Shown piece by piece: positions 1 through 64,000 of a stretch of 64,000 nt of DNA (positions are counted from its first letter, which is position 1; each line of letters starts with the position of its first letter). A program made the position numbers and the translations under genes. The DNA is taken from NCBI RefSeq assembly GCF_030818905.1, contig NZ_JAUTAZ010000001.1, positions 248,001-312,000 of the forward strand. The letters are read 5' to 3'. Source of the DNA: Microbacterium sp. SORGH_AS_0888. GTDB taxonomy: Bacteria > Actinomycetota > Actinomycetes > Actinomycetales > Microbacteriaceae. The notes under the pieces were generated by a model. It was not told the origin of the DNA. It saw only the letters and a list, made by a program, of their open reading frames with translations, and did not search any database.

Positions 1-61
1 CGCGGCAGCCCGAGCGCACGTGTCACGGAATGGAAACACGGACGTCACTCGGATGAAAACC

Positions 62-85
62 GTCAATGAGTCAATACCTATTGAC
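62..85. promoter_or_regulatory. Palindromic operator upstream of the amidase-cbt operon
   Basis: A perfect inverted repeat, GTCAATA-CC-TATTGAC, lies at 70-85, with a third direct half-site GTCAAT at 62-67. It is 69 bases before the amidase start. A 16-base sequence of the same design, 12 of 16 positions identical, lies at 5365-5380 before the nitrile hydratase operon. AT-rich symmetry in such GC-rich DNA, repeated before two operons of one pathway, suggests the operator of a dimeric repressor, most likely the ArsR-type protein encoded at 3500-3853. No convincing -10/-35 pair was found around it. Confidence 0.6.
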
Positions 86-153
86 AGGTAACACGCTCGC
101 GGTGGAGGCTGGACCGGCCCTCGCAGCAACGACGTTCGACGGAAGGATGCACC

Positions 154-1698
154 ATGGCTGTCAGCCGCCCTACGAAAGAGGACGTGAAGGCGTTCGCGCA
201 CCGCTTCCGTTACCAGTTCGACGAGTCGGAGTTCGATCAGCTCCATGAGATCGTGGTGGCCGGGCTCGCCGGCTACGACGTGGTCGACGAGCTGTACGCC
301 GCGCACATCGAGGTCGAGGCGCCCCGACGCGACTCCCGGTACCCGGACGCCGACGAGAACCCACTCGGCGCCTGGTATGTGCGGACCGAGATCGCTCCGA
401 CCTCCGCCGGCGTGCTCGATGGGCGGACGGTCGCCATCAAGGACAACGTCGCCGTGGCGGGCGTGCCGATGATGAACGGCTCGCGCACCCTCGAGGGCTT
501 CGTTCCGCGGGAGGATGCCACGGTCGTCACGCGCGTGCTCGCGGCGGGAGCGACGATCCTCGGCAAGGCGGTCTGCGAGGACCTCTGCTTCTCGGGGTCG
601 AGCTTCACCTCCGCGAGCGGGCCGGTCCACAACCCCTGGGATCTCGCCCGGACGACCGGCGGATCGTCCAGCGGCAATGCCGCACTCGTCGCCACGGGCG
701 AGGTCGACCTCGCGGTGGGCGGCGACCAGGGCGGATCGGTGCGGTTGCCGGCTTCCTTCACCGGGATCGTCGGGCACAAGCCCACCTTCGGCCTCGTCCC
801 GTACACGGGTGCGTTCCCGATCGAGCGGACCATCGACCACCTCGGGCCCATGGCGCGCACGGTGGAGGATGCGGCGCTGCTGCTGTCCGTGCTCGCCGGC
901 CCGGACGGCCTCGACCCGCGTCAGACGGAGGGCTCGCGCGGGCCCGGCGACCTCTCCACGGTCGGCGACGGCGTCGCGGGGCTGCGGATCGGACTGCTGA
1001 GCGAGGGATTCGGCATCCCCGGGATGTCGGACCCCGAGGTCGACGCGCTGGTCACCGCGGCGGCCGAGGCGCTTGCCGCAGACGGCGCCACGGTGACCCG
1101 GATCAGCGTGCCCGCGCACACGTACGCCGGCGCGCTGTGGGGGACGATCGCCTCGGACGGTGCCACGTACCAGATGCTCGACGGCAACGGCTACGGCCTC
1201 GGTGTGCCCGGCTACTACGACCCGCACCAGATGGAGTACTTCTCGCGAGGCAAGCGCGAGCACGCGGACGCCCTCGCGGACACCGTGAAGGTCACGGCGC
1301 TGACCGGCGCCTGGGGACTGCGCGGCCTCGGCGGTTCGTCGTACGCGAAGGCGCAGCGCCTCGTCCCCTTCGTGCGGGACGGCTACGACGCCGCGCTGGC
1401 CGAGGTCGACGTCCTCGTGCTGCCCACGACCCCGTTCACGGCGCTTCCGCTGCTCGAGGCCGGCGACGACCGGCCGGAGTACCTGCGCAAGGCGCTGAGC
1501 ATGATCGCCAACACATCCCCGCAGGACGTGACCGGCCACCCCGCGACCTCCGTGCCCGTGGGGCTGGCCTCCGGTCTCCCGGTCGGACTCATGGTGGTCG
1601 CGCCCCGTTTCAACGACGCACTCGGCCTGCGCGTCGCCGCCGCGGTCCAAGCCCAGCGCGGTCCGCTGACCCCGCCCGCCCTCGTGCACCACGCCTGA
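154..1698 (+). CDS. Nitrile-hydratase-linked amidase (amidase signature family)
   Basis: Amidase of 514 residues that hydrolyses a carboxamide to the acid and ammonia, the second step of nitrile use after nitrile hydratase. The Ser-cisSer-Lys triad is visible as K96 (AIKDN), S171 in GGSSSG and S195 in QGGSVR. From memory these are the same residue numbers as in the nitrile-hydratase-linked amidase of Rhodococcus sp. N-771, so close kinship is likely. The ATG at 154 follows a weak purine-rich site (GGAAGG). It opens a + strand operon with cbtB, cbtA and a phosphatase-like gene, and a palindromic operator lies at 70-85. It should be cytoplasmic, since there is no signal peptide. The family is certain. 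The substrate range (aliphatic or aromatic amides) cannot be read from sequence. Confidence 0.95.
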   Translation: MAVSRPTKEDVKAFAHRFRYQFDESEFDQLHEIVVAGLAGYDVVDELYAAHIEVEAPRRDSRYPDADENPLGAWYVRTEIAPTSAGVLDGRTVAIKDNVAVAGVPMMNGSRTLEGFVPREDATVVTRVLAAGATILGKAVCEDLCFSGSSFTSASGPVHNPWDLARTTGGSSSGNAALVATGEVDLAVGGDQGGSVRLPASFTGIVGHKPTFGLVPYTGAFPIERTIDHLGPMARTVEDAALLLSVLAGPDGLDPRQTEGSRGPGDLSTVGDGVAGLRIGLLSEGFGIPGMSDPEVDALVTAAAEALAADGATVTRISVPAHTYAGALWGTIASDGATYQMLDGNGYGLGVPGYYDPHQMEYFSRGKREHADALADTVKVTALTGAWGLRGLGGSSYAKAQRLVPFVRDGYDAALAEVDVLVLPTTPFTALPLLEAGDDRPEYLRKALSMIANTSPQDVTGHPATSVPVGLASGLPVGLMVVAPRFNDALGLRVAAAVQAQRGPLTPPALVHHA

Positions 1699-1731
1699 CA
1701 CCCACCCCCACCCCACGTAAGAGGAGAGATC

Positions 1732-1947
1732 ATGAGCACACACTCCGAGGTCGTCGCCGTCCCCACGGCGCGGACCGCCGGCGCCGCCGTCCGCGCACTG
1801 TGGATCGCCGGCGCGGTCCTGGTCGCGGCAGCGGCGTACTACTTCGTCGGAATCGACCAGGGCGTCGTGTCCGTCTTCGGGTCCGACACCCACATCCACG
1901 AGATGATGCACGACGGCCGGCACATGCTCGGCTTCCCGTGCCACTGA
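1732..1947 (+). CDS. cbtB: Cobalt transporter subunit CbtB
   Basis: Small membrane protein of 71 residues. It has one transmembrane segment at about residues 21-41 and a His-rich C-terminus (HIHEMMHDGRH and a final CH) expected to bind metal, which is the hallmark of CbtB. CbtB works with CbtA in cobalt uptake, a system usually tied to cobalamin. Here it sits 33 bases after the amidase and in the same cluster as a cobalt-type nitrile hydratase, so the cobalt is most likely for that enzyme. This parallels the cobalt permease NhlF of Rhodococcus rhodochrous J1, although the family is different. The ATG has a good GAGGAGAG site. Confidence 0.9.
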   Translation: MSTHSEVVAVPTARTAGAAVRALWIAGAVLVAAAAYYFVGIDQGVVSVFGSDTHIHEMMHDGRHMLGFPCH

Positions 1948-1958
1948 GAGGCGGAGCG

Positions 1959-2849
1959 ATGAGCGCTGAGTCGCGGATCGTCCTGGCCGGTGCCGGCGCG
2001 GGACTCGTTGCGGGGCTTCTCGGGGCCGTGGTGGCGCTCGTCGCCGTCGAGCCCTCGATCTCGGGGGCGATCGACTACGAGTCGATGCGCTCCGCCGCGG
2101 AGGCGGCCGTCGGCAGCGGCACGGGCGGGGACCACCACGCCATGCTCGATGCCGGCGCCGCCCATGACCACGGGGGCGGCGAGGAGGAGGTCGTGCCCCG
2201 CGGGGTGCAGGCCACCCTCGGCGTCTTCCTGTCCGTCGGTCTGTTCGGCATGGCGATGGGGCTGCTCATCGCGGTCGCGGCCTACGCCGTCCTGAAGCTC
2301 CTGCCGCAGCTCCCGGCCCGTCGGGCGGCGCTCGTCGCGGGGTCGCTCGCCTTCGTCGCGGGATTCCTCGTGCCCTACGCGAAGTACCCGAGCAACCCGC
2401 CCGCGATCGGCAGCCACGACGACCTCGTCGCCCGCACCGTCGCGTACTACTCGATGGTCGCGATCTCCGTGTTCGCGATGGTGATCGCGGTCGTCGTCGC
2501 GACGCGGCTCGCGAAGCGCTGGAGCTGGTTCTCGGCCACGCTCGCCGTGGGCGCCGGCTACCTCGTCGTGGTGATCGTCGCCGCGACGTTCCTGCCCTCG
2601 GTCGCGGAGATCGTGGGCGCGGCGTCCGAGATCCCGGGGCCCGTGACGGACGGCGACGAGATCATCCTGGACGGGTACCCCGCTGCGGTCCTCGGGGGAT
2701 TCCGCCTCGGCTCGCTGCTCGTGGCGACGACGATCTTCGGCGTCGCGACCGTGCTGCTCGCCGCCTTGGTCGGCGGACGGGGCGGCGACCGGCCGGTTCC
2801 CGTCGCCGCGCTCCAGGCGGGTGCCGGCGATCCCGTGCTCTCGCGGTGA
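1959..2849 (+). CDS. cbtA: Cobalt transporter subunit CbtA
   Basis: Membrane protein of 296 residues with about five to six hydrophobic segments. A His/Asp/Glu-rich loop follows the first segment (GGDHH, HDHGGGEEE, about residues 48-70) and is a plausible metal-collecting site. It starts 11 bases after cbtB with the site GGCGGAG and its stop overlaps the next gene by four bases (GTGA), so it belongs to the amidase operon. CbtAB is inferred to import cobalt for the cobalt-type nitrile hydratase at 5436-6748. No cobalamin riboswitch was recognised upstream, which fits control by the nitrile pathway rather than by B12. Confidence 0.88.
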   Translation: MSAESRIVLAGAGAGLVAGLLGAVVALVAVEPSISGAIDYESMRSAAEAAVGSGTGGDHHAMLDAGAAHDHGGGEEEVVPRGVQATLGVFLSVGLFGMAMGLLIAVAAYAVLKLLPQLPARRAALVAGSLAFVAGFLVPYAKYPSNPPAIGSHDDLVARTVAYYSMVAISVFAMVIAVVVATRLAKRWSWFSATLAVGAGYLVVVIVAATFLPSVAEIVGAASEIPGPVTDGDEIILDGYPAAVLGGFRLGSLLVATTIFGVATVLLAALVGGRGGDRPVPVAALQAGAGDPVLSR

Positions 2850-3427
2850 CGAACGCGGAAGGGAACGCCGCCCGTCGGGCCGAGATCGTGTTCGTCGTCC
2901 AGGCGACGACGAGATCTCAGCTGCGGGCGGCGTTCCCGGACGCGGACGACGAGCTCGCCCCGGCCGGTCGTGAGCTGTGTCGCAGGTCATCGCTGCGTCC
3001 GGGGCGCCACGAGGTCCTGAGCGCTCCGGGCCGGCCGTGCGCGCAGACCGTCGCGGCGCTCGGATGGGACGAGCCCCGTGTGGTCCCAAAGCTGCACGAC
3101 CCCGGGGCCGGTGAGTGGGCGGGACGCGAGGTCTCTTCGCTCTCCGAGGCGGACCTGGCCCGCTGGCGGGCGGGCGAGGCGCCCCCGGGCGGCGAGTCGT
3201 TCGGGGAGGTCTGCGCTCGGGTCGCGGATGTCGCGCGCTCGCTGCCGGGGGGACGGTACATCGCCGTCGTCCCGCAGGCGGTCGTGCGCGCCGCCGTGCT
3301 GACGGCGCTGGGCCTTCCGGTCGCGAGCATCTGGAACGTGGACGCCGAGCCGCTCGCCGTCGTGGGCGTGTCGCGGCGGCCCGACGGATCGCTCCGGCTC
3401 CGGCTGGTGTCGGGCGTCGGCGCGTAG
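2846..3427 (+). CDS. Histidine-phosphatase-fold protein lacking catalytic residues
   Basis: Protein of 193 residues with the general layout of the phosphoglycerate-mutase-like histidine phosphatases. It has an N-terminal strand, the later segments SAPGRPCAQT and DPGAGEWAG, and a final strand-helix. The signature RHG is replaced at residues 17-21 by VVQAT, and the second catalytic His motif (usually HGGV) reads VVPQAVV at 141-147. It therefore lacks both histidines and the first arginine and is probably not a phosphatase. It overlaps cbtA by four bases and closes the amidase-cbtB-cbtA operon. Histidine phosphatase family genes are familiar neighbours of cbtA. A role in cobalt handling is only an inference. 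Confidence 0.7.
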   Translation: MTNAEGNAARRAEIVFVVQATTRSQLRAAFPDADDELAPAGRELCRRSSLRPGRHEVLSAPGRPCAQTVAALGWDEPRVVPKLHDPGAGEWAGREVSSLSEADLARWRAGEAPPGGESFGEVCARVADVARSLPGGRYIAVVPQAVVRAAVLTALGLPVASIWNVDAEPLAVVGVSRRPDGSLRLRLVSGVGA

Positions 3428-3499
3428 CCGACCGTCCGGCGACGCGGGGCGGTAGACTTCCGGTGTTCAGCGTGTAGACACGAAGAGGGAGAGTGACAC

Positions 3500-3853
3500 A
3501 TGGACGCGGACAGCGTGTTCGATTCCCTCTCCAGCTCGGTGCGCCGCGACATCCTGACGTTCCTGGCGGCCCACGGCGATGCGAGCGCGGGCGAGATCGC
3601 GGATGAGATCTCGGATGTCGGCCGGACCTCGGTCTCGACCCACCTCCGTATCCTTCGCTCGTCGGGGCTCGTCCGGGAGCGTCGCGCCGGACGGCAGCGG
3701 TTCTACTCGCTCGATCGCGAAGGGTCCGCGATGATCGCGGTGGGCTACTTCCGCTCCCTGATGAGCGACGCGCTCGAGGATGTCGACCGAGCGCCGGCTT
3801 CGGCGGCCACCGCGCCGATCTCCTCGGTGCAACGCGCTCGACGCGCCGGCTGA
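3500..3853 (+). CDS. ArsR-family winged-helix repressor
   Basis: DNA-binding protein of 117 residues. It opens with the ArsR pattern (FDSLSSSVRRDILTFL), has a recognition helix at about residues 46-58 (RTSVSTHLRILRSSGLV) and a beta-wing ending in GRQRFYSL. There is no ELCVCDL-type metal site, so it is probably not a metal sensor. The next gene starts seven bases later and holds an AmiC-like amide-binding domain. In Rhodococcus rhodochrous J1 the low-molecular-mass nitrile hydratase cluster likewise has an ArsR-like regulator (NhlD) beside an AmiC-like protein (NhlC). It is the best candidate to bind the shared palindromes at 70-85 and 5365-5380. ATG at 3500, site GAGGGAGAG. Confidence 0.88.
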   Translation: MDADSVFDSLSSSVRRDILTFLAAHGDASAGEIADEISDVGRTSVSTHLRILRSSGLVRERRAGRQRFYSLDREGSAMIAVGYFRSLMSDALEDVDRAPASAATAPISSVQRARRAG

Positions 3854-3860
3854 TCGTCCC

Positions 3861-5258
3861 GTGTCGGGCATCGTCCTCACGGCGACGCGCGACGTGGCGG
3901 CGACGCCCGAGGTCGTGTTCGAGACCTTCGGCGTGTGGCTGTTCAATGCGATGTGCGAGCGGCTCGAGGTCGGCCAGCCGATCACGCTCACCGTGCCGTT
4001 CGGGGGAGCGGGAGCGGGGTTCACGATCTTCGGACGCATCCGCCGTGTCGTGTGGGGGCGATCGATCTCCATCGAGCACTCGCAGCCGTGGCAGGGGACG
4101 GTCCGACTCCGGCTGACCCCCATCGCCGCCGGCACACGCGTGTCCCTCTCGTGCGACGTCGACGATGCCGGTGTGGACTGGATGGTGCGGCGCACGGGGA
4201 TCCCCTCGTCGCCGGCCGCACGCTCGCGGGGCCGGCGATGGGGTCTGCTCACGACGAAGTCCGGCTCGGGGGCGGTGTTCGCCCTCGGCGCGGAGAACGC
4301 GGCGCTGCTGGCGATCGAGGAGATGAACGCCTCGGGCACGGGGCCGCCGAACGAGCTGTTCGTCGGCGACGACGCCACGGATCCGACGATGGCGGCGATC
4401 GAGGCCGAGCGGCTCATCGCCGCGGGCTGTCGCGTGATCGTGGCCGCGGTGATCTCGGCGAGCTTCGCGGCGGTGCGCCAGGTCGCGCAGCGGCACGGTG
4501 TGCTGGCGATCCATTCGCTGCTGAACGAGGGCGGACGTCCGGCGCGCTCCGCGCTGCGGCTCGGTGAGCGCCCCGCCCATCAGTTGCGGGCGGCGCTCGT
4601 GCCGCTCATGCGGGAGACGGGCGGGTCGCGATGGTTCATCGTCGGCCACACCTACTCGTGGTCGCTGGCGGCGGGGCGCGTGGCGCGCGCGATGCTGGCG
4701 GAGGCCGGTGCCCAGGTGGTCGGGGAGGCGCGTCTGCCACTGCGCCACCCCGACTACGCCCCGGTCGTCGAGCGCATCCAGCGCTCGGGCGCCGACCTCG
4801 TGCTCACCAGCCTCGTCGGCGACGACGAGGTGCGGTTCGAGCGCAGCAGCCACCAGCTCGGGCTCCGAGCCAGAGCGACGACGCTCTCTCTCGTGCTCGA
4901 CGAGTCGACACGGGAGCACATCGGGGCCGAGCAGAGCGCGGGCGTCTGGGCGGCGATGGGCTACTTCGAGGCCTTCCCGTCCTCCGTCAACCAGGAGTTC
5001 GTCGCACGCTACCGGGCGCGCTTCGGTGCGTGGGCCCCGCCGTTGTCGAGCCTCTCCGAGTCGGTCTACAGCGCGCTCCTGCTCCTCGATCGCGCCCTGG
5101 CGGAGGAGCCGGACGCGACACCCGAGCTCCTCGCCAAGGCGGTGCGGCGCGTCCGGCTCGAGACGCCGCGGGGTCTTCTCACCTTCGGCGACGAGGAGAC
5201 GTACGCCTCCACGACCCGGCTCGCGATCGCGGGTCGTGCGGGGTTCGAGCTGCGCTGA
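3861..5258 (+). CDS. SRPBCC domain fused to AmiC-like amide sensor
   Basis: Protein of 465 residues joining two families. Residues 1-115 are a SRPBCC/AHSA1-like domain (an N-terminal ATRDVAATPEVVFETF strand and helix, and a basic QPWQGTVRLRLTP strand near 76-88). Residues 125-465 are a periplasmic-binding-protein fold of the AmiC type (RRWGLLTTKSGSGAVFALG, then LLAIEEMNASG). There is no signal peptide, so the AmiC part should act in the cytoplasm as amide sensors do. GTG at 3861 is chosen because it begins the SRPBCC strand and lies seven bases after the repressor stop; an in-frame start at 3780 would lie inside the repressor gene. ArsR genes are often followed by a SRPBCC gene, and here that partner is fused to the sensor. 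It probably modulates the repressor. Confidence 0.82.
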   Translation: MSGIVLTATRDVAATPEVVFETFGVWLFNAMCERLEVGQPITLTVPFGGAGAGFTIFGRIRRVVWGRSISIEHSQPWQGTVRLRLTPIAAGTRVSLSCDVDDAGVDWMVRRTGIPSSPAARSRGRRWGLLTTKSGSGAVFALGAENAALLAIEEMNASGTGPPNELFVGDDATDPTMAAIEAERLIAAGCRVIVAAVISASFAAVRQVAQRHGVLAIHSLLNEGGRPARSALRLGERPAHQLRAALVPLMRETGGSRWFIVGHTYSWSLAAGRVARAMLAEAGAQVVGEARLPLRHPDYAPVVERIQRSGADLVLTSLVGDDEVRFERSSHQLGLRARATTLSLVLDESTREHIGAEQSAGVWAAMGYFEAFPSSVNQEFVARYRARFGAWAPPLSSLSESVYSALLLLDRALAEEPDATPELLAKAVRRVRLETPRGLLTFGDEETYASTTRLAIAGRAGFELR

Positions 5259-5364
5259 GTGCCCCCGTTTGTGTCGGGCGTGTGAATTTCTGAGCGCGAG
5301 CGGCGCAAAGCTCGTGTCCGCGCTTGACGAATGGCGGGGGAGCGAGTTCTCTATACCTCAACGC

Positions 5365-5380
5365 GTCAGTAAGTCTTGAC
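5365..5380. promoter_or_regulatory. Palindromic operator upstream of the nitrile hydratase operon
   Basis: GTCAGTAAGTCTTGAC, whose outer GTCA and TGAC arms are symmetric. It is identical at 12 of 16 positions to the perfect palindrome at 70-85. It lies 55 bases before the hydratase beta gene and just downstream of a possible -10 (TATACC, 5352-5357), a position where a repressor would block transcription. A TTGACG at 5324-5329 is too far from that box (22 bases) for a standard -35, so the promoter assignment is weak. Confidence 0.6.
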
Positions 5381-5435
5381 GTAATGACACGAGCGGAGCA
5401 GCGTGCTCCCTCCGATCGCAGAAAGAGAGCGAGCT

Positions 5436-6143
5436 ATGAACGGAGTGTTCGACCTCGCCGGCACCGACGGCATCGGGCCCGTCGTCGTGCCGAAGAGCGA
5501 ACCCACCTTCCGGGCCGAGTGGGAGAAGGCCGTCTTCCCCATGTTCGCGATGTGCTTCCGAGCGGGCTTCTTCGGCGTCGACGAGTTCCGGCACGGGATC
5601 GAGCTCATCGATCCCGTGGTGTACCTCACGTCGCCCTACTACGAGCACTGGGTGCACACCGTCGAGCACTACGGGCAGAAGCGCGGCGTGCTCGACATGG
5701 AAGAGCTGGACCGCCGCACCGAGTACTACCTCGCCAACCCGGACGCCCCTCTTCCGGAGCATGCGGACGACCCCGAGCTGCTCGCCTTCGTCGACGCCGT
5801 CGTGAAGGCGGGCGCGACCGCGAAGCGCGAGTCCGACAAGCCGGCGAGCTTCCAGGTCGGAGACGTCGTGCGCGTCGAGCGCGACGCGCCCCACGGGCAC
5901 ACCCGGCGGGCGAGGTACGTGCGCGGGGCCGTCGGCGAGATCGTCTTCGCCCACGGCGTCTTCATCTACCCCGACACGGCGGGGAACGGGCTCGGCGAGG
6001 CGCCCGAGCACGTCTACACGGTCCGATTCACGGCGGAGGAGCTCTGGGGGACCGGTGCCGACCAGCCGCACGACTCGGTCTACTTCGATGTCTGGGAACC
6101 CTACATCGAACTCGTTGAGCGCAAGGGAGAGACAGCAGCATGA
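5436..6143 (+). CDS. nthB: Nitrile hydratase beta subunit
   Basis: Beta subunit of 235 residues, opening with the family signature [16 protein letters not shown] and ending in the SH3-like barrel (about residues 138-230: [35 protein letters not shown]). It pairs with alpha to form the enzyme that hydrates nitriles to amides in the cytoplasm. The ATG at 5436 is used rather than the upstream ATG at 5403 because it matches the family N-terminus and follows AGAAAGAGAG. It overlaps alpha by four bases. The order beta-alpha-activator is typical of cobalt-type clusters. The intergenic stretch before it (5259-5435) holds the operator copy at 5365-5380. Confidence 0.96.
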
Positions 6144-6748
6144 GTTCACACATCCGCAGCCAGGAGGAGATCGCCGCGCGCGTGAAGGCGCTCGAGTCGA
6201 TGCTGATCGACAAGGGCATCATGACCACGCAGGCGATCGACCGGATGGTCGAGATCTACGAGAACGAGGTCGGGCCCCAGCTCGGCGCGCGTGTCGTCGC
6301 CAAGGCATGGGCGGATCCGGAGTTCAAGGCCCGGCTCCTCCACGACGCCTCAGAGGCCTGCGCGGAGCTCGGGATCAGCGGCCTCCAGGGCGAGGACATG
6401 GTCGTCGTCGAGGACACCCCCGAGGTGCACAACATCATCGTGTGCACGCTGTGCTCGTGCTACCCGTGGCCCGTCCTCGGCCTGCCCCCGAACTGGTACA
6501 AGGACCCGCAGTACCGTGCCGCGATCACGCGGGAGCCGCGCAAGGTCCTCAGCGAGGCCTTCTCCTACGATCTGCCCACCGACGTCGAGGTCCGTGTGTG
6601 GGACTCGAGCAGCGAGATGCGCTACTGGGTCCTGCCGCAGCGTCCCGCCGGCACCGAGGGGTGGACGGAGGAGCAGCTCTACGAGCTGGTGACCCGCGAC
6701 TCGATGATCGGGGTGGGCGCCACCAAGAGCCCGGCGGAGCTCGCATGA
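6140..6748 (+). CDS. nthA: Nitrile hydratase alpha subunit, cobalt type
   Basis: Catalytic alpha subunit of 202 residues. The metal-binding claw is C102-T-L-C105-S-C107 (in [10 protein letters not shown]). The Thr in the second position marks the cobalt form; iron forms have CSLCSC. In the family the second and third cysteines are oxidised to sulfinic and sulfenic acids when the noncorrin cobalt is inserted. The gene overlaps beta by four bases at its start and the activator by four bases at its end, so the three are translationally coupled. The cobalt call agrees with cbtA-cbtB in the same island. Confidence 0.97.
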
Positions 6749-7176
6749 CCTCGGTGCTGCCCTCTCCCTACGTCGACGACGGCGATCTCGAGCGCGACCG
6801 TCGGCTGGTGGAGGAGCTCGTCTGCGACCTTCCCGGCGGCTCGCCGGATCAGCTGTCGTTCGAGAAGCCGTGGGAGATCCGCGCCTTCGCCCTGGCGGTC
6901 ACGGCGTATCACGCGAAGAAGTTCGACTGGGGGCAGTTCCAGTCGGCACTCATCGCCTCCATCGCGGAGTGGGAGTCGCGGGGCGGCGATCGCGACAGCG
7001 ATCCGTGGTCGTACTACGAGCACTGGCTCGTCGCCCTCGAAGGCGTGATGGAGGCCGCGGGCGACATCGACGCCGCGGCCCTCGACGCCCGCACGGCCGA
7101 GGTCCTCGCCACGCCCGCCAACCGGAACCACCACGAGGCGCACCCGGAGCCGATCGCGATCGATCCCGCGCGCTGA
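6745..7176 (+). CDS. Nitrile hydratase accessory protein (activator)
   Basis: Protein of 143 residues of the nitrile hydratase activator family, related to the N-terminal part of the beta subunit ([42 protein letters not shown]). In cobalt-type systems this small protein (NhhG/NhlE of Rhodococcus J1) forms a complex with alpha and delivers cobalt by swapping places with beta. The ATG at 6745 overlaps the alpha stop. A strong hairpin at 7181-7222 directly after the gene closes the operon. Confidence 0.9.
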
Positions 7177-7180
7177 GGTC

Positions 7181-7222
7181 ACGGTGGGGAGGGGAGACGC
7201 TCTCGCGTCCCCTCCCCACCGT
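7181..7222 (+). terminator. Terminator of the nitrile hydratase operon
   Basis: Perfect 15-base-pair stem (7181-7195 with 7208-7222, ACGGTGGGGAGGGGA and its complement) and a 12-base loop, starting four bases after the activator stop. There is no T tract, as is common in high-GC actinobacteria. The convergent cupin gene ends 24 bases further on, so it may serve both strands. Confidence 0.75.
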
Positions 7223-7245
7223 CGTCCCGCTCGTCGGCCGGACCC

Positions 7246-7764
7246 TCAGGTCTCCGGCGAGGTGAGGGCCGCGACGAGGGCGGCGTCGAACCACTCCGGC
7301 GCCGCGTCGTCGGGCACGGCCGGCGGCTCGAACCAGACGCGGTCGGGCGTCCACGCCGGAGTGAGGACGCTCGCGATCAGCGCGAACCCCTTCGGATCGA
7401 GCAGCCGCAGGGCCTTCGTCGAGCCGGCGGCGCAGGGGATGACGAGCTCCTGGCCGGCGTCGACGCGGTGACCGAGCACGCGTCTGGTGACCTCGCCCGT
7501 GCTCGAGACGATCACGTACTCGACCGGGCCGCCGTCGAGGAGAACGTGGACGTCGTCCGGGGCCAGCCGATGCCAGTAGTTGACCGGTCGTTCCTCGTCC
7601 AGCAGGTAGTAGATGGAGCTGTGCGCGTCGAGCTCCGCTCCGCCTTCGCGCACGCGAAGAGTCGAACGCGACAGCGGCGCCCACCACCCGGATTCGATGG
7701 GAAGCGGCTCGAGCGCGAGCGCGCGTCGCCAGGAGGCGGATCGATCGGCGGCGAGAGGCGGCAT
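7246..7764 (-). CDS. Cupin superfamily protein (DUF985-like)
   Basis: Protein of 172 residues with the Cupin_5/DUF985 layout: an N-terminal ESGWWAPLSRST strand, HSSIYYLLDEE, then the cupin core around W-H-R-L (NYWHRL, DDVHVLLDGGPVEYVIV) and a second motif GQELVIPCAAGS. The family folds as a single beta-barrel and its reaction is not established. It is divergent from the aldolase gene at 7808, with only 43 bases between the starts. The island on its left is convergent with it, so there is no functional link to nitrile use. Confidence 0.8.
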   Translation of the reverse strand: MPPLAADRSASWRRALALEPLPIESGWWAPLSRSTLRVREGGAELDAHSSIYYLLDEERPVNYWHRLAPDDVHVLLDGGPVEYVIVSSTGEVTRRVLGHRVDAGQELVIPCAAGSTKALRLLDPKGFALIASVLTPAWTPDRVWFEPPAVPDDAAPEWFDAALVAALTSPET

Positions 7765-7807
7765 ACCCCCAGGATCGCAGATCGCGCGTCGGCGGTACTC
7801 TCGACCC

Positions 7808-9049
7808 GTGGACCTCGATCTGCTGTCACCGCCCGGTGCACGCGAGCCGTGGCGTGACGCGGGCTCCTACTGGGACGCCATGACCCGCGCCACGCACGAG
7901 CTGCCGGCGCCGGTCGCGGCGCTGAGCGCCGACGCACTGCGCTACAACGCGCTCGACATGCTCGTGCGTGCGGGCGGTGTGCCGGTGCGCGTCGCGAGCA
8001 AGTCGATCCGGGTCCGTGCGGTCCTCGACGCGCTGCTGCGGGTCCCGGGCTTCCGCGGCATTCTCGCCTTCACGCTCCCCGAGGCGCTCTGGCTCGCCTC
8101 CGCCGACGGCGGCGGGCACGACGACATCGTCGTCGGGTACCCGACCGTCGACCGAGCCGCGCTCGCTCGTCTGACCGCGGACGCGGAGGCTGCCGAGCGG
8201 ATCACGCTCATGGTCGACGACGCGGCGCAGCTCGACGTGCTCGACAGCGTCGCCGCGCCCGGAACGAGGCCCGAGATCCGTGTCGCGATCGACGCGGACG
8301 CCTCGTGGCGATCGTCCGTCCTCGGCCACGTCGGCGTGCGGCGGTCACCCGTGCACGACGCCGACGAGGTCGCACGGCTCGGGCGGACGGTCGCGGCGCG
8401 CGCCGGCGTGCGGCTCGTCGGACTCATGATGTACGAGGCGCAGATCGCGGGTCAGCCGGATGCCGCCGGCCCCGCGGATCCGGTGATCCGGTGGATGCAG
8501 CGCCGGTCGGCGGCGGAACTGCTCGATCGTCGCGCCGCCATCGTCGCCGCGCTCCACGACATCGCGCTGCTCGAGTTCGTGAACGGGGGAGGGACGGGCT
8601 CCCTCGAGGTGACCTCCGCGGACCCCGCTGTGACGGAGCTGACCGCCGGCAGCGGTCTGCTCGCCGGCCATCTCTTCTCGCACTATCGCGCGTTCGACCC
8701 GGCACCGGCGGCGGCGTTCGCGCTCGACGTCGTGCGCCGCCCGCTGCCGGACGTCGCGACGGTTCTGGGCGGCGGCTGGGTCGCCTCGGGCCCACCGCTC
8801 GCCTCCCGGCAGCCCGAGCCCGTCTGGCCGGCGGGGCTGCGGACGCTGGGCCGTGAGGGCACGGGCGAGGTGCAGACCCCGCTGTCGGGTGCGTCCGCGC
8901 GGTCGCTGCGGATCGGTGACCGCGTCTGGTTCCGTCACGCGAAGAGCGGCGAGCTGGCGGAGCGCGTCGACGCCTATGCGCTCGTGGACGACGACCGCGT
9001 CGTGGGATCCGTTCCCACCTATCGAGGCGAGGGGAAGGCGTTCCTGTGA
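7808..9049 (+). CDS. PLP-dependent amino acid aldolase/deaminase (D-threonine aldolase-like)
   Basis: Fold-type III PLP enzyme of 413 residues, related to alanine racemase and D-threonine aldolase. The cofactor lysine is K65 in RVASKSIRV. The C-terminal barrel holds a metal-binding-type motif (VWFRHAKSGELAERVD). Members cleave or deaminate D-3-hydroxy amino acids; the natural substrate here is unknown. The GTG at 7808 follows TACTCT (7796-7801) by exactly six bases, suggesting a leaderless transcript. The stop overlaps the next gene, a sugar-lactone oxidase, by four bases. This pair is common in Microbacteriaceae but its joint role is unclear. Confidence 0.85.
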   Translation: MDLDLLSPPGAREPWRDAGSYWDAMTRATHELPAPVAALSADALRYNALDMLVRAGGVPVRVASKSIRVRAVLDALLRVPGFRGILAFTLPEALWLASADGGGHDDIVVGYPTVDRAALARLTADAEAAERITLMVDDAAQLDVLDSVAAPGTRPEIRVAIDADASWRSSVLGHVGVRRSPVHDADEVARLGRTVAARAGVRLVGLMMYEAQIAGQPDAAGPADPVIRWMQRRSAAELLDRRAAIVAALHDIALLEFVNGGGTGSLEVTSADPAVTELTAGSGLLAGHLFSHYRAFDPAPAAAFALDVVRRPLPDVATVLGGGWVASGPPLASRQPEPVWPAGLRTLGREGTGEVQTPLSGASARSLRIGDRVWFRHAKSGELAERVDAYALVDDDRVVGSVPTYRGEGKAFL

Positions 9050-10359
9050 CGCGGCCCGGCGGCGTCTGGCGCAACTGGGCGCGCAGCGCCTCGGTGCGTC
9101 CGGTGAGGATCGAGTTCCCGGCCTCGACGGCCGCCGTGCAGCGCGCCGTCCGTGCGGCGGCGGCGCGCGGTCTGCCCGTCAAGGCGGTCGGCAGCGGTCA
9201 CAGCTTCAGCGAGATCGCCGTGGCCCCCGGCATCCTGCTCGACCTTCGCGACCTGACGGGCCTCGTATCGGTCGATCGCGAACGCCGCCGCGTGACGCTG
9301 CGCGCCGGCACGCGCCTGCGCCAGATCCCGCACCTGCTCGCCCCGTACGGCTGGGCGATGACGAACCTCGGCGACATCGACCGGCAGACGATCGCGGGCG
9401 CGATCTCCACCGGGACGCACGGCACGGGCGCCCGGTTCGGAGGGCTGTCGACGCAGGTCGTCGGCGTCACGGTGGTCACCGCGGACGGCGACCTGCTCCG
9501 CGTGGACGAGTCGCACGAGCCGGAGCTGCTCCCGGCGCTCGCGCTGAGCCTCGGAGCGCTCGGTGTCCTGGTCGAGGTCACGGTGCAGGTCGTGCCCGCC
9601 TTCCTCCTGCGCGCCGTCGAGCGACGGGAGGGGCTGGACGACCTCCTGCCGGAGCTGGCGGACCGTGCTGCGGGGGAGGACCACTTCGAGTTCTACTGGT
9701 TCCCGCGCACCGACGTCGCGCTCACCAAGAGCAACGCCCGGTTGCCGGAGAGCGAGCCGCGCCAGCCGCTGCCGCGGATCGGGGGCTGGATCGAGGACAC
9801 GGTCCTGTCCAATCACGCCTACCGTGCGATGTGCGCTGCGGCCGCCGCCGTCCCGGCACTGTCGACGCCGCTGGCACGCCTGGGCGCGCGCACGATCGGC
9901 GCCCGCACGTACACCGACCGGTCGCACCGTGTCTTCACCCAGGACCGCGACGTCCGGTTCCGTGAGATGGAGTACGCGGTGCCGGTCGAGCGTCTCCCCG
10001 CGGTGTTCGGCGCGTTGCGCGAGCTCGTCGACACCGAGCCCTGGCCCGTCTCGTTCCCCGTGGAGGTGCGCATCGCCGAGGGCGACGATCGGTGGATGTC
10101 GACGGCGTACGAGCGCGACAGCGGTTACATCGCCGTGCACAGGTACTGGCGGGAGGACCCGACGTCCTACTTCCGGGCCGTCGAGGAGCTCATGCAGGAG
10201 CACGACGGGCGTCCGCACTGGGGGAAGATGCACACGCTGGACGCCGCCGTCCTGCGCTCCCGCTATCCGCGATTCGACGATTTCCTCGCGGTGCGCGACC
10301 GTCTCGACCCGCAGCGCCGTTTCGCCAACGCCTATCTGGATCGCGTCCTGGGGCAGTGA
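9046..10359 (+). CDS. FAD-dependent D-arabinono-1,4-lactone oxidase family protein
   Basis: Flavoprotein of 437 residues of the vanillyl-alcohol-oxidase type. The FAD domain is N-terminal (GSGHSF at residues 49-54; THGTGARFGGLSTQVVG near 124-140). The ALO domain is C-terminal, with the typical HWGK at 391-394. Relatives oxidise aldonolactones (L-gulono-, D-arabinono-lactone) or alditols. It is translationally coupled to the upstream aldolase (GTGA overlap). No membrane anchor is seen. The exact sugar substrate is not predictable. Confidence 0.88.
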   Translation: MTRPGGVWRNWARSASVRPVRIEFPASTAAVQRAVRAAAARGLPVKAVGSGHSFSEIAVAPGILLDLRDLTGLVSVDRERRRVTLRAGTRLRQIPHLLAPYGWAMTNLGDIDRQTIAGAISTGTHGTGARFGGLSTQVVGVTVVTADGDLLRVDESHEPELLPALALSLGALGVLVEVTVQVVPAFLLRAVERREGLDDLLPELADRAAGEDHFEFYWFPRTDVALTKSNARLPESEPRQPLPRIGGWIEDTVLSNHAYRAMCAAAAAVPALSTPLARLGARTIGARTYTDRSHRVFTQDRDVRFREMEYAVPVERLPAVFGALRELVDTEPWPVSFPVEVRIAEGDDRWMSTAYERDSGYIAVHRYWREDPTSYFRAVEELMQEHDGRPHWGKMHTLDAAVLRSRYPRFDDFLAVRDRLDPQRRFANAYLDRVLGQ

Positions 10360-10408
10360 TCCCCGCGGAGCGTAGGATGCTCTCAACAGGGAACGGAGAA
10401 CACGGCAT

Positions 10409-10978
10409 ATGTGGGAATGGCTCATCCCGGTTCTGATCGTGGTCGCGCTCGTCGTGATCGTGGGCATCTACCTCTGGGCGACGTACAACTCGCTCGTTCA
10501 ACTCGCCGTCCGCGTCGACGAGGCCTGGAGCGACATCACCGTTCAGCTCAAGCGTCGCGCCGACCTCCTGCCGAACCTCATCGAGACGGTGAAGGGATAC
10601 GCGGCGCACGAGAAGGCCGTGTTCGAGAACGTCACCCAGGCCAGGGCCGAGACGATCAACGCGACGGGGCCCGCCTCGGCCGGAGTGGCGGAGGGGCACA
10701 TGCAGCAGGCGCTGAAGTCGTTGTTCGCCGTGGCGGAGGCCTACCCGCAGCTGCAGGCGAGCCAGAACTTCCTGCAGCTGCAGCAGCAGATCGTCGACAC
10801 GGAGGACAAGATCCAGGCCTCCCGCCGGTTCTACAACGGTGGCGTGCGCGAGCTCAACACGAAGATCAAGGTGTTCCCGAACAACCTGTTCGCGCGTCGG
10901 CTGGGGTTCTCGGAGCGTGAGTTCTTCGAGGTCGTCGACGGCGCGGCGATCGCCGAGCCGCCCCGCGTGCAGTTCTGA
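10409..10978 (+). CDS. LemA family protein
   Basis: Protein of 189 residues with an N-terminal transmembrane helix (about residues 5-27) followed by the LemA four-helix domain (YNSLVQLAVRVDEAWSDI, LKRRADLLPNLIETVKGYA, ARRFYNGGVRELN-type motif near 134). LemA proteins are membrane-anchored with unknown function and are often encoded next to an M48 protease, as here (22 bases upstream of 11000). TAGGAT at 10372-10377 could be its -10. ATG at 10409. Confidence 0.93.
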   Translation: MWEWLIPVLIVVALVVIVGIYLWATYNSLVQLAVRVDEAWSDITVQLKRRADLLPNLIETVKGYAAHEKAVFENVTQARAETINATGPASAGVAEGHMQQALKSLFAVAEAYPQLQASQNFLQLQQQIVDTEDKIQASRRFYNGGVRELNTKIKVFPNNLFARRLGFSEREFFEVVDGAAIAEPPRVQF

Positions 10979-10999
10979 TCCGGGCCGGCTGAGGCTGGC

Positions 11000-11887
11000 G
11001 TGTATTCAGCGATCGCGCGGAACAAGCGCAACACCTGGTTCATCCTCATCGGATTCCTCCTGCTGCTGGCCGCCATCGGCCTGCTGGCGGGATGGCTCGC
11101 CGGCAACAACTGGTGGCTCACCGCGATCATCCTCGTCTTCGCGGCGGGGTACGCGGTCGTGCAGTACTTCGCCGCCGACAGGGAGGCCCTCGCCCTGGCG
11201 GGCGCGGTAGAGGTGTCGCAGACAGATGCGCCGCGCTACTACCGGCTCGTGGAGAACCTCTGCATCGCGACGGGGACCCCGATGCCGCGTCTCTACGTGG
11301 TCGAGGACGCCGCGCCCAACGCGTTCGCCATGGGCCGGACGCCCGAGAAGGCCGCGATCACGGTCACGACCGGGCTCTTCGAGAGCATGACGGACCGCGA
11401 GCTGGAGGGAGTGCTCGGACACGAGCTCGGACACATCCGCAACTACGACATCCGCGTCTCCCTGATCGTGTTCGGCCTGGTCGTGGCCGTCGGGATCGTC
11501 GCCGACATGCTCCTGCGGTTCGCCTTCTTCGGCGGTGCCCGCCGCAGCGGCAACAACCAGGCGCAGGTGATCTTCCTCGTGTTCGGTGTCATCGCCGCGC
11601 TGGTGGCGCCCTTGATCGCGGGAGCCGTGCAGGCGGCGATCTCGCGGCAGCGCGAGTACCTCGCGGACGCGACGAGCGCCCTCACGACCCGGGACCCGGA
11701 GGGACTGGCCTCGGCGCTCCAGAAGCTCCAGGAGCACGGTGCGCCGCTGCAGCGGGCGAACACCTCGATGGCGCACCTCTGGATCGCGGACCCGCTCCGG
11801 CCCGGCGCCCTCTCGCGGATGTTCGCGACACATCCGCCGCTCGCGGACCGCATCGAACGGCTCCACGAGATGGGCGGACGGTTCTAG
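11000..11887 (+). CDS. M48 family zinc metalloprotease (HtpX-like)
   Basis: Membrane protease of 295 residues. It has two N-terminal transmembrane helices (about 13-33 and 37-57), the zinc site H141-E-L-G-H145, two more hydrophobic segments (about 154-172 and 189-212) and the third ligand E219 in QREYLAD. HtpX-type enzymes degrade misfolded membrane proteins. The GTG at 11000 gives the expected short N-terminus. It is paired with LemA upstream. Confidence 0.93.
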   Translation: MYSAIARNKRNTWFILIGFLLLLAAIGLLAGWLAGNNWWLTAIILVFAAGYAVVQYFAADREALALAGAVEVSQTDAPRYYRLVENLCIATGTPMPRLYVVEDAAPNAFAMGRTPEKAAITVTTGLFESMTDRELEGVLGHELGHIRNYDIRVSLIVFGLVVAVGIVADMLLRFAFFGGARRSGNNQAQVIFLVFGVIAALVAPLIAGAVQAAISRQREYLADATSALTTRDPEGLASALQKLQEHGAPLQRANTSMAHLWIADPLRPGALSRMFATHPPLADRIERLHEMGGRF

Positions 11888-11894
11888 CCGACCG

Positions 11895-11919
11895 GACGCC
11901 GCGGCCGGCGGCCGGCGTC
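11895..11919. terminator. Probable convergent terminator
   Basis: GACGCCG (11895-11901) pairs with CGGCGTC (11913-11919) in the 32-base gap between the convergent M48 gene and the glycosylase-like gene, with GC-rich sequence between the arms. The stem is short (7 pairs), so confidence is limited. Confidence 0.4.
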
Positions 11920-13176
11920 TCAGGCAGTCGCGGGCTCGTCCGCGGCCAACGCGACCGGCTCGGGACCCGCCTCGTGACGTTCGGCATCGGGCAGTGCCCG
12001 GGCCAGGTCCTCGACCGCGTCGCCCCAGCGCGAGATCGAGATGCCCGACAGGCCCTGCCAGGCCGCCGCGTCGCGCAGGACGCCGGCGAGCCGCTCGGCG
12101 GCGTCCTGCGGCCGGGCGCGCTCCCACCAGGCCGACTGCACCCGCAGCACCGAGCCGGCGCGGTCCGCCTTCAGATCGACGCGGCCGACGACGTCGTCGC
12201 CCAGGACGACCGGGAGCGAGTAGTAGCCGAACCGGCGCTTCGCCGCCGGCGTGTAGATCTCGATGCGGTAGTCGAAGTCGAACAGCCGCTCGGCGCGCGG
12301 ACGGAACCACACGACCGGATCGAACGGTGTGAGCACGGTCGCGGCGTCGAGCGCGCGCGGCACGCTCGCCTCGCGGTGGAGCCAGGCGCCGCGGCGCCAC
12401 CCCTCGACCTCCACCGGCTGCAGCACGCCCTCGCGCTCGAGGTCGGCGACGACCGCGGCCGTCGTGCGCTGGTCGCCGAGGCGCCAGTAGTCGTCGAGGT
12501 CGGCGACCGTCGCGACGCCCGAGGCGCGTGCGGCGCGCTCGACGAGCACGCGGAGCGCGTCGGCGCGCTCGACGTGCCGATCGATCACGGTCGCCGGCAG
12601 GACGTCGGCGGCGAGGCCGTAGACCCGCTCGAATCCGCGGCGCCCCGCGATGGCGACCTCGCCCGTGAACCAGAGGTACTCCAGCGCGCTCTTGACGGCG
12701 CTCCAGTCCCACCACGGGCCCCGCGGGGTCCGCAGTGCGTCCTGCTCGATCTGCGCGGGGCGCACCGGTCCGCGCTCGGCGAGCTCGTCACGCACCCAGG
12801 CCAGCGTCTGGTCGGACACGGAGAACCAGCCCTTCTGCTCGTGCCGCTCGCGGTGCTCCGCCATCCGGAAGCGGAAGAGCGGCCAGTCCTCCGCCGCGAT
12901 GAACGCGGCCTGATGGGCCCAGAACTCGACGTACGGGGAGCGCCGGGAGAAGGCGAGGCGGTCGAGGCGGTCGCGGTCGTAGGGCCCGAGCCGCGAGAAG
13001 AGCGGCATGTAGTGCGAACGCGCGAAGACGTTGACGGAGTCGATCTGCAGCACCGACATGCGGCCGAGCTCCCGATGAAGGTGACGATCGGTGACGCGGG
13101 ACACGCGGCTCGAGCCGACTCCCTGAGCGGAGAGGGCGACGCGGCGGGCCTGGGACCGGGAGAGTCGAGTGCGCAC
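11920..13176 (-). CDS. AlkX/YcaQ-like DNA glycosylase family protein (HTH_42)
   Basis: Protein of 418 residues of the AlkZ/YcaQ family of three-winged-helix DNA glycosylases. The catalytic-type Q-phi-D motif appears near the N-terminus as LQIDSVNVFARSHYMP, followed by the FxxxGPYD region. QID rather than QxQ places it with YcaQ (AlkX), which opens interstrand crosslinks, rather than with AlkZ. The GTG at 13176 follows TAAGCT (minus strand, 13184-13189) by seven bases, which suggests leaderless expression. It lies alone, convergent with the M48 gene and divergent from the AI-2E permease. Confidence 0.85.
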   Translation of the reverse strand: MRTRLSRSQARRVALSAQGVGSSRVSRVTDRHLHRELGRMSVLQIDSVNVFARSHYMPLFSRLGPYDRDRLDRLAFSRRSPYVEFWAHQAAFIAAEDWPLFRFRMAEHRERHEQKGWFSVSDQTLAWVRDELAERGPVRPAQIEQDALRTPRGPWWDWSAVKSALEYLWFTGEVAIAGRRGFERVYGLAADVLPATVIDRHVERADALRVLVERAARASGVATVADLDDYWRLGDQRTTAAVVADLEREGVLQPVEVEGWRRGAWLHREASVPRALDAATVLTPFDPVVWFRPRAERLFDFDYRIEIYTPAAKRRFGYYSLPVVLGDDVVGRVDLKADRAGSVLRVQSAWWERARPQDAAERLAGVLRDAAAWQGLSGISISRWGDAVEDLARALPDAERHEAGPEPVALAADEPATA

Positions 13177-13281
13177 GAGCGCAAGCTTAGGCAGGGCCGC
13201 GGACACCGACCGCGACGACCGCGCCGGGCAACCGGCGTGACGTCGTCGGTCCTGAGCGTGCGCCGGATCTAGACTGGCCGG

Positions 13282-14469
13282 ATGAGCGATCCGGACCAGA
13301 AGAGCCGAGGATCGCTCTTCGACGCGCTCCGCGCCCGCACGGTCTCGACCGACGTGACGGACGCCGTCCCCCGTGGGCTGCGGGTGGCCACGGCGTTCGC
13401 GTGGCGCTTCATCGTCCTCGCCGTCGCAGCCGGCATCGCCGTCTGGCTCGTGATCCAGCTGAAGATGCTCGTCATCCCGCTCCTGATCGCGATCCTCGTC
13501 GCCGCGCTCGTCTGGCCCGGCTTCACGTGGATGCTGCGGCACCGGCTCCCGCGATGGCTCGCGATCGTCATCGCGCTCATCGGCACGATCGCGATCGTGT
13601 CCGGCCTGTTCTGGCTCGCGATCTGGCAGATCACCCGTGAGTGGGGCTCCGTGCAGGCGCGTACGGTGGCGGCCGTGGGCGAGCTGCGCGCCTACCTCGT
13701 CGACGGCCCGCTGCACCTGACGACCGCGCAGATCGACGACTACCTGCGTCAGGCGTTCGCCCTCGTGCAGCAGCAGGCCGAGCTGCTGTGGTCGGGCGCC
13801 CTCGCGATCGGGTCCACGGTCGGTCACGTCGCGACCGGGGCGCTGCTCGCCGTCTTCATCCTCCTGTGCATCCTGGCGGACGGCGGCGGGATCTGGCGGT
13901 GGACCACCCGTCTCTTCCCGGAGCGCTCGCGCGCCGCCGTCGACGGTGCCGCGCGCGCGGGCTGGGTGACGGTGGTGAACTACGCCCGCACGCAGCTGCT
14001 GGTCGCCACGATCGACGCGATCGGGATCGGCCTGGGCGCCTTCCTGCTGGGGGTCCCGCTCGCGATCCCGGTCGCCGTCCTGGTCTTCCTGGGCGCTTTC
14101 GTGCCCATCGTGGGGGCCGTCCTCACGGGCGCGATCGCGGTGTTCCTCGCCCTCGTCTACAACGGTGTGTGGATCGCGGTCTGGATGCTTGTGGTCGTGC
14201 TCGCGGTGCAGCAGCTCGAAGGACACGTCCTCCAGCCGCTCCTCATGGGCTCGGCCGTGAAGGTCCACCCGCTCGCCGTGGTCCTGGTGGTCGCCGGCGG
14301 CGCGCTCATCGGGGGCATCCCGGGCGCCCTGTTCGCCGTGCCGCTCGCCGCCTTCGTCAACGTCGCCGCCGTCCACCTCGCCAGCCGCGCGTGGGAGACG
14401 GGGGAGCGACCCGACCCCCACGATCTCATCTGGAGCACCGTTCCCCGACAGAGGAGGAAGAGGGCGTGA
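13282..14469 (+). CDS. AI-2E transporter family permease
   Basis: Polytopic membrane protein of 395 residues with the family pattern of paired N-terminal helices (about 37-75), a soluble stretch with few hydrophobic residues (about 120-165), and conserved C-terminal motifs such as LEGHVLQPLLMG and HPLAVVLVVAGG. The family covers autoinducer-2 exporters but also sodium/proton and other antiporters, so the cargo is unknown. TAGACT (13270-13275) sits six bases before the ATG, indicating a leaderless start. It overlaps ilvA by four bases. Confidence 0.88.
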   Translation: MSDPDQKSRGSLFDALRARTVSTDVTDAVPRGLRVATAFAWRFIVLAVAAGIAVWLVIQLKMLVIPLLIAILVAALVWPGFTWMLRHRLPRWLAIVIALIGTIAIVSGLFWLAIWQITREWGSVQARTVAAVGELRAYLVDGPLHLTTAQIDDYLRQAFALVQQQAELLWSGALAIGSTVGHVATGALLAVFILLCILADGGGIWRWTTRLFPERSRAAVDGAARAGWVTVVNYARTQLLVATIDAIGIGLGAFLLGVPLAIPVAVLVFLGAFVPIVGAVLTGAIAVFLALVYNGVWIAVWMLVVVLAVQQLEGHVLQPLLMGSAVKVHPLAVVLVVAGGALIGGIPGALFAVPLAAFVNVAAVHLASRAWETGERPDPHDLIWSTVPRQRRKRA

Positions 14470-15692
14470 ACCTGCCCACACTCGCCGATTTCGAAGACGC
14501 CGCCGCCGTCCTGGCGCCGCACATCAACCACACCCCGCTCGAGACCTCGGAGTACCTGTCCGAGGTCCTCGGCGTCCCCGTGCACCTCAAGCTCGAGAAC
14601 CTGCAGCGCACGGGCTCCTTCAAGATCCGCGGCGCCGCGTACCGGCTCTCGCGGCTCACCGCCGAGGAGCGCGCCCGCGGGGTCGTCGCCGCCTCCGCGG
14701 GCAACCACGCGCAGGGGGTCGCACGCGCCGCGCAGCGGCTCGGCATCCCCGCGACCATCTTCATGCCGCTCGGAGTCCCCGTGCCCAAGCTGCTCGCGAC
14801 CCGCGGATACGGGGCCGAGGTCGTGCTGGAGGGTGACACGGTCGAGACACCGCTGCGTCTCGCGGCCGAGTTCGCCGAGCGCACGGGGGCGGTCCTCATC
14901 CCGCCCTACGACCACCGCGACATCGTGGTCGGACAGGGCACGCTGGGCCTCGAGCTGTGGGACGACGTGCCCGACGTCGACACGGTGCTGGTCGGCATCG
15001 GGGGCGGCGGGCTCATCGCCGGGGTCGCCACCGCGCTCAAGGCGCGCGCCGCGGCCGCCGGCCGCACGATCCGCGTCATCGGCGTGCAGGCCGCGAACTC
15101 CGCCGCCTACCCCGCCTCCCTCGCCGCAGGCGCGCCGCTGCAGGTCGCCACGACGCCCACGATCGCCGACGGCATCGCGGTCGCACGGCCCGGCGACATC
15201 CCGTTCGAGATCATCGAGCGGGTGGTCGACGATGTCGTCACCGTCACCGATGACGACATCGCGCGCGCGATCCTCGTGCTCCTGGAGCGCGCCAAGCTCG
15301 TCGTGGAGCCCGCGGGTGCGGTCGGCGTGGCCGCGATCCTCACGGGACGCGTGCAGGCGTCGGGGCCCACGGTCTCGATCCTCTCGGGCGGCAACATCGA
15401 CCCGCTGCTCCTGCAGCGCGTCGTCGCGCACGGCCTCACCGCATCCGCCCGCTACATGACCCTGCAGATCCCGCTGCCCGACCGGCCGGGACAGCTCGCC
15501 CGGGTGTCGGAGCTGCTCGCGTCCGTCGGCGCGAACGTCATCGAGGTCCTGCACACCCGGCACGGGCACGGGCTGCAGATCAGCGAGGTCATCCTGCAGC
15601 TGAGCGTCGAGACACGGGGTGAGGACCACCGCGTCCAGGTGCTGCGAGCGCTGCAGGATGCGGGCTACGAGCCCGCCGTCGTGCCCGACTGA
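14466..15692 (+). CDS. ilvA: Threonine ammonia-lyase
   Basis: PLP enzyme of 408 residues that deaminates threonine to 2-oxobutanoate, feeding isoleucine synthesis or threonine breakdown. The cofactor lysine is K53 in GSFKIRGA, followed by the SAGNHAQG phosphate loop and a glycine-rich GIGGGGLI. A single ACT domain occupies about residues 325-408 (LPDRPGQLARVSELLASVGAN), the layout of the short forms rather than the long E. coli IlvA. GTG start overlapping the previous stop. A hairpin overlaps its 3' end. Confidence 0.93.
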   Translation: MNLPTLADFEDAAAVLAPHINHTPLETSEYLSEVLGVPVHLKLENLQRTGSFKIRGAAYRLSRLTAEERARGVVAASAGNHAQGVARAAQRLGIPATIFMPLGVPVPKLLATRGYGAEVVLEGDTVETPLRLAAEFAERTGAVLIPPYDHRDIVVGQGTLGLELWDDVPDVDTVLVGIGGGGLIAGVATALKARAAAAGRTIRVIGVQAANSAAYPASLAAGAPLQVATTPTIADGIAVARPGDIPFEIIERVVDDVVTVTDDDIARAILVLLERAKLVVEPAGAVGVAAILTGRVQASGPTVSILSGGNIDPLLLQRVVAHGLTASARYMTLQIPLPDRPGQLARVSELLASVGANVIEVLHTRHGHGLQISEVILQLSVETRGEDHRVQVLRALQDAGYEPAVVPD

Positions 15693-15706
15693 GCGGCACG
15701 ACGGCG
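15674..15706. terminator. Terminator between ilvA and greA (convergent)
   Basis: Perfect 12-base-pair stem (15674-15685 with 15695-15706, CGCCGTCGTGCC) with a nine-base loop that contains the ilvA stop codon. greA ends at 15711 on the other strand, so the hairpin can serve both. Confidence 0.65.
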
Positions 15707-15710
15707 CAGC

Positions 15711-16202
15711 TTACTGCCCGCTGTAGGTCTCGACCTTGAGGACGGTGACGGCGATCTCGCGGCCGTTCGGCGCCGTGTAGGAGGTGCTGTCGCCCTCCTT
15801 GAGGCCGAGGATCGCGGACCCGAGGGGCGAGGCCTCGCTGTAGACGTCGAGCTCGGAGTTCGCGGCGATCTCCCGGTTGCCGAGGAGGAACACCTCTTCG
15901 CCGCCGGCGATCGTGGCGGTGATGACGGTGCCGGGCTCGACGACGCCCGTGCTCGTGGGGGCTTCGCCCACCTTCGCGTTCTTGAGCAGTGCCTGGAGCG
16001 TGCGGATGCGGGCCTCCTGCTTGCCCTGCTCGTCCTTCGCGGCGTGGTACCCGCCGTTCTCCTTCAGGTCGCCCTCCTCGCGGGCGGCCTCGATGCGCTT
16101 GGCGATCTCTTCGCGGCCGGTCGTGGAGAGGTGCTCCAGCTCCGCCACCAGACGGTCGTACGCGTCCTGGGTGAGGAAGGTCACCGGGGCTTCTTCGGAC
16201 AC
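15711..16202 (-). CDS. greA: Transcription elongation factor GreA
   Basis: Protein of 163 residues. The N-terminal coiled-coil domain carries the family signature around EEGDLKENGGYHAAKDEQ (about residues 45-62) with the acidic tip that enters the polymerase secondary channel, and the C-terminal FKBP-like domain runs to the end (SPLGSAILGLKEGD). GreA stimulates RNA cleavage by stalled RNA polymerase. The GTG at 16202 follows the strong site GAAGGAGGAG. Confidence 0.95.
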   Translation of the reverse strand: MSEEAPVTFLTQDAYDRLVAELEHLSTTGREEIAKRIEAAREEGDLKENGGYHAAKDEQGKQEARIRTLQALLKNAKVGEAPTSTGVVEPGTVITATIAGGEEVFLLGNREIAANSELDVYSEASPLGSAILGLKEGDSTSYTAPNGREIAVTVLKVETYSGQ

Positions 16203-16252
16203 AGGCGTCTCCTCCTTCGGGGAAGCCCCTGAGCGGGGCGTGTGAAAGCCGA

Positions 16253-16279
16253 GACGCCCCGGCGGATGACCGGGGCGTC
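16253..16279 (-). terminator. Terminator downstream of the DUF4307 gene
   Basis: Perfect 10-base-pair stem (GACGCCCCGG at 16253-16262 with 16270-16279) and a seven-base loop, between the end of the DUF4307 gene and greA on the same strand. It would separate the two transcripts. Confidence 0.65.
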
Positions 16280-16297
16280 GTCTGTGGTCCCGACAGG

Positions 16298-16690
16298 CTA
16301 CGGCACCCAGCACGAGTTGACCAAACCGGTCGTCGCCTCGGCGACGACCGGCACGGTCTCGGTGAACGCCTGCGAGTGCGCGTCGGATGCGGGGTATTCG
16401 ACGACCTTCCAGCCCACCACGCCGTGATCGGTGTCCTGCGCCTCGAGGACACAGGCGATCGGCGAGCCCGCCGGCGCCGTCACCTGGAACGTCACCGTCA
16501 CGGTATGCGCGTCGATCAGCTCGAAGCCGGTCGTCGTCGCATCCGTCGCCGCGACCGTGGACGACCACGCGAACCAGCCGGCCACGGCGATCGCGACGGC
16601 GACTGCGACGGTCGTGAACCACACCCAGAACCGGCGGCTGCGGGGAGTTCTGCCGTAGCGCTCGTCGAGCATCTGCTGCGTGGTCGTCAT
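16298..16690 (-). CDS. DUF4307 membrane protein
   Basis: Protein of 130 residues with one transmembrane helix at about 20-42 (FWVWFTTVAVAVAIAVAGWF) after a basic N-terminus (MLDERYGRTPRSRR), then an extracytoplasmic beta-rich domain with two cysteines (IACVLEAQ and the C-terminal NSCWVP) that may form a disulfide. This is the DUF4307 family of actinobacteria, function unknown. ATG at 16690 preceded by GGGAGC. A terminator follows. Confidence 0.85.
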   Translation of the reverse strand: MTTTQQMLDERYGRTPRSRRFWVWFTTVAVAVAIAVAGWFAWSSTVAATDATTTGFELIDAHTVTVTFQVTAPAGSPIACVLEAQDTDHGVVGWKVVEYPASDAHSQAFTETVPVVAEATTGLVNSCWVP

Positions 16691-16770
16691 GGCGCTCCCT
16701 GTCGGGAATTAGGCTGGAGCTTCCAGGCTATGCGCTCCCGTGCGCGTCGACGTGCAGAACAGAGGTCACG

Positions 16771-17070
16771 ATGCATCTTCTCGTGTGGGCCGCAGCGGTG
16801 ACGCCGTCACCGAGCGACACTCCGGACGTCGACGCCAACCTGGTCACGCCGGGTCCGTGGGGCTTCGCCGTCATGGCGGTCCTGGGCGTGGCGGTGATCC
16901 TCCTCGTGGTCGACATGCTCCGCCGCATCCGTCGCGCGCGCTACCGCTCGGAGGTGATCGAGGACCTCGACGCCGAGCTGTCCGCGAAGGACGCCGGGGG
17001 AGCGGATGCCGCGTCCCGGCCCGCAGAGCAGGACCGCGGCGGCGATCAGGACGCCCGTCCGCGCGCGTAG
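16771..17070 (+). CDS. Small conserved membrane protein
   Basis: Protein of 99 residues with one strong transmembrane helix (about 32-48, FAVMAVLGVAVILLVVDML), a basic stop-transfer RRIRRARYRSE and a charged, disordered C-terminus. No characterised family recognised. The ATG at 16771 is preceded by a purine-rich AGAGG about eight bases upstream. It is divergent from the DUF4307 gene and convergent with the hemolysin III gene. Confidence 0.7.
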   Translation: MHLLVWAAAVTPSPSDTPDVDANLVTPGPWGFAVMAVLGVAVILLVVDMLRRIRRARYRSEVIEDLDAELSAKDAGGADAASRPAEQDRGGDQDARPRA

Positions 17071-17076
17071 CCGTCC

Positions 17077-17790
17077 TCAGCCGTGGAAGGCGGGGTGCAG
17101 ACAGATGAGCAGGCTCGCCGTCCAGTGGCACAGGAACGCCAGCACCGTGCACAGGTGGAAGATCTCGTGGAAGCCGAAGGACCCCGGCCAGGGGTTCGGC
17201 CGCTTCAGCGCGTACACCACGGCGCCCAGCGTGTACAGGATGCCTCCGACGAGCACGAGCACCATCATCGCGGCGTCGGCCGCGAACAGATCGACGATGT
17301 ACATCACGGCGGCCCAGCCGAGGAGCAGATAGAGCGCGACGTACAGCCACCGCGGCGCATGGATCCAGAAAACGCGGAAGAGGATGCCCAGGGTCGCCCC
17401 GCTCCAGACGATCGACAGCAGGATCACGCTCTGCTGAGTCGGAAGGGCCAGCACCGCGAGCGGCGTGTAGGTGCCCGCGATCAGCAGCAGGATGTTCGCG
17501 TGGTCGATGCGCTTGAGCACCAGCTTCACGCGCGGCTTCCAGTTGAAGCGGTGGTAGAGCGCGGAGTTCCCGAACAGCAGCAGCGACGTGGCCATGAACA
17601 CCGCCGCCGACCACTTCGCCGCCGTTCCCTGTGCGAGCACGATCAGCACGATCCCGGCAGCGATCGCCACCGGGAACGTCCCGGCATGGAGCCAGCCGCG
17701 CCAGGTTGGGCGGATCTCGGCCGGCTCGGACGCGGCGGCATCCATCAGAGGAAGCGAGGGAACGTCGGGTGCTCGCGGGGGGCGTCTCAC
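17077..17790 (-). CDS. Hemolysin III family (PAQR/TrhA) membrane protein
   Basis: Protein of 237 residues with seven hydrophobic segments and the PAQR motifs: GNSALYHRF near the second helix, DHANI in the middle and the C-terminal FHEIFHLCTVLAFLCHW histidines. Bacterial members (TrhA) affect membrane energy homeostasis and fluidity; haemolytic activity is not a safe prediction. The GTG at 17790 is used; an internal ATG at 17745 is possible but has no ribosome site. Confidence 0.88.
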   Translation of the reverse strand: MRRPPRAPDVPSLPLMDAAASEPAEIRPTWRGWLHAGTFPVAIAAGIVLIVLAQGTAAKWSAAVFMATSLLLFGNSALYHRFNWKPRVKLVLKRIDHANILLLIAGTYTPLAVLALPTQQSVILLSIVWSGATLGILFRVFWIHAPRWLYVALYLLLGWAAVMYIVDLFAADAAMMVLVLVGGILYTLGAVVYALKRPNPWPGSFGFHEIFHLCTVLAFLCHWTASLLICLHPAFHG

Positions 17791-17876
17791 CGTCCCAGGC
17801 TAGATCCCGCCGTATGCCGCCGAGAGCACATGGGCTGTGGATCGAATGGGAACCGGGAGCGGAGTAGCGTAGGAGG

Positions 17877-18662
17877 GTGATCAACGGGTCGTCGCGCGGG
17901 GAACGGGGCCCCCTCTACCGGCTCTACAGCACCCGGCTCCGACGCCGGATCCCGGGGATGGCCGTGCCGCGGCACGTTGCGATGATGATCGACGGCAACC
18001 GCCGCTGGGCGCGCCAGCTCGGCTACTCCTCGGCTGCGCACGGCCACCGCGCGGGCGCCGCGAAGATCCGGGAGTTCCTGAGGTGGTGCGACGATGTCGG
18101 CGTCGGCGTCGTCTCGCTGTACCTGCTCTCGACCGACAACCTGCGAAAGCGCGACTCGCAGGAGCTCACCGATCTGATCGAGATCATCGCGGAGCTCGCC
18201 ACCGAGCTCGCGGACGAGCGGGACTGGCGGGTGCAGCACGTCGGCCGCGCCGGTGCCCTCCCCTCGGAGCTGGCGCGAGTGCTCGCCGATGCCGAGCGCC
18301 GCACGGCCGATCACACCGGCCTCCACGTCAATCTCGCGGTCGGGTACGGCGGGCGCAGCGAGATCGTCGACGCGGTTCGCAGCATCATCATGCAGCACGA
18401 CAAGGAGGGCGGCTCGCTCGAGGAGCTCGCGGCGAGCCTCACGCCCGAGCAGATCGGCGAGCACCTGTACACGGGCGGGCAGCCCGATCCCGATCTCGTC
18501 ATCCGCACGTCGGGGGAGCAGCGCCTCAGCGACTTCCTGCTGTGGCAGTCCGCCCACAGCGAGTTCTACTTCGTGGAGGCCCTCGGGCCCGACCTGCGCG
18601 AGGTCGACTTCCTGCGGGCGATCCGTGACTTCGGTCGTCGCGATCGGCGCTTCGGCCGGTGA
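17877..18662 (+). CDS. uppS: Isoprenyl transferase (cis-polyprenyl diphosphate synthase)
   Basis: Enzyme of 261 residues that makes the long-chain polyprenyl diphosphate carrier for cell-wall synthesis from isopentenyl diphosphate. The catalytic aspartate is D39 in MMIDGNRRWAR, and the C-terminal RTSGEQRLSDFLLWQ and AHSEFYF are diagnostic. TAGCGT at 17865-17870 stands exactly six bases before the GTG at 17877. The abutting GGAGG is too close to work as a normal ribosome site, so the gene is probably read as a leaderless transcript. Confidence 0.94.
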   Translation: MINGSSRGERGPLYRLYSTRLRRRIPGMAVPRHVAMMIDGNRRWARQLGYSSAAHGHRAGAAKIREFLRWCDDVGVGVVSLYLLSTDNLRKRDSQELTDLIEIIAELATELADERDWRVQHVGRAGALPSELARVLADAERRTADHTGLHVNLAVGYGGRSEIVDAVRSIIMQHDKEGGSLEELAASLTPEQIGEHLYTGGQPDPDLVIRTSGEQRLSDFLLWQSAHSEFYFVEALGPDLREVDFLRAIRDFGRRDRRFGR

Positions 18663-18744
18663 CCGCCCCGCGGAGCGCGGTTTCGGTGCCCGGCCGCACC
18701 TCCGAAGAGTTCATCTGCTCGTAACGCGACACGCCCGGGATCGG

Positions 18745-18774
18745 TTGGCATGTGCCGCCGCGGGGCCGTACGTT
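18745..18774 (+). promoter_or_regulatory. Predicted promoter of phoH
   Basis: TTGGCA (18745-18750), an 18-base spacer and TACGTT (18769-18774), a fair match to the main actinobacterial sigma factor pattern. Transcription would start near 18781, leaving a leader of about 100 bases before the GTG at 18880. Confidence 0.5.
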
Positions 18775-18780
18775 CGACGC

Positions 18781-18879
18781 ATCGGGCAAGGCGCCTGATC
18801 GAGTCGGCCGAAGGATGCGACTCGCGACCCACGGTCGACTCGGCGAGACACCGGGCAATGCCCGGAGTGGGAGCGGGTT
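18781..18879 (+). promoter_or_regulatory. Structured 5' leader of phoH
   Basis: The inferred leader holds several pairings. ATCGGGC (18781-18787) can pair with GCCTGAT. GAGTCG (18801-18806) pairs with CGACTC at 18818-18823, and a second CGACTC lies near 18837-18842 and competes for the same strand. CCGGGC (18851-18856) pairs with GCCCGG (18860-18865) just before the GGGAG ribosome site. Mutually exclusive stems of this kind suggest an attenuator. It does not match any riboswitch that I recognise. Confidence 0.4.
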
Positions 18880-20235
18880 GTGACCACACGAGCACCAGAG
18901 CAGAGCCGGCAGAACCTCGTCCACGAGAGCGCAGATCAGTCCACTGATCTGCGCTCTTATGTTTTGGACACGTCGGTCCTGTTGAGCGATCCGAGAGCGT
19001 TCTTCCGATTCGCGGAGCACTCGGTCGTCATCCCTGTCGTCGTCATCACCGAACTGGAGGCAAAACGGCACGATCCCGAGCTCGGCTACTTCGCCCGGCA
19101 GGCGCTGCGGCACCTCGACGAGCTGCGGGTGGAGCATGGACGGCTCGACTACCCCATCGAGGTGGGCCATGGCGGCACCCTCCGGGTGGAGCTCACCAAC
19201 ACGGACCCGTCGGTGCTTCCGAGCGGCATGCGTCTCGGCGACAACGACACCCGCATCCTCGCCGTCGCGATGCACCTGATGCAGGAAGGGCATCACGTCA
19301 CGGTCGTCTCCAAGGACCTGCCGATGCGGGTGAAGGCCGCCTCGCTCGGCATCGACGCGGAGGAGTACCTCGCCGAGCAGGCCGCGGACTCGGGCTGGAC
19401 CGGCATCGCCGCGATCGACCTGTCCGGAGACGAGATCAGCGACCTCTACGAGACCGAGATCGCGATGAGCGACGACGTCAGGGGACTGCCTCTGAACACC
19501 GGCCTCATCATCCACTCCGAGCGGGGCTCCGCCCTCGGCCGGGTCACCGGTGACGGCGAGTTCCGGCTCGTCCGCGGCGACCGCGAGGTGTTCGGCCTGC
19601 ACGGCCGGTCGGCGGAGCAGCGGATCGCCATCGACCTGCTGCTCGACCCCGAGGTCGGCATCGTGTCGCTCGGCGGACGCGCCGGGACGGGAAAGTCCGC
19701 CCTCGCCCTCTGCGCGGCCCTGGAGGCCGTTCTCGAGCGTCAGCAGCAGCGGAAGATCATCGTCTTCAGACCGCTGTTCGCGGTGGGCGGGCAGGACCTG
19801 GGCTACCTGCCCGGCGACGCCCAGGAGAAGATGAACCCCTGGGGCCAGGCCGTGTTCGACACCCTCGGCTCGGTCGTCAGCGCGAACGTGCTCGAGGAGA
19901 TCGTGGCGAGGGGGCTGCTCGAGGTGCTCCCGCTCACGCACATCCGCGGGCGTTCGCTTCACGACGCGTTCGTGATCGTGGATGAGGCGCAGTCGCTCGA
20001 GCGCAATGTGCTGCTGACCGTGCTCAGCCGGATCGGGCAGAACTCGCGCGTCGTGCTCACGCACGACGTCGCACAGCGCGACAACCTGCGCGTCGGTCGC
20101 CACGACGGCGTCGCCTCCGTGATCGAGACGCTGAAGGATCACAGCCTGTTCGGCCACATCACGCTCGTGCGCTCCGAACGATCCGCGATCGCGGCGCTCG
20201 TCACGGATCTCCTGGAGTCCGGCGAGCTCAGCTGA
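18880..20235 (+). CDS. PIN domain plus PhoH-like ATPase
   Basis: Protein of 451 residues. An N-terminal PIN nuclease domain has acidic residues D30 (YVLDTSVLL), E58/E60 ([10 protein letters not shown]) and D121/D123 (LGDNDTRI). A C-terminal PhoH ATPase domain has Walker [10 protein letters not shown] at 265-273 and Walker B VIVDEAQS. This is the PhoH2-type RNA helicase/nuclease architecture. The GTG at 18880 is supported by GGGAG and by the N-terminal length of relatives as I recall it. A perfect terminator-like hairpin lies inside the codons for residues 17-26. Follows a structured leader and ends in a strong terminator. Confidence 0.9.
18927..18965 (+). promoter_or_regulatory. Terminator-like hairpin inside the phoH reading frame
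   Basis: GAGCGCAGATCAG (18927-18939), loop TCCA, then the exact complement at 18944-18956, followed by TTATGTTTT (18957-18965). A 13-pair perfect stem with a four-base loop and a T-rich tail is what an intrinsic terminator looks like, and the T run is striking in DNA this GC-rich. It sits 47 bases inside the gene, so it could act as an attenuator of phoH. Confidence 0.55.
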
Positions 20236-20241
20236 ATCGCG

Positions 20242-20279
20242 AGGAGGACCACATGAGAGCTTTCTCATGTGGTCCTCCT
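20242..20279 (+). terminator. Terminator of phoH
   Basis: Perfect 17-base-pair stem (AGGAGGACCACATGAGA at 20242-20258 with 20263-20279) and the four-base loop GCTT, six bases after the phoH stop. The left arm happens to contain a ribosome-site-like GGAGG and an ATG, but the symmetry explains both. Confidence 0.85.
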
Positions 20280-20450
20280 GCTGTTCTCACTCCGCTCGCG
20301 CAGGATAGAGGCAAGGATGACGACGAGTCATTCATCCCCCGCCGACGGTTCCCCCAGACCCGGCGGAGGGAAGCGAGGGAGTGGCCGAACACGATCTACC
20401 CCCCGGTACGTGGAACGGCATCACGGGTTCGGGTCCCGTGAAACTCCTGA
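20280..20450. other. 171-base interval without a recognised gene
   Basis: Space between the phoH terminator and the bidirectional terminator before the response regulator. It holds a six-pair hairpin CACGGG-TTCGGGT-CCCGTG at 20422-20440 that resembles a tRNA T-arm, but no acceptor stem, D-arm or anticodon arm fits around it. A small RNA is possible; nothing firmer can be said. Confidence 0.3.
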
Positions 20451-20480
20451 GGCCCCCGGCGTCCCCCAGCGCCGGGGGCC
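20451..20480. terminator. Bidirectional terminator before the two-component operon end
   Basis: Perfect 11-base-pair stem GGCCCCCGGCG (20451-20461) with CGCCGGGGGCC (20470-20480) and an eight-base loop. Its last base overlaps the stop codon of the response regulator on the minus strand, so it ends that operon and could also stop + strand reads. Confidence 0.7.
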
Positions 20481-21136
20481 TATTCCCACCTGTAGCCGGC
20501 GCCGCGCACCGTCGTGATGCGGTCGTGGCCGAACTTCGCACGCAGATAGCGCACGTAGACGTCGACCACGTTGGAGCCGGGATCGAAGCCGATGCCCCAG
20601 ACGCTCGAGAGCAGCTGCTCGCGGCTGAGGACCTGTCCGGGATGGCGGAGGAACTGTTCGGCCAGTGCGAACTCCCTCGCGGAGAGGTCGACCTCGCGTC
20701 CCGCGACCGTCGCACGGCGCGCGAGCACATCGAGACGGACATCGCTGTGGACGACGGTGACGGGACCCGTCGGCGCCGTGTCGCGGAGCCGCGAGCGCAC
20801 GCGCGCCAGCAGCTCGTCGAACTTGAACGGCTTGGCGACGTAGTCGCTGGCACCGGCGTTCAGTCCGTCCACCGTGTCGCGCGTGCTGCTTCGTGCGGTC
20901 AGCATGATGACCGGGAGCGTCGAGCCCTGACCGCGGAGGTGACGGAGCACCTCGAACCCGTCCATGCTCGGCAGCCCGACATCCAGCAGCAGCAGATCGA
21001 TCGCGCCGGACTCGGCGCGCTCGAGCGCTTCGACGCCGTCCGCGACGACCTCGGTGGCGAACCCCGCCGACTCGAGCCCGCGCTTCACGAACGCCGAGAT
21101 GCGGGGTTCGTCCTCGGCGATGAGGATGAGTGTCAT
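20480..21136 (-). CDS. OmpR-family response regulator
   Basis: Regulator of 218 residues. The receiver domain has acidic pocket E8/D9, phospho-acceptor D52 (LLLLDVGLPSMDG) and K102 (VAKPFK). A C-terminal winged-helix domain ends in DVYVRYLRAKFGHDRITTVRGAGYRW. The ATG at 21136 overlaps the end of the kinase gene by four bases, so the order is kinase then regulator. The signal and target genes are unknown. Confidence 0.94.
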   Translation of the reverse strand: MTLILIAEDEPRISAFVKRGLESAGFATEVVADGVEALERAESGAIDLLLLDVGLPSMDGFEVLRHLRGQGSTLPVIMLTARSSTRDTVDGLNAGASDYVAKPFKFDELLARVRSRLRDTAPTGPVTVVHSDVRLDVLARRATVAGREVDLSAREFALAEQFLRHPGQVLSREQLLSSVWGIGFDPGSNVVDVYVRYLRAKFGHDRITTVRGAGYRWE

Positions 21137-22588
21137 GTGGTGGCCTCTCGTTGGAGCACGACGTCCCCGGCGCGAACCGGGGTGGGGACGAGCGTATCGG
21201 GGTGACGTCCGATCGGAATGCGGATCGTGAACGTCGCGCCGCCGCCCGGGGTGTCGGTGACGGTGCACACTCCGGCATGCGCCTTCGCGATCGCGTCGAC
21301 GATCGCCAGCCCGAGCCCGGAGCCGCCGACGCTCCGGTGCGTGTCCGCGCGGTCGAAACGGTGGAAGATCCGGCGCCGGGCGGCCGGCGGGATTCCGGGA
21401 CCGTGGTCCTGGACCCACAGCCGGGCCTCGTCGCCGTCGCATTCGCTGCCGATCTCGACGGGGGATCCGGGAGGGGTGTACTTCGCGGCGTTCTCGGCCA
21501 GCTGCAGCCACGCCTGCGTGAGCCGGTCGGAGTCGCCGACGAGCACACCGCGTCCGCGGCGTGTGACGGTGAAGGGATGGCCCGGGATCGCTGCGACCAG
21601 CTCGCCGACGTGCTCGGTGAGCACGCTCAGGTCGATCGGTCGCATCGAGAACTGGTCGTCCTGGGCGGAGGAGAGCAGATCGATGTCCTCGACGAGCCGG
21701 GTGAGACGGTCGAGCTCGGCGATGCCGATATCGCGCGTGCCCGCGACATCCACCGGGTCCGCGACGTCCATCATCTCCAGGTGCCCGCGCACGATCGTGA
21801 TCGGGGTCTTCAGCTCGTGACGGATGTCGTCGAGCAGCTGCCGCTGACTGTCCACCGAGAGCTCGAGCCGCTCGAGCATGGAGTTCATGGTGCGGGAGAG
21901 GTCTGCGAACTCGTCGTCGCCGGTCTCCGGGACACGTGCGCCCAGGTCGTCGAACGTGACCGCGTCCGCCGCCTCCCGCAGCCGCTGCAGCGGGGAGAGC
22001 AGCCGGCCTGTGACGAACCAGCCGGCGACGCCGAGGACGGTCAGCACGACGAGTCCGCTGAGGGCGAAGGTGAGGATCGAGGCGTACAGTGGTGCGAGCT
22101 CCTCGTCCATTCCCACGGCGCGCAGGTAGATCCCCTGCGCAGGGTCGCCGGGAACGCCGAGCGGCTGGGCGACGAACCTCACGACGCCGGCCCGCGTGTC
22201 CACCGTGCCGAGCACGGGCTCGTGCGCGCCCTGCGCGGCGTTCACCGCGGCCGTGACGAGCGCGGGGTCGAAGATGGCGGTGAAGTCGCTCCCGGCGGAC
22301 GGATAGGCGACGGGTCGTCCGTCCACGATCCCCGCCACCGCCTCGTTCTGCAGCGGCAGGAAGCCGGAGACGATGCGCGTCACGTAGGCGACCGTGTTCG
22401 CGTCGCCCGCCGGCTCCGGGAGGGACTCGACCTTGGTGATCAGCCGATGGTCCAGAGCCGCGGAGATACGGGCGTACTGCAGCCCGAAACGTGGTCGCGC
22501 CCACGACGACCAGCCCGATGCACGTCACCAGCAGGATGGTCCCCAGCGTGCGCACACGGGCCGAGAGCATCCTCGGCGACTGTCTCAC
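21133..22588 (-). CDS. Sensor histidine kinase with an apparent frameshift near its N-terminus
   Basis: The main frame (up to 22383) encodes an extracytoplasmic domain, a transmembrane helix (SILTFALSGLVVLTVLGVAGWFV), HAMP, the H-box DIRHELKTP and a full ATPase domain (LAENAAKYTP, DHGPGIP, GGSGLGLAIV). The expected first membrane helix (RTLGTILLVTCIGLVVVGATTF) is encoded directly upstream but one base out of frame. The frames meet near 22484-22496, where removing one base would give a continuous kinase starting at GTG 22588, which has GATAAT six bases ahead. As written, only a protein lacking the first helix could start at 22383. This is either a sequence error or a real inactivation. Confidence 0.75.
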
Positions 22589-22623
22589 CCTCCGATTATC
22601 GCCCCCGGCGCCCGGAGCGCCCG

Positions 22624-24018
22624 TCAGCCCGCGTGCGTCATCGACAGCAGGTCGAGCTTGCTGTCGAGCTGCTCCAGCGTGATCTCGCCCCGCTCGACGT
22701 AGCCGAGGTCGATGACGGCCTCGCGGACCGTGATGCCCTTCGCGACGGCGTGCTTGGCGATCTTCGCCGCGGCCTCGTACCCGATGACCTTGTTCAGCGG
22801 CGTGACGATCGAGGGCGACATGCCGGCGTAGGCCGCGGCGCGCTCGGTGTTGGCCTCGAGGCCGTCGATCGTCTTGTCGGCGAGCACGCGGACCGCGTTC
22901 GCCAGGAGCCGGATCGACTCGAGAAGGGCCGTTCCCATGACCGGGATGGCGACGTTGAGCTCGAACGAGCCGGACGCCCCCGCCCACGCCACGGTCGCAT
23001 CGTTGCCGATCACGCGCGCACAGACCATGAGGGTCGCCTCCGGGACGACGGGGTTGACCTTGCCGGGCATGATCGACGACCCCGGCTGCAGGTCGGGGAT
23101 GTGCAGCTCGCCGAGTCCGGTGTTCGGCCCCGAGCCCATCCAGCGCAGGTCGTTGTTGATCTTCGTGAGCGAGACCGCGATGGTCCGCAGCGCTCCGGAG
23201 GCCTCCACGAGCCCGTCCCGGTTCGCCTGCGCCTCGAAGTGGTCCTTGGCCTCGGTGATCGGCAGCTCGGTCTCGGCCGCGAGCAGTGCGATCACCTTCT
23301 GCGGGAAGCCCAGCGGCGTGTTGATGCCCGTGCCGACGGCCGTGCCGCCCAGCGGGACCTCCGCGACGTGCGGGATCACGGCCTGCACCCGCTCGATGCC
23401 CAGACGCACCTGCCGGGCGTAGCCGCCGAACTCCTGCCCCAGGGTGACGGGCGTCGCATCCATGAGGTGTGTGCGCCCGGACTTGACGGCGTCCTTCCAG
23501 AGCTCTGCCTTGGCCTCCAGCGAAACGGCGAGATGGTCGAGCGCGGGGATCAGGTCGTCGATGAGGGCCTGCGTGACGGCGATGTGCACGGAGGTCGGGA
23601 ACACGTCGTTGGACGACTGCGATGCGTTGACGTGATCGTTGGGGTGCACCGCCGCGCCGAGGATGCGCGTCGCGAGCGTGGCGAGCACCTCGTTCATGTT
23701 CATGTTGGAGGAGGTGCCCGAGCCGGTCTGGTACGTGTCGACGGGGAAGTCGCCGTCGTGGACCCCGGTGACGACCTCGTCCGCGGCCTGCGCGATCGCG
23801 TCGGCCACGGACGCGTCGAGGACGCCGAGCTCCTTGTTGGCCAGCGCCGCGGCCTTCTTGATCCGCGCCAGCGCCGCGATCTGCGTCGACTCCAGGCCCT
23901 TGCCCGAGATCGGGAAGTTCTCTACGGCGCGCTGCGTCTGCGCGCCGTATAGGGCGGCGGCGGGAACGCGCACCTCGCCCATCGTGTCGTGCTCTATGCG
24001 GTACTCGATCTCAGCCAC
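22624..24018 (-). CDS. fumC: Class II fumarate hydratase
   Basis: TCA-cycle enzyme of 464 residues interconverting fumarate and malate. It has the superfamily signature [11 protein letters not shown] with the catalytic serine, plus [13 protein letters not shown] and the [16 protein letters not shown] region. The GTG at 24018 gives the usual N-terminus ([18 protein letters not shown]) and follows AAGGAGA; the nearby ATG is out of frame. It is followed by the kinase gene on the same strand after a short gap. Confidence 0.96.
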
Positions 24019-24050
24019 GTCATGTCTCCTTCGGCGTTCGTTCGGCGATC

Positions 24051-24707
24051 TCAGGATGCGGGGCTCTCGGCCACGCCCACGATGAAGTCGGGTACGGCGG
24101 TCCCCTCGGACAGCCGGTAGTTCACGGCTGCGATCGCGAGCGCCCCATCGGCCACCGCCTGGCTGACGAGCTCGGAGGAGTGCAGCAGCTCGTTCACGGT
24201 GTCGCGCAGGTGCTCGCGCCCGACGTGGTCGGGGTCGACCTGGCCGGCGCTGCTGCCGTCGACGGCCTGCACGCGCCTCACCGCGGGGACGATGGGGGCG
24301 ACCTGACGCCAGATGTGCGGGGGCAGCGGCGTCGCCTCGGGCGCCGTGCTGTCGATCGCGGCGCGGACCGCGCCGCACGCGTCGTGGCCGAGGACGATGA
24401 TCAGCGGGACGCCGAGGACCGCCACGGCGTACTCGATGCTGCCGATCACCGAGTCGGAGATCACCTGGCCGGCGTTGCGGATGACGAAGAGGTCTCCGAG
24501 TCCCTGGTCGAAGATGATCTCCGCGGACAGGCGCGAGTCGGAGCAGCCGAACAGCGCGGTGTGCGGCGTCTGGCCGGCGGCCAGCTCGTGACGGCGATCG
24601 ACGTCCTGGCGGGGGTGCAGGGGCTCGCCGGCCACGAACCGGCGGTTGCCCTCCAGCATCCGGGTCCAGACCTCTTCGGGTGTCATCCTCGTCTCCGTCT
24701 CGCTCAT
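24051..24707 (-). CDS. Beta-class carbonic anhydrase
   Basis: Zinc enzyme of 218 residues for CO2/bicarbonate interconversion. The zinc ligands C55 and D57 are in GCSDSR, and H108 and C111 in GHDACGA, with the Asp-Arg dyad of CSDSR intact. Starts at ATG 24707, overlapping the end of the DUF4245 gene by four bases. Bicarbonate supply to carboxylases is its likely role. Confidence 0.94.
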
Positions 24708-25348
24708 CGGTCTCCTCCTCGCATCGCGCGGATCTGATCGGCGACGGCCGCCGCGAGCACCGCGGTCGTGTCCGCGTCGGCCGTGCCGTAGAGCAGCACC
24801 TCGTCGGTTCCGGCGTCGGTCGCGAGGGCGTAAGAGACGTTGCCCGCGCGCGCGGCGTCCGAGATCTCGTAGCGGGTCCACTCGATGCCGGCGATCGTCA
24901 CGCTCCCGTTCGAGCTCGCACCCGACAGTGTCCGCGACACCCAGGCGGGGTCGGGATCGAACGCCTGCGCGAACCGCAGGTAGCCCGCCTCCTCGTCGGG
25001 CACGTACACGACCGTCCACGCGGAGACGTCGTCGCCCTCCATCTTGGCGGAGTTCACGAGCCACCCGGCGGGCGCCGCGGGCGCGATGACCGTGCGCTGA
25101 TAGGCCGTCGCCATGGCCGCGGCCTCGGTGGCGACGTCGACCCGGGAGACTCCGACGACATCGCCCCGCGGGACCATGAAGATCACGATCGCGACGACCG
25201 CGAGCGTCGCGAGCAGGGCGGCGATGAGATGCCGGAAGGTCTGGCTCGAGCGGTACGCGCGCGAGGACTCGGCCTTGCGGGCCGCCGTCTCCTCCGGCGT
25301 CTCCGGGCGCCCGAGCTCGGCCACGATCCGCGGCCCGCGGGGGCTCAC
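24704..25348 (-). CDS. DUF4245 membrane protein
   Basis: Protein of 214 residues with a cytoplasmic N-terminus, one transmembrane helix at about 41-60 ([19 protein letters not shown]) and an extracytoplasmic domain with the family motifs GWLVNSAKM and WTRYEISD. Members are actinobacterial, lie next to exonuclease VII and fumarase genes, and have no known function. The GTG at 25348 overlaps xseB by four bases. Confidence 0.86.
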
Positions 25349-25575
25349 GACTGCTCCTCTGCGCTCGCCCGGGCTTCGTCGAGCCGGCGCTTCGCGCCCA
25401 GCAGCCACTCCTCGCAGCGCGCCGCGAGCGCCTCGCCGCGCTCCCACAGCGACAGCGACTGCTCGAGGGTCGGAGCGCCCTGCTCGAGCTCGGCGACGAC
25501 GCGGACGAGCTCGTCGCGGGCCTGCTCGAAAGTGAGACCGGCCACGTCGGCGACGCTGTCGGCGGGCTGGGACAT
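25345..25575 (-). CDS. xseB: Exodeoxyribonuclease VII small subunit
   Basis: Protein of 76 residues with the XseB coiled-coil signature (FEQARDELVRVVAELEQGAPTLEQSLSLWERGEALAARCEEWL). With XseA it forms the enzyme that degrades single-stranded DNA from both ends. An in-frame ATG three codons upstream (25584) is an equally possible start. The gene follows xseA by about ten bases and overlaps DUF4245. Confidence 0.9.
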   Translation of the reverse strand: MSQPADSVADVAGLTFEQARDELVRVVAELEQGAPTLEQSLSLWERGEALAARCEEWLLGAKRRLDEARASAEEQS

Positions 25576-25585
25576 GCCGTCCATC

Positions 25586-26878
25586 CTAGTTCGCGTCCGG
25601 GACGCGTCCGTCCCCGTCCTCGGCGATCTCACCGTCCGAACGGGCGCTGACCGACCCGCGTCCGAGCGTGACGACGAGGTCGGTGCCGCGTGGTGCCTGT
25701 GCGGCGTCCCGCAGCACGACACCGCCGGGCAGGTGGGCGATCGCGTAGCCGCGGGCGAGCGTGGCCGCGGGGGAGAGCGCACGCAGCGACGCGCGCAGCT
25801 CTCGGGTGCGCAGCGCCGCCTCGGCGAGCGTGCGGTCCACGGTGTCGCGGCCTCGAGCGGCCAGGAGCTCGATCTCCTGGGCCCGGCGTTCCAGGAGATG
25901 CTCCGGTCGGCGCAGCGCCGGGCGGCTCCGGATCTGCTCGAGGTGCGCGATGTCGGTGCCGATCCGCGTCGTCAGGCGCGTCGCGAGCCGGCTGCGCAGC
26001 TGACGCACGAGCGCGCGCTGCTCGGCGACGTCGGGCACGATGCGCTTGGCGGCATCCGTGGGGGTGGAGGCCCGGAGGTCGGCGACCTCGTCGAGCAGGG
26101 GCCGATCGTTCTCGTGACCGATGGCGCTCACGACGGGAGTCGACGCAGCCGCCACCGCGCGGAGAAGGCGCTCGTCGCTGAAGCCGAGGAGGTGCTGCGG
26201 GTCCCCGCCGCCGCGGGCGATCACGATGACGTCCACCTCCGGATCGGCGTCGAGTGCCTCGAGCGCCGCGATGACCTCGGGAACGCAGCGGTCCCCCTGC
26301 ACGGATGCGTGGCGCGTGCGGAAGCGCACGCCCGGCCAGCGCAGCTCGGCGTTGCGGTGCACATCGCGTTCGGCGTCGGAGCGCTCGCCCGTGATGAGGC
26401 CGATCGTGTTCGGCAAGAAGGGGAGCGGCTTCTTGCGGGCCGCGTCGAACAGGCCTTCCCGGATCAGCTGCGCGCGCAACCGCTCCAACCGCTCGAGCTG
26501 GTCGCCGAGACCGAGGTGACGCATGGCGGACACGATGACCGAGAAGTCGCCGGTCTTGACGAAGAAGTCCGACTTGACCGCCGCGACGACGCGGTCGCCC
26601 ACGGCGGGCTCCATGCCGAGTCGCTGGCGCGTCGAGCTCCAGATCCGGAAGGAGACGCTGGCGTCGGTCGTGAGGTCTTTCAGGCGACCGAAGACGTTGC
26701 CGCCGCGGACGTTCCAGCCCACGATCTCGCCTTCGACCCACACCGAGCCCCACCCCGAGATGAACGCGCGGATCGTCTCGGCGAAGCGGGCGACGGAGGT
26801 CGGCGCCTCGCGCGTCGAGTCGCGCGGGTGGATCGCGTCGCCGCTCGGGGCTCCGTCATCCGGGGTGAATCCTGTCAC
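25586..26878 (-). CDS. xseA: Exodeoxyribonuclease VII large subunit
   Basis: Protein of 430 residues. An N-terminal OB-fold (SVWVEGEIVGWNVRGGNVFGRLKD) is followed by the catalytic core (IGLITGERSDAERDV, DVIVIARGGGDPQHL, PVVSAIGHENDRPLLD) and a long coiled-coil C-terminal region. The usual TSxxGAA-type stretch reads TGERSDAERD. The GTG at 26878 heads the minus-strand run xseA-xseB-DUF4245-carbonic anhydrase and is divergent from ispH, with 51 bases between the starts. Confidence 0.94.
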   Translation of the reverse strand: MTGFTPDDGAPSGDAIHPRDSTREAPTSVARFAETIRAFISGWGSVWVEGEIVGWNVRGGNVFGRLKDLTTDASVSFRIWSSTRQRLGMEPAVGDRVVAAVKSDFFVKTGDFSVIVSAMRHLGLGDQLERLERLRAQLIREGLFDAARKKPLPFLPNTIGLITGERSDAERDVHRNAELRWPGVRFRTRHASVQGDRCVPEVIAALEALDADPEVDVIVIARGGGDPQHLLGFSDERLLRAVAAASTPVVSAIGHENDRPLLDEVADLRASTPTDAAKRIVPDVAEQRALVRQLRSRLATRLTTRIGTDIAHLEQIRSRPALRRPEHLLERRAQEIELLAARGRDTVDRTLAEAALRTRELRASLRALSPAATLARGYAIAHLPGGVVLRDAAQAPRGTDLVVTLGRGSVSARSDGEIAEDGDGRVPDAN

Positions 26879-26929
26879 GCGTGTCCTCCGCTCGGCGCCC
26901 GTCCAGGGGCACGCCCATAGAATCGAGGC

Positions 26930-27991
26930 GTGACCACCCCCGCCGTCCATCTGCCCGTGCCGCGCGTCCCGGGCCGTCGCGGGCGCCTCCAGGATATCCC
27001 CGTCGACGGGGAGAAGCGGGTGCTGCTGGCCGCCCCGCGCGGCTACTGCGCCGGCGTCGACCGTGCGGTCGTGGCCGTCGAGAAGGCGCTCGAGCGTTTC
27101 GGTGCGCCGGTGTACGTCCGCAAGCAGATCGTCCACAACATCCACGTCGTCACGGAGCTCGAGGCGCAGGGCGCCATCTTCGTGGACGAGGTGGACGAGG
27201 TCCCCGAGGGTGCGCACGTGGTCTTCAGTGCGCACGGCGTGTCGCCGGCCGTCGTCTCGGCGGCGTCCGACCGGGGACTGCAGGCGATCGATGCGACCTG
27301 CCCGCTCGTGACGAAGGTGCACCGCGAGGCCGTGCGCTTCGCGCGTGACGACTTCGAGATCCTGCTGATCGGTCATCTCGGGCACGAAGAGGTCGAGGGA
27401 ACGGCCGGCGAGGCGCCGGAGCACGTCACGATCGTCAACTCGCCCGAGGATGCGGACCACGTGCAGGTCAAGGATCCGTCGAAGGTCGTGTGGCTGTCGC
27501 AGACGACGCTCTCGGTCGACGAGACCATGGAGACCGTCCGGCGGCTGCGCGAGCGCTTCCCCGAGCTCCACGATCCGCCCTCCGACGACATCTGCTATGC
27601 GACCCAGAACCGTCAGGTCGCGATCAAGAAGGTCGCGAAGGACGCCGACGTCGTGATCGTCGTGGGATCGGCGAACTCGTCGAACAGCGTCCGGCTCGTC
27701 GAGGTCGCGCTGGAGCACGGCGCCAAGGCCGCCTATCGGGTGGACTACGCGCACGAGGTGCAGCAGGAGTGGCTCGACGGGGCGCGCACGGTCGGCGTCA
27801 CGAGCGGTGCGTCGGTTCCCGAGGTCCTGGTCCAGGAGGTGCTGGACGACCTGGCCGGCGCCGGCTACCGGGATGTCGAGCAGGTGCGCACCGCGGAGGA
27901 GGACCTCATGTTCTCGCTGCCCAAGGAGCTGCGCCAGGACGCCGCGGGCCGCCGCGACGGCCGCGCGCTCGGGGGACGGGGACGGTCATGA
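26930..27991 (+). CDS. ispH: 4-hydroxy-3-methylbut-2-enyl diphosphate reductase
   Basis: Fe-S enzyme of 353 residues for the last step of the MEP isoprenoid pathway. The three cluster cysteines are C40 ([12 protein letters not shown]), C124 (DATCPLV) and C222 (DDICYAT). TAGAAT (26918-26923) lies six bases before the GTG at 26930, so the message is probably leaderless. The stop overlaps the next gene by four bases. It shares the pathway with uppS at 17877, which uses its product. Confidence 0.96.
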
Positions 27992-28572
27992 CCGACGACG
28001 CCCCCGAGGTCGACCCCGACGGCCGTCCTCGACCGCAGTTCGGCGAGTACGCGACGCCCGAGGAGCAGCGCGCTCGCATCCGTCAGCCGGAGACGACGGC
28101 AGCGCTCTCGAACGGACAGGCTCCGGACGAGCGCACCACGCCCAGAGGGCCCGCCGTGGGCGCCGCGCCGTCCGTGCGCGGACGCGGCCGGCTCGTCGAC
28201 CGTGTCGTGACCGGTGTTCTGCTCGGATACGGCCTGTTCATCGTTCTCACGTCGATCCCGACCTTCATCGACTACGGCGGGTTCGCCTCGACGTTCCTGT
28301 CGGCGCTCGGGGTCAGCGCGACCCTGGCCGACCCCGGGGCGGGGCGCGGCTGGGGGCTCGCGGCGTCGCTCGTGCTCGGCGTGGGGTGGCTCGTGGCCGT
28401 CCTGCTGAGCTTCGCGAACCTGCGGGCGGGCCGGATCACGTTCTGGATCCCTCTCGTGGCGGGGATCGTCTGCAACCTCGTGTCCTCGGCGCTCGTGATC
28501 ATCCCGCTCGTGAGCGACCACGCCGTCTGGTCGGCGATCGAGAGCACGCTGATGGGTTCCGCCGGACGCTGA
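27988..28572 (+). CDS. DUF6264-type membrane protein
   Basis: Protein of 194 residues. A disordered, acidic N-terminal region (about 1-70, containing [14 protein letters not shown]) precedes four hydrophobic helices (about 73-92, 100-115, 122-142 and 150-172). It resembles the DUF6264 family of Microbacteriaceae, which has no known role. It is translationally coupled to ispH and followed by a strong terminator. Confidence 0.72.
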
Positions 28573-28584
28573 CGCCGGACACGG

Positions 28585-28621
28585 AAGAGCGCCCGGCATC
28601 TCGAGGATGCCGGGCGCTCTT
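28585..28621. terminator. Bidirectional terminator between DUF6264 and fba
   Basis: Perfect 16-base-pair stem (AAGAGCGCCCGGCATC at 28585-28600 with 28606-28621) with a five-base loop. The ends are A-rich on one side and T-rich on the other (CTCTTCTC), so it can end both convergent transcripts. Confidence 0.85.
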
Positions 28622-28629
28622 CTCCGATC

Positions 28630-29658
<1,029 letters not shown>

Positions 29659-29835
29659 GTCTGCTCCTTAGCTCTAGGGTCTCCATGGCCACTTTAGCGA
29701 AGGCCGTGCGCGGCACCCGGCGGGGCGCCGCGCACGGTGCCCGCCGATCGCGTGTCGGAAAGAAACGGCGATCCTTCCGCCGCACGGACGTGCAAACCGC
29801 GGGTTCCGCGTCGGCCGCGTCGATAGGCTGATCCC

Positions 29836-30828
29836 ATGGTGAGCCTGACCGCGGACATGAGCCCGCTGCATCCCGACCGCAACCTCGCGCTCGAGCTCGT
29901 GCGCGCCACCGAGGCGGCCGCGATCCGCTCGGTGCCGTTCATCGGACGGGGGCAGAAGGAGCTCGCGGACGGCGCAGCCGTCGACGCGATGCGTGCGTTC
30001 CTCTCCACCGTCAACTTCGACGGTGTGATCGTCATCGGCGAGGGCGAGAAGGACAACGCGCCGATGCTCTACAACGGTGAGCACGTCGGGACCGGCCGCG
30101 GTCCGCAGTGCGACATCGCGGTCGACCCCATCGACGGCACGACGCTGACGGCGGAGGGGCGCAACAACGCGCTCTCCGTGCTCGCCGTCTCGGACCGCGG
30201 CACGATGCTCGACGCGTCGTCCGTGTTCTACATGGACAAGATCGTGACCGGACCGGCGGGAGTCGGGGTCGTCGACATCCGCCTTCCCGTCGCCGAGAAC
30301 ATCCACCGGCTCGCCGCTGCGCTCGGCAAGCCGGTCGACGAGCTCGTCGTGTCGGTGCTGAACCGGCCCCGCCACCAGAAGCTCATCCAGGAGATCCGCG
30401 ATGCGGGCGCCGGGACCCGGCTGATGAGCGACGGCGACGTCGCGGGCGGCATCAACGCCGCCCGGTACAACGCCCGTACGGACATGTGCATCGGCATCGG
30501 CGGCAGCCCGGAGGGCATCGTCACGGCGTGCGCCATCAAGGCGCTCGGCGGTCACATCCAGGGTCGGCTGTGGCCGCGCACCGACGACGAGAAGCAGCGC
30601 GGCATCGATGCCGGCCTGAAGCTCGATGACCACGTGTACGAGGCGGACGAGATGGTGAAGGGGAACAACACGATCTTCGTCGCCACCGGCGTGACCAACG
30701 GTGAGCTGGTCGCAGGTGTCCGCCGCTCCGGCGGCGACCACATCGTCACCGAGAGCGTGGTCCTGCGCGGCGCATCGGGCACGCTGCGCCGCATCAACTC
30801 GGAGCACCTCGCCTCGAAGTGGCTGTGA
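29836..30828 (+). CDS. glpX: Class II fructose-1,6-bisphosphatase
   Basis: Gluconeogenic phosphatase of 330 residues. Metal-binding motifs are GEGEKDNAPMLYNGE and CDIAVDPIDGTTL, with the C-terminal LWPRTDDEKQRG typical of GlpX. TAGGCT (29824-29829) is six bases before the ATG, which suggests a leaderless transcript. The 177 bases between it and fba hold a GC-rich inverted repeat near 29707-29730 but no clear operator. Confidence 0.95.
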   Translation: MVSLTADMSPLHPDRNLALELVRATEAAAIRSVPFIGRGQKELADGAAVDAMRAFLSTVNFDGVIVIGEGEKDNAPMLYNGEHVGTGRGPQCDIAVDPIDGTTLTAEGRNNALSVLAVSDRGTMLDASSVFYMDKIVTGPAGVGVVDIRLPVAENIHRLAAALGKPVDELVVSVLNRPRHQKLIQEIRDAGAGTRLMSDGDVAGGINAARYNARTDMCIGIGGSPEGIVTACAIKALGGHIQGRLWPRTDDEKQRGIDAGLKLDDHVYEADEMVKGNNTIFVATGVTNGELVAGVRRSGGDHIVTESVVLRGASGTLRRINSEHLASKWL

Positions 30829-30943
30829 GCCGCGAGCGTTCCTCCTGAGCCGACGCGCGACGCAGCCGACTGCCTTTCTCCTGTCCTCTGGCAGAATGGT
30901 GGGCGCCGTGTTCGCACGGCGGCGACCCTGAGGAGGAACGCGC

Positions 30944-31183
30944 GTGGCTGAGCCGACGAACGATCCCGGTCCCCGTACCGGGGCGCATGCCGTCATCGCG
31001 GATGCCCTGGCGTCGCAGGCGGCGGTCCAGGCACCGATCGATCCGGCCCGTCGCCCCGACGTGCTGTTCCGCAAGCGGCGCCCCGAGGGTCAGCAGGTCA
31101 GCGCATGGTGGATGGTGGGCGCGTTCCTCGCCGTCTCGGCGGTGGTCATCGTGCTCTTCAGCTTCGTTCCGGGTGGGGCGTGA
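30944..31183 (+). CDS. Small single-pass membrane protein, unknown function
   Basis: Protein of 79 residues with one C-terminal transmembrane helix (about 57-76, WMVGAFLAVSAVVIVLFSFV) and a polar N-terminus ending in basic FRKRRPEG. GTG at 30944 with a very good AGGAGG site nine bases upstream. Its 3' end overlaps the convergent rmuC gene by 26 bases. No family recognised; coding character is supported by the ribosome site and the membrane helix. Confidence 0.65.
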   Translation: MAEPTNDPGPRTGAHAVIADALASQAAVQAPIDPARRPDVLFRKRRPEGQQVSAWWMVGAFLAVSAVVIVLFSFVPGGA

Positions 31184-32429
31184 CCACCTCGTCGTGGTCG
31201 GTGTGACGCTCGTCCTCGTCGGCCGGTCCCGAGGACGAGCGGCGGGTCGCCGCGTCCATCGCCGCTGTGAACTCGGGTGAGCTGAGCGGCCGCGGCTGCT
31301 GCACGACCGTGACGGGCGTCGCGAGCGCGTCCAGCCGCGTCTCGTCGATCCCGGGGAACCGCCGCGCGCTCACGAGCACGCGCGTCTCGAGCGAGCCGAC
31401 GAAGCGGTTGTAGCTGTCGACCGTGCGTTCGATCCCTCGGCGCAGATCGTCGACGTGCCCGGCCATGCTGCCGAGCCGGTCGTAGAGCTGGTTGCCCAGA
31501 TCGAACAGCTCGCGCGCCTGCTCGGAGACGGCGTCCTGCGTCCACGTGTACGCGACCGTCTTCAGGACCGCCCAGAGGTTGACGGGCGAGGCCAGCGCGA
31601 CCCGACGGGAGAAGGCGTAGTCGAGGAGCCCCGGATCGGCGTCGAGTGCCGCGGAGAGGATCGACTCGCCGGGGAGGAAGCAGATCACGAACTCCGGGCT
31701 CGTCGACAGCCCCGCCCAGTACGCGCGCTTGGCGAGCGCGTCGATGTGCGCGCGGAGCGCCTTCACGTGCCGGGCGAGGAGATCGTCTCGGCGCGCGGCC
31801 TCGCCACCCGTCGCCGAGTCGGCGATCTCGGCCGCGTCGAGGTAGGCGTCGAGCGGCACCTTCGCGTCGACGGCGATGGCCTTGCCGCCGGGCAGCCGCA
31901 CGACCAGGTCGGGACGGCCGGCGCCCGCGTCGGAAGCGGTCGCGGACTGCAGGTCGAAGTCGACGTGTCGGGTGAGACCTGCGGCCTCGACGACGCGGCG
32001 CAGCTGCGCCTCGCCCCAGACGCCGCGGGTGCGCGAGGAGCGCAGAGCGCCGGCGAGCGACTCGGTCGTGCGTCGCAGCGACTCGTCGGACTCCTGAGCG
32101 CGGCGCAGCTGCTCGGCGAGCACACCGAACTGGGTGTGGCGGTCGCGTTCGAGGTCGTCGACCTTTCGCTGCATGCCGAGCAGCGTCTCGCGCACGGGCG
32201 ACAGCGCCCGCAGCACGGCCTGCTCGCGTGCGTCTCGTTCCTGCTGCGCCCGCTGGTCGCTGCGCGCCTGCTCCAGGAGCTGCCGCGCCGTGCGCGCTTC
32301 GGCCTCCGCGGCGGCCAGACGCGCGGCGTCCGCCGCTCGGTGGCGGGCGCCGCGAGCGGCGGCGGCGAACCAGCCGCACAGCGCCCCGAGTGCGATGCCG
32401 GCGACGACGGCGAGTACCGAGAGCTCCAT
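31158..32429 (-). CDS. rmuC: DNA recombination protein RmuC
   Basis: Protein of 423 residues with an N-terminal membrane anchor (about 4-25), a long coiled coil (about 30-130) and the RmuC nuclease-like domain (TRGVWGEAQLRRVVE, DLVVRLPGGKAIAVDAKVPLDAYL, EFVICFLPGE). RmuC restrains inversions and recombination at repeats. The conserved DAKVP is intact. The C-terminal tail (EDERHTDHDE) is acidic and overlaps the small membrane protein gene on the other strand. Confidence 0.92.
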   Translation of the reverse strand: MELSVLAVVAGIALGALCGWFAAAARGARHRAADAARLAAAEAEARTARQLLEQARSDQRAQQERDAREQAVLRALSPVRETLLGMQRKVDDLERDRHTQFGVLAEQLRRAQESDESLRRTTESLAGALRSSRTRGVWGEAQLRRVVEAAGLTRHVDFDLQSATASDAGAGRPDLVVRLPGGKAIAVDAKVPLDAYLDAAEIADSATGGEAARRDDLLARHVKALRAHIDALAKRAYWAGLSTSPEFVICFLPGESILSAALDADPGLLDYAFSRRVALASPVNLWAVLKTVAYTWTQDAVSEQARELFDLGNQLYDRLGSMAGHVDDLRRGIERTVDSYNRFVGSLETRVLVSARRFPGIDETRLDALATPVTVVQQPRPLSSPEFTAAMDAATRRSSSGPADEDERHTDHDEVVTPHPERS

Positions 32430-32514
32430 GACCGAAGTCTTGCCGGGACCTCCGACATCCGTCCTCGGACACGCGGGCGCGGGCTCGGACCGAACCCCGG
32501 CCGAGGGCGACGGC

Positions 32515-33108
32515 TCAGGCGGCCGCGCGCGCAGCCGAGGTGCGGGGGATCTCGCCGATCGTGACGCCGCACAGGGCGGCGAGCTCCGCGATGTCGGTCG
32601 CGCCCACGCGTCGCGCGGCGTCGATCATGATGTGCGCGCAGGCGGCGGCGTCCGCGGTCGCGTCGTGGTGCGGGAACGGTCCGAAGCCCGCCGCCTCGGC
32701 CACGACCGGGAGCCGGTGCGACGGCAGGTCGTACACACGACGAGAGACCTGCACGCTGCACGCGTAGCGGTAGGGCGGGCACGTGTCGCCCGTCGCCTCG
32801 CAGGCGCGTCGCATCACGGCCATGTCGAAGCCTGCATTGTGGGCGACCAGCACATCTGCTCCCGCGAAAGCGACGAGGTCGTCGAGCTGCTCGCTCCAGC
32901 TCTTGGCGCCCGCGACGTCGTCGGCCCGGATGCCGTGGATCCCGACGTTGAGGTCGAAGAAGCGGTCGTGACCCTCCGGCGGCCGGATGAGCCACCCCGC
33001 GCGGGCGACGATGCGGCCGTTGCGCACGCGGGCGAGGCCGACCGCGCAGGCGGAGGCGCTGGAGGAGTTGGCCGTCTCGAAGTCGATCGCGGTGAAGTCC
33101 AGGGCCAC
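32515..33108 (-). CDS. DEDDh-type 3'-5' exonuclease (DnaQ-like)
   Basis: Protein of 197 residues of the Pol III epsilon type. Exo I has D9 and E11 (AIDFETAN), Exo II reads LVAHNAGFDM, and Exo III HHDATADA supplies the last His/Asp pair. It lacks polymerase-binding extensions, so it may be a stand-alone repair or RNA exonuclease rather than the replicative proofreader. GTG start at 33108. Divergent from the methyltransferase gene. Confidence 0.88.
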   Translation of the reverse strand: MALDFTAIDFETANSSSASACAVGLARVRNGRIVARAGWLIRPPEGHDRFFDLNVGIHGIRADDVAGAKSWSEQLDDLVAFAGADVLVAHNAGFDMAVMRRACEATGDTCPPYRYACSVQVSRRVYDLPSHRLPVVAEAAGFGPFPHHDATADAAACAHIMIDAARRVGATDIAELAALCGVTIGEIPRTSAARAAA

Positions 33109-33170
33109 GATGCCAGCTTCGTCCGAGTCGGGGCGAGCGCCGTGGAGGCACGCCGCCGTAGGCTCGGATC

Positions 33171-33905
33171 ATGGCGGACAAAGAGACGATGGCCCGGAGC
33201 TTCGGCGCCGTGGCCGGCCAGTACGAGTCGGGGCGACCCGATTATCCGGTCGAGGCGGTGGCGTGGCTGCTCGAGCCGCTCGGAGACGACCCCCGCGTCG
33301 TCGACCTCGGGGCGGGGACCGGAAAGCTGACGAGGGCGATCCGGGCGGCGGGCGCCGCCGTGACCGCCGTCGACCCGGACGCCGAGATGCTCGCCGAGCT
33401 GCGCCGGCAGGCGCCGGGCGTCGACACGGTGGTCGGCACGGGGGAGTCGCTCCCGCTCGCCGACGGGTCGGTCGACGCGGTGCTCAGCGGGCAGGCATGG
33501 CACTGGGTCGACCCCGTCGCGGGGTCGGCGGAGGTGGGACGTGTGCTTCGCGCCGGCGGCGTCTTCGGCCCCATCTGGAACGTGCGCGACGACCGCGACC
33601 CGCTCGTCCGGCGTCTCACCGCGATCATGCGCGGCTCCGCGGCCGAGGAGCTGGTCGCGGCCGGCGGTCCGGCGCCGCATCCTCCCTTCGCCGCGTTCGA
33701 GCGGCGAACCTGGGAGTGGGGGCGCGGACTCGATCGGCAGCAGCTCCAGGACATGGTCGCGTCGCGCAGCTACATCATCACCTCCGAGCCGGCGGAGCGC
33801 GAGCGCATCCTCGGCGAGGTCGGCGCGCTGTTCGACGCGGAGTCGGCGGAGGGTGTGCTGACGCTGCCGTACCGCACGGAGGCGTTCCGCGCGCGGCGGC
33901 CGTGA
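33171..33905 (+). CDS. Class I SAM-dependent methyltransferase
   Basis: Enzyme of 244 residues with the Rossmann motif VVDLGAGTGKLT (about 43-54), AVDPDAEML and the GQAWHWVD stretch typical of the Methyltransf_11 group related to yeast trans-aconitate methyltransferase-like proteins. The substrate cannot be predicted. TAGGCT (33159-33164) is six bases before the ATG at 33171, so it is probably leaderless. Confidence 0.88.
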   Translation: MADKETMARSFGAVAGQYESGRPDYPVEAVAWLLEPLGDDPRVVDLGAGTGKLTRAIRAAGAAVTAVDPDAEMLAELRRQAPGVDTVVGTGESLPLADGSVDAVLSGQAWHWVDPVAGSAEVGRVLRAGGVFGPIWNVRDDRDPLVRRLTAIMRGSAAEELVAAGGPAPHPPFAAFERRTWEWGRGLDRQQLQDMVASRSYIITSEPAERERILGEVGALFDAESAEGVLTLPYRTEAFRARRP

Positions 33906-33942
33906 CCGGGGAGAGACAGCGGGCCGCCTAGACTGGATCCCC

Positions 33943-35034
33943 GTGGCTCTCACCATCGGAATCGTCGGACTGCCCAATGTGGGCAAGTCCACCCTCTTCA
34001 ACGCCCTGACCAAGAACCAGGTGCTCGCGGCGAACTACCCGTTCGCGACGATCGAGCCCAACGTCGGGGTCGTGAACCTCCCCGATCCGAGACTCGAGAC
34101 GCTCGCCGGCATCTTCGGCTCGGAGCGCATCCTGCCCGCAGCCGTGTCGTTCGTCGACATCGCGGGCATCGTCCGTGGCGCCTCCGAGGGCGAGGGGCTC
34201 GGCAACAAGTTCCTCGCCAACATCCGCGAGGCGGACGCGATCGCGCAGGTCGTGCGCGGATTCGCCGACGGCGACGTGGTGCACGTGGACGGCAAGGTCG
34301 ACCCGGCGTCGGACATGGAGACGATCAACGCCGAGCTCCAGCTCGCCGACCTCGAGACCCTCGAGAGGGCGATCACGCGATACGAGAAAGAGGTGCGGGG
34401 CAAGAAGACCGACCCTGCGGTCCTCGAGGCGGCACAGGCGGCGAAGGATGCGTTGGAGCGCGGCGTGCTGCTGTCGGCATCCGACCTCGATCTCGCGCCC
34501 ATCCGGGAGCTCGGCCTCTTGACGGCCAAGCCCTTCATCTTCGTGTTCAACGTCGACGAGGCCGTGCTGACGGACGCCGCGCGCAAGGCGGAGCTCGCCG
34601 CGCTCGTCGCGCCCGCGAAGGCCGTCTTCCTCGACGCGAAGATCGAGTCCGAGCTCATCGATCTCGACCCGGAGGATGCGGCGGAGCTGCTGGCCTCCAC
34701 GGGCCAGGAGGAGTCGGGACTCGACCAGCTGGCGCGCATCGGGTTCGACACGCTCGGTCTGCAGACCTACCTCACGGCCGGTCCCAAGGAGGCGCGCGCC
34801 TGGACGATCGGCAAGGGATGGAAGGCGCCGCAGGCCGCCGGGGTCATCCATACCGATTTCGAGCGCGGCTTCATCAAGGCCGAGGTCATCTCCTTCGAGG
34901 ACCTGGTGGAGACCGGCTCCGTCGCCGAGGCCCGCGCCAAGGGCAAGGCCCGCATGGAGGGCAAGGACTACGTGATGCAGGACGGCGACGTCGTGGAGTT
35001 CCGCATCGGAAACACATCTGGCGGATCCAAATGA
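33943..35034 (+). CDS. ychF: Redox-regulated ATPase YchF
   Basis: Obg-family P-loop protein of 363 residues. The Walker A is GLPNVGKS at 9-16, followed by the switch FVDIAGIVRGASEGEGLGN. The G4 motif NVDE replaces NKxD, which explains the ATP preference. The C-terminal TGS-like domain holds HTDFERGFIKAEV. YchF binds ribosomes and affects stress responses. GTG at 33943 with TAGACT eight bases upstream. The stop overlaps the cupin gene by four bases. Confidence 0.95.
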   Translation: MALTIGIVGLPNVGKSTLFNALTKNQVLAANYPFATIEPNVGVVNLPDPRLETLAGIFGSERILPAAVSFVDIAGIVRGASEGEGLGNKFLANIREADAIAQVVRGFADGDVVHVDGKVDPASDMETINAELQLADLETLERAITRYEKEVRGKKTDPAVLEAAQAAKDALERGVLLSASDLDLAPIRELGLLTAKPFIFVFNVDEAVLTDAARKAELAALVAPAKAVFLDAKIESELIDLDPEDAAELLASTGQEESGLDQLARIGFDTLGLQTYLTAGPKEARAWTIGKGWKAPQAAGVIHTDFERGFIKAEVISFEDLVETGSVAEARAKGKARMEGKDYVMQDGDVVEFRIGNTSGGSK

Positions 35035-35405
35035 CCGATGAGGTCGTGACGGCTGTCAGTCGCGCCGTCGCGGAGCACTACGTGTGGGGAGAGGTCTCCG
35101 ACGGATGGCGGCTGCTCGACGAGGGCGGTCTTTCGGTGATCGAGGAGCGCGTCCCCGCGGGCGAGGGCGAGGAGTGGCACGTGCACGACGTCGCTCGTCA
35201 GTTCTTCTACGTGCTCGATGGGCGTGCAGAGATGCAGACGCAGACGGGCACAGTCCCTCTCGTCGCGGGCGAGGGTGTTCAGGTCGAGCCCGGTCGTGCC
35301 CATCGCTTCTTCAATCCGAGCGACAGCGACGTGAGATTCCTCGTCGTCAGCGCGCCGAGCACGCGGGGCGATCGGCGCTCGGTGGAGTTCCGCTTCAACG
35401 TCTGA
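35031..35405 (+). CDS. Cupin domain protein
   Basis: Single-domain cupin of 124 residues. Motif 1 is GEGEEWHVHDVARQFFYVLDGRAEM (about 41-65) and motif 2 is VAGEGVQVEPGRAHRFFN (about 73-90), with the metal-ligand histidines H49, H51 and H86. Ligand and role unknown. It is coupled to ychF by an ATGA overlap. A small GC-rich hairpin (GGCCGG at 35420 with CCGGCC at 35429) follows before the convergent siderophore operon. Confidence 0.85.
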   Translation: MTDEVVTAVSRAVAEHYVWGEVSDGWRLLDEGGLSVIEERVPAGEGEEWHVHDVARQFFYVLDGRAEMQTQTGTVPLVAGEGVQVEPGRAHRFFNPSDSDVRFLVVSAPSTRGDRRSVEFRFNV

Positions 35406-35438
35406 GCGCGCGATGACGCGGCCGGACGCCGGCCCGGA

Positions 35439-36278
35439 TCAGGCCACGAGCGGTCCGCCGAGCTTCCAGTAGCCGAGGAAGGCGACCGCGTCCTTGGGGA
35501 GCCCGCGCTCCGCGACGAGGTGTGTGCGCAGTCGCACGACGGCTGCCGCCTCGCCGGCGATCCAGGCGTAGGTGCCCGCGGCGGCCACGTCGGCGGAGGC
35601 GTCGCGCAGCGCGCGCTCGATGTGCGCGCCGGGCGGCGCGCCGCGCGTCATCACGTGGCATCCCACGTGATCCCCGCGCACGGCCAGGATGTCGTCGGCC
35701 GGATCGCCCAGCTCCAGAAAGACCTCGGCGGGGATGTCGGAAGTCGCGGCGAGGATGTTGTTGATCGCGGGAAGGGCGGACTCGTCACCGATCAGCAGCA
35801 GCCGGGAGGGCGGCGCAGGCGGGCTGTAGTGGATGCCGTAGCCGGTGTGCCCGACGCGGATGTCGGGGCCGGTGACGATCAGCTCGTCCCCGGGTCGGCA
35901 GGCGTGTGCCCACGCCGACGCCGGACCGTGCGGCCGATGCAGGAAGACATCCACGTCGATCTCCGCCGCATCGGCGCGGATCGCCGACGGCGTGTAGGTG
36001 CGCAGCGCGTTGCGCCCCTCGGGGGGCAGCGCCTTCCAACGCGCGTACCACTCTCGGGGATGCGGGGTCGGCTGCTGGGTCAGGCCGAAGTCGGGGTGCG
36101 TGCCGTCCGGCATCGGGATGACGAGCTTGATCCGCTGGTCCAGGCCCCACGGGGCGAAGTGCCGCAGGGACGCTCCCGTCAGCGTCAGCCGGATGAATCC
36201 CGGGCTCAGACGCGTGGTCGCCGCCACGGAGACGGGGAAGGCGCTGTACTCCCACGGGCGGGAAGGCGAGAGGCTCAT
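35439..36278 (-). CDS. Siderophore-interacting protein (FAD/NADPH ferric reductase)
   Basis: Protein of 279 residues of the ViuB/SIP family that reduces ferric siderophores in the cytoplasm and releases iron. The FAD motif RTYTPSAIR is visible, followed by the NADPH-binding part (LLLIGDESALPAINNIL) and the C-terminal WIAGEAAAVVRLRTHLV. It is the last gene of a five-gene iron uptake operon and overlaps the ATPase gene by four bases. Confidence 0.93.
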   Translation of the reverse strand: MSLSPSRPWEYSAFPVSVAATTRLSPGFIRLTLTGASLRHFAPWGLDQRIKLVIPMPDGTHPDFGLTQQPTPHPREWYARWKALPPEGRNALRTYTPSAIRADAAEIDVDVFLHRPHGPASAWAHACRPGDELIVTGPDIRVGHTGYGIHYSPPAPPSRLLLIGDESALPAINNILAATSDIPAEVFLELGDPADDILAVRGDHVGCHVMTRGAPPGAHIERALRDASADVAAAGTYAWIAGEAAAVVRLRTHLVAERGLPKDAVAFLGYWKLGGPLVA

Positions 36279-37120
36279 CGCGTCGATCCCGCCGCCGTCG
36301 CGCCGTGCATCCGCCGAGGCACGACGAGCGGCCCGCCCGTCACCGGGTCGTCGATCACGACGTTGGGCAGGTCGAAGATCTCCTCGACCCGTGCGCTCGT
36401 CACGACCTCGACCGGCGGTCCCGCGGCGATGACGCGTCCCTGCCGCATCGCGATGATGTGGTCGGCGTACCGAGCCGCGTGGTTGAGGTCGTGCAGTACC
36501 GCGACGATCGTCCGACCGGCGCGGTTCAGCCGCGAGAACAGCTCCATCAGCTCGACCTGATGCGCGATGTCGAGGTAGGTCGTCGGCTCGTCCAGCAGGA
36601 GCAGATCGGTCTGCTGCGCGAGCACCATCGCGACCCACACCCGCTGTCGCTGGCCGCCGGAGAGCTCTTCGACCCGGCGGGCGGAGAGGTCCTGGACGCC
36701 CGTCGCCTCGAGGGCTTCCCGCACGGCGAGCTCGTCGGCCTCCGTCCACTGTCGCAGCAGACCCTGGTGCGGGTATCGTCCGCGCCCGACCAGGTCCGCG
36801 ACCGTGATCCCGTCGGGCGCGATGGCGGTCTGCGGCAGCAGTCCGAGCCGGCGCGCGACGTCCTTCGCGGGCAGACGCGCGATGTCCTTTCCGTCCAGGA
36901 CCACCCGCCCCTCACGCGGGGTGAGCAGCCGGGAGAGGGCTCGGAGGAGCGTCGACTTTCCGCAGGCGTTCGGACCGATGATCACCGTGAACGAGCGGTC
37001 GGGGATCTGTGCGCTGAGTCGTTCGATGATGCGTCTGTCGTCGTAGCCGACGGTGATCCCGTCCGCGCGCAGTCGCGCGGCACCGGGGGCGGACGGGGCG
37101 GTGGGGACGTGGTCAGACAC
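36275..37120 (-). CDS. Iron-siderophore ABC transporter ATPase
   Basis: FecE/FepC-type ATPase of 281 residues. Walker A is GPNACGKS at 49-56, with the Q-loop GLLPQT, signature LSGGQRQRVW and Walker B LLLLDEPTTYLD, then the switch histidine in VLHDLNHAARYADH. It energises the two permeases encoded upstream. Overlaps the second permease gene by eight bases. Confidence 0.94.
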   Translation of the reverse strand: MSDHVPTAPSAPGAARLRADGITVGYDDRRIIERLSAQIPDRSFTVIIGPNACGKSTLLRALSRLLTPREGRVVLDGKDIARLPAKDVARRLGLLPQTAIAPDGITVADLVGRGRYPHQGLLRQWTEADELAVREALEATGVQDLSARRVEELSGGQRQRVWVAMVLAQQTDLLLLDEPTTYLDIAHQVELMELFSRLNRAGRTIVAVLHDLNHAARYADHIIAMRQGRVIAAGPPVEVVTSARVEEIFDLPNVVIDDPVTGGPLVVPRRMHGATAAGSTR

Positions 37121-38165
37121 GACGGCGGATCTCCTGGACGAGGGTGAGGACGAGGTAGGCGCCGCCGACCGAGACGGTCACGACGCCGACCGGGAGGGAC
37201 CCGGGCAGCAGGTGCTGGGCGATGAGGTCGGACGCCAGGAGCAGCAGCGCCCCGGTGAGCGCGGACAGCGCCGGCGACAGATCCGGCGTGCGGGCGATGC
37301 GTCGGGCGACCTGTGGGGCGGCGAGTGCGATGAAGGCGACGGGTCCGATGACCGCCGTCGCCAAGGACACCAGCCCCACTGCCGCGAGGAGCGCGAGGGT
37401 GCGCACGAGCGCCGGTCGTGCCCCGGTCGCGGTGGCCAGGTCGTCGCCGAGGGCGATCTGGCGCAGGCGGGGGGTGAGGGCGGCGACGATCAACAGCAGC
37501 GGGATGCCGCACAGCGCTGCTCCGGCGACCTGCGGCGCCGTGACGCCGTTGAGGCTTCCGGCGCCCCACGCGGAGGCGAACATGGCCGTCTCGAGCTCGA
37601 CCTCGAGCAACATCCAGGTGTTGGCGGACGCGAGCAGGGCGGCCACGCCGATGCCGACCACGATGAGCCGGAAGCCCTGCGTGCCGTCGCGCCGAGCGAG
37701 GAGCCAGATCACGACCGCGGTGAGCAGACCTCCTCCGACCGCTCCGACCGTGGTGACCGGCCAGGACGCCCGGAAGACCACGATGCTCAGCAGCATCCCG
37801 GTGAACGCGCCGTTCGACAGGCCGAGCACGTCCGGGCTCGCCAGCGGGTTGCGCGTCACGGTCTGGAAGAGGGCGCCCGCGACCCCGAGGTAGCCGCCGA
37901 GGACGATGGCCGCGAGCGCACGGGGCAGGCGCCACTCGTACACGACCGTCCGGTCGAGGGGGCTCCCGCCGCCGAGCAACGCCGACACGACCTCGGCCGG
38001 CGAGAGCGCGTAGGTGCCCAGCGCGAGCGCGCCCAGCGCAAAGACGACGATGCACGCCGCGGAGACCGCGCCGACCACGATGCTGCGGGAGCGCACGGAC
38101 ACGGACACGGGGCCGACCCGGAGCAGACTCCGTCGGTAGCCGACCGCGAGCGGCATCGGGATCAT
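37113..38165 (-). CDS. Iron-siderophore ABC transporter permease (FepG-like)
   Basis: FecCD-family permease of 350 residues with about ten membrane helices. Family motifs include RLPRALAAIVLGGYLGVAGALFQ, TRNPLASPDVLGLSNGA and AFIALAAPQVARRIAR. The ATG at 38165 overlaps the end of the first permease gene by four bases; an ATG three codons in is an alternative. Confidence 0.93.
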   Translation of the reverse strand: MIPMPLAVGYRRSLLRVGPVSVSVRSRSIVVGAVSAACIVVFALGALALGTYALSPAEVVSALLGGGSPLDRTVVYEWRLPRALAAIVLGGYLGVAGALFQTVTRNPLASPDVLGLSNGAFTGMLLSIVVFRASWPVTTVGAVGGGLLTAVVIWLLARRDGTQGFRLIVVGIGVAALLASANTWMLLEVELETAMFASAWGAGSLNGVTAPQVAGAALCGIPLLLIVAALTPRLRQIALGDDLATATGARPALVRTLALLAAVGLVSLATAVIGPVAFIALAAPQVARRIARTPDLSPALSALTGALLLLASDLIAQHLLPGSLPVGVVTVSVGGAYLVLTLVQEIRRRV

Positions 38166-39205
38166 GACGGCGCGCTCGCGGAGCGGCGCCGGGCGAGCGC
38201 GATGAGCACGGGCGCGCCGACGAAGGCCGTGACGATGCCGACGGGGATCTCGGCCGGTGCGATCAGCACCCGTCCCAGGACGTCCGAGAGCAGCACGACG
38301 GCAGGTGCGAGCAGCAGCGAGACGACGAGGATCCGGCGCTGGTCGACCCCGAACAGCCACCGCGCGACGTGCGGCACCATGAGCCCCACGAACGCGATCG
38401 GACCGGCCAGCGCCGTCGCCGCCCCGGCGAGGAGGGTCACGGCGGCGATCACGCCGATCCGGATGCCGGTCACGTTGGCGCCCTGGGCGCGCGCGACGTC
38501 GTCACCGAGGGCGAGGGCGTTGAGCCCGGGGGCGAGTGCGAGCGCGAGCGCGATCCCGACGGCGAGGAACGGCAGGACGGGCAGCAGCACGTCGAGCCCC
38601 CGGCCGAGCAGCGAGCCCGCATTCCACGAGCGCATCTGGTCGAATGCGTCGGGGTTGCTCAGCGTCATCCCCGTGGTCATCCCGGCGAAGACGGCGCCGA
38701 GCGCCACCCCCGCGAGCGTCAGGCGGATGGGGTCCGCCGCGCGGCCCGCGGATCCGATCAGGTACACGGCGACCGTGACGGCGAGGGCCCCGGCGAAGGC
38801 CAGCCAGACGAAGGCGGAGATCTCGCGCAGGCCGAACACGCCGACGCCCAGGGCCACGGCGAACGCCGCTCCCGCGTTGACGCCCAGGATGCCGGGATCC
38901 GCGAGCGGGTTGCGCGTGAACGCCTGGATCAGCGCGCCGGCGGCGCCGAGCGCGGCGCCGACCACGAGTCCTGCGATGGTACGCGGGATCCGCAGCTCGG
39001 CCACGATGTAGCGCGCATCGGGCGCGCCCCCGCCCCGCAGCACCTCGAGCACGGATCCCGGCGAGAGCGGGTTCGACCCGATCGTCAGCGACAGCACGAC
39101 CGCGAGCGGCAGCACGGCGGCCAGACCCAGCACCCCCAGTGCGACCCGACCGCGGCGCCGCGCGGGTGAGCGCACGCGCGGCACCGCGGAGGGGAGCGTC
39201 GTCAC
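38162..39205 (-). CDS. Iron-siderophore ABC transporter permease (FepD-like)
   Basis: FecCD-family permease of 347 residues with about ten membrane helices. Motifs include LRIPRTIAGLVVGAALGAAGALIQ, TRNPLADPGILGVNAGAA and FVGLMVPHVARWLFG. It pairs with the FepG-like protein to form the heterodimeric channel. The GTG at 39205 overlaps the binding protein gene by four bases. Confidence 0.93.
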   Translation of the reverse strand: MTTLPSAVPRVRSPARRRGRVALGVLGLAAVLPLAVVLSLTIGSNPLSPGSVLEVLRGGGAPDARYIVAELRIPRTIAGLVVGAALGAAGALIQAFTRNPLADPGILGVNAGAAFAVALGVGVFGLREISAFVWLAFAGALAVTVAVYLIGSAGRAADPIRLTLAGVALGAVFAGMTTGMTLSNPDAFDQMRSWNAGSLLGRGLDVLLPVLPFLAVGIALALALAPGLNALALGDDVARAQGANVTGIRIGVIAAVTLLAGAATALAGPIAFVGLMVPHVARWLFGVDQRRILVVSLLLAPAVVLLSDVLGRVLIAPAEIPVGIVTAFVGAPVLIALARRRSASAPS

Positions 39206-40125
39206 TTCGCGGCGAGGACGCGCTCGATGTCGTCGAGCACGAGCGAGCCGCCCTTCGGGCCCACCCCCGACACCCAGTAGCTGGTGTCCACGAGGGTGAG
39301 GGAGGGGAAGGCGCTCGCGTTGCTGGCTATGGCGGCGGGCAGCGTCGACGCGTCCCCGGGCTTCGTGGTGGTCACGAAGACGTAGTCCGCACGTGCCGAG
39401 AGCACGTTCTCGGGTGAGATGTCGGCCTGCAGGCCGTCCTGCCAGTCCTGCGGCGGGATGGTGAGCCCGACGCATTCCAGCGCGCTCCCGGCGAAGGATG
39501 TCGGACCGTACAGGCTGAGGGTCGTCTCGTCTCGCGGCCGGATCATGTTCGCGGTCTTGCCCGACACCGGATGGGCCTGCTTGATCTCGTCGCACCGTGC
39601 GGTGAACGCATCCAGGAGCTCCTGGGTCTGCGCCTCCTTGCCGAGCGCCTCACCGATCAGGCGCACGTTCTGCTGCCACGGATCGGCCTGCGTCTGCATG
39701 AACACCGTCGGGGCGATCGCGTTGAGCTGGTCGTAGAGCTTCGCGTGGCGGGACTCGGTGCCGAGGATCAGGTCGGGCTTCAGGGCCGCGATCGCCTCCA
39801 GGTCGGGTTCGGGGACGGTCCCGACCGGGGTGACCCCTTCGACGCCGAGGTATGCGGGGATTCCCGCGACGTTGCTCGCGACGGCGGCGCCCACCGGCGT
39901 CACCCCCAGTGCGACGGCGGTGTCGAGCTCGACGGGCTCGAGTGTGACGACGCGAGCGGGATTCGTCGGGACCTCGCTCGTGCCCCGCGCGTGCGTCACG
40001 GGGTGGGTGCTGGCATCCGCGGCGGGCTCGGTCTGCGCGGTCGGAGCGCATCCGCTGAGCGCGAGGGCCGTGATCAGCGCGGCCGGGAGCAGGAGACGGG
40101 CGCGACGGGAAGGAAGGGTTCGCAT
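39202..40125 (-). CDS. Iron-siderophore ABC transporter binding lipoprotein
   Basis: Substrate-binding lipoprotein of 307 residues. A basic N-terminus and hydrophobic core end in the lipobox LALSGC with lipidated C26, followed by a TroA-like fold (ARVVTLEPVELDTAVALGV, PDLEAIAALKPDLILGTE). The ATG at 40125 is preferred over a start at 40173 because it begins the signal peptide and has AGGAAGG upstream. First gene of the operon, behind an iron-box-like site. Confidence 0.93.
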   Translation of the reverse strand: MRTLPSRRARLLLPAALITALALSGCAPTAQTEPAADASTHPVTHARGTSEVPTNPARVVTLEPVELDTAVALGVTPVGAAVASNVAGIPAYLGVEGVTPVGTVPEPDLEAIAALKPDLILGTESRHAKLYDQLNAIAPTVFMQTQADPWQQNVRLIGEALGKEAQTQELLDAFTARCDEIKQAHPVSGKTANMIRPRDETTLSLYGPTSFAGSALECVGLTIPPQDWQDGLQADISPENVLSARADYVFVTTTKPGDASTLPAAIASNASAFPSLTLVDTSYWVSGVGPKGGSLVLDDIERVLAAK

Positions 40126-40172
40126 GGCGGGCCTTTCCCCGGGGGAGCGTGCACCCCGGGCGGATGTGAGCA

Positions 40173-40194
40173 AGGTATGCCTAGCCTAACCTTT
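40173..40194 (-). promoter_or_regulatory. IdeR/DmdR-type iron box
   Basis: Read on the minus strand, AAGGTTAGGCTAGGCATACCTT. It has outer AAGGT/ACCTT arms and the half-site TTAGGCTAG, close to the DtxR/IdeR consensus TTAGGTTAGSCTAACCTAA. It lies about 50 bases before the binding lipoprotein start. An iron-loaded DtxR-family repressor would shut the uptake operon when iron is plentiful. Confidence 0.65.
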
Positions 40195-40287
40195 GCGCGC
40201 GACGGCATCCTCCGTGAGAGGCGCACCCTCGGTCATCTGTGCAGAACGCGACCGAGGTCGCACCGATCGCAGAGGCCGTGCGGCGGG

Positions 40288-40908
40288 TCACACCGACGCA
40301 GAGCGTCCTCGGCGACGGATGAGAAGCACGAGGGGCCGCGTGAGCACGAGCAGCAGCAGCCACCACATCCCCACGATCGGCACCGTGGCCGCGAGCGCCA
40401 GCGCGGCGGCCATCAGCCCGAGCGTGACCCAGCCGTTGAGGAGATCGCGCTGCAGGGGGACCTCGCCGCTCACCAACTCCGGCACGCGGGAGAGATGGCG
40501 TTCCATGAGCTGCATCGAGAGGGAGACCGCCATGAGGTTCCCGATGTACAGCGCATAGGCGGTCGGCTGCGCGTTCGCGGTCGCCGCGAGCAGGTTGGTG
40601 TTGAACGGCATCACCACGATCGCAGCGAGCCAGACAAAGTTGACCTGTACGAGCCGGGCGTCGTACGTGGCGACCGACTCGAAGGTCCGGTGATGGGCGG
40701 CCCAGAAGCGCGCGATCAACAGGAACGACAGGCCGAACGCCACGAACTCCCAGGCGTTGTCCGCCAGCCACGGAAGGATCCCTTCACGTGTGGCTGCGGC
40801 GGCGTCGTCCACCAGCGGCAGGATCAACAGGGTGATCGCGATGGCCACCGTCGCGTCCGAGAAGTTGACGAGACGATCGAGCCCGCGCTCGGTCCTCATG
40901 GCTGACAT
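40288..40908 (-). CDS. TMEM175-family (DUF1211) membrane protein
   Basis: Protein of 206 residues with six membrane helices and the N-terminal RLVNFSDATVAIAITLLILPL, the R-x3-FSD filter signature of bacterial TMEM175 potassium channels. Members form potassium-permeable tetramers. ATG at 40908; an ATG three codons later is possible. Stands alone between the iron operon and the chromate transporter gene. Confidence 0.9.
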   Translation of the reverse strand: MSAMRTERGLDRLVNFSDATVAIAITLLILPLVDDAAAATREGILPWLADNAWEFVAFGLSFLLIARFWAAHHRTFESVATYDARLVQVNFVWLAAIVVMPFNTNLLAATANAQPTAYALYIGNLMAVSLSMQLMERHLSRVPELVSGEVPLQRDLLNGWVTLGLMAAALALAATVPIVGMWWLLLLVLTRPLVLLIRRRGRSASV

Positions 40909-40931
40909 GAGCCCATCCTCTCAGCCGGCCC

Positions 40932-42146
40932 TCACCCGAGGTGGGCGAGCAGCACGCCCCCGCCGGCACCGGCGAGCACGACGATCCACGGGGGAAGCCG
41001 CCACGCCACCAGGAGCACGAAGCACACGAGCGCCAGTGCGAAGGATGCCGGGCCCCGGACCGCCGTCGTGAACAGGGGCGAGTAGAGCGCCGCCGCGAGG
41101 ATGCCCACGACCGCCGCGTTCGCGCCGCGCATGACCGCCTGCGCCGCCGCCCGCCGCCGGATGCCGTTCCAGAACGGCAGCACGCCCGACAGCAGGAGGA
41201 GTCCCGGGAGGAAGATCGCGACGAGCGCGATGCCCGCGCCGAGCAGGCCGCCGGGCCCCGTCGACGAGAGCGCTCCGAGGTAGGCCGAGAACGTGAAGAG
41301 CGGGCCCGGCAGCGCTTGCGCCGCGCCGTAGCCGGCGAGGAAGTCCTGGTCGCTCACCCAGCCCGGATCGACGACGGCCGACTGCAGGAGGGGGAGGACG
41401 ACGTGTCCGCCTCCGAAGACCAGCGCACCCGAGCGGAAGAACGCGTCGAAGAGCGCGACGGCTCCCGAGCCCGTCGCGGCAGCGAGCAGGGGAGCGCACG
41501 CGAGGAGCGCCAGAAGGACGACCCACGCGAGGATGCCGGTGGCGCGCCCGACCGCCACCCGCAGGGCAGGTCCGGGACCGGTGGCATCCGATCGACACAG
41601 GACGAGTCCCGCGGCGGCGCCTCCCACGATCGCGATGAGCTGCCCCGCGGAGCCCGCCAGGAGCAGCGTCGTGAGCGCGGCGAGCGCCGCGATGGACGCG
41701 CGCCGGAGATCGGGGGAGAGCGTCCGGGTCATGCCCAGCACGGCCTGCGCGACGATCGCGACCGCGACGATCTGCAGCCCGATGAGGATGCCGGAGCCCG
41801 CCGGGCCGGTGAACAGCGACGCGCCGGAGGCGAAGGCGACCATCAAGGCCGCCGAAGGGAGGGTGAAGGCCGCGAAGGCGGCCAGGCCTCCGAAGAGTCC
41901 CGCACGGTGCAGCCCGATGGCGAAGCCGACCTGGCTCGAGGCGGGGCCGGGCAGGAACTGGCACAGTGCCACGAGATCGCCGTACTCGCGGTCGTCCAGC
42001 CAGCCGCGCCGCACTACGAGCTCGGAGCGGAAGTGGCCCAGGTGCGCGATCGGCCCCCCGAACGAGGTCGCCCCGAGCTTCAGGAAGACGCGGAAGACCT
42101 CTCCCGCCGATCCCGGCCTGCGCTCCGACGACGGGTGTCTCTCCAT
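40932..42146 (-). CDS. chrA: Chromate efflux transporter ChrA
   Basis: Long-chain CHR transporter of 404 residues made of two homologous halves of about six helices each. Family motifs are present (FLKLGATSFGGPIAHLGHF in the first half, FFRSGALVFGGGHVVLP in the second, with QFLPGPASSQ and AQALPGPLFTF). The ATG at 42146 follows AGGATG; an in-frame start at 42251 adds an unlikely Arg-rich tail. It exports chromate and perhaps other oxyanions. Confidence 0.93.
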   Translation of the reverse strand: MERHPSSERRPGSAGEVFRVFLKLGATSFGGPIAHLGHFRSELVVRRGWLDDREYGDLVALCQFLPGPASSQVGFAIGLHRAGLFGGLAAFAAFTLPSAALMVAFASGASLFTGPAGSGILIGLQIVAVAIVAQAVLGMTRTLSPDLRRASIAALAALTTLLLAGSAGQLIAIVGGAAAGLVLCRSDATGPGPALRVAVGRATGILAWVVLLALLACAPLLAAATGSGAVALFDAFFRSGALVFGGGHVVLPLLQSAVVDPGWVSDQDFLAGYGAAQALPGPLFTFSAYLGALSSTGPGGLLGAGIALVAIFLPGLLLLSGVLPFWNGIRRRAAAQAVMRGANAAVVGILAAALYSPLFTTAVRGPASFALALVCFVLLVAWRLPPWIVVLAGAGGGVLLAHLG

Positions 42147-42270
42147 CGGGACATCCTCGTGCGGCGGGGAGAACGGCGGGTGAACACACGTGCCCGGGCG
42201 CCGATTCGCACGAGCTCGCCGAGCCAGCGAGACTGGAATCATTCCCGGCACCGCGAAAGGACCACCCGAG

Positions 42271-42837
42271 ATGGCCGAACCCCTCGTCTTCGAGCCCGAA
42301 CGACGCGCGATCCCCTACGTCATCGAGGGCGACGGGCCCGTCGTCGTGCTGCTGCCCGACCGCGGGCTGGAGATCGGATACCTGGGACCTCTCGCGCACT
42401 CGCTCGCCTCGGAGGACTTCCGCGTCGTGCGCATCGGCTGGGGGAACAGGGATGCGTCGCCGCAGGAGCTCGCGGAGGACGTCGTCGCCGTGCTGGAGCA
42501 GGCCGGCGTGGCGGACGGCTGGATCGGCGGACACGGGTTCGGCGGAACCGTCGCCCGCGTGCTCACGCATGCGCACCACGAGCGGGCGAACGGTCTGCTG
42601 CTGCTCGGCGTCGAGGCCGGCGCCGACGGGCCCGCGGTCCTGGCCGACGGCATCCCGGTGCTGGTGGTCCAGGGTGCCGAGGACACCGTCACGCCCCCGG
42701 CCAACGGCGAGGCACTGCGGGCCTCGGCTCCCGGCCTCGTGAGCGTCGTGACCGTCGACGGCGGCGAGCACCTGTTCCCCGCCACGCACGTGGGTGCGAC
42801 CTCGTGGGCGATCGAGGACTACCTCGACTGGGACTGA
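42271..42837 (+). CDS. Alpha/beta-hydrolase-fold protein without the nucleophile serine
   Basis: Protein of 188 residues with the fold of small alpha/beta hydrolases. An early strand holds VVVLLPD, the elbow reads IGGHGFGGT at 86-93, the acid is near D139 (VQGAEDTVTP) and the His is H167 (GGEHLF). At the nucleophile position of the elbow, where G-H-S-x-G is expected, residue 89 is Gly. It should therefore not be a normal serine esterase. The acid and His are retained. ATG at 42271 after CCGAG. Divergent from chrA. Confidence 0.75.
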   Translation: MAEPLVFEPERRAIPYVIEGDGPVVVLLPDRGLEIGYLGPLAHSLASEDFRVVRIGWGNRDASPQELAEDVVAVLEQAGVADGWIGGHGFGGTVARVLTHAHHERANGLLLLGVEAGADGPAVLADGIPVLVVQGAEDTVTPPANGEALRASAPGLVSVVTVDGGEHLFPATHVGATSWAIEDYLDWD

Positions 42838-42876
42838 CCCGGTCTTCTCCCAGCGCGCGCCCCGTAGCCTCGGCGC

Positions 42877-43761
42877 GTGCGGAACCTCACCGGACTCGAA
42901 CGCCGGCTTGACGACCGCGCCCGGCGCCTCCTTCGACGGGCACCGCGTCGGGGGCCTCGTGCCGTGCTCGTCGAGATCGCCGTCTTCTTCGTCAAGCAGG
43001 CGTGGGCGTGCGCCTTCGGCGCGCTCATGCTCGCGGTGATCGTCGCCGCTCGTCTGTGGTATCCGGACTCGGTGCCGCTGGCGCGCAACGACGCACTCAC
43101 GATCGCCGCCGTCCTCATCCAGATCGGCATGGTCGCGGGTGGGCTGGAGACCCGACGTGAGCTGTGGGTCGTCCTGATCTTCCACGTCACCGGCACCGTG
43201 ATGGAGGTCTTCAAGACCGACGTCGGCTCCTGGTCGTACGACCCGGCGGGGGTGCTGCGGATCGCCGGGGTCCCGCTGTTCAGCGGGTTCATGTACGCCG
43301 CCGTCGGCTCCTACCTCGTGCGGGTCTACCGCCTCTTCGACATCCGGTTCACGCGCTACCCGCCCGTCTGGGCGACCGTGCTGCTCGCCGTCGCCGTCTA
43401 CGCGAACTTCTTCCTCCACCACGTCTGGTGGGATGCGCGGTGGGTCCTGCTGCTCGGAGTCGTCGCGCTCTGGGCACCCGCTGTCATGCACGCGCGGGTG
43501 TGGCGTTCCCGGCTCCGACTGCCCGTGGTCGCGGCGTTCGCCGGCGTCGCCGCGGTGATCTACCTCGCGGAGAACATCGCGACCTGGGCGGGCGCATGGC
43601 TCTATCCGAACCAGGCCGACGGATGGGAGCCGGTCGCGCCCTCGAAGCTCAGCTCGTGGCTGCTGCTCATGATCATCTCGGTCGTGCTGGTGACGCTCGT
43701 CTTCCCGCCGCGGCCACCGCGGACCGTGGTGGCGCGCCGCGATGGCACGATGGAGGCATGA
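42877..43761 (+). CDS. DUF817 membrane protein
   Basis: Protein of 294 residues with about eight membrane helices and DUF817 motifs (FFVKQAWACAFGALML, RELWVVLIFHVTGTVMEVFKTDVGSWSYD, FSGFMYAAVGSY, ENIATWAGAWLYPNQADGW). Function unknown; the conserved histidines and acids within helices recall membrane-bound metalloenzymes. TAGCCT (42865-42870) is six bases before the GTG, so expression is probably leaderless. Overlaps the ABC-F gene by four bases. Confidence 0.9.
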   Translation: MRNLTGLERRLDDRARRLLRRAPRRGPRAVLVEIAVFFVKQAWACAFGALMLAVIVAARLWYPDSVPLARNDALTIAAVLIQIGMVAGGLETRRELWVVLIFHVTGTVMEVFKTDVGSWSYDPAGVLRIAGVPLFSGFMYAAVGSYLVRVYRLFDIRFTRYPPVWATVLLAVAVYANFFLHHVWWDARWVLLLGVVALWAPAVMHARVWRSRLRLPVVAAFAGVAAVIYLAENIATWAGAWLYPNQADGWEPVAPSKLSSWLLLMIISVVLVTLVFPPRPPRTVVARRDGTMEA

Positions 43762-45410
43762 CCGCAACGCTCGTCGCCCAAGACCTCGCCGGCGGCTACG
43801 GGCACCGCGTGCTGTTCGAGCACCTCGATCTGACCGTGGCGCCGGGCGACGTGGTCGGGGTCGTCGGGGCCAACGGCGCGGGAAAGTCCACGCTCCTTCG
43901 TCTGCTGGGCGGCGCGGAGACCCCGCTCGCGGGCACCGTGTCGCTCTCGCCGCCGGACGCCTTCGTGGGATGGCTGCCGCAGGAGCACGAGCGTGTGCCG
44001 GGGGAGACCGTCGCGGCCTACGTCGCCCGTCGCACCGGTTGCGCCCAGGCGACGAGCGAGATGGACGCGGCCGCCGCCGCCCTCGGCGACCCGTCGCTCG
44101 CCACGCCGGGCACCGATCCGGCCGAGGTCTACTCCGCGGCGCTGGAGCGCTGGCTCGCGACCGGGGCGGCCGACCTCGACGAGCGGATGCCGGTCGTCAT
44201 GGCGGAGCTGGGGCTCACGGCGGACGCGGGAGCCGAGATGACCTCGCTCTCGGGAGGTCAGGCCGCGCGGGTCGGACTGGCGGCCCTCTTGCTCAGTCGC
44301 TTCGACATCGTGCTGCTCGACGAGCCCACCAACGACCTGGACCTCGACGGCCTCGAGAGGCTCGAAACGTTCGTCCAGGGGCTGCGCGGGGGAGCGGTGC
44401 TGGTGAGCCACGACAGGGAGTTCCTCGCGCGCTGCGTCACGCGGGTGCTCGAGCTCGATCTCGTCCAGCAGACCAACCGCGTCTACGGCGGAGGATACGA
44501 CGCCTACCTCGAGGAGCGGGCGACGCTGCGGCGGCACGCGCGCGAGCGCTACGACGAGTTCGCGGAGAAGAAGGCCGATCTGGTGGCGCGGGCGCGTACG
44601 CAGCGTGAGTGGTCGAGCCAGGGGGTGCGCAATGCGATGCGCAAGGCTCCCGACAACGACAAGATCCGGCGCAAGGCGTCCATGGAGTCGAGCGAGAAGC
44701 AGGCGCAGAAGGTTCGGCAGATGGAGAGCCGTATCGCGCGCTTGGAGGAGGTAGACGAGCCGCGCAAGGAGTGGCAGCTGCAGTTCACGATCGGCGCCGC
44801 TCCCCGGTCGAGCACGATCGTCTCCACCCTGTCGGGCGCTGTGCTGAGGCAGGGGTCCTTCACTCTCGGCCCGGTTTCGCTGCAGGTCGAGGCAGGCGAG
44901 CGCATCGGCATCACCGGGCCCAACGGTGCGGGCAAGTCGACGCTCCTTCGCGCTCTGCTGGGCCGGCAGCGTCCGGACGAGGGCACGGCGAGCCTCGGAG
45001 CCAGTGTGCAGATCGGGGAGATCGATCAGGCTCGCTCCGCGTTCGCCGGCGACCTGCCCCTCGCGGCCGCGTTCGAGGAGCTCGTCCCGGAGCTCGCCTC
45101 GGGCGAGGTGCGCACGCTCCTCGCGAAGTTCGGTCTCAAGGCCGATCACGTCACGCGTTCGGTCTCGGGGCTCTCGCCCGGCGAGCGGACCCGGGCGGCG
45201 CTCGCTCTCCTGCAGGCGCGCGGTGTGAACGTGCTGGTGCTGGACGAGCCGACCAACCACCTCGACCTGCCGGCGATCGAACAGCTCGAGCAGGCACTGG
45301 AGTCGTATGAGGGCACCCTCCTGCTCGTGACCCACGACCGGCGGATGCTCTCCGCAGTCCGGACCGACCGCCAGTGGCACGTCGTGGACGGCCGGGTCAC
45401 GGAGCGGTGA
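43758..45410 (+). CDS. ABC-F family ATP-binding protein
   Basis: Soluble protein of 550 residues with two ABC domains and no membrane part. Walker A motifs are GANGAGKS (about 37-44) and GPNGAGKS (about 391-398), with signatures LSGGQAARVGL and LSPGERTRAAL and Walker B LLDEPTND and LDEPTNHLD. The linker between them (about 240-340) is long, basic and helical, as expected for ribosome-acting ABC-F proteins. It may be a translation factor or an antibiotic-resistance protein; the sequence does not decide. Confidence 0.92.
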   Translation: MTATLVAQDLAGGYGHRVLFEHLDLTVAPGDVVGVVGANGAGKSTLLRLLGGAETPLAGTVSLSPPDAFVGWLPQEHERVPGETVAAYVARRTGCAQATSEMDAAAAALGDPSLATPGTDPAEVYSAALERWLATGAADLDERMPVVMAELGLTADAGAEMTSLSGGQAARVGLAALLLSRFDIVLLDEPTNDLDLDGLERLETFVQGLRGGAVLVSHDREFLARCVTRVLELDLVQQTNRVYGGGYDAYLEERATLRRHARERYDEFAEKKADLVARARTQREWSSQGVRNAMRKAPDNDKIRRKASMESSEKQAQKVRQMESRIARLEEVDEPRKEWQLQFTIGAAPRSSTIVSTLSGAVLRQGSFTLGPVSLQVEAGERIGITGPNGAGKSTLLRALLGRQRPDEGTASLGASVQIGEIDQARSAFAGDLPLAAAFEELVPELASGEVRTLLAKFGLKADHVTRSVSGLSPGERTRAALALLQARGVNVLVLDEPTNHLDLPAIEQLEQALESYEGTLLLVTHDRRMLSAVRTDRQWHVVDGRVTER

Positions 45411-45775
45411 GCACGGACGTGGACGGGCAGGATTCCGGCTCGCCGCCCGTGACGCCCGAGCCGGAGACCGCGGTCGCGCTCATGCGCTCGCGCTTCGCGG
45501 CCTTCCGCGACGGGGACGCGGCCTGGCTCCTGCACACGTGGCACCCCTCGACCCGGCCGGCGCGCCTCGACCTCTCGGACAACCCGCGGTGGCGCGGACT
45601 GCAGATCGTCGACACGGTCGCGGGCGGGCCGCAGGACGTCGAGGGGGTCGTGGAGTTCCGTGCCACGTTCATCGGCCGCGAGGGCATGGAGGTTCTGCAC
45701 GAACGGTCGCGGTTCGTCCGCGAACACGGGCGCTGGCTCTACGTCGACGGCGAGATGCGCGACACGCAGCCGTGA
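45407..45775 (+). CDS. YchJ-family protein (UPF0225 middle domain)
   Basis: Protein of 122 residues with the NTF2-like YchJ core: ALMRSRFAAFRDGDAAWLLHTWHPSTRP, GLQIVDTVAGG, EFRATFIGREGMEVLHERSRFVREHGRWLYVDGE. The cysteine-rich SEC-C zinc motif usually found at the ends of YchJ is absent, a common state in actinobacteria. Translationally coupled to the ABC-F gene (GTGA). Function unknown. Confidence 0.82.
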   Translation: MSTDVDGQDSGSPPVTPEPETAVALMRSRFAAFRDGDAAWLLHTWHPSTRPARLDLSDNPRWRGLQIVDTVAGGPQDVEGVVEFRATFIGREGMEVLHERSRFVREHGRWLYVDGEMRDTQP

Positions 45776-45815
45776 GGACGGCGCAGCGGACCACGCGTCC
45801 GCGCACCGGATGCCG

Positions 45816-45858
45816 CGCGGTCGCAGGTCGTCGCCTCGGACGACGACCTGCGACCGCG
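45816..45858. terminator. Bidirectional terminator between the YchJ-like gene and adhP
   Basis: Perfect 18-base-pair stem (CGCGGTCGCAGGTCGTCG at 45816-45833 with 45841-45858) and a seven-base loop, in the gap between two convergent genes. Confidence 0.8.
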
Positions 45859-45872
45859 GCGACGGTGCGCGA

Positions 45873-46943
45873 TCAGTACTTCATGACGATGCGGCCATCG
45901 ATCTTGCCGTGCTCCATGCGCTCGAAGATGTCGTTGATGTCGTCGATGCTCTCGACCGATACGGTCGGGTGGATCTCACCACGGGCGTAGAAGTCGAGCG
46001 CCTCGATCATGTCCTGGCGCGTGCCGACGATCGAGCCGCGGATCGTGATCGCCCGCAGCACGATGTCGAAGATGTTCGCGGGGAAGTCCCCCGGAGGCAG
46101 ACCGTTGAACACGATGGTCGCGCCGCGGCGGGCCATGCCGAGAGCCTGGCCGAACGCCTTCGGGTGCACGGCCGTGACCAGCACACCGTGCGCGCCGCCG
46201 GTCTGCTCCTGGATCGCGGCGGCCGGGTCCTGCCGGGACGCGTCCACCGTCACCTCTGCGCCGTGCTTGCGCGCGAGCTCGAGCTTGTCCGGCGCGATGT
46301 CGACCGCCGCGACGCGCATCCCCATGGCGCGGGCGTACTGCACCGCGATGTGACCGAGTCCACCGACGCCGGAGATGACGACCCATTCCCCGGGCCGCAC
46401 ACCCGTCATCTTCAACCCCTTGTAGACCGTGACACCGGCGCAGAGGACCGGCGCGACCTCGACCGGGTCGGCGCCCTCGGGGATGCGGGCGGCGAACTTC
46501 TCGTCGACGAGCATGTACTCGCCGAAGCTGCCGTCGACCGAGTAGCCGCCGTTCTGCTGCTCGGGACACAGCGTCTCCCAGCCCGTCCGGCAGAACTCGC
46601 ACACGCCGCAGGCGCTCCAGAGCCAGGCGTTGCCGACGCGGTCGCCGACCGAGAGGGTCGTCACGCCCTCGCCGAGGGCGATGACCTCGCCGTAGCCCTC
46701 GTGACCGGGGATGAGGTCCGCCTTCGGGGCGACGGGCCAGTCGCCCCGTGCGGCGTGCAGGTCGGTGTGGCACACGCCGCTCGTGATGACCTTCACGAGG
46801 GCCTGCCCCGGACCGGGCTGCGGGATCGGGACGTCGGTGACCACGAGCGGCTTGTCGTGGGCGACCACGACGGCCGCGCGCATCGTGCCCGAGGGCACCT
46901 CACCGCGAGCCTGCGAGGAACGTGTCTGCGTGTGTGTCGACAT
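45873..46943 (-). CDS. adhP: Zinc-dependent alcohol dehydrogenase AdhP
   Basis: Medium-chain dehydrogenase of 356 residues. Catalytic zinc ligands are C58 (GVCHTDLH) and H81-E82 (GHEGYGEV). The structural zinc has C112, C115, C118 and C126, and the NAD site is GVGGLGHIA. It oxidises short-chain alcohols or reduces aldehydes. Twenty residues precede the usual start (MRAAVVVAHDKP at 21), but the ATG at 46943 has AGGAG upstream and is kept. Divergent from a small Cys-rich peptide gene. Confidence 0.93.
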   Translation of the reverse strand: MSTHTQTRSSQARGEVPSGTMRAAVVVAHDKPLVVTDVPIPQPGPGQALVKVITSGVCHTDLHAARGDWPVAPKADLIPGHEGYGEVIALGEGVTTLSVGDRVGNAWLWSACGVCEFCRTGWETLCPEQQNGGYSVDGSFGEYMLVDEKFAARIPEGADPVEVAPVLCAGVTVYKGLKMTGVRPGEWVVISGVGGLGHIAVQYARAMGMRVAAVDIAPDKLELARKHGAEVTVDASRQDPAAAIQEQTGGAHGVLVTAVHPKAFGQALGMARRGATIVFNGLPPGDFPANIFDIVLRAITIRGSIVGTRQDMIEALDFYARGEIHPTVSVESIDDINDIFERMEHGKIDGRIVMKY

Positions 46944-47081
46944 CGACCATCACTCCTTAGGGATTCCGACGGACGTTCGCCGTCTCGTCGCCGACGCTAC
47001 GCCGCACGATGTTGCATCCGGTTGCCGCGGCGCCGTGACAATGCCGCGCCGCTCGCTCGCAGCGGACGTACGATGGACAGC

Positions 47082-47201
47082 ATGTCCGCTACACCCTCGG
47101 ATGTCGCTGCCCCCGCCGCGACGCCGCTGACGCTCCTCCCGATCGCCGACGACGGCGACGCCCCGCCCTCGTGCTGCGGCGGTTCCTGCAGCCTCGGCTG
47201 A
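47082..47201 (+). CDS. 39-residue peptide with C-terminal CCGGSC motif
   Basis: Short open frame of 39 codons. It starts at ATG 47082, seven bases after the -10-like TACGAT (47069-47074), which suggests a leaderless message. The peptide is Ala/Pro/Thr-rich and ends DDGDAPPSCCGGSCSLG, with three cysteines in the last eight residues. It ends six bases before the stop of the convergent DJ-1/PfpI gene. The CCGGSC end could bind a metal or serve as a modified peptide core. I do not recognise a named family, and coding status rests on the promoter geometry and the cysteine cluster. Confidence 0.5.
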   Translation: MSATPSDVAAPAATPLTLLPIADDGDAPPSCCGGSCSLG

Positions 47202-47206
47202 TCCGC

Positions 47207-47737
47207 TCAGCCCTTCGCGGCCACACCGTCGACGAGCGCCGCGTTGAAGGCGGGGAGATCGTCCGGCGTCCGACTGCTGATCAGGTCGCCGTCGACGACG
47301 ACCTCCTGGTCCACCCACGTCGCCCCGGCGTTGCGCAGGTCCGTCGCGAGGCTCGGGTAGCTCGTCAGCGTCCGGCCCGCGACGACATCCGCCTCGACGA
47401 GGGTCCACGCCGCATGGCAGATCGCCGCGACGGGCTTCCCCTCGTCGAAGAACGCGCGAGCGAACGCGACGGCGTCCTCGTCCATGCGCAGGTGATCGGC
47501 GTTCACCACCCCGCCCGGGAGCACGAGCGCATCGAAGTCCTCGGCTCGCGCATCGCGCGCGGACAGATCCACACGGTGCAGGTGCCCGTTCTTGCCCTCG
47601 ATGCGGTCGCCGCTCGGTGCGACCATGACGGGATCGCCGCCGGCGAGCGTGACCGCGTTCCACGGCGACGTCAGCTCCGAGTCCTCGTAGCCATCGGTTG
47701 CGAGGAAGGCGATCCGCTTGTCGGTGAGCTCTGTCAT
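47207..47737 (-). CDS. DJ-1/PfpI family protein (type 1 glutamine amidotransferase-like)
   Basis: Protein of 176 residues. The nucleophile elbow is C107-H108 in AAICHAAWTL, with an early glutamate (E18 in GYEDSELTSPWNAV) near the site as in PfpI/YhbO. Members are stress proteins with deglycase or chaperone activity reported and debated. The ATG at 47737 has TACCGT (minus strand, 47745-47750) seven bases upstream, so it is probably leaderless. Confidence 0.92.
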   Translation of the reverse strand: MTELTDKRIAFLATDGYEDSELTSPWNAVTLAGGDPVMVAPSGDRIEGKNGHLHRVDLSARDARAEDFDALVLPGGVVNADHLRMDEDAVAFARAFFDEGKPVAAICHAAWTLVEADVVAGRTLTSYPSLATDLRNAGATWVDQEVVVDGDLISSRTPDDLPAFNAALVDGVAAKG

Positions 47738-47787
47738 GCCGACCACGGTACGGCGCGCCCCGGCCGTCGTCGCGGGGGTTGACACGC

Positions 47788-49290
47788 TCAGTGGCCCGGC
47801 GGGACCTCGACGCCGTCGGCCGGCTTGCGGATGAGGAACGCGCCGACGATCGTCGGGATCGCCGCGATCGCGGCGAACAGGAACGCCGTGCGCGCGCCCT
47901 CCGCCCAGGACACCGGAGTCGCCGCGCCGGCGGCCTGCGCCGAGACGAAGCCCGCGTTCATGATCGTGATCATCACGGCGATGCCCGCGGCGCCCGCGAC
48001 CTGCTGAACCGTGGACACGACCGCGCTGCCGTGCGAGTACAGCGACACCGGGAGTGATCCGAGCGAGGCCGTGAACAGGGGCGTGAACGCCAGTGCCAGC
48101 CCGAGCGAGAGGAGGGTCTGGATGACGACGAGCTCCCACACGGGAGTGGTCTCGGTGAGCGAGGCGAACACCCACAGCAGCGCGACCGTCAGCAGCGCCG
48201 CCGGCACCAGCAGGACCCGCGTGCCCCAGCGGTCGTAGATCCGGCCGATGAAGGGGCCCGCGAGACCCATCGCCAGCGCGCCCGGCAGGACGACGAGGCC
48301 GGTGTCGAGCGCCGAGAGGCCGACGGCGTTCTGCAGGAACAACGGGAGGACCGTGATCGTGCCGAAGAACGCGAGCGACAGCACCGCGAACTGCGCCACC
48401 GACAGTGCGAAGGTGGGAATGCGGAAGACGCGGAGATCGAGCAGTGCGGAGCCGGTGCGCTGCAGCACCACCTGACGCCAGACGAAGAGCGCGAGGGCGG
48501 CGACGCCGACCGACAGCGACGCGATGAGCGTCGTGGTCGCGAGGGAGGCGGAGGATGCCGCGGCGTCGCCGCCGTGCGCGCCCGCGCCGATCTGGCTGAG
48601 CCCGAACACGATCCCGCCGAAGCCGAACGCCGACAGCACGATCGACAGCACGTCGATGCGGGCGTGGCTGCGCTCGCCCACGTCGTGGATCCACCGCGCG
48701 CCGACGGCGAGGGACACGAGCGCGATCGGCAGCACGATCGCGAAGATCCAGCGCCAGCCGAGCGTGTCGAGCACGAGCCCCGCCATGGTCGGACCGATCG
48801 CGGGGGCGAGCGCCATGACCACGCTCACCCTGCCCATCATGCGCCCCCGAGCGTGCGGTGGGACGATGGTCATGAGCGTGGTCATGAGCAGCGGCATCAT
48901 GATCGCGGTGCCGGAGGCCTGGATCACGCGCGCGACGACCAGCAGGGGGAAGCCGGGGGAGAGCAGCGCGACCAGGGTCCCCGCCGAGAACAGCGACATC
49001 GCCGCGATGAAGGATGCGCGCGTGCCGAACCGCTGCAGCAGGAACCCGGTGGTCGGGATGACCACCGCCATCGTGAGCATGAATGCGGTCGTCAGCCACT
49101 GCGCGTCGACCGCCGTGATGCCGAGATCGACGATGAGGTGCGGGATCGCGACGCCCATCGTCGTCTCGTTGAGGATCGCGACGAACGCGGCCGCCAGCAG
49201 CAGCCAGATCACGCGGTTGTCACCTCGTGCGACCGCATCCGTCGGCGGTGATGTCGGAAGCGATCCGGTCGTGGGGGCGGCGTGAGCCAT
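47788..49290 (-). CDS. MFS multidrug exporter (DHA2/EmrB type)
   Basis: Membrane transporter of 500 residues with about 14 helices. The first helix pair carries LNETTMGVAIPHL, motif A-like GFLLQRFGTRASF follows helix 2, and motif C-type APAIGPTMAGLVLDTLGWRWIF marks an antiporter. It likely exports drugs or metabolites by proton exchange. ATG at 49290 with GAGGAG upstream. No regulator gene is adjacent. Confidence 0.92.
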   Translation of the reverse strand: MAHAAPTTGSLPTSPPTDAVARGDNRVIWLLLAAAFVAILNETTMGVAIPHLIVDLGITAVDAQWLTTAFMLTMAVVIPTTGFLLQRFGTRASFIAAMSLFSAGTLVALLSPGFPLLVVARVIQASGTAIMMPLLMTTLMTIVPPHARGRMMGRVSVVMALAPAIGPTMAGLVLDTLGWRWIFAIVLPIALVSLAVGARWIHDVGERSHARIDVLSIVLSAFGFGGIVFGLSQIGAGAHGGDAAASSASLATTTLIASLSVGVAALALFVWRQVVLQRTGSALLDLRVFRIPTFALSVAQFAVLSLAFFGTITVLPLFLQNAVGLSALDTGLVVLPGALAMGLAGPFIGRIYDRWGTRVLLVPAALLTVALLWVFASLTETTPVWELVVIQTLLSLGLALAFTPLFTASLGSLPVSLYSHGSAVVSTVQQVAGAAGIAVMITIMNAGFVSAQAAGAATPVSWAEGARTAFLFAAIAAIPTIVGAFLIRKPADGVEVPPGH

Positions 49291-49459
49291 CGTCGTCTCC
49301 TCGATGAAGGGGGAAGGCGCCGAAACCGGCGAACGGGGGTGTCAACGACCGCGGCCGGCCGCGCATTCCCCGTCCGAGTGGGCAATCGGTGCGATCATGC
49401 GAGGGTGACCGCCTCCTCGCGACGCTCGCCCGTCCTGCTGCGCACGCTGATCGCGCGTC

Positions 49460-50032
49460 GTGGCCGGCGCCGTCGCGACGCCGCCGCTCGGAATCGCCGC
49501 CGGACTGCTCGCGGGCTGGGGCGTGTTCGCGATCGTCCAGGTCGTGTGGATCCTGCGGGTCGTGTGGCCCATGGACGCGGCCCAGACCCAGGAGCATGCA
49601 CGCGCGGAGGATCCGGGACGGCCGATCGCCCGGTTCGTCGCGGTGATGGGGTCGGTCGCGAGCCTCGCCGCCGTCGGCGTGGTGCTGCTCCAGAGCTCCG
49701 GCACGGTGCGCACCGAGTCCTTCGTGCTGGCGGCCGTGGCCCTGCTGAGCGTGGCCGGGTCGTGGGCGCTCATCCAGGTGGACTACATGCTGCGGCTCGC
49801 CGCCGTCTACTACGCGGATCCGATCGGCGGGATCGACTTCAATCAGCCGGAGCCCCCCATGTACACGGACTTCGCCTATGTCTCGTTCGGGCTCGGCGTC
49901 GCGTATCAGGTGTCGGACACGAACATCACGTCCAATGCGATCCGCCGCCTCGTCATTGGTCAGACGCTGCTGGCGTACCTGTTCGGCGCGGTGATCCTCG
50001 CCACGGTCATCAACCTCGTCGCGGGCCTGTGA
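49460..50032 (+). CDS. DUF1345 membrane protein, N-terminus uncertain
   Basis: Protein of 190 residues with four to five membrane helices and DUF1345 motifs (VWPMDAAQTQEHARAEDPGRP, YYADPIGGIDFNQPEPPMYTDFAYVSFGLGVAYQVSDTNI). Function unknown. The GTG at 49460 lacks a ribosome site. In another frame just upstream, GTG 49405 encodes VTASSRRSPVLLRTLIAR, a plausible start of such a protein, so a one-base frameshift near 49455-49460 may hide the true N-terminus. Confidence 0.8.
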   Translation: MAGAVATPPLGIAAGLLAGWGVFAIVQVVWILRVVWPMDAAQTQEHARAEDPGRPIARFVAVMGSVASLAAVGVVLLQSSGTVRTESFVLAAVALLSVAGSWALIQVDYMLRLAAVYYADPIGGIDFNQPEPPMYTDFAYVSFGLGVAYQVSDTNITSNAIRRLVIGQTLLAYLFGAVILATVINLVAGL

Positions 50033-50056
50033 TCCGGCGGGCGCGGCGCCCGCGCC

Positions 50057-50239
50057 TCACTTCTCGGGGTGGTCCCAGTCCTCGGAGCCGATCGCGTCGG
50101 TGGGAACCGGGTCGCTCAAGTGCTCGAGAACGACCTCGTCGGGCGTGACGAGGCTCTCCACGCCTTTCTCGGCGATCTCCTTCTTGAGCTCGTCCAGCGC
50201 GTCGTTGCGGATCCGGTCGGGGGTTGCGTCATTGGTCAC
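50057..50239 (-). CDS. Small acidic conserved protein
   Basis: Protein of 60 residues, helical and strongly acidic (ALDELKKEIAEKGVESLVTPDEVVLEHL, ending in DAIGSEDWDHPEK). No known family recognised. The GTG at 50239 has TATCGT (minus strand, 50246-50251) six bases upstream, the leaderless pattern seen at other genes here, which supports it as real. Confidence 0.65.
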   Translation of the reverse strand: MTNDATPDRIRNDALDELKKEIAEKGVESLVTPDEVVLEHLSDPVPTDAIGSEDWDHPEK

Positions 50240-50256
50240 CCCACCACGATATCGGC

Positions 50257-51207
50257 TCACCACAGCCGGGCCGCCGACACGAGCGGCGAGGACAGATCCG
50301 CGGGGTCGGCCTGCGGGTGCTCGGCGAGCATCCGGGCGAAGGTCCCGAGCATCCTGCGGTACTCGTCCTCGGGGTGGCCCGCGGCGATCCGTGCGAGCCG
50401 CGGCACATCCATGCGCAAGAGGAGACGCACACGGGCCCCAGCGGCCAGCGGGTGGTCGGCGGCATCGAGGATGGCGAGTCCCTCGCGCATGGCGTCGAGG
50501 CAGTCGCGGAGGACGTCGAGCCGGTCCTCCTGCTGCGTGATGGAGGTCCCCTCCGCACGCACCCGCCAGTGCACGACGACATCGGGGACGACGTCGAACC
50601 GCCGCGCACGGCAGTACATGAGCTGCGCGAGCACCTGGTCCTCGTACAGCCGACCCTCCGGGAAGCGCAGCCGTGCACGCCGCCAGAAGTCCGTCCGCAC
50701 GAGCTTCGACCACGCGACCACGTTGCCCGACGCCTCCGGGTGCTCGTCGATCGTGACGGACAGCCGTGCCGGGTCGGTCGCGGCCTGCACCCACGGCTGC
50801 ACCGGGCCGGGTGAGTACGCGCCCGCGTCGTCGGCCGCGAGGCGGACATAGGCGCCGGCGACGAAGTCGCTCCCGGACGCGTCCAGTGTCGCCGTGAGCC
50901 GCGTCAGGGCATCGGGGAGGAGCACGTCGTCCGCGTCGAGGAATCCCAGGAAGGGCGTGTCGACGAGCGAGACCCCGGTGTTGCGCGCCGATCCCAGCCC
51001 CCGTCGTGCCGGATGGCGGACGACGCGGAACCGGGGATCCGCCGCCGCGGCGGCGGCGAACAGCTCCGACGTGCCGTCCGAGGAGCCGTCGTCGACCAGC
51101 ACCGCCGTCCATGCCGGGAAGGTCTGGGCACGCAGCGAGGCGAGGGCGTCGGGCGCGTAGGGCGCGACGTCGTGGCCGGGGACCACGATCGTGACGACGG
51201 GGTTCAC
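50257..51207 (-). CDS. Family 2 glycosyltransferase
   Basis: GT-A fold transferase of 316 residues. The nucleotide-binding parts are TIVVPGHDVAPYAPDALASLRAQ and VDDGSSDGT (38-46), and the metal site is FLDADDVL (89-96). The C-terminal half holds EDQVLAQLMYCRA. It probably transfers a sugar in cell-envelope glycan assembly; donor and acceptor unknown. The GTG at 51207 has TACAAT (minus strand, 51215-51220) seven bases upstream. It also overlaps the end of the desulfurase gene by four bases. Confidence 0.9.
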   Translation of the reverse strand: MNPVVTIVVPGHDVAPYAPDALASLRAQTFPAWTAVLVDDGSSDGTSELFAAAAAADPRFRVVRHPARRGLGSARNTGVSLVDTPFLGFLDADDVLLPDALTRLTATLDASGSDFVAGAYVRLAADDAGAYSPGPVQPWVQAATDPARLSVTIDEHPEASGNVVAWSKLVRTDFWRRARLRFPEGRLYEDQVLAQLMYCRARRFDVVPDVVVHWRVRAEGTSITQQEDRLDVLRDCLDAMREGLAILDAADHPLAAGARVRLLLRMDVPRLARIAAGHPEDEYRRMLGTFARMLAEHPQADPADLSSPLVSAARLW

Positions 51208-52346
51208 CCGCCCGATTGTACGGCGGCCACCGCGGCGGCGACCAGGTCCGCCAGCGCACGCGGGTCCACCGGCTCATGGCCGAGCGTCACCCGCACGGCC
51301 GTCTGAGCCGTCTCCGGGGGGACCCCCATCGCGAGCAGGACGTGCGACGGCTCGTCGCTGCCGGCCGCGCACGCCGAGCCGCTCGAGGTCGTCACGCCCC
51401 GGCGCTCGAGCTCGAGCAGGACGGCCTCGCCGCTCGTGTCCGCGAACGTGAAGCTCGCCGTCGCGGGAAGCCGGTGCCGGGGGTCGCCCGTCAGGCGTGC
51501 CGTCGGCACGCGCCGCAGGACCTCGCCGATGAACTCGTCCCGCAACGCGGCGGCGCGTGCGGCGCCGGCGGCCCGCTCCGTCTCCGCGAGCTCCAGCGCG
51601 ACGGCGAGCGCGACCGCGCCGGCCACGTTCTCGGTCCCGCTGCGCCGGCCGCGCTCCTGCCCGCCGCCGTGCAGCAGCGGCTCCAGCGGGATGCGGCCGC
51701 GCACCGCGAGGACGCCCGTTCCCTTGGGCGCGCCCACCTTGTGGCCCGCGAGCGAGATCGCGTCGGCCCCCGTGCCCGACAGCGGCAGCCATCCCGCCGC
51801 CTGCACGGCATCCAGGTGGAGCGGCACGCTCGCGGCCGTCGCGACCGCGGCGAGCCCCGCGACATCCTGCACGGTGCCGACCTCGTTGTTCGCGTAGCCG
51901 ATCGTCGTGACGGCCGTGTCGTCGCGGAGCACGGCCTGAAGGTCGGCGGGGTCGACGCGCCCCACCGCGTCGACCGGCAGCAGATCGACGGCGAACCCGT
52001 GCACGCGCCGGAGGTAGTCGACGCTCGCGAGCACGGACTCGTGCTCGATGGGCGTCGTGACCACGTGTCGGGCGCCGCGATCGAGCGCCGCGGCGATCGC
52101 GATGCCCTTGATCGCCAGGTTGTTGGCCTCGGTGCCGCCGGCCGTGAAGACGACATCGCCCGCGCGCATCCCGAGCACGGCTGCCACGCGAGCCCGCGCG
52201 TCCGCCAGCGCCCGTGCCGCCTGCTCGCCCACCTCGTGGTGGCTGGACGGATTGCCGAACGCGTGCGTCAGGAACGGGATCATCGCCTCGAGAGCCTCGC
52301 GGCGCACGGGCGTGGTCGCCGCGTTGTCGAGGTAGATCGTCGTCAC
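51204..52346 (-). CDS. Cysteine desulfurase (NifS-like) of the NAD operon
   Basis: PLP enzyme of 380 residues. The cofactor lysine is K203 in LAGHKVGAPKG, the active cysteine is C326 in SSGSACAAGSDEPSHVL, and the N-terminus is TTIYLDNAATTPV. It mobilises sulfur from cysteine for Fe-S clusters. Its place as the last gene of nrtR-nadA-nadB-nadC strongly suggests that it serves the 4Fe-4S cluster of quinolinate synthase, as NifS does beside nad genes in Bacillus subtilis. GTG at 52346, four bases after nadC. Confidence 0.93.
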   Translation of the reverse strand: MTTIYLDNAATTPVRREALEAMIPFLTHAFGNPSSHHEVGEQAARALADARARVAAVLGMRAGDVVFTAGGTEANNLAIKGIAIAAALDRGARHVVTTPIEHESVLASVDYLRRVHGFAVDLLPVDAVGRVDPADLQAVLRDDTAVTTIGYANNEVGTVQDVAGLAAVATAASVPLHLDAVQAAGWLPLSGTGADAISLAGHKVGAPKGTGVLAVRGRIPLEPLLHGGGQERGRRSGTENVAGAVALAVALELAETERAAGAARAAALRDEFIGEVLRRVPTARLTGDPRHRLPATASFTFADTSGEAVLLELERRGVTTSSGSACAAGSDEPSHVLLAMGVPPETAQTAVRVTLGHEPVDPRALADLVAAAVAAVQSGG

Positions 52347-52350
52347 GTCG

Positions 52351-53217
52351 TCACACCGGGTCGGGGAGCCCGACGGCCATGTCCAGTCCGAGGTCGAGAG
52401 CGCGCGCGCCGTGCGTGAGGGCGCCGACGGAGATGACGTCGACACCCGTCTCGGCGATCCGGCGAACGGTCTCCAGGGTGACCCCGCCGGACGCGTCGAC
52501 GATCGCACGGCCGGCGACCTGCTCGACGCCGCGCGCGAGATCGTCGATCGAGAAGTTGTCGAGCATGATCGTGCCGATCCCGGCTGCCAGCACCGGCTCG
52601 ATCTGGTCCAGCCGATCGACCTCGACCTCCACGTGCGTCGTGTGGGGGAGCCGCGCGATCGCGGTCTGCAGGGCCTGCGTGACCGACAGGCCCGAGGCCG
52701 TCAGCACCGCGAGGTGGTTGTCCTTGGCCATGACGGCATCGGACAGCGAGAAACGGTGGTTGTGTCCGCCACCGGCCACGACCGCGTGACGTTCGAACGC
52801 GCGCAGGCCCGGCGTGGTCTTCCGGGTGTCGGCGATGCGTGCGCCGGTATGGGCCACCTCGGCCACGAACCGCGAGGTGAGGGTCGCCGTGCCGCTCATG
52901 CGCTGGACGAAGTTCAGCGCCACCCGCTCGGCTGAGAGCACCCCCCGGGCCGGTCCCTCGACCGTCGCCAGGACGTCGCCGGTGTCGAAGCGATCGCCGT
53001 CGCCCGCACGGAGCTCGACACGCACGGCGGGATCGGTCAGCCGGAAGGCCGCCTCGAACACCTCGGCACCGGCGAGCACTCCGGGCTCGCGCGCGACGAG
53101 CTCGGCGCGGGCGACGGCGTGCGCGGGGATGAGCGACTCGCTCGTGAGGTCGCCCCAGGGGGCGTCCTCCGCGAGGGCGGCTGCGACGGTGCGATCGATC
53201 ACGGCCCGGGTCAGCAT
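52351..53217 (-). CDS. nadC: Nicotinate-nucleotide pyrophosphorylase (quinolinate phosphoribosyltransferase)
   Basis: Enzyme of 288 residues that joins quinolinate to PRPP, giving nicotinate mononucleotide and CO2. Motifs include EDAPWGDLTSE, NFVQRMSGTATLT, DTRKTTPGLRAFE, GGGHNHRF and the barrel end EVDRLDQ, IMLDNF, DASGG. The ATG at 53217 overlaps nadB by seven bases. Confidence 0.95.
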   Translation of the reverse strand: MLTRAVIDRTVAAALAEDAPWGDLTSESLIPAHAVARAELVAREPGVLAGAEVFEAAFRLTDPAVRVELRAGDGDRFDTGDVLATVEGPARGVLSAERVALNFVQRMSGTATLTSRFVAEVAHTGARIADTRKTTPGLRAFERHAVVAGGGHNHRFSLSDAVMAKDNHLAVLTASGLSVTQALQTAIARLPHTTHVEVEVDRLDQIEPVLAAGIGTIMLDNFSIDDLARGVEQVAGRAIVDASGGVTLETVRRIAETGVDVISVGALTHGARALDLGLDMAVGLPDPV

Positions 53218-54785
53218 GCGACCACCGCCGCGGTCGGCTCCGCCGGCGCGCTTCCTCCCGTGCCCGGGTCGTCGGCGCGGAAGTGCGCGCCGACCGAGCC
53301 GGTCCGGCGCTCCGCGGCCGCCACGACCTCTCGGGCCACCCGAAGCAGGTTCTCGTCCTCGAAGTCGGCGATCGTGCGCGGCTCGCGGTGCTCCGCCGAC
53401 CAGCGCGTGAGGGTGTCGGCGGCCCGACGCAGACCCGTCGCATCCCGTTCCAGCCCCACGAACTCCCACATGAGCTGCTGCAGCGCGCTGCGGGAGAACG
53501 CCGTCGCATGCCGCGCCGGCACCGGCCGGACGGTGTCGCTCGGCGCGGTCGGCATCGCGACCGCGACCGGCCAGGCGCTGCGTGCGGCGTCGGCGGCCAG
53601 GACGTCACCGGTCCGCGCGCCGAAGACCGCGCCCTCCAGAAGCGAGTTCGACGCGAGGCGGTTCGCGCCGTGCACGCCGGTTCGCGCCGTCTCGCCGACG
53701 GCGTAGAGGCCCGGGACCGTGGTCCGGCCGTGCAGGTCCGTCGTGACGCCGCCCATCAGGTAGTGCGCGGCGGGCGTGACGGGGATGGGGGCGTCCGCCC
53801 AGTCGAGACCCCGCTCGCGCACCGCCGCGTCGATCGTCGGGAAGCGCTCGGCGAGGAACCCGGAGGTGTCGGCGCCGCCCAACGCCGTCGCGTCCAGCAG
53901 CGCGGGGCGGCCGCCCTGACGTGCGATCGTCCGGGAGATCGCACGAGCCACGACATCGCGAGGCGCGAGCTCGCCGTCGGGGTGGGCGTCGAACGCGAAA
54001 CGGCGTCCGCTGTCATCGACGAGCACGGCGCCCTCGCCCCGAACGGCCTCGGACACGAGGAACGGCTCGCCCGCGGCGAGCACGGTCGGGTGGAACTGCA
54101 CGAACTCGAGATCCGCGACCGCCGCTCCCGCCCGGAGCGCCGCGGCGATGCCGTCGGCGGTCGCGACCACGGGGTTGGTCGTGTGGGCGTACAGCTGCCC
54201 GGCCCCGCCGGTGGCGAGAACGACCGCGTCTGTGCGCAGCCGCATCCGCCGGCCGTCCACCAGGAGCTCGACCCCGCGCGCACGGCCGTCGGCGACGACG
54301 ACGTCGAGCAGGAAGGCATGCTCGATGACCCGGACGGCACTCGCACGGACCGCCGCGACGAGCGCCTGCTCGATCGCGGCGCCCGTCGCATCGCCGCCCG
54401 CGTGCAGGACGCGCGGGAACGAGTGCGCGGCCTCGAGCCCGCGACGGAACGCGCCCTCGGGCGTGCGGTCGAACGCGACACCGAGCGCGACGAGCTCGCG
54501 GATGCGGTCCGGTCCCTCGTCGACGAGCACGTGCACCGCCTCGGGGTCCGCGAGCCCCGCCGACGCCGCCAGCGTGTCGGCGAGATGGGCCTCGGCGCTG
54601 TCCTCGGCGAACATCACGGCGGCGATGCCGCCCTGCGCGTAGCGGGTGTTCGCACTCTCCAGCACATCCTTCGTGACAAGCGTCACCGCGGCGCCGGCGG
54701 CCGCGGCGTGGAGCGCCGTGACGAGGCCCGCGATGCCGCTGCCGACGACGACGGCCGTGACCGGGGTGCGGTCCGCGGCGCTCAC
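53211..54785 (-). CDS. nadB: L-aspartate oxidase
   Basis: FAD enzyme of 524 residues that oxidises L-aspartate to iminoaspartate for NadA. The dinucleotide motif is VVVGSGIAGLVTALHA, with the family features RYAQGGIAAV, EFVQFHPTVL, THYLMGG-type PAAHYLMGGVTTDLHG and GVHGANRLASNSLLEG. The GTG at 54785 overlaps nadA by four bases. The C-terminal tail (ADDPGTGGSAPAEP) is low in complexity. Confidence 0.95.
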   Translation of the reverse strand: MSAADRTPVTAVVVGSGIAGLVTALHAAAAGAAVTLVTKDVLESANTRYAQGGIAAVMFAEDSAEAHLADTLAASAGLADPEAVHVLVDEGPDRIRELVALGVAFDRTPEGAFRRGLEAAHSFPRVLHAGGDATGAAIEQALVAAVRASAVRVIEHAFLLDVVVADGRARGVELLVDGRRMRLRTDAVVLATGGAGQLYAHTTNPVVATADGIAAALRAGAAVADLEFVQFHPTVLAAGEPFLVSEAVRGEGAVLVDDSGRRFAFDAHPDGELAPRDVVARAISRTIARQGGRPALLDATALGGADTSGFLAERFPTIDAAVRERGLDWADAPIPVTPAAHYLMGGVTTDLHGRTTVPGLYAVGETARTGVHGANRLASNSLLEGAVFGARTGDVLAADAARSAWPVAVAMPTAPSDTVRPVPARHATAFSRSALQQLMWEFVGLERDATGLRRAADTLTRWSAEHREPRTIADFEDENLLRVAREVVAAAERRTGSVGAHFRADDPGTGGSAPAEPTAAVVAC

Positions 54786-56095
54786 GGCCGGGCCGCCAGC
54801 ATCCGCTCGAGCGCCAGCCGCGCCGGCGCCGCCACGTCGTCCGGCACCGTGATGCGGTTCACGACCTCGCCGGCCACGAGCGACTCCAGCACCCAGGCGA
54901 GGTAGCCGGGGTGGATGCGGTACATCGTCGAGCACGGGCAGACCACCGGGTCGAGGCAGAAGATCTCGTGCTGGGGGTACTGGGCGGCGAGCCGCTGCAC
55001 GAGGTTGATCTCGGTCCCGATCGCGAACGCGGTGGGCTCGGTGGCCGCCGCGATCGCCTTGCGGATGTAGTCGGTCGAGCCGGCCTCGTCGGCGGCGTCG
55101 ACGACCGCCATCGGGCACTCCGGGTGGACGATGACCCGTACGCCGGGGTGCTCGGCGCGGGCCTTGTCGATCTGCTCCACGGTGAAGCGCCGGTGGACGG
55201 AGCAGAAGCCGTGCCAGAGGATCACGCGCGCGTCCGCCAGGGTTCGCTCGTCGGAGCCGCCGAGGGGCCGGTTCGGGTTCCACATCGGCATCTGCTCGAG
55301 CGGCACGCCCATCGACTTCGCGGTGTTTCGGCCGAGGTGCTGATCGGGGAAGAAGAGGACCCGCCGCCCGCGGGCGAACGCCCACTCCAGCACCGTGCGC
55401 GCGTTCGAGGAGGTGCAGACGATGCCCTGGTGGCGGCCGACGAAGCCCTTGATCGCGGCCGAGGAGTTCATGTACGTCACGGGGATCACCGGAAGCAGGC
55501 CCTCGGCGTCCGGGGCGTCCAGGTCGCCGTACAGCTCGGCCAGCTGTTCCCAGCACTCCTCGACCTGGTCGATGTCGGCCATGTCGGCCATCGAGCAGCC
55601 GGCCGCGAGGTTCGGGAGGATGACGGCCTGCTCGGGACCGGAGAGGAGGTCGGCGGTCTCGGCCATGAAGTGCACGCCGCAGAACACGATCGCCTCCGCG
55701 TCCGGGTGCTCGAGCGCGGCGTTGGCGAGCTGGAACGAGTCGCCCACGTAGTCGGCGTGTCGCACGACCTCGTCGCGCTGGTAGAAGTGCCCGAGCACCA
55801 CGACACGGTCGCCCAGCGTCTGCTTCGCGGCCCGGATGCGGGCGTGCAGCTCGTCGTCGGCCGCGTCGCGGTACTCCTGCGGCAGCGCGCCCTGGCGCGG
55901 GGATCCCGTGGGGATGACGTCGCCCATGGACGCGCCGGGACCGTACCCGGCACGCGTGTCGAAGATCCACGGCCCGGCGGCGAGATCGGTCGTGCAGGTC
56001 GTGCCGCCCGTCGCGCCGGCGACGATCGCCTGGATCTCGTGGTCAACGGAGGGATCGATCGGCCCGGGCTGGAGCGTGAGGGGTGTCGTGGTCAT
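54782..56095 (-). CDS. nadA: Quinolinate synthase
   Basis: Protein of 437 residues that condenses iminoaspartate with dihydroxyacetone phosphate using a 4Fe-4S cluster. Cluster cysteines are visible in IVFCGVHFMAETA, WHGFCSVH/HPECPM and DPVVCPCSTMY. VVLGHFYQRDEVVRHADYVGDS is the substrate part. It belongs to the long form with an N-terminal extension of about 80 residues. ATG at 56095 overlaps the nrtR gene by four bases. Confidence 0.95.
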   Translation of the reverse strand: MTTTPLTLQPGPIDPSVDHEIQAIVAGATGGTTCTTDLAAGPWIFDTRAGYGPGASMGDVIPTGSPRQGALPQEYRDAADDELHARIRAAKQTLGDRVVVLGHFYQRDEVVRHADYVGDSFQLANAALEHPDAEAIVFCGVHFMAETADLLSGPEQAVILPNLAAGCSMADMADIDQVEECWEQLAELYGDLDAPDAEGLLPVIPVTYMNSSAAIKGFVGRHQGIVCTSSNARTVLEWAFARGRRVLFFPDQHLGRNTAKSMGVPLEQMPMWNPNRPLGGSDERTLADARVILWHGFCSVHRRFTVEQIDKARAEHPGVRVIVHPECPMAVVDAADEAGSTDYIRKAIAAATEPTAFAIGTEINLVQRLAAQYPQHEIFCLDPVVCPCSTMYRIHPGYLAWVLESLVAGEVVNRITVPDDVAAPARLALERMLAARP

Positions 56096-56844
56096 CTCGT
56101 CCTCGATTCTCGGACGCCGAGCGGGCCGCGATCGGCGAGCTCGACATCCTGGTCGTATCGGTACAGCCGTGCCGGCCGATGACTGCCGGTGCGGAAGCGG
56201 TCGGTGGGGATGAGGGTTCCGGATGCCTCGGCCTGGCGTCGGAAGTTCGCCGGGTCCAGCCGCCGGTCCAGGATCGCCTCGTAGACCTCGCGGAGCTCGC
56301 TCAGGGTGAAGTCCTCGGCGAGCAGCCCGTGCGCGATCCGGCTGTAGCCGGCCTTGTTGCGCAGCCGCCACAGCGCGTAGCCGACGATCTGATCGTGGTC
56401 GAACGCGAGGGGCGGCAGGTCGGATGCGGCGAACCAGCGCACGTTCTCCGGCGCGGTCCCCGCGGCGGCGTGGCTGGCCACCTGGCTGTCGACCTCCTCT
56501 GCCCGCAGGAGCGCCCAGTACACGATCGAGACGACGCGGGTGGGGGAGCGGTCGACGTCGCCGAACGCATAGAGCTGCTCGAGGTAGCTGGGCGTGAGCG
56601 CCGTGGTCTCCTCGAGCGTGCGCGAGGCGGCGTCCTCCAGACCCTCCGCGGCATCGAGCCACCCGCCGGGAAGGGCCCACAGGTCTTTGAACGGGTCACG
56701 CGTGCGGCGCACGAGCGGAAGGACGAGCCGGGGGCAGTCGTCGCCGGGATCACGCCGGAGGCTGAAGATGACCGTGGAGACGGCGACTCGCGCGGCGTCG
56801 GTCGCGTCGCGGGTCGTCGAGGCGGGTGCACTGGTTCTGGTCAT
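56092..56844 (-). CDS. nrtR: NrtR-type Nudix regulator of NAD synthesis
   Basis: Protein of 250 residues. A Nudix-like domain (LWALPGGWLDAAEGLEDAASRTLEETTAL, about 58-86) is followed by a C-terminal winged helix (LLAEDFTLSELREVYEAILDRRLDPANFRRQ). The Nudix box has ALEETT in place of REExGE, as in NrtR proteins, which bind ADP-ribose rather than hydrolyse it. As first gene of nadA-nadB-nadC it should repress its own operon. The ATG at 56844 is four bases after TAGAGT, so the operon mRNA may be leaderless. Confidence 0.9.
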   Translation of the reverse strand: MTRTSAPASTTRDATDAARVAVSTVIFSLRRDPGDDCPRLVLPLVRRTRDPFKDLWALPGGWLDAAEGLEDAASRTLEETTALTPSYLEQLYAFGDVDRSPTRVVSIVYWALLRAEEVDSQVASHAAAGTAPENVRWFAASDLPPLAFDHDQIVGYALWRLRNKAGYSRIAHGLLAEDFTLSELREVYEAILDRRLDPANFRRQAEASGTLIPTDRFRTGSHRPARLYRYDQDVELADRGPLGVRESRTR

Positions 56845-56848
56845 GGTG

Positions 56849-56878
56849 ACTCTAACTCGGTGTCGATCTTAATGTCAG
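56849..56878 (-). promoter_or_regulatory. Promoter of the nrtR-nad operon
   Basis: On the minus strand, CTGACA (plus 56873-56878), an 18-base spacer and TAGAGT (plus 56849-56854), then four bases and the ATG. The octamer GGTGACTC occurs on the plus strand at both edges of this region (about 56845 and 56879), an arrangement that could be part of the NrtR operator. Confidence 0.5.
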
Positions 56879-56948
56879 GGTGACTCGAACCGCAACTCCA
56901 GCACCCTGTCAGCGGTTCCCTCTACGCTGGCGGGCGGAAAGGGGAGGC

Positions 56949-58130
56949 ATGCTCGCGATCGTGATCGATGTCGTCCTGGTGGCGCTCCTCGTGCTGGCGG
57001 TCGTCGGTGGCGCCGCGCGCGGCCTCATCGCGAGCCTCGGCGCGCTCATCGGACTCGTCGCCGGCGGTATCGCCGCGTGGTGGCTGATGCCCGTCGTCGG
57101 GCCGCTCGTCCCGTCGCCCGAATGGCGGGGCACGGTCGTGCTCGCCACGGGTGCCGCGCTCCTCGTCGTCGGCACGGCCGTGGGATCGGCGATCGGAGCG
57201 GCCGTGCGGCGCCGCACCGACCGGCTCCATCTGAAGCCCCTCGATCGCATCCTCGGCGCCGCGCTGAGCCTCGTCCTGACGGCGCTGTCGATCTCACTCG
57301 TCGCACAGAGCGTCGCCGTCGCGGGGATCCCGACCGTGTCCGCGGCCGTCGCCTCGTCGCGGGTGCTGGGCACGATCGAGTCGATCACCCCCACGCCGGT
57401 CACCGCCGCGATCGCCCAGGTGCGTCAGGCCGTGCTCACGGACGGCCTGCCCAGGCTCGGGCAGCTCATCGAGCTCGGGCCCGCGCCCGAGACGGCGCCA
57501 CCGGTCGATCTCCAGGACCCTGCGCTCGACGCCGCCGCTCAGTCGGTCGCCCGCGTCTCGGGCGCCGCCCCGTCGTGCGGGCAGAACCTCACCGGGAGCG
57601 GCTTCGTCGTGGCGCCCGACCGCGTCGTGACGAACGCGCATGTCGTGGCGGGCGTCGACGACCCGGTCGTGGAGCTGCCCGGACGCGCTGCGGCGGACGG
57701 CAAGGTCGTCTACTTCGATCCGGTCGACGACCTCGCCGTCATCGCCGTCGACGTGCACGGCGCGCCCCCGCTCGCGCTGTCGGATGTGCTGTCCCGCGGT
57801 GCGGCCGCCGTGTTCGACGGGTACCCCTACGGCGGGCCGTTCACGAGCCGCGAGGCGGTCGTGCGCTCGGTCGGCGTCGCTCAGGTGCCGGACATCTACG
57901 ACAGCGGCACCGCGCCCCGCGAGATCTACGCGCTCCAGGCCACCGTCGAGCCGGGCAACTCCGGCGGGCCGCTGCTCACGGCGGCCGGCGAGGTCGCCGG
58001 TGTCGTCTTCGCCCGCGCCGACGACGGCTCGCAGGTCGGTTACGCCATGACGGTGAACGAGCTCCAGCCCGTCGCCGCGCAGGCCGCCGGCCTTGCGTCG
58101 CCCGTCGCGACGGGGGCCTGCGCGCGCTGA
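56949..58130 (+). CDS. MarP-family membrane serine protease
   Basis: Protein of 393 residues. An N-terminal CvpA-like region of four membrane helices (about 3-22, 27-50, 62-85 and 101-122) is followed by a trypsin-like domain with the triad H231 (TNAHVV), D261 (VDDLAVI) and S338 (PGNSGGP). Two cysteines (C210 and one near the C-terminus) can form the disulfide known in MarP. The Mycobacterium tuberculosis homologue (Rv3671c) protects against acid and oxidative stress. The ATG at 56949 has GGGGAGG. Confidence 0.93.
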   Translation: MLAIVIDVVLVALLVLAVVGGAARGLIASLGALIGLVAGGIAAWWLMPVVGPLVPSPEWRGTVVLATGAALLVVGTAVGSAIGAAVRRRTDRLHLKPLDRILGAALSLVLTALSISLVAQSVAVAGIPTVSAAVASSRVLGTIESITPTPVTAAIAQVRQAVLTDGLPRLGQLIELGPAPETAPPVDLQDPALDAAAQSVARVSGAAPSCGQNLTGSGFVVAPDRVVTNAHVVAGVDDPVVELPGRAAADGKVVYFDPVDDLAVIAVDVHGAPPLALSDVLSRGAAAVFDGYPYGGPFTSREAVVRSVGVAQVPDIYDSGTAPREIYALQATVEPGNSGGPLLTAAGEVAGVVFARADDGSQVGYAMTVNELQPVAAQAAGLASPVATGACAR

Positions 58131-58227
58131 CGCGGGCGGGACGCCACGCCGACCTCGGAGCCGAAGGGCGTGTCGCGACATCCGACCGCTATGCTGGCGC
58201 CACAAGTCCACACCGGCCCTGTGACCG

Positions 58228-58422
58228 TTGCGGGAGAGCCTCGGCAGACGTCGCGCCGAGCACCGAAGGAGCAAGCCTCCCCGCCAATCTCTCAGGTACG
58301 CGTACCGCCGCGGTCGGGCCACTCTGGAAAGCGATCCTGCGGGATCCGCCGACGGTGAAAGCCGCCGATCGTCACCCACGACCGGCAGCGAAGCTCTCAG
58401 GCCCATGACAGAGGGGGAGTTC
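58228..58422 (+). promoter_or_regulatory. Tandem glycine riboswitch upstream of gcvTHP
   Basis: Two glycine aptamers in series. The first (about 58228-58327) has GCGGGAGAGCC, CACCGAAGGAGCAAGCC, AATCTCTCAGGTA and the closing CACTCTGGA. The second (about 58330-58422) has GGTGAAAGCC, GCGAAGCTCTCAGGCCC and ATGACAGAGGGGGAG. It occupies most of the 330-base gap before gcvT. Glycine binding should switch on the cleavage operon, as is known for this riboswitch class. gcvT starts 39 bases later. Confidence 0.93.
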
Positions 58423-58460
58423 AGCGGGCGCTCACGCGCCCACCCGATCCGGGAGAACTC

Positions 58461-59558
58461 ATGTCAGAACCCCGCTCCACCCACCCGCCGGGACGCACCG
58501 TGCTGTTCGCGCGGCACGAAGCGCTCGGCGCCGTCTTCACCGATTTCGGCGGCTGGCAGCTGCCGTTGCGCTACGGATCCGAGCTCGCGGAGCATCGGGC
58601 CGTGCGCGAGGCCGCCGGCCTGTTCGACGTCTCGCACATGGCGGAGTTCCGCGTCACGGGGGCGGGAGCCGTCGGCCTCCTCGACCGCGTGCTCGGCGGC
58701 CGCGCCGGGGGCATGGGCGAGCACCTCGCGCGCTACGCCCTGGTGCTCGCCGACGACGGAGGCATCGTCGACGACGTCATCCTGTACCGGACCGGCGCCG
58801 ACGACTACCTCGTGATCGCGAACGCCGGCAACCGCGACGCCGTGGGACGAGCGCTCGCCTCGGTCCCGTCCGCACCGGACGCCGACGTCGAAGACGTCTC
58901 CGATCGGATGGCGCTCGTGGCTCTGCAGGGGCCGCGGGCGGCCCAGATCCTCTCCCTCGTGACGGGGCTGGCCGTCGAGGGGGCCCTCGGCGAGCTCCGG
59001 TCGTTCCGCAGCGCGCGAGCGACCTTCCTCGACGCGCGCGTGCTCATCGCCCGCACGGGCTACACGGGCGAGGACGGCTTCGAACTGCTCGTTCCCGTCA
59101 CACGTGCCGAAGACCTCTGGGACGGCATCCTCGCCGCGGGCACCCCGCTCGGACTCGTCCCCGCGGGACTCGCTGCACGCGACACACTGCGCCTCGAGGC
59201 CGGGATGCCCCTCTACGGCCACGAGCTCACCCGCGCCGTACGTGCGTCACAGGCGGGCCTGGCGCACGTGGTCGGCGGCGACGCGGCCGCGGCGGACCCG
59301 CACGCCCCGGTGCTCGTGGGCCTCGTCTCCGACGGTCGGCGCGCCGGCCGTGCCGGCTATGCCGTGCGCGATCTCGACGGCGCCGTCGTCGGCGAGGTCA
59401 CGAGCGGCGCGCTCAGCCCCACGCTCGGCCATCCGATCGCGATGGCCTACCTCGAGCCGGCGTCCGCCGCACCCGGCACGAGGGTCGGAATCGACATCCG
59501 CGGCGTCCACCTGCCCGCCACCGTCACCGCACTGCCCTTTTACCGGAGGAAGAAATGA
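58461..59558 (+). CDS. gcvT: Glycine cleavage system aminomethyltransferase (T protein)
   Basis: Protein of 365 residues that transfers the one-carbon unit from the lipoyl arm of GcvH to tetrahydrofolate, releasing ammonia. Family motifs are visible ([67 protein letters not shown]). ATG at 58461 after GGGAG. First gene of a fully overlapping gcvT-gcvH-gcvP operon under the glycine riboswitch. Confidence 0.96.
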
Positions 59559-59937
59559 CCGTCGACCTGGACACCCTGCGCTACACGCCCGAGCACGAGT
59601 GGGTCGCCGTCGACGGCGCCGTCGTGACCTTCGGGATCACCGACTACGCCGCGACGCAGCTCGGCGACGTCGTCTACGTCGAGCTCCCCGCCGTCGCGGG
59701 GCGCGTCACCGCCGGACAGGTGTGCGGTGAGATCGAGTCCACGAAGTCCGTGGGGGAGCTGTACGCCCCCGTCAGCGGGCGCGTGCTGGAGGTCAACGGC
59801 GAGGTCGACTCCGACCCGTCGCTCGTCAACGCCGACCCCTTCGGCGCGGGCTGGCTCGTCCGCGTCGAGATCGACGGCGAGCTGCCGGCCGGTCTTCTCG
59901 ACCGGGCGGCCTACACGACCCTCACCGGCGCGGCGTC

Positions 59938-59941
<4 letters not shown>
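59555..59941 (+). CDS. gcvH: Glycine cleavage system H protein
   Basis: Lipoyl carrier of 128 residues. The lipoylated lysine is K64 in [14 protein letters not shown], and the N-terminal YTPEHEWV and [19 protein letters not shown] are typical. It shuttles the aminomethyl group between GcvP, GcvT and dihydrolipoyl dehydrogenase. ATGA overlaps at both ends. Confidence 0.97.
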
Positions 59942-62799
<2,858 letters not shown>

Positions 62800-62808
62800 C
62801 CGCGTCCT

Positions 62809-62883
62809 GACCGCGAGACCAGTCCCGCGCGCCGAGACCGGTGGTTAAACCGCCGGTCTCGGCGGCGCGGACTGGTCTCGCGG
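62809..62883. repeat. Long palindromic repeat element, copy 1
   Basis: Nested inverted repeat. CCGCGAGACCAGTCC (62811-62825) pairs exactly with 62869-62883, and GCCGAGACCGG (62831-62841) pairs with 62853-62863, around a central TGGTTAAACCG. The left half recurs in the same orientation at 63966-64000. It follows gcvP closely and contains the stop codon and last residues of the minus-strand AbiEi-like gene. It may also serve as a terminator for gcvP. Confidence 0.8.
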
Positions 62884-63867
62884 GTATGGGGACGGGGATG
62901 GCGAGAGCGGGGCGAGCAGGCGACGGAGCTCGAGGAGCCGAGCGGTGTCTTCGGGCTGGATGCGGCGGAGCCCCGCGCCGAGCAGGATGCTCCGCAGCCG
63001 GGTGAACTCGGTCACCTCGTCCCAGGCCCAGTGCGCGACGCTGCGGACGTGGTCGCGCAGGCGGGCGTCGCGACGGCGCCGCTCGCGCATCGCCGCCACG
63101 GGATCGCCGAACCGGCCGTCGTACTTCAGGTCGCCGTCGGCCTCGCCGATCACCTGCTCGGTCGGCCACCACATGTCGGCCCGGTCGCGGTGGCCGTCGC
63201 ACGCCGTGAACCACCGCTGGAGCTCGGGCTCGGGGAACCCCAGCCATGCGATCGCCGCCCGACTGATCGACTCGAGGGTGGTCTCGGCATCCCCGTTCGC
63301 CCGGTGGAGCGACCAGCGGGCGCGGCGTCGTCCGCGGCTCGAGGCCCGTGCCTCGTTGCGAGCGACGAGATTCTCGACCGAGAGCGCGGGGTCCCGTCGC
63401 AGCGCCGCGTCGGCGACGGCGAGGCCGATCGCGGGATGCCGATGCCGCGCGAGGTCGACCGCGGTGTCGCCATCGTCCGTCACCGCGTAGCCGCCGAGGT
63501 CGGCGATCTCGCGCGGGCCGGATGCGGTGTGGATGCGCAGGTCGCCGGTCACGCCGGCGTCGGCGCCGTCGTCTCGGAGGACGTGGACCTCGCGGGGGTG
63601 TCCGAACACGGGCAGCCCGCGCAGCGCGGCAGCGGACTCGGCGCAGAACACGACGTCGGGTATGCAGATCGCGACCGCGTGCACCCGCGCCAGGTAGCGC
63701 TCCCAGGGCGGAAGGCCCGCCCACTGCTCGTGCGGTGCGTAGACGCCGCGGCGCACGTGGGCGAGCTCGCCGCGCGCGAGCGCGAGCTCCGGATGCGGGA
63801 TCTCGCTCGCGCGCAACAGCGGGACGGGCGAGGGGAGGACGGCGGGGACGCTGAGCGAGTGTGTCAT
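62845..63867 (-). CDS. AbiEi-like antitoxin-domain protein with possible nuclease C-terminus
   Basis: Protein of 340 residues. The N-terminal part (LLRASEIPHPELALARGELAHVRRGVYAP) matches the winged-helix AbiEi-type domain, followed by the usual body (HAVAICIPDVVFCAESAAALRGLPVFG, VHVLRD). The C-terminal part (GDAETTLESISR, EQVIGEADGDLKYDGRFGDP) resembles the DUF559/Vsr-like nuclease region seen in such proteins. Start ATG 63867 is preferred over 63903. No toxin gene adjoins it within the window. The last eleven residues come from the palindromic repeat. Confidence 0.7.
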   Translation of the reverse strand: MTHSLSVPAVLPSPVPLLRASEIPHPELALARGELAHVRRGVYAPHEQWAGLPPWERYLARVHAVAICIPDVVFCAESAAALRGLPVFGHPREVHVLRDDGADAGVTGDLRIHTASGPREIADLGGYAVTDDGDTAVDLARHRHPAIGLAVADAALRRDPALSVENLVARNEARASSRGRRRARWSLHRANGDAETTLESISRAAIAWLGFPEPELQRWFTACDGHRDRADMWWPTEQVIGEADGDLKYDGRFGDPVAAMRERRRRDARLRDHVRSVAHWAWDEVTEFTRLRSILLGAGLRRIQPEDTARLLELRRLLAPLSPSPSPYPRDQSAPPRPAV

Positions 63868-63965
63868 CGCCCCACGGTGGCCGACGGTCCGGGGCGCCGG
63901 CATCCGACATCCCCCGGATGTGGACGCGAGCCCCCGGCCCGCACCCTGGGGAGGACACGGTGCTC

Positions 63966-64000
63966 TGACCGCGAGACCAGTCCGGGGCGCCGAGACCGGC
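63966..64000. repeat. Palindromic repeat element, copy 2 (cut by window end)
   Basis: TGACCGCGAGACCAGTCC at 63966-63983 and GCCGAGACCGG at 63989-63999 match the left half of the element at 62808-62841, with five different bases between the two blocks. Only the left half lies in the window. It is on the 5' side of the AbiEi-like gene, in the same orientation as copy 1. Confidence 0.75.

Follow-up and report, generated by a model that had tools for sequence, protein, structure and literature searches.

The 64,000-nucleotide stretch of Microbacterium sp. SORGH_AS_0888 analysed here (the window) encodes, close to its start, a protein that combines an SRPBCC-type domain with a ligand-binding domain resembling the amide sensor AmiC. 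It lies between a gene for an ArsR-family repressor and the genes for a nitrile hydratase (NHase). This arrangement raises the question of why an amide sensor should begin with such a domain, and whether the domain could be what ties amide binding to the neighbouring repressor.

The fusion gene and its neighbourhood

The fusion and the genes around it, all on the forward strand, are as follows:

154..1698, +, amidase of the amidase signature family (PF01425)
1732..1947, +, CbtB, probable cobalt transporter subunit (PF09489, E 7e-9)
1959..2849, +, CbtA, probable cobalt transporter subunit (PF09490, E 2.5e-51)
2846..3427, +, histidine-phosphatase-family protein after CbtA (PF00300, E 4e-11)
3500..3853, +, ArsR-family repressor (presumably NhlD-type), 117 aa, without cysteine
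3861..5258, +, fused SRPBCC/amide-sensor protein (presumably NhlC-type), 465 aa
3861..4193, +, N-terminal SRPBCC domain of the fusion, residues about 1-111
4242..5195, +, AmiC/urea-binding-type ligand-binding domain of the fusion, residues 128-445
5436..6143, +, NHase beta subunit (ATG start chosen; the listed ORF runs from 5403)
6140..6748, +, NHase alpha subunit
6745..7176, +, NHase accessory protein

The presence of cobalt transporter genes in the cluster suggests that the NHase is of the cobalt type. A search of Rfam over positions 1-12000 gave no match. A histidine-phosphatase-family gene follows CbtA in several NHase clusters (window 1959-3427; loci L001, L045, L046 and L023), and its product perhaps has a role in cobalt supply.

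The frame of the fusion is open over 465 codons from a GTG start, which is supported by the aligned relatives beginning at the same place, and 7 bases separate it from the end of the ArsR frame. Residues 128-445 are covered by Peripla_BP_6 (PF13458; E 1.2e-60, 206.5 bits against a curated cut-off of 31.7), and this C-terminal part matches the AmiC structure 1pea (E 3e-15) and also resembles the binding proteins for urea and branched-chain amino acids. Both parts are under purifying selection: dN/dS against two close relatives is 0.21 and 0.18 for the N-terminal part and 0.19 and 0.13 for the C-terminal part, and against a third relative 0.42 and 0.29, respectively. The reverse strand of 3861-5258 is likewise open, as GC-rich coding DNA often yields an open opposite strand.

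Two trivial accounts of the protein can be dealt with at this point. The first is that two normally separate genes were joined by chance or by an error of assembly, the latter a possibility that the earlier note had itself raised. This is exceedingly improbable and was rejected, since the same continuous frame recurs in several independent genomes as well as on plasmids and selection is purifying on both parts. The second takes the protein for an ABC transporter's substrate-binding component with an odd N-terminus, as its database names and its resemblance to proteins that bind urea and branched-chain amino acids would have it. We consider this very improbable and rejected it too: the match to the urea transporter protein UrtA falls far short of the curated cut-off (123.4 against 492.75 bits, NCBIfam), the protein starts with the SRPBCC domain and, judged by eye, has no signal sequence, none of the genes identified from 154 to 7176 encodes an ABC permease, and in 24 of 25 loci the gene directly upstream is that of an ArsR (see below).

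The N-terminal region is a divergent SRPBCC domain

Searched as a single sequence against Pfam, residues 1-101 match Polyketide_cyc2 below the threshold (E 0.057). Across the 74 members of the family, single-sequence matches at E<=1 were obtained with Polyketide_cyc2 for eight (best 0.0059) and with AHSA1 for four (best 1.2e-4). A search of the PDB with the N-terminus returned one weak match (3q6a, E 0.0016, 45 positions), and a search of NCBIfam (15 pieces) gave nothing relevant for it. Single-sequence searches thus barely detect the domain. A profile of the N-terminal region, in which 67 of the 74 rows were kept, was compared by hhalign with profiles made from the AHSA1 and Polyketide_cyc2 loci of relatives. 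It aligns nearly end to end with AHSA1 over 105 columns at a probability of 93.5 (E 2.4e-7; E-values of this kind are those of single comparisons) and with Polyketide_cyc2 over 87 columns at 93.4, as against 0.2 and 0.1 for reversed controls, 0.3 for ArsR and 3.2 for part of the binding-protein domain. A smaller profile (A3) gave a non-significant probability of 0.7 with the one double-AHSA1 protein of the same genome, and no stand-alone relative of the domain was found at E 1e-3 among 3551 candidates.

The profile comparisons place the domain in the SRPBCC superfamily, as a divergent member. The earlier note had described a single 465-residue frame in which an SRPBCC/AHSA1-like domain is joined to the AmiC-type fold seven bases after the ArsR gene, and had proposed searching Pfam and structure databases with each half. 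The open reading frame, Pfam, 1pea and, for the N-terminus, the profile comparison confirm this description, as do the ends of the two genes (3853 and 3861).

The fused form is the norm in a known regulator family

Database searches gave 92 matches, of which 74 are full-length proteins with both parts (the window's own protein and 73 relatives). The remainder, omitted from this set, are seven truncated or broken sequences (P0060, P0072, P0073, P0079, P0080, P0082 and P0083) and 11 distant proteins whose alignments take in only 58-72% of the query (P0084-P0094). The genera with the fusion include Microbacterium, Pseudonocardia, Amycolatopsis, Nocardioides, Nocardia and Rhodococcus. Its distribution is sporadic: it occurs in 6 of 247 Microbacterium genomes, with the window's own genome counted; 396 genomes of the phylum yielded 11 matches, two of them full-length; and 397 genomes of one order yielded nine matches covering both parts, plus one broken copy. 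Among plasmid records, nine match with a query coverage of at least 80%, and the fusion is present in all eight that were examined, seven from Rhodococcus and one from Paenarthrobacter.

Papers of 1996 reportedly described a regulator pair of Rhodococcus J1 named NhlC/NhlD, and we take the window's fusion to be of the NhlC type and its ArsR partner to be of the NhlD type. In R. rhodochrous BAA-870, genes for an ArsR and a fused sensor precede those for NHase beta, NHase alpha, the accessory protein, a nickel/cobalt transporter and an amidase, in that order, and ArsR and the fused sensor are found again in four Rhodococcus clusters near-identical to it (L025, L102-L104; BAA-870 itself is L024). 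One article gives the NHase of BAA-870 as identical in sequence to the low-molecular-mass NHase of J1 and cites the 1996 paper on the J1 cluster (PMC6983157); a 1996 paper on NhlC/NhlD is also in the reference list of PMC11573777. On the strength of this identity we infer that NhlC of J1 also carries the SRPBCC domain. The contrast that the earlier note drew with J1, where the ArsR-like and AmiC-like regulators were held to be separate proteins, very probably fails, given the fused sensor beside ArsR in BAA-870 as a proxy.

Judged from these sequences, the joined form is the usual one of a known regulator family and not a one-off, and the pair in the window is a Microbacterium orthologue of the NhlC/NhlD amide-responsive switch. 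The earlier note's remark that it knew of no described example probably does not hold for the NhlC/NhlD pair as such. Among the open-access papers searched, we found no text that describes the SRPBCC part, an operator or the coupling considered below. No open-access paper was found that combines nitrile hydratase with NhlC and NhlD, and among the matches listed for nhhC/nhhD in the open-access literature none was related. The regulator family was thus already known; what is new is the SRPBCC identity of the N-terminal domain, the association of this domain with an ArsR partner and the candidate operator.

Fused sensors go with ArsR, their unfused sisters with MarR

Once the broken copy L090 is set aside, 21 of 21 fused loci have the ArsR gene immediately before the fusion and in the same orientation, with a spacing of -19 to +88 bases that depends on the starts chosen; the same holds for three of three further annotated plasmid loci. 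Overall, this makes 24 of 25 loci, L090 being the exception. Near-identical members among the fused loci are L024, L025 and L102-L104, and likewise L048 and L049; loci that repeat others (L003, L004, L029, L030, L040-L044 and L047) were counted once. At L090 (7612-9010) the broken fusion copy lies in two overlapping frames without an adjacent ArsR gene, and an NHase accessory-like frame is nearby.

The unfused sister sensors, without an SRPBCC domain, belong to what we take to be the NhhC/NhhD type, the name of the unfused pair of the other Rhodococcus NHase. These adjoin a MarR gene (10/10, 28/29 and, additionally, L028), which amounts to 36 of 36 distinct NhhC-type loci, 20 of them from one genus. 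Of 78 unfused matches listed, 31 were checked; MarR is present at 30 and absent at one, L039, which falls outside the NhhC-type clade. In a phylogeny of the binding-protein domain (78 rows, without the duplicates L036 and L037 and without L090), the 42 fused proteins form one clade (SH-aLRT 98) and 17 unfused proteins, representing 17 of the 36 NhhC-type loci, form the neighbouring one (SH-aLRT 99). The correlation between domain and partner is accordingly a single evolutionary split, i.e., one contrast and not many, and could reflect inherited company rather than function.

The ArsR partner

The window's ArsR is recognized as an ArsR-type winged-helix protein above the curated cut-off (NF033788, 64 against 55 bits). 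It has no cysteine and hence no cysteine metal site, which makes thiol-based metal sensing by it unlikely. The ArsR of BAA-870 (L024 5638-5976) differs from those of L025 and L102-L104 at one position, an arginine-to-cysteine change in the wing; arginine is the residue at this position in 20 of 21 related ArsRs. The NHase of this strain is reported as constitutive (PMC6941271). Taken together, these hint that ArsR acts as a repressor, though this is a correlation, and the change could be a sequencing error.

The earlier note had envisaged a one-component route from amide binding to repressor control. This wording fails, since a Pfam search found no DNA-binding domain in the fusion frame and ArsR is encoded by a separate gene directly upstream in nearly every locus. 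Another reading makes the fusion a positive regulator acting independently of ArsR, e.g., on RNA polymerase or mRNA, much as AmiC works through AmiR, next to a separate and possibly metal-responsive ArsR repressor. A different ArsR protein, CblA, controls a Rhodococcus NHase in response to cobalt (PMC7689651), and the cluster in the window contains cobalt transport genes. Against this reading, the window's ArsR lacks cysteine, the NhlD-type ArsRs group apart from CblA (see below), and ArsR and fusion stay adjacent and in the same order across the 24 loci, even where the NHase is elsewhere or was not found. We hold such an independent activator to be improbable.

ArsR-AHSA1 gene pairs as a possible source of the domain

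We found AHSA1 matches in 48 of 58 relatives. A related ArsR gene, detected like those below with a model derived from the NhlD-type ArsRs, is present within the fetched 2.4-3.4 kb at 29 of the 30 AHSA1 loci listed, one per genome, the miss being L108. Near Polyketide_cyc2 loci the count is 2 of 30 (L148 and L154), and both of these are places with an AHSA1 match as well. The only AHSA1 frame found in the window's own genome encodes the double AHSA1 protein (G000:C1:2112908-2113813, L101), directly after an ArsR gene. ArsR-AHSA1 operons are also recorded in Frankia, in a paper that calls the link not elucidated (PMC4531530).

In a tree of ArsR proteins the NhlD type groups with the AHSA1-paired ArsRs and three other ArsRs of the same genome, apart from four further own-genome ArsRs and CblA (support 99/96). 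Many inner branches of this tree are weak; two of the nine own-genome ArsR loci (L172 and L173) gave no match and are absent, and one row inside the NhlD clade (A_L130, 28% filled, branch length 7.5) is taken as unreliable. These loci and the Frankia operons bear out the note's premise that pairs of ArsR and SRPBCC genes occur commonly, and the idea that the amide sensor captured the usual partner of ArsR fits both the locus counts and the tree.

SRPBCC folds typically bind ligands, and an alternative is that the domain provides a second ligand pocket, which might accommodate, for instance, the acyl or aryl moiety of bulky nitriles or amides, with the AmiC-type domain or its dimer face making the contact to ArsR. 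The divergence of the domain and the failure to find a stand-alone relative would suit such a role, but it leaves aside that the domain tracks the ArsR partner and is absent where the partner is MarR, and that AHSA1 genes of relatives so regularly have ArsR close by. We regard a second pocket as unlikely, although less so than an independent activator. A broader proposal is that SRPBCC proteins beside ArsR genes are anti-repressors in general, and that they carry a signal to their ArsR; the NhlC family would be the one case in which this signal is known, owing to the fusion of the domain to an amide sensor. To our knowledge no signal has been identified for the ArsR-AHSA1 pairs. This generalization is tentative and rather doubtful at present; if true, it would give these common gene pairs a mechanism.

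A candidate operator before both enzyme operons

The gaps ahead of the amidase and of NHase beta each hold an inverted repeat with two 12-base halves separated by 2 bases:

61..86, +, candidate operator for ArsR (inverted repeat, 12-2-12), 67 bases ahead of the start of the amidase; the right half contains TTGACA
5364..5389, +, candidate operator for ArsR (inverted repeat, 12-2-12), 46 bases ahead of the start of NHase beta

An alignment of three Microbacterium genomes shows the repeat conserved in the gap before NHase beta, and the pattern of 5364-5389 at up to three mismatches has no match in 100 shuffles of the window. A half-site model made from the three Microbacterium sites finds the second copy at 61-86, and at 10 of 19 loci outside the model (L024, L025, L045, L050 and L081-L086) its top match falls within the gap that precedes the enzyme operon, or at the border of this gap. 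With models from which the respective group was left out, 14 of 21 fused loci exceed the maximum of 60 Markov shuffles, in a test not wholly independent of the three-site model, since the sites used, those of the other groups, had been chosen as matches of it. None of 11 unfused control loci reaches 12 bits. The dyad is weak or absent in 7 of the 21 fused loci (L023, L027, L045, L048, L087, L089 and L090), in a set that includes L090 and omits the near-duplicates L047 and L049. Over the whole genome, a single contig of 3.64 Mb, the two-site pattern has no third match at up to three mismatches, and its reversed control has no match.

By eye, a -35-like TTGACA or TTGACG can be made out in the right half at nine loci (L024, L025, L050, L081-L083, L085, L086 and L088), all of which show a TANNNT-like sequence or TTGGAT some 17-18 bases further on. 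A repressor bound there is predicted to block the promoter, because the right half of the repeat holds the -35-like element. No clear -10 was seen by eye at the amidase site of the window, a promoter and terminator scan of 5200-5450 returned nothing, and the Microbacterium loci showed no conserved dyad ahead of the ArsR gene. The two sites would place the operon from amidase to fusion, and hence the regulators themselves, under one control with the NHase operon. The candidate operators at L001 (2179-2212) and L046 (4208-4241) hold further GTCAAT-like half-sites at 8-base steps, and overlapping or extended binding sites are possible there.

A model for the coupling of amide binding to derepression

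The model that we favour, at a probability of roughly 60%, starts from what is visible in the sequences themselves, namely the fusion with its two parts, the ArsR gene upstream, the two clades and the repeats before both enzyme operons. It holds that ArsR represses at the repeats and that the amide-bound fusion would relieve this repression through its SRPBCC domain. An ArsR dimer would bind both repeats and block transcription of the amidase-cbtBA-phosphatase-arsR-fusion operon and of the NHase operon. The fusion, whose lack of a recognizable signal sequence and N-terminal SRPBCC domain are in line with this, would stay in the cytoplasm, where an amide product would bind the cleft of the C-terminal domain; the N-terminal domain would then contact ArsR and free it from DNA. 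The SRPBCC domain would in this way be a coupling module recruited from the common pairing of ArsR and SRPBCC genes. Accordingly worded at the level of function, the fusion probably senses amides and, with the adjoining ArsR, probably serves to switch on the nitrile-degrading genes.

Amides may not be the ligands in every case, because five of the 21 fused loci (L026, L048, L049, L050 and L089) are without an NHase in the fetched stretch, and fused sensors may serve other ligands. At L026 the NHase is about 9 kb away and the ArsR-fusion pair is beside a metal-type ABC transporter; at L048, L049 and L089 the pair is near an amidase and no NHase was found. L048 and L049, from two Microbacterium genomes (about 7.9-12.1 kb), stand out as the most divergent of the fused proteins in the tree (branch 1.67), and no dyad was detected at L048. 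At L050 (7657-13555), in a genome of the same phylum as the window's, ArsR and the fusion are followed by the dyad, a gene for an AMP-binding acyl-CoA ligase and then one for an acyl-CoA dehydrogenase; a non-amide ligand is possible for this sensor.

Strains with NHase produce acrylamide and nicotinamide industrially (PMC6983157, PMC6941271). The amide switch of NHase is known by its genes, and no coupling mechanism for it was found in open-access papers. What the sequences show points to a specific interface, that of the SRPBCC domain with ArsR, and to a concrete candidate operator, and the proposed coupling offers a testable meaning for the widespread ArsR-AHSA1 pairs.

Comparison with known systems

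The closest counterpart is the cluster on plasmid pNit of BAA-870, used here as a proxy for J1, which likewise has the ArsR gene, the fused sensor, cobalt NHase genes, a cobalt transporter and an amidase. Its sensor is 44% identical to the window's fusion over 453 residues, N-terminal domain included. The gene order differs, the cobalt transporter is of the NiCoT type there as opposed to CbtAB here, and the window has an extra phosphatase gene and an amidase that heads the regulator operon. CblA shares with the window's ArsR the family and the link to NHase control, but groups with other ArsRs and not with the NhlD type.

AmiC of Pseudomonas aeruginosa (1pea, 1qo0), an amide sensor that acts on the antiterminator AmiR, has the same binding-protein fold as the fusion but neither an SRPBCC domain nor an ArsR partner. 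The actinobacterial ArsR-AHSA1 pairs resemble the window in having an ArsR gene beside an SRPBCC gene and in ArsRs that group together; there, however, the SRPBCC protein is encoded separately, whereas here it forms the front of the amide sensor. Finally, the NhhC/NhhD-type pair, for which plasmid p1 of Rhodococcus sp. M8 stands as proxy, also has an AmiC-type sensor by an NHase cluster and belongs to the sister clade, but is without the SRPBCC domain and has MarR in place of ArsR. These two sister systems, ArsR with the domain and MarR without it, are directly comparable.
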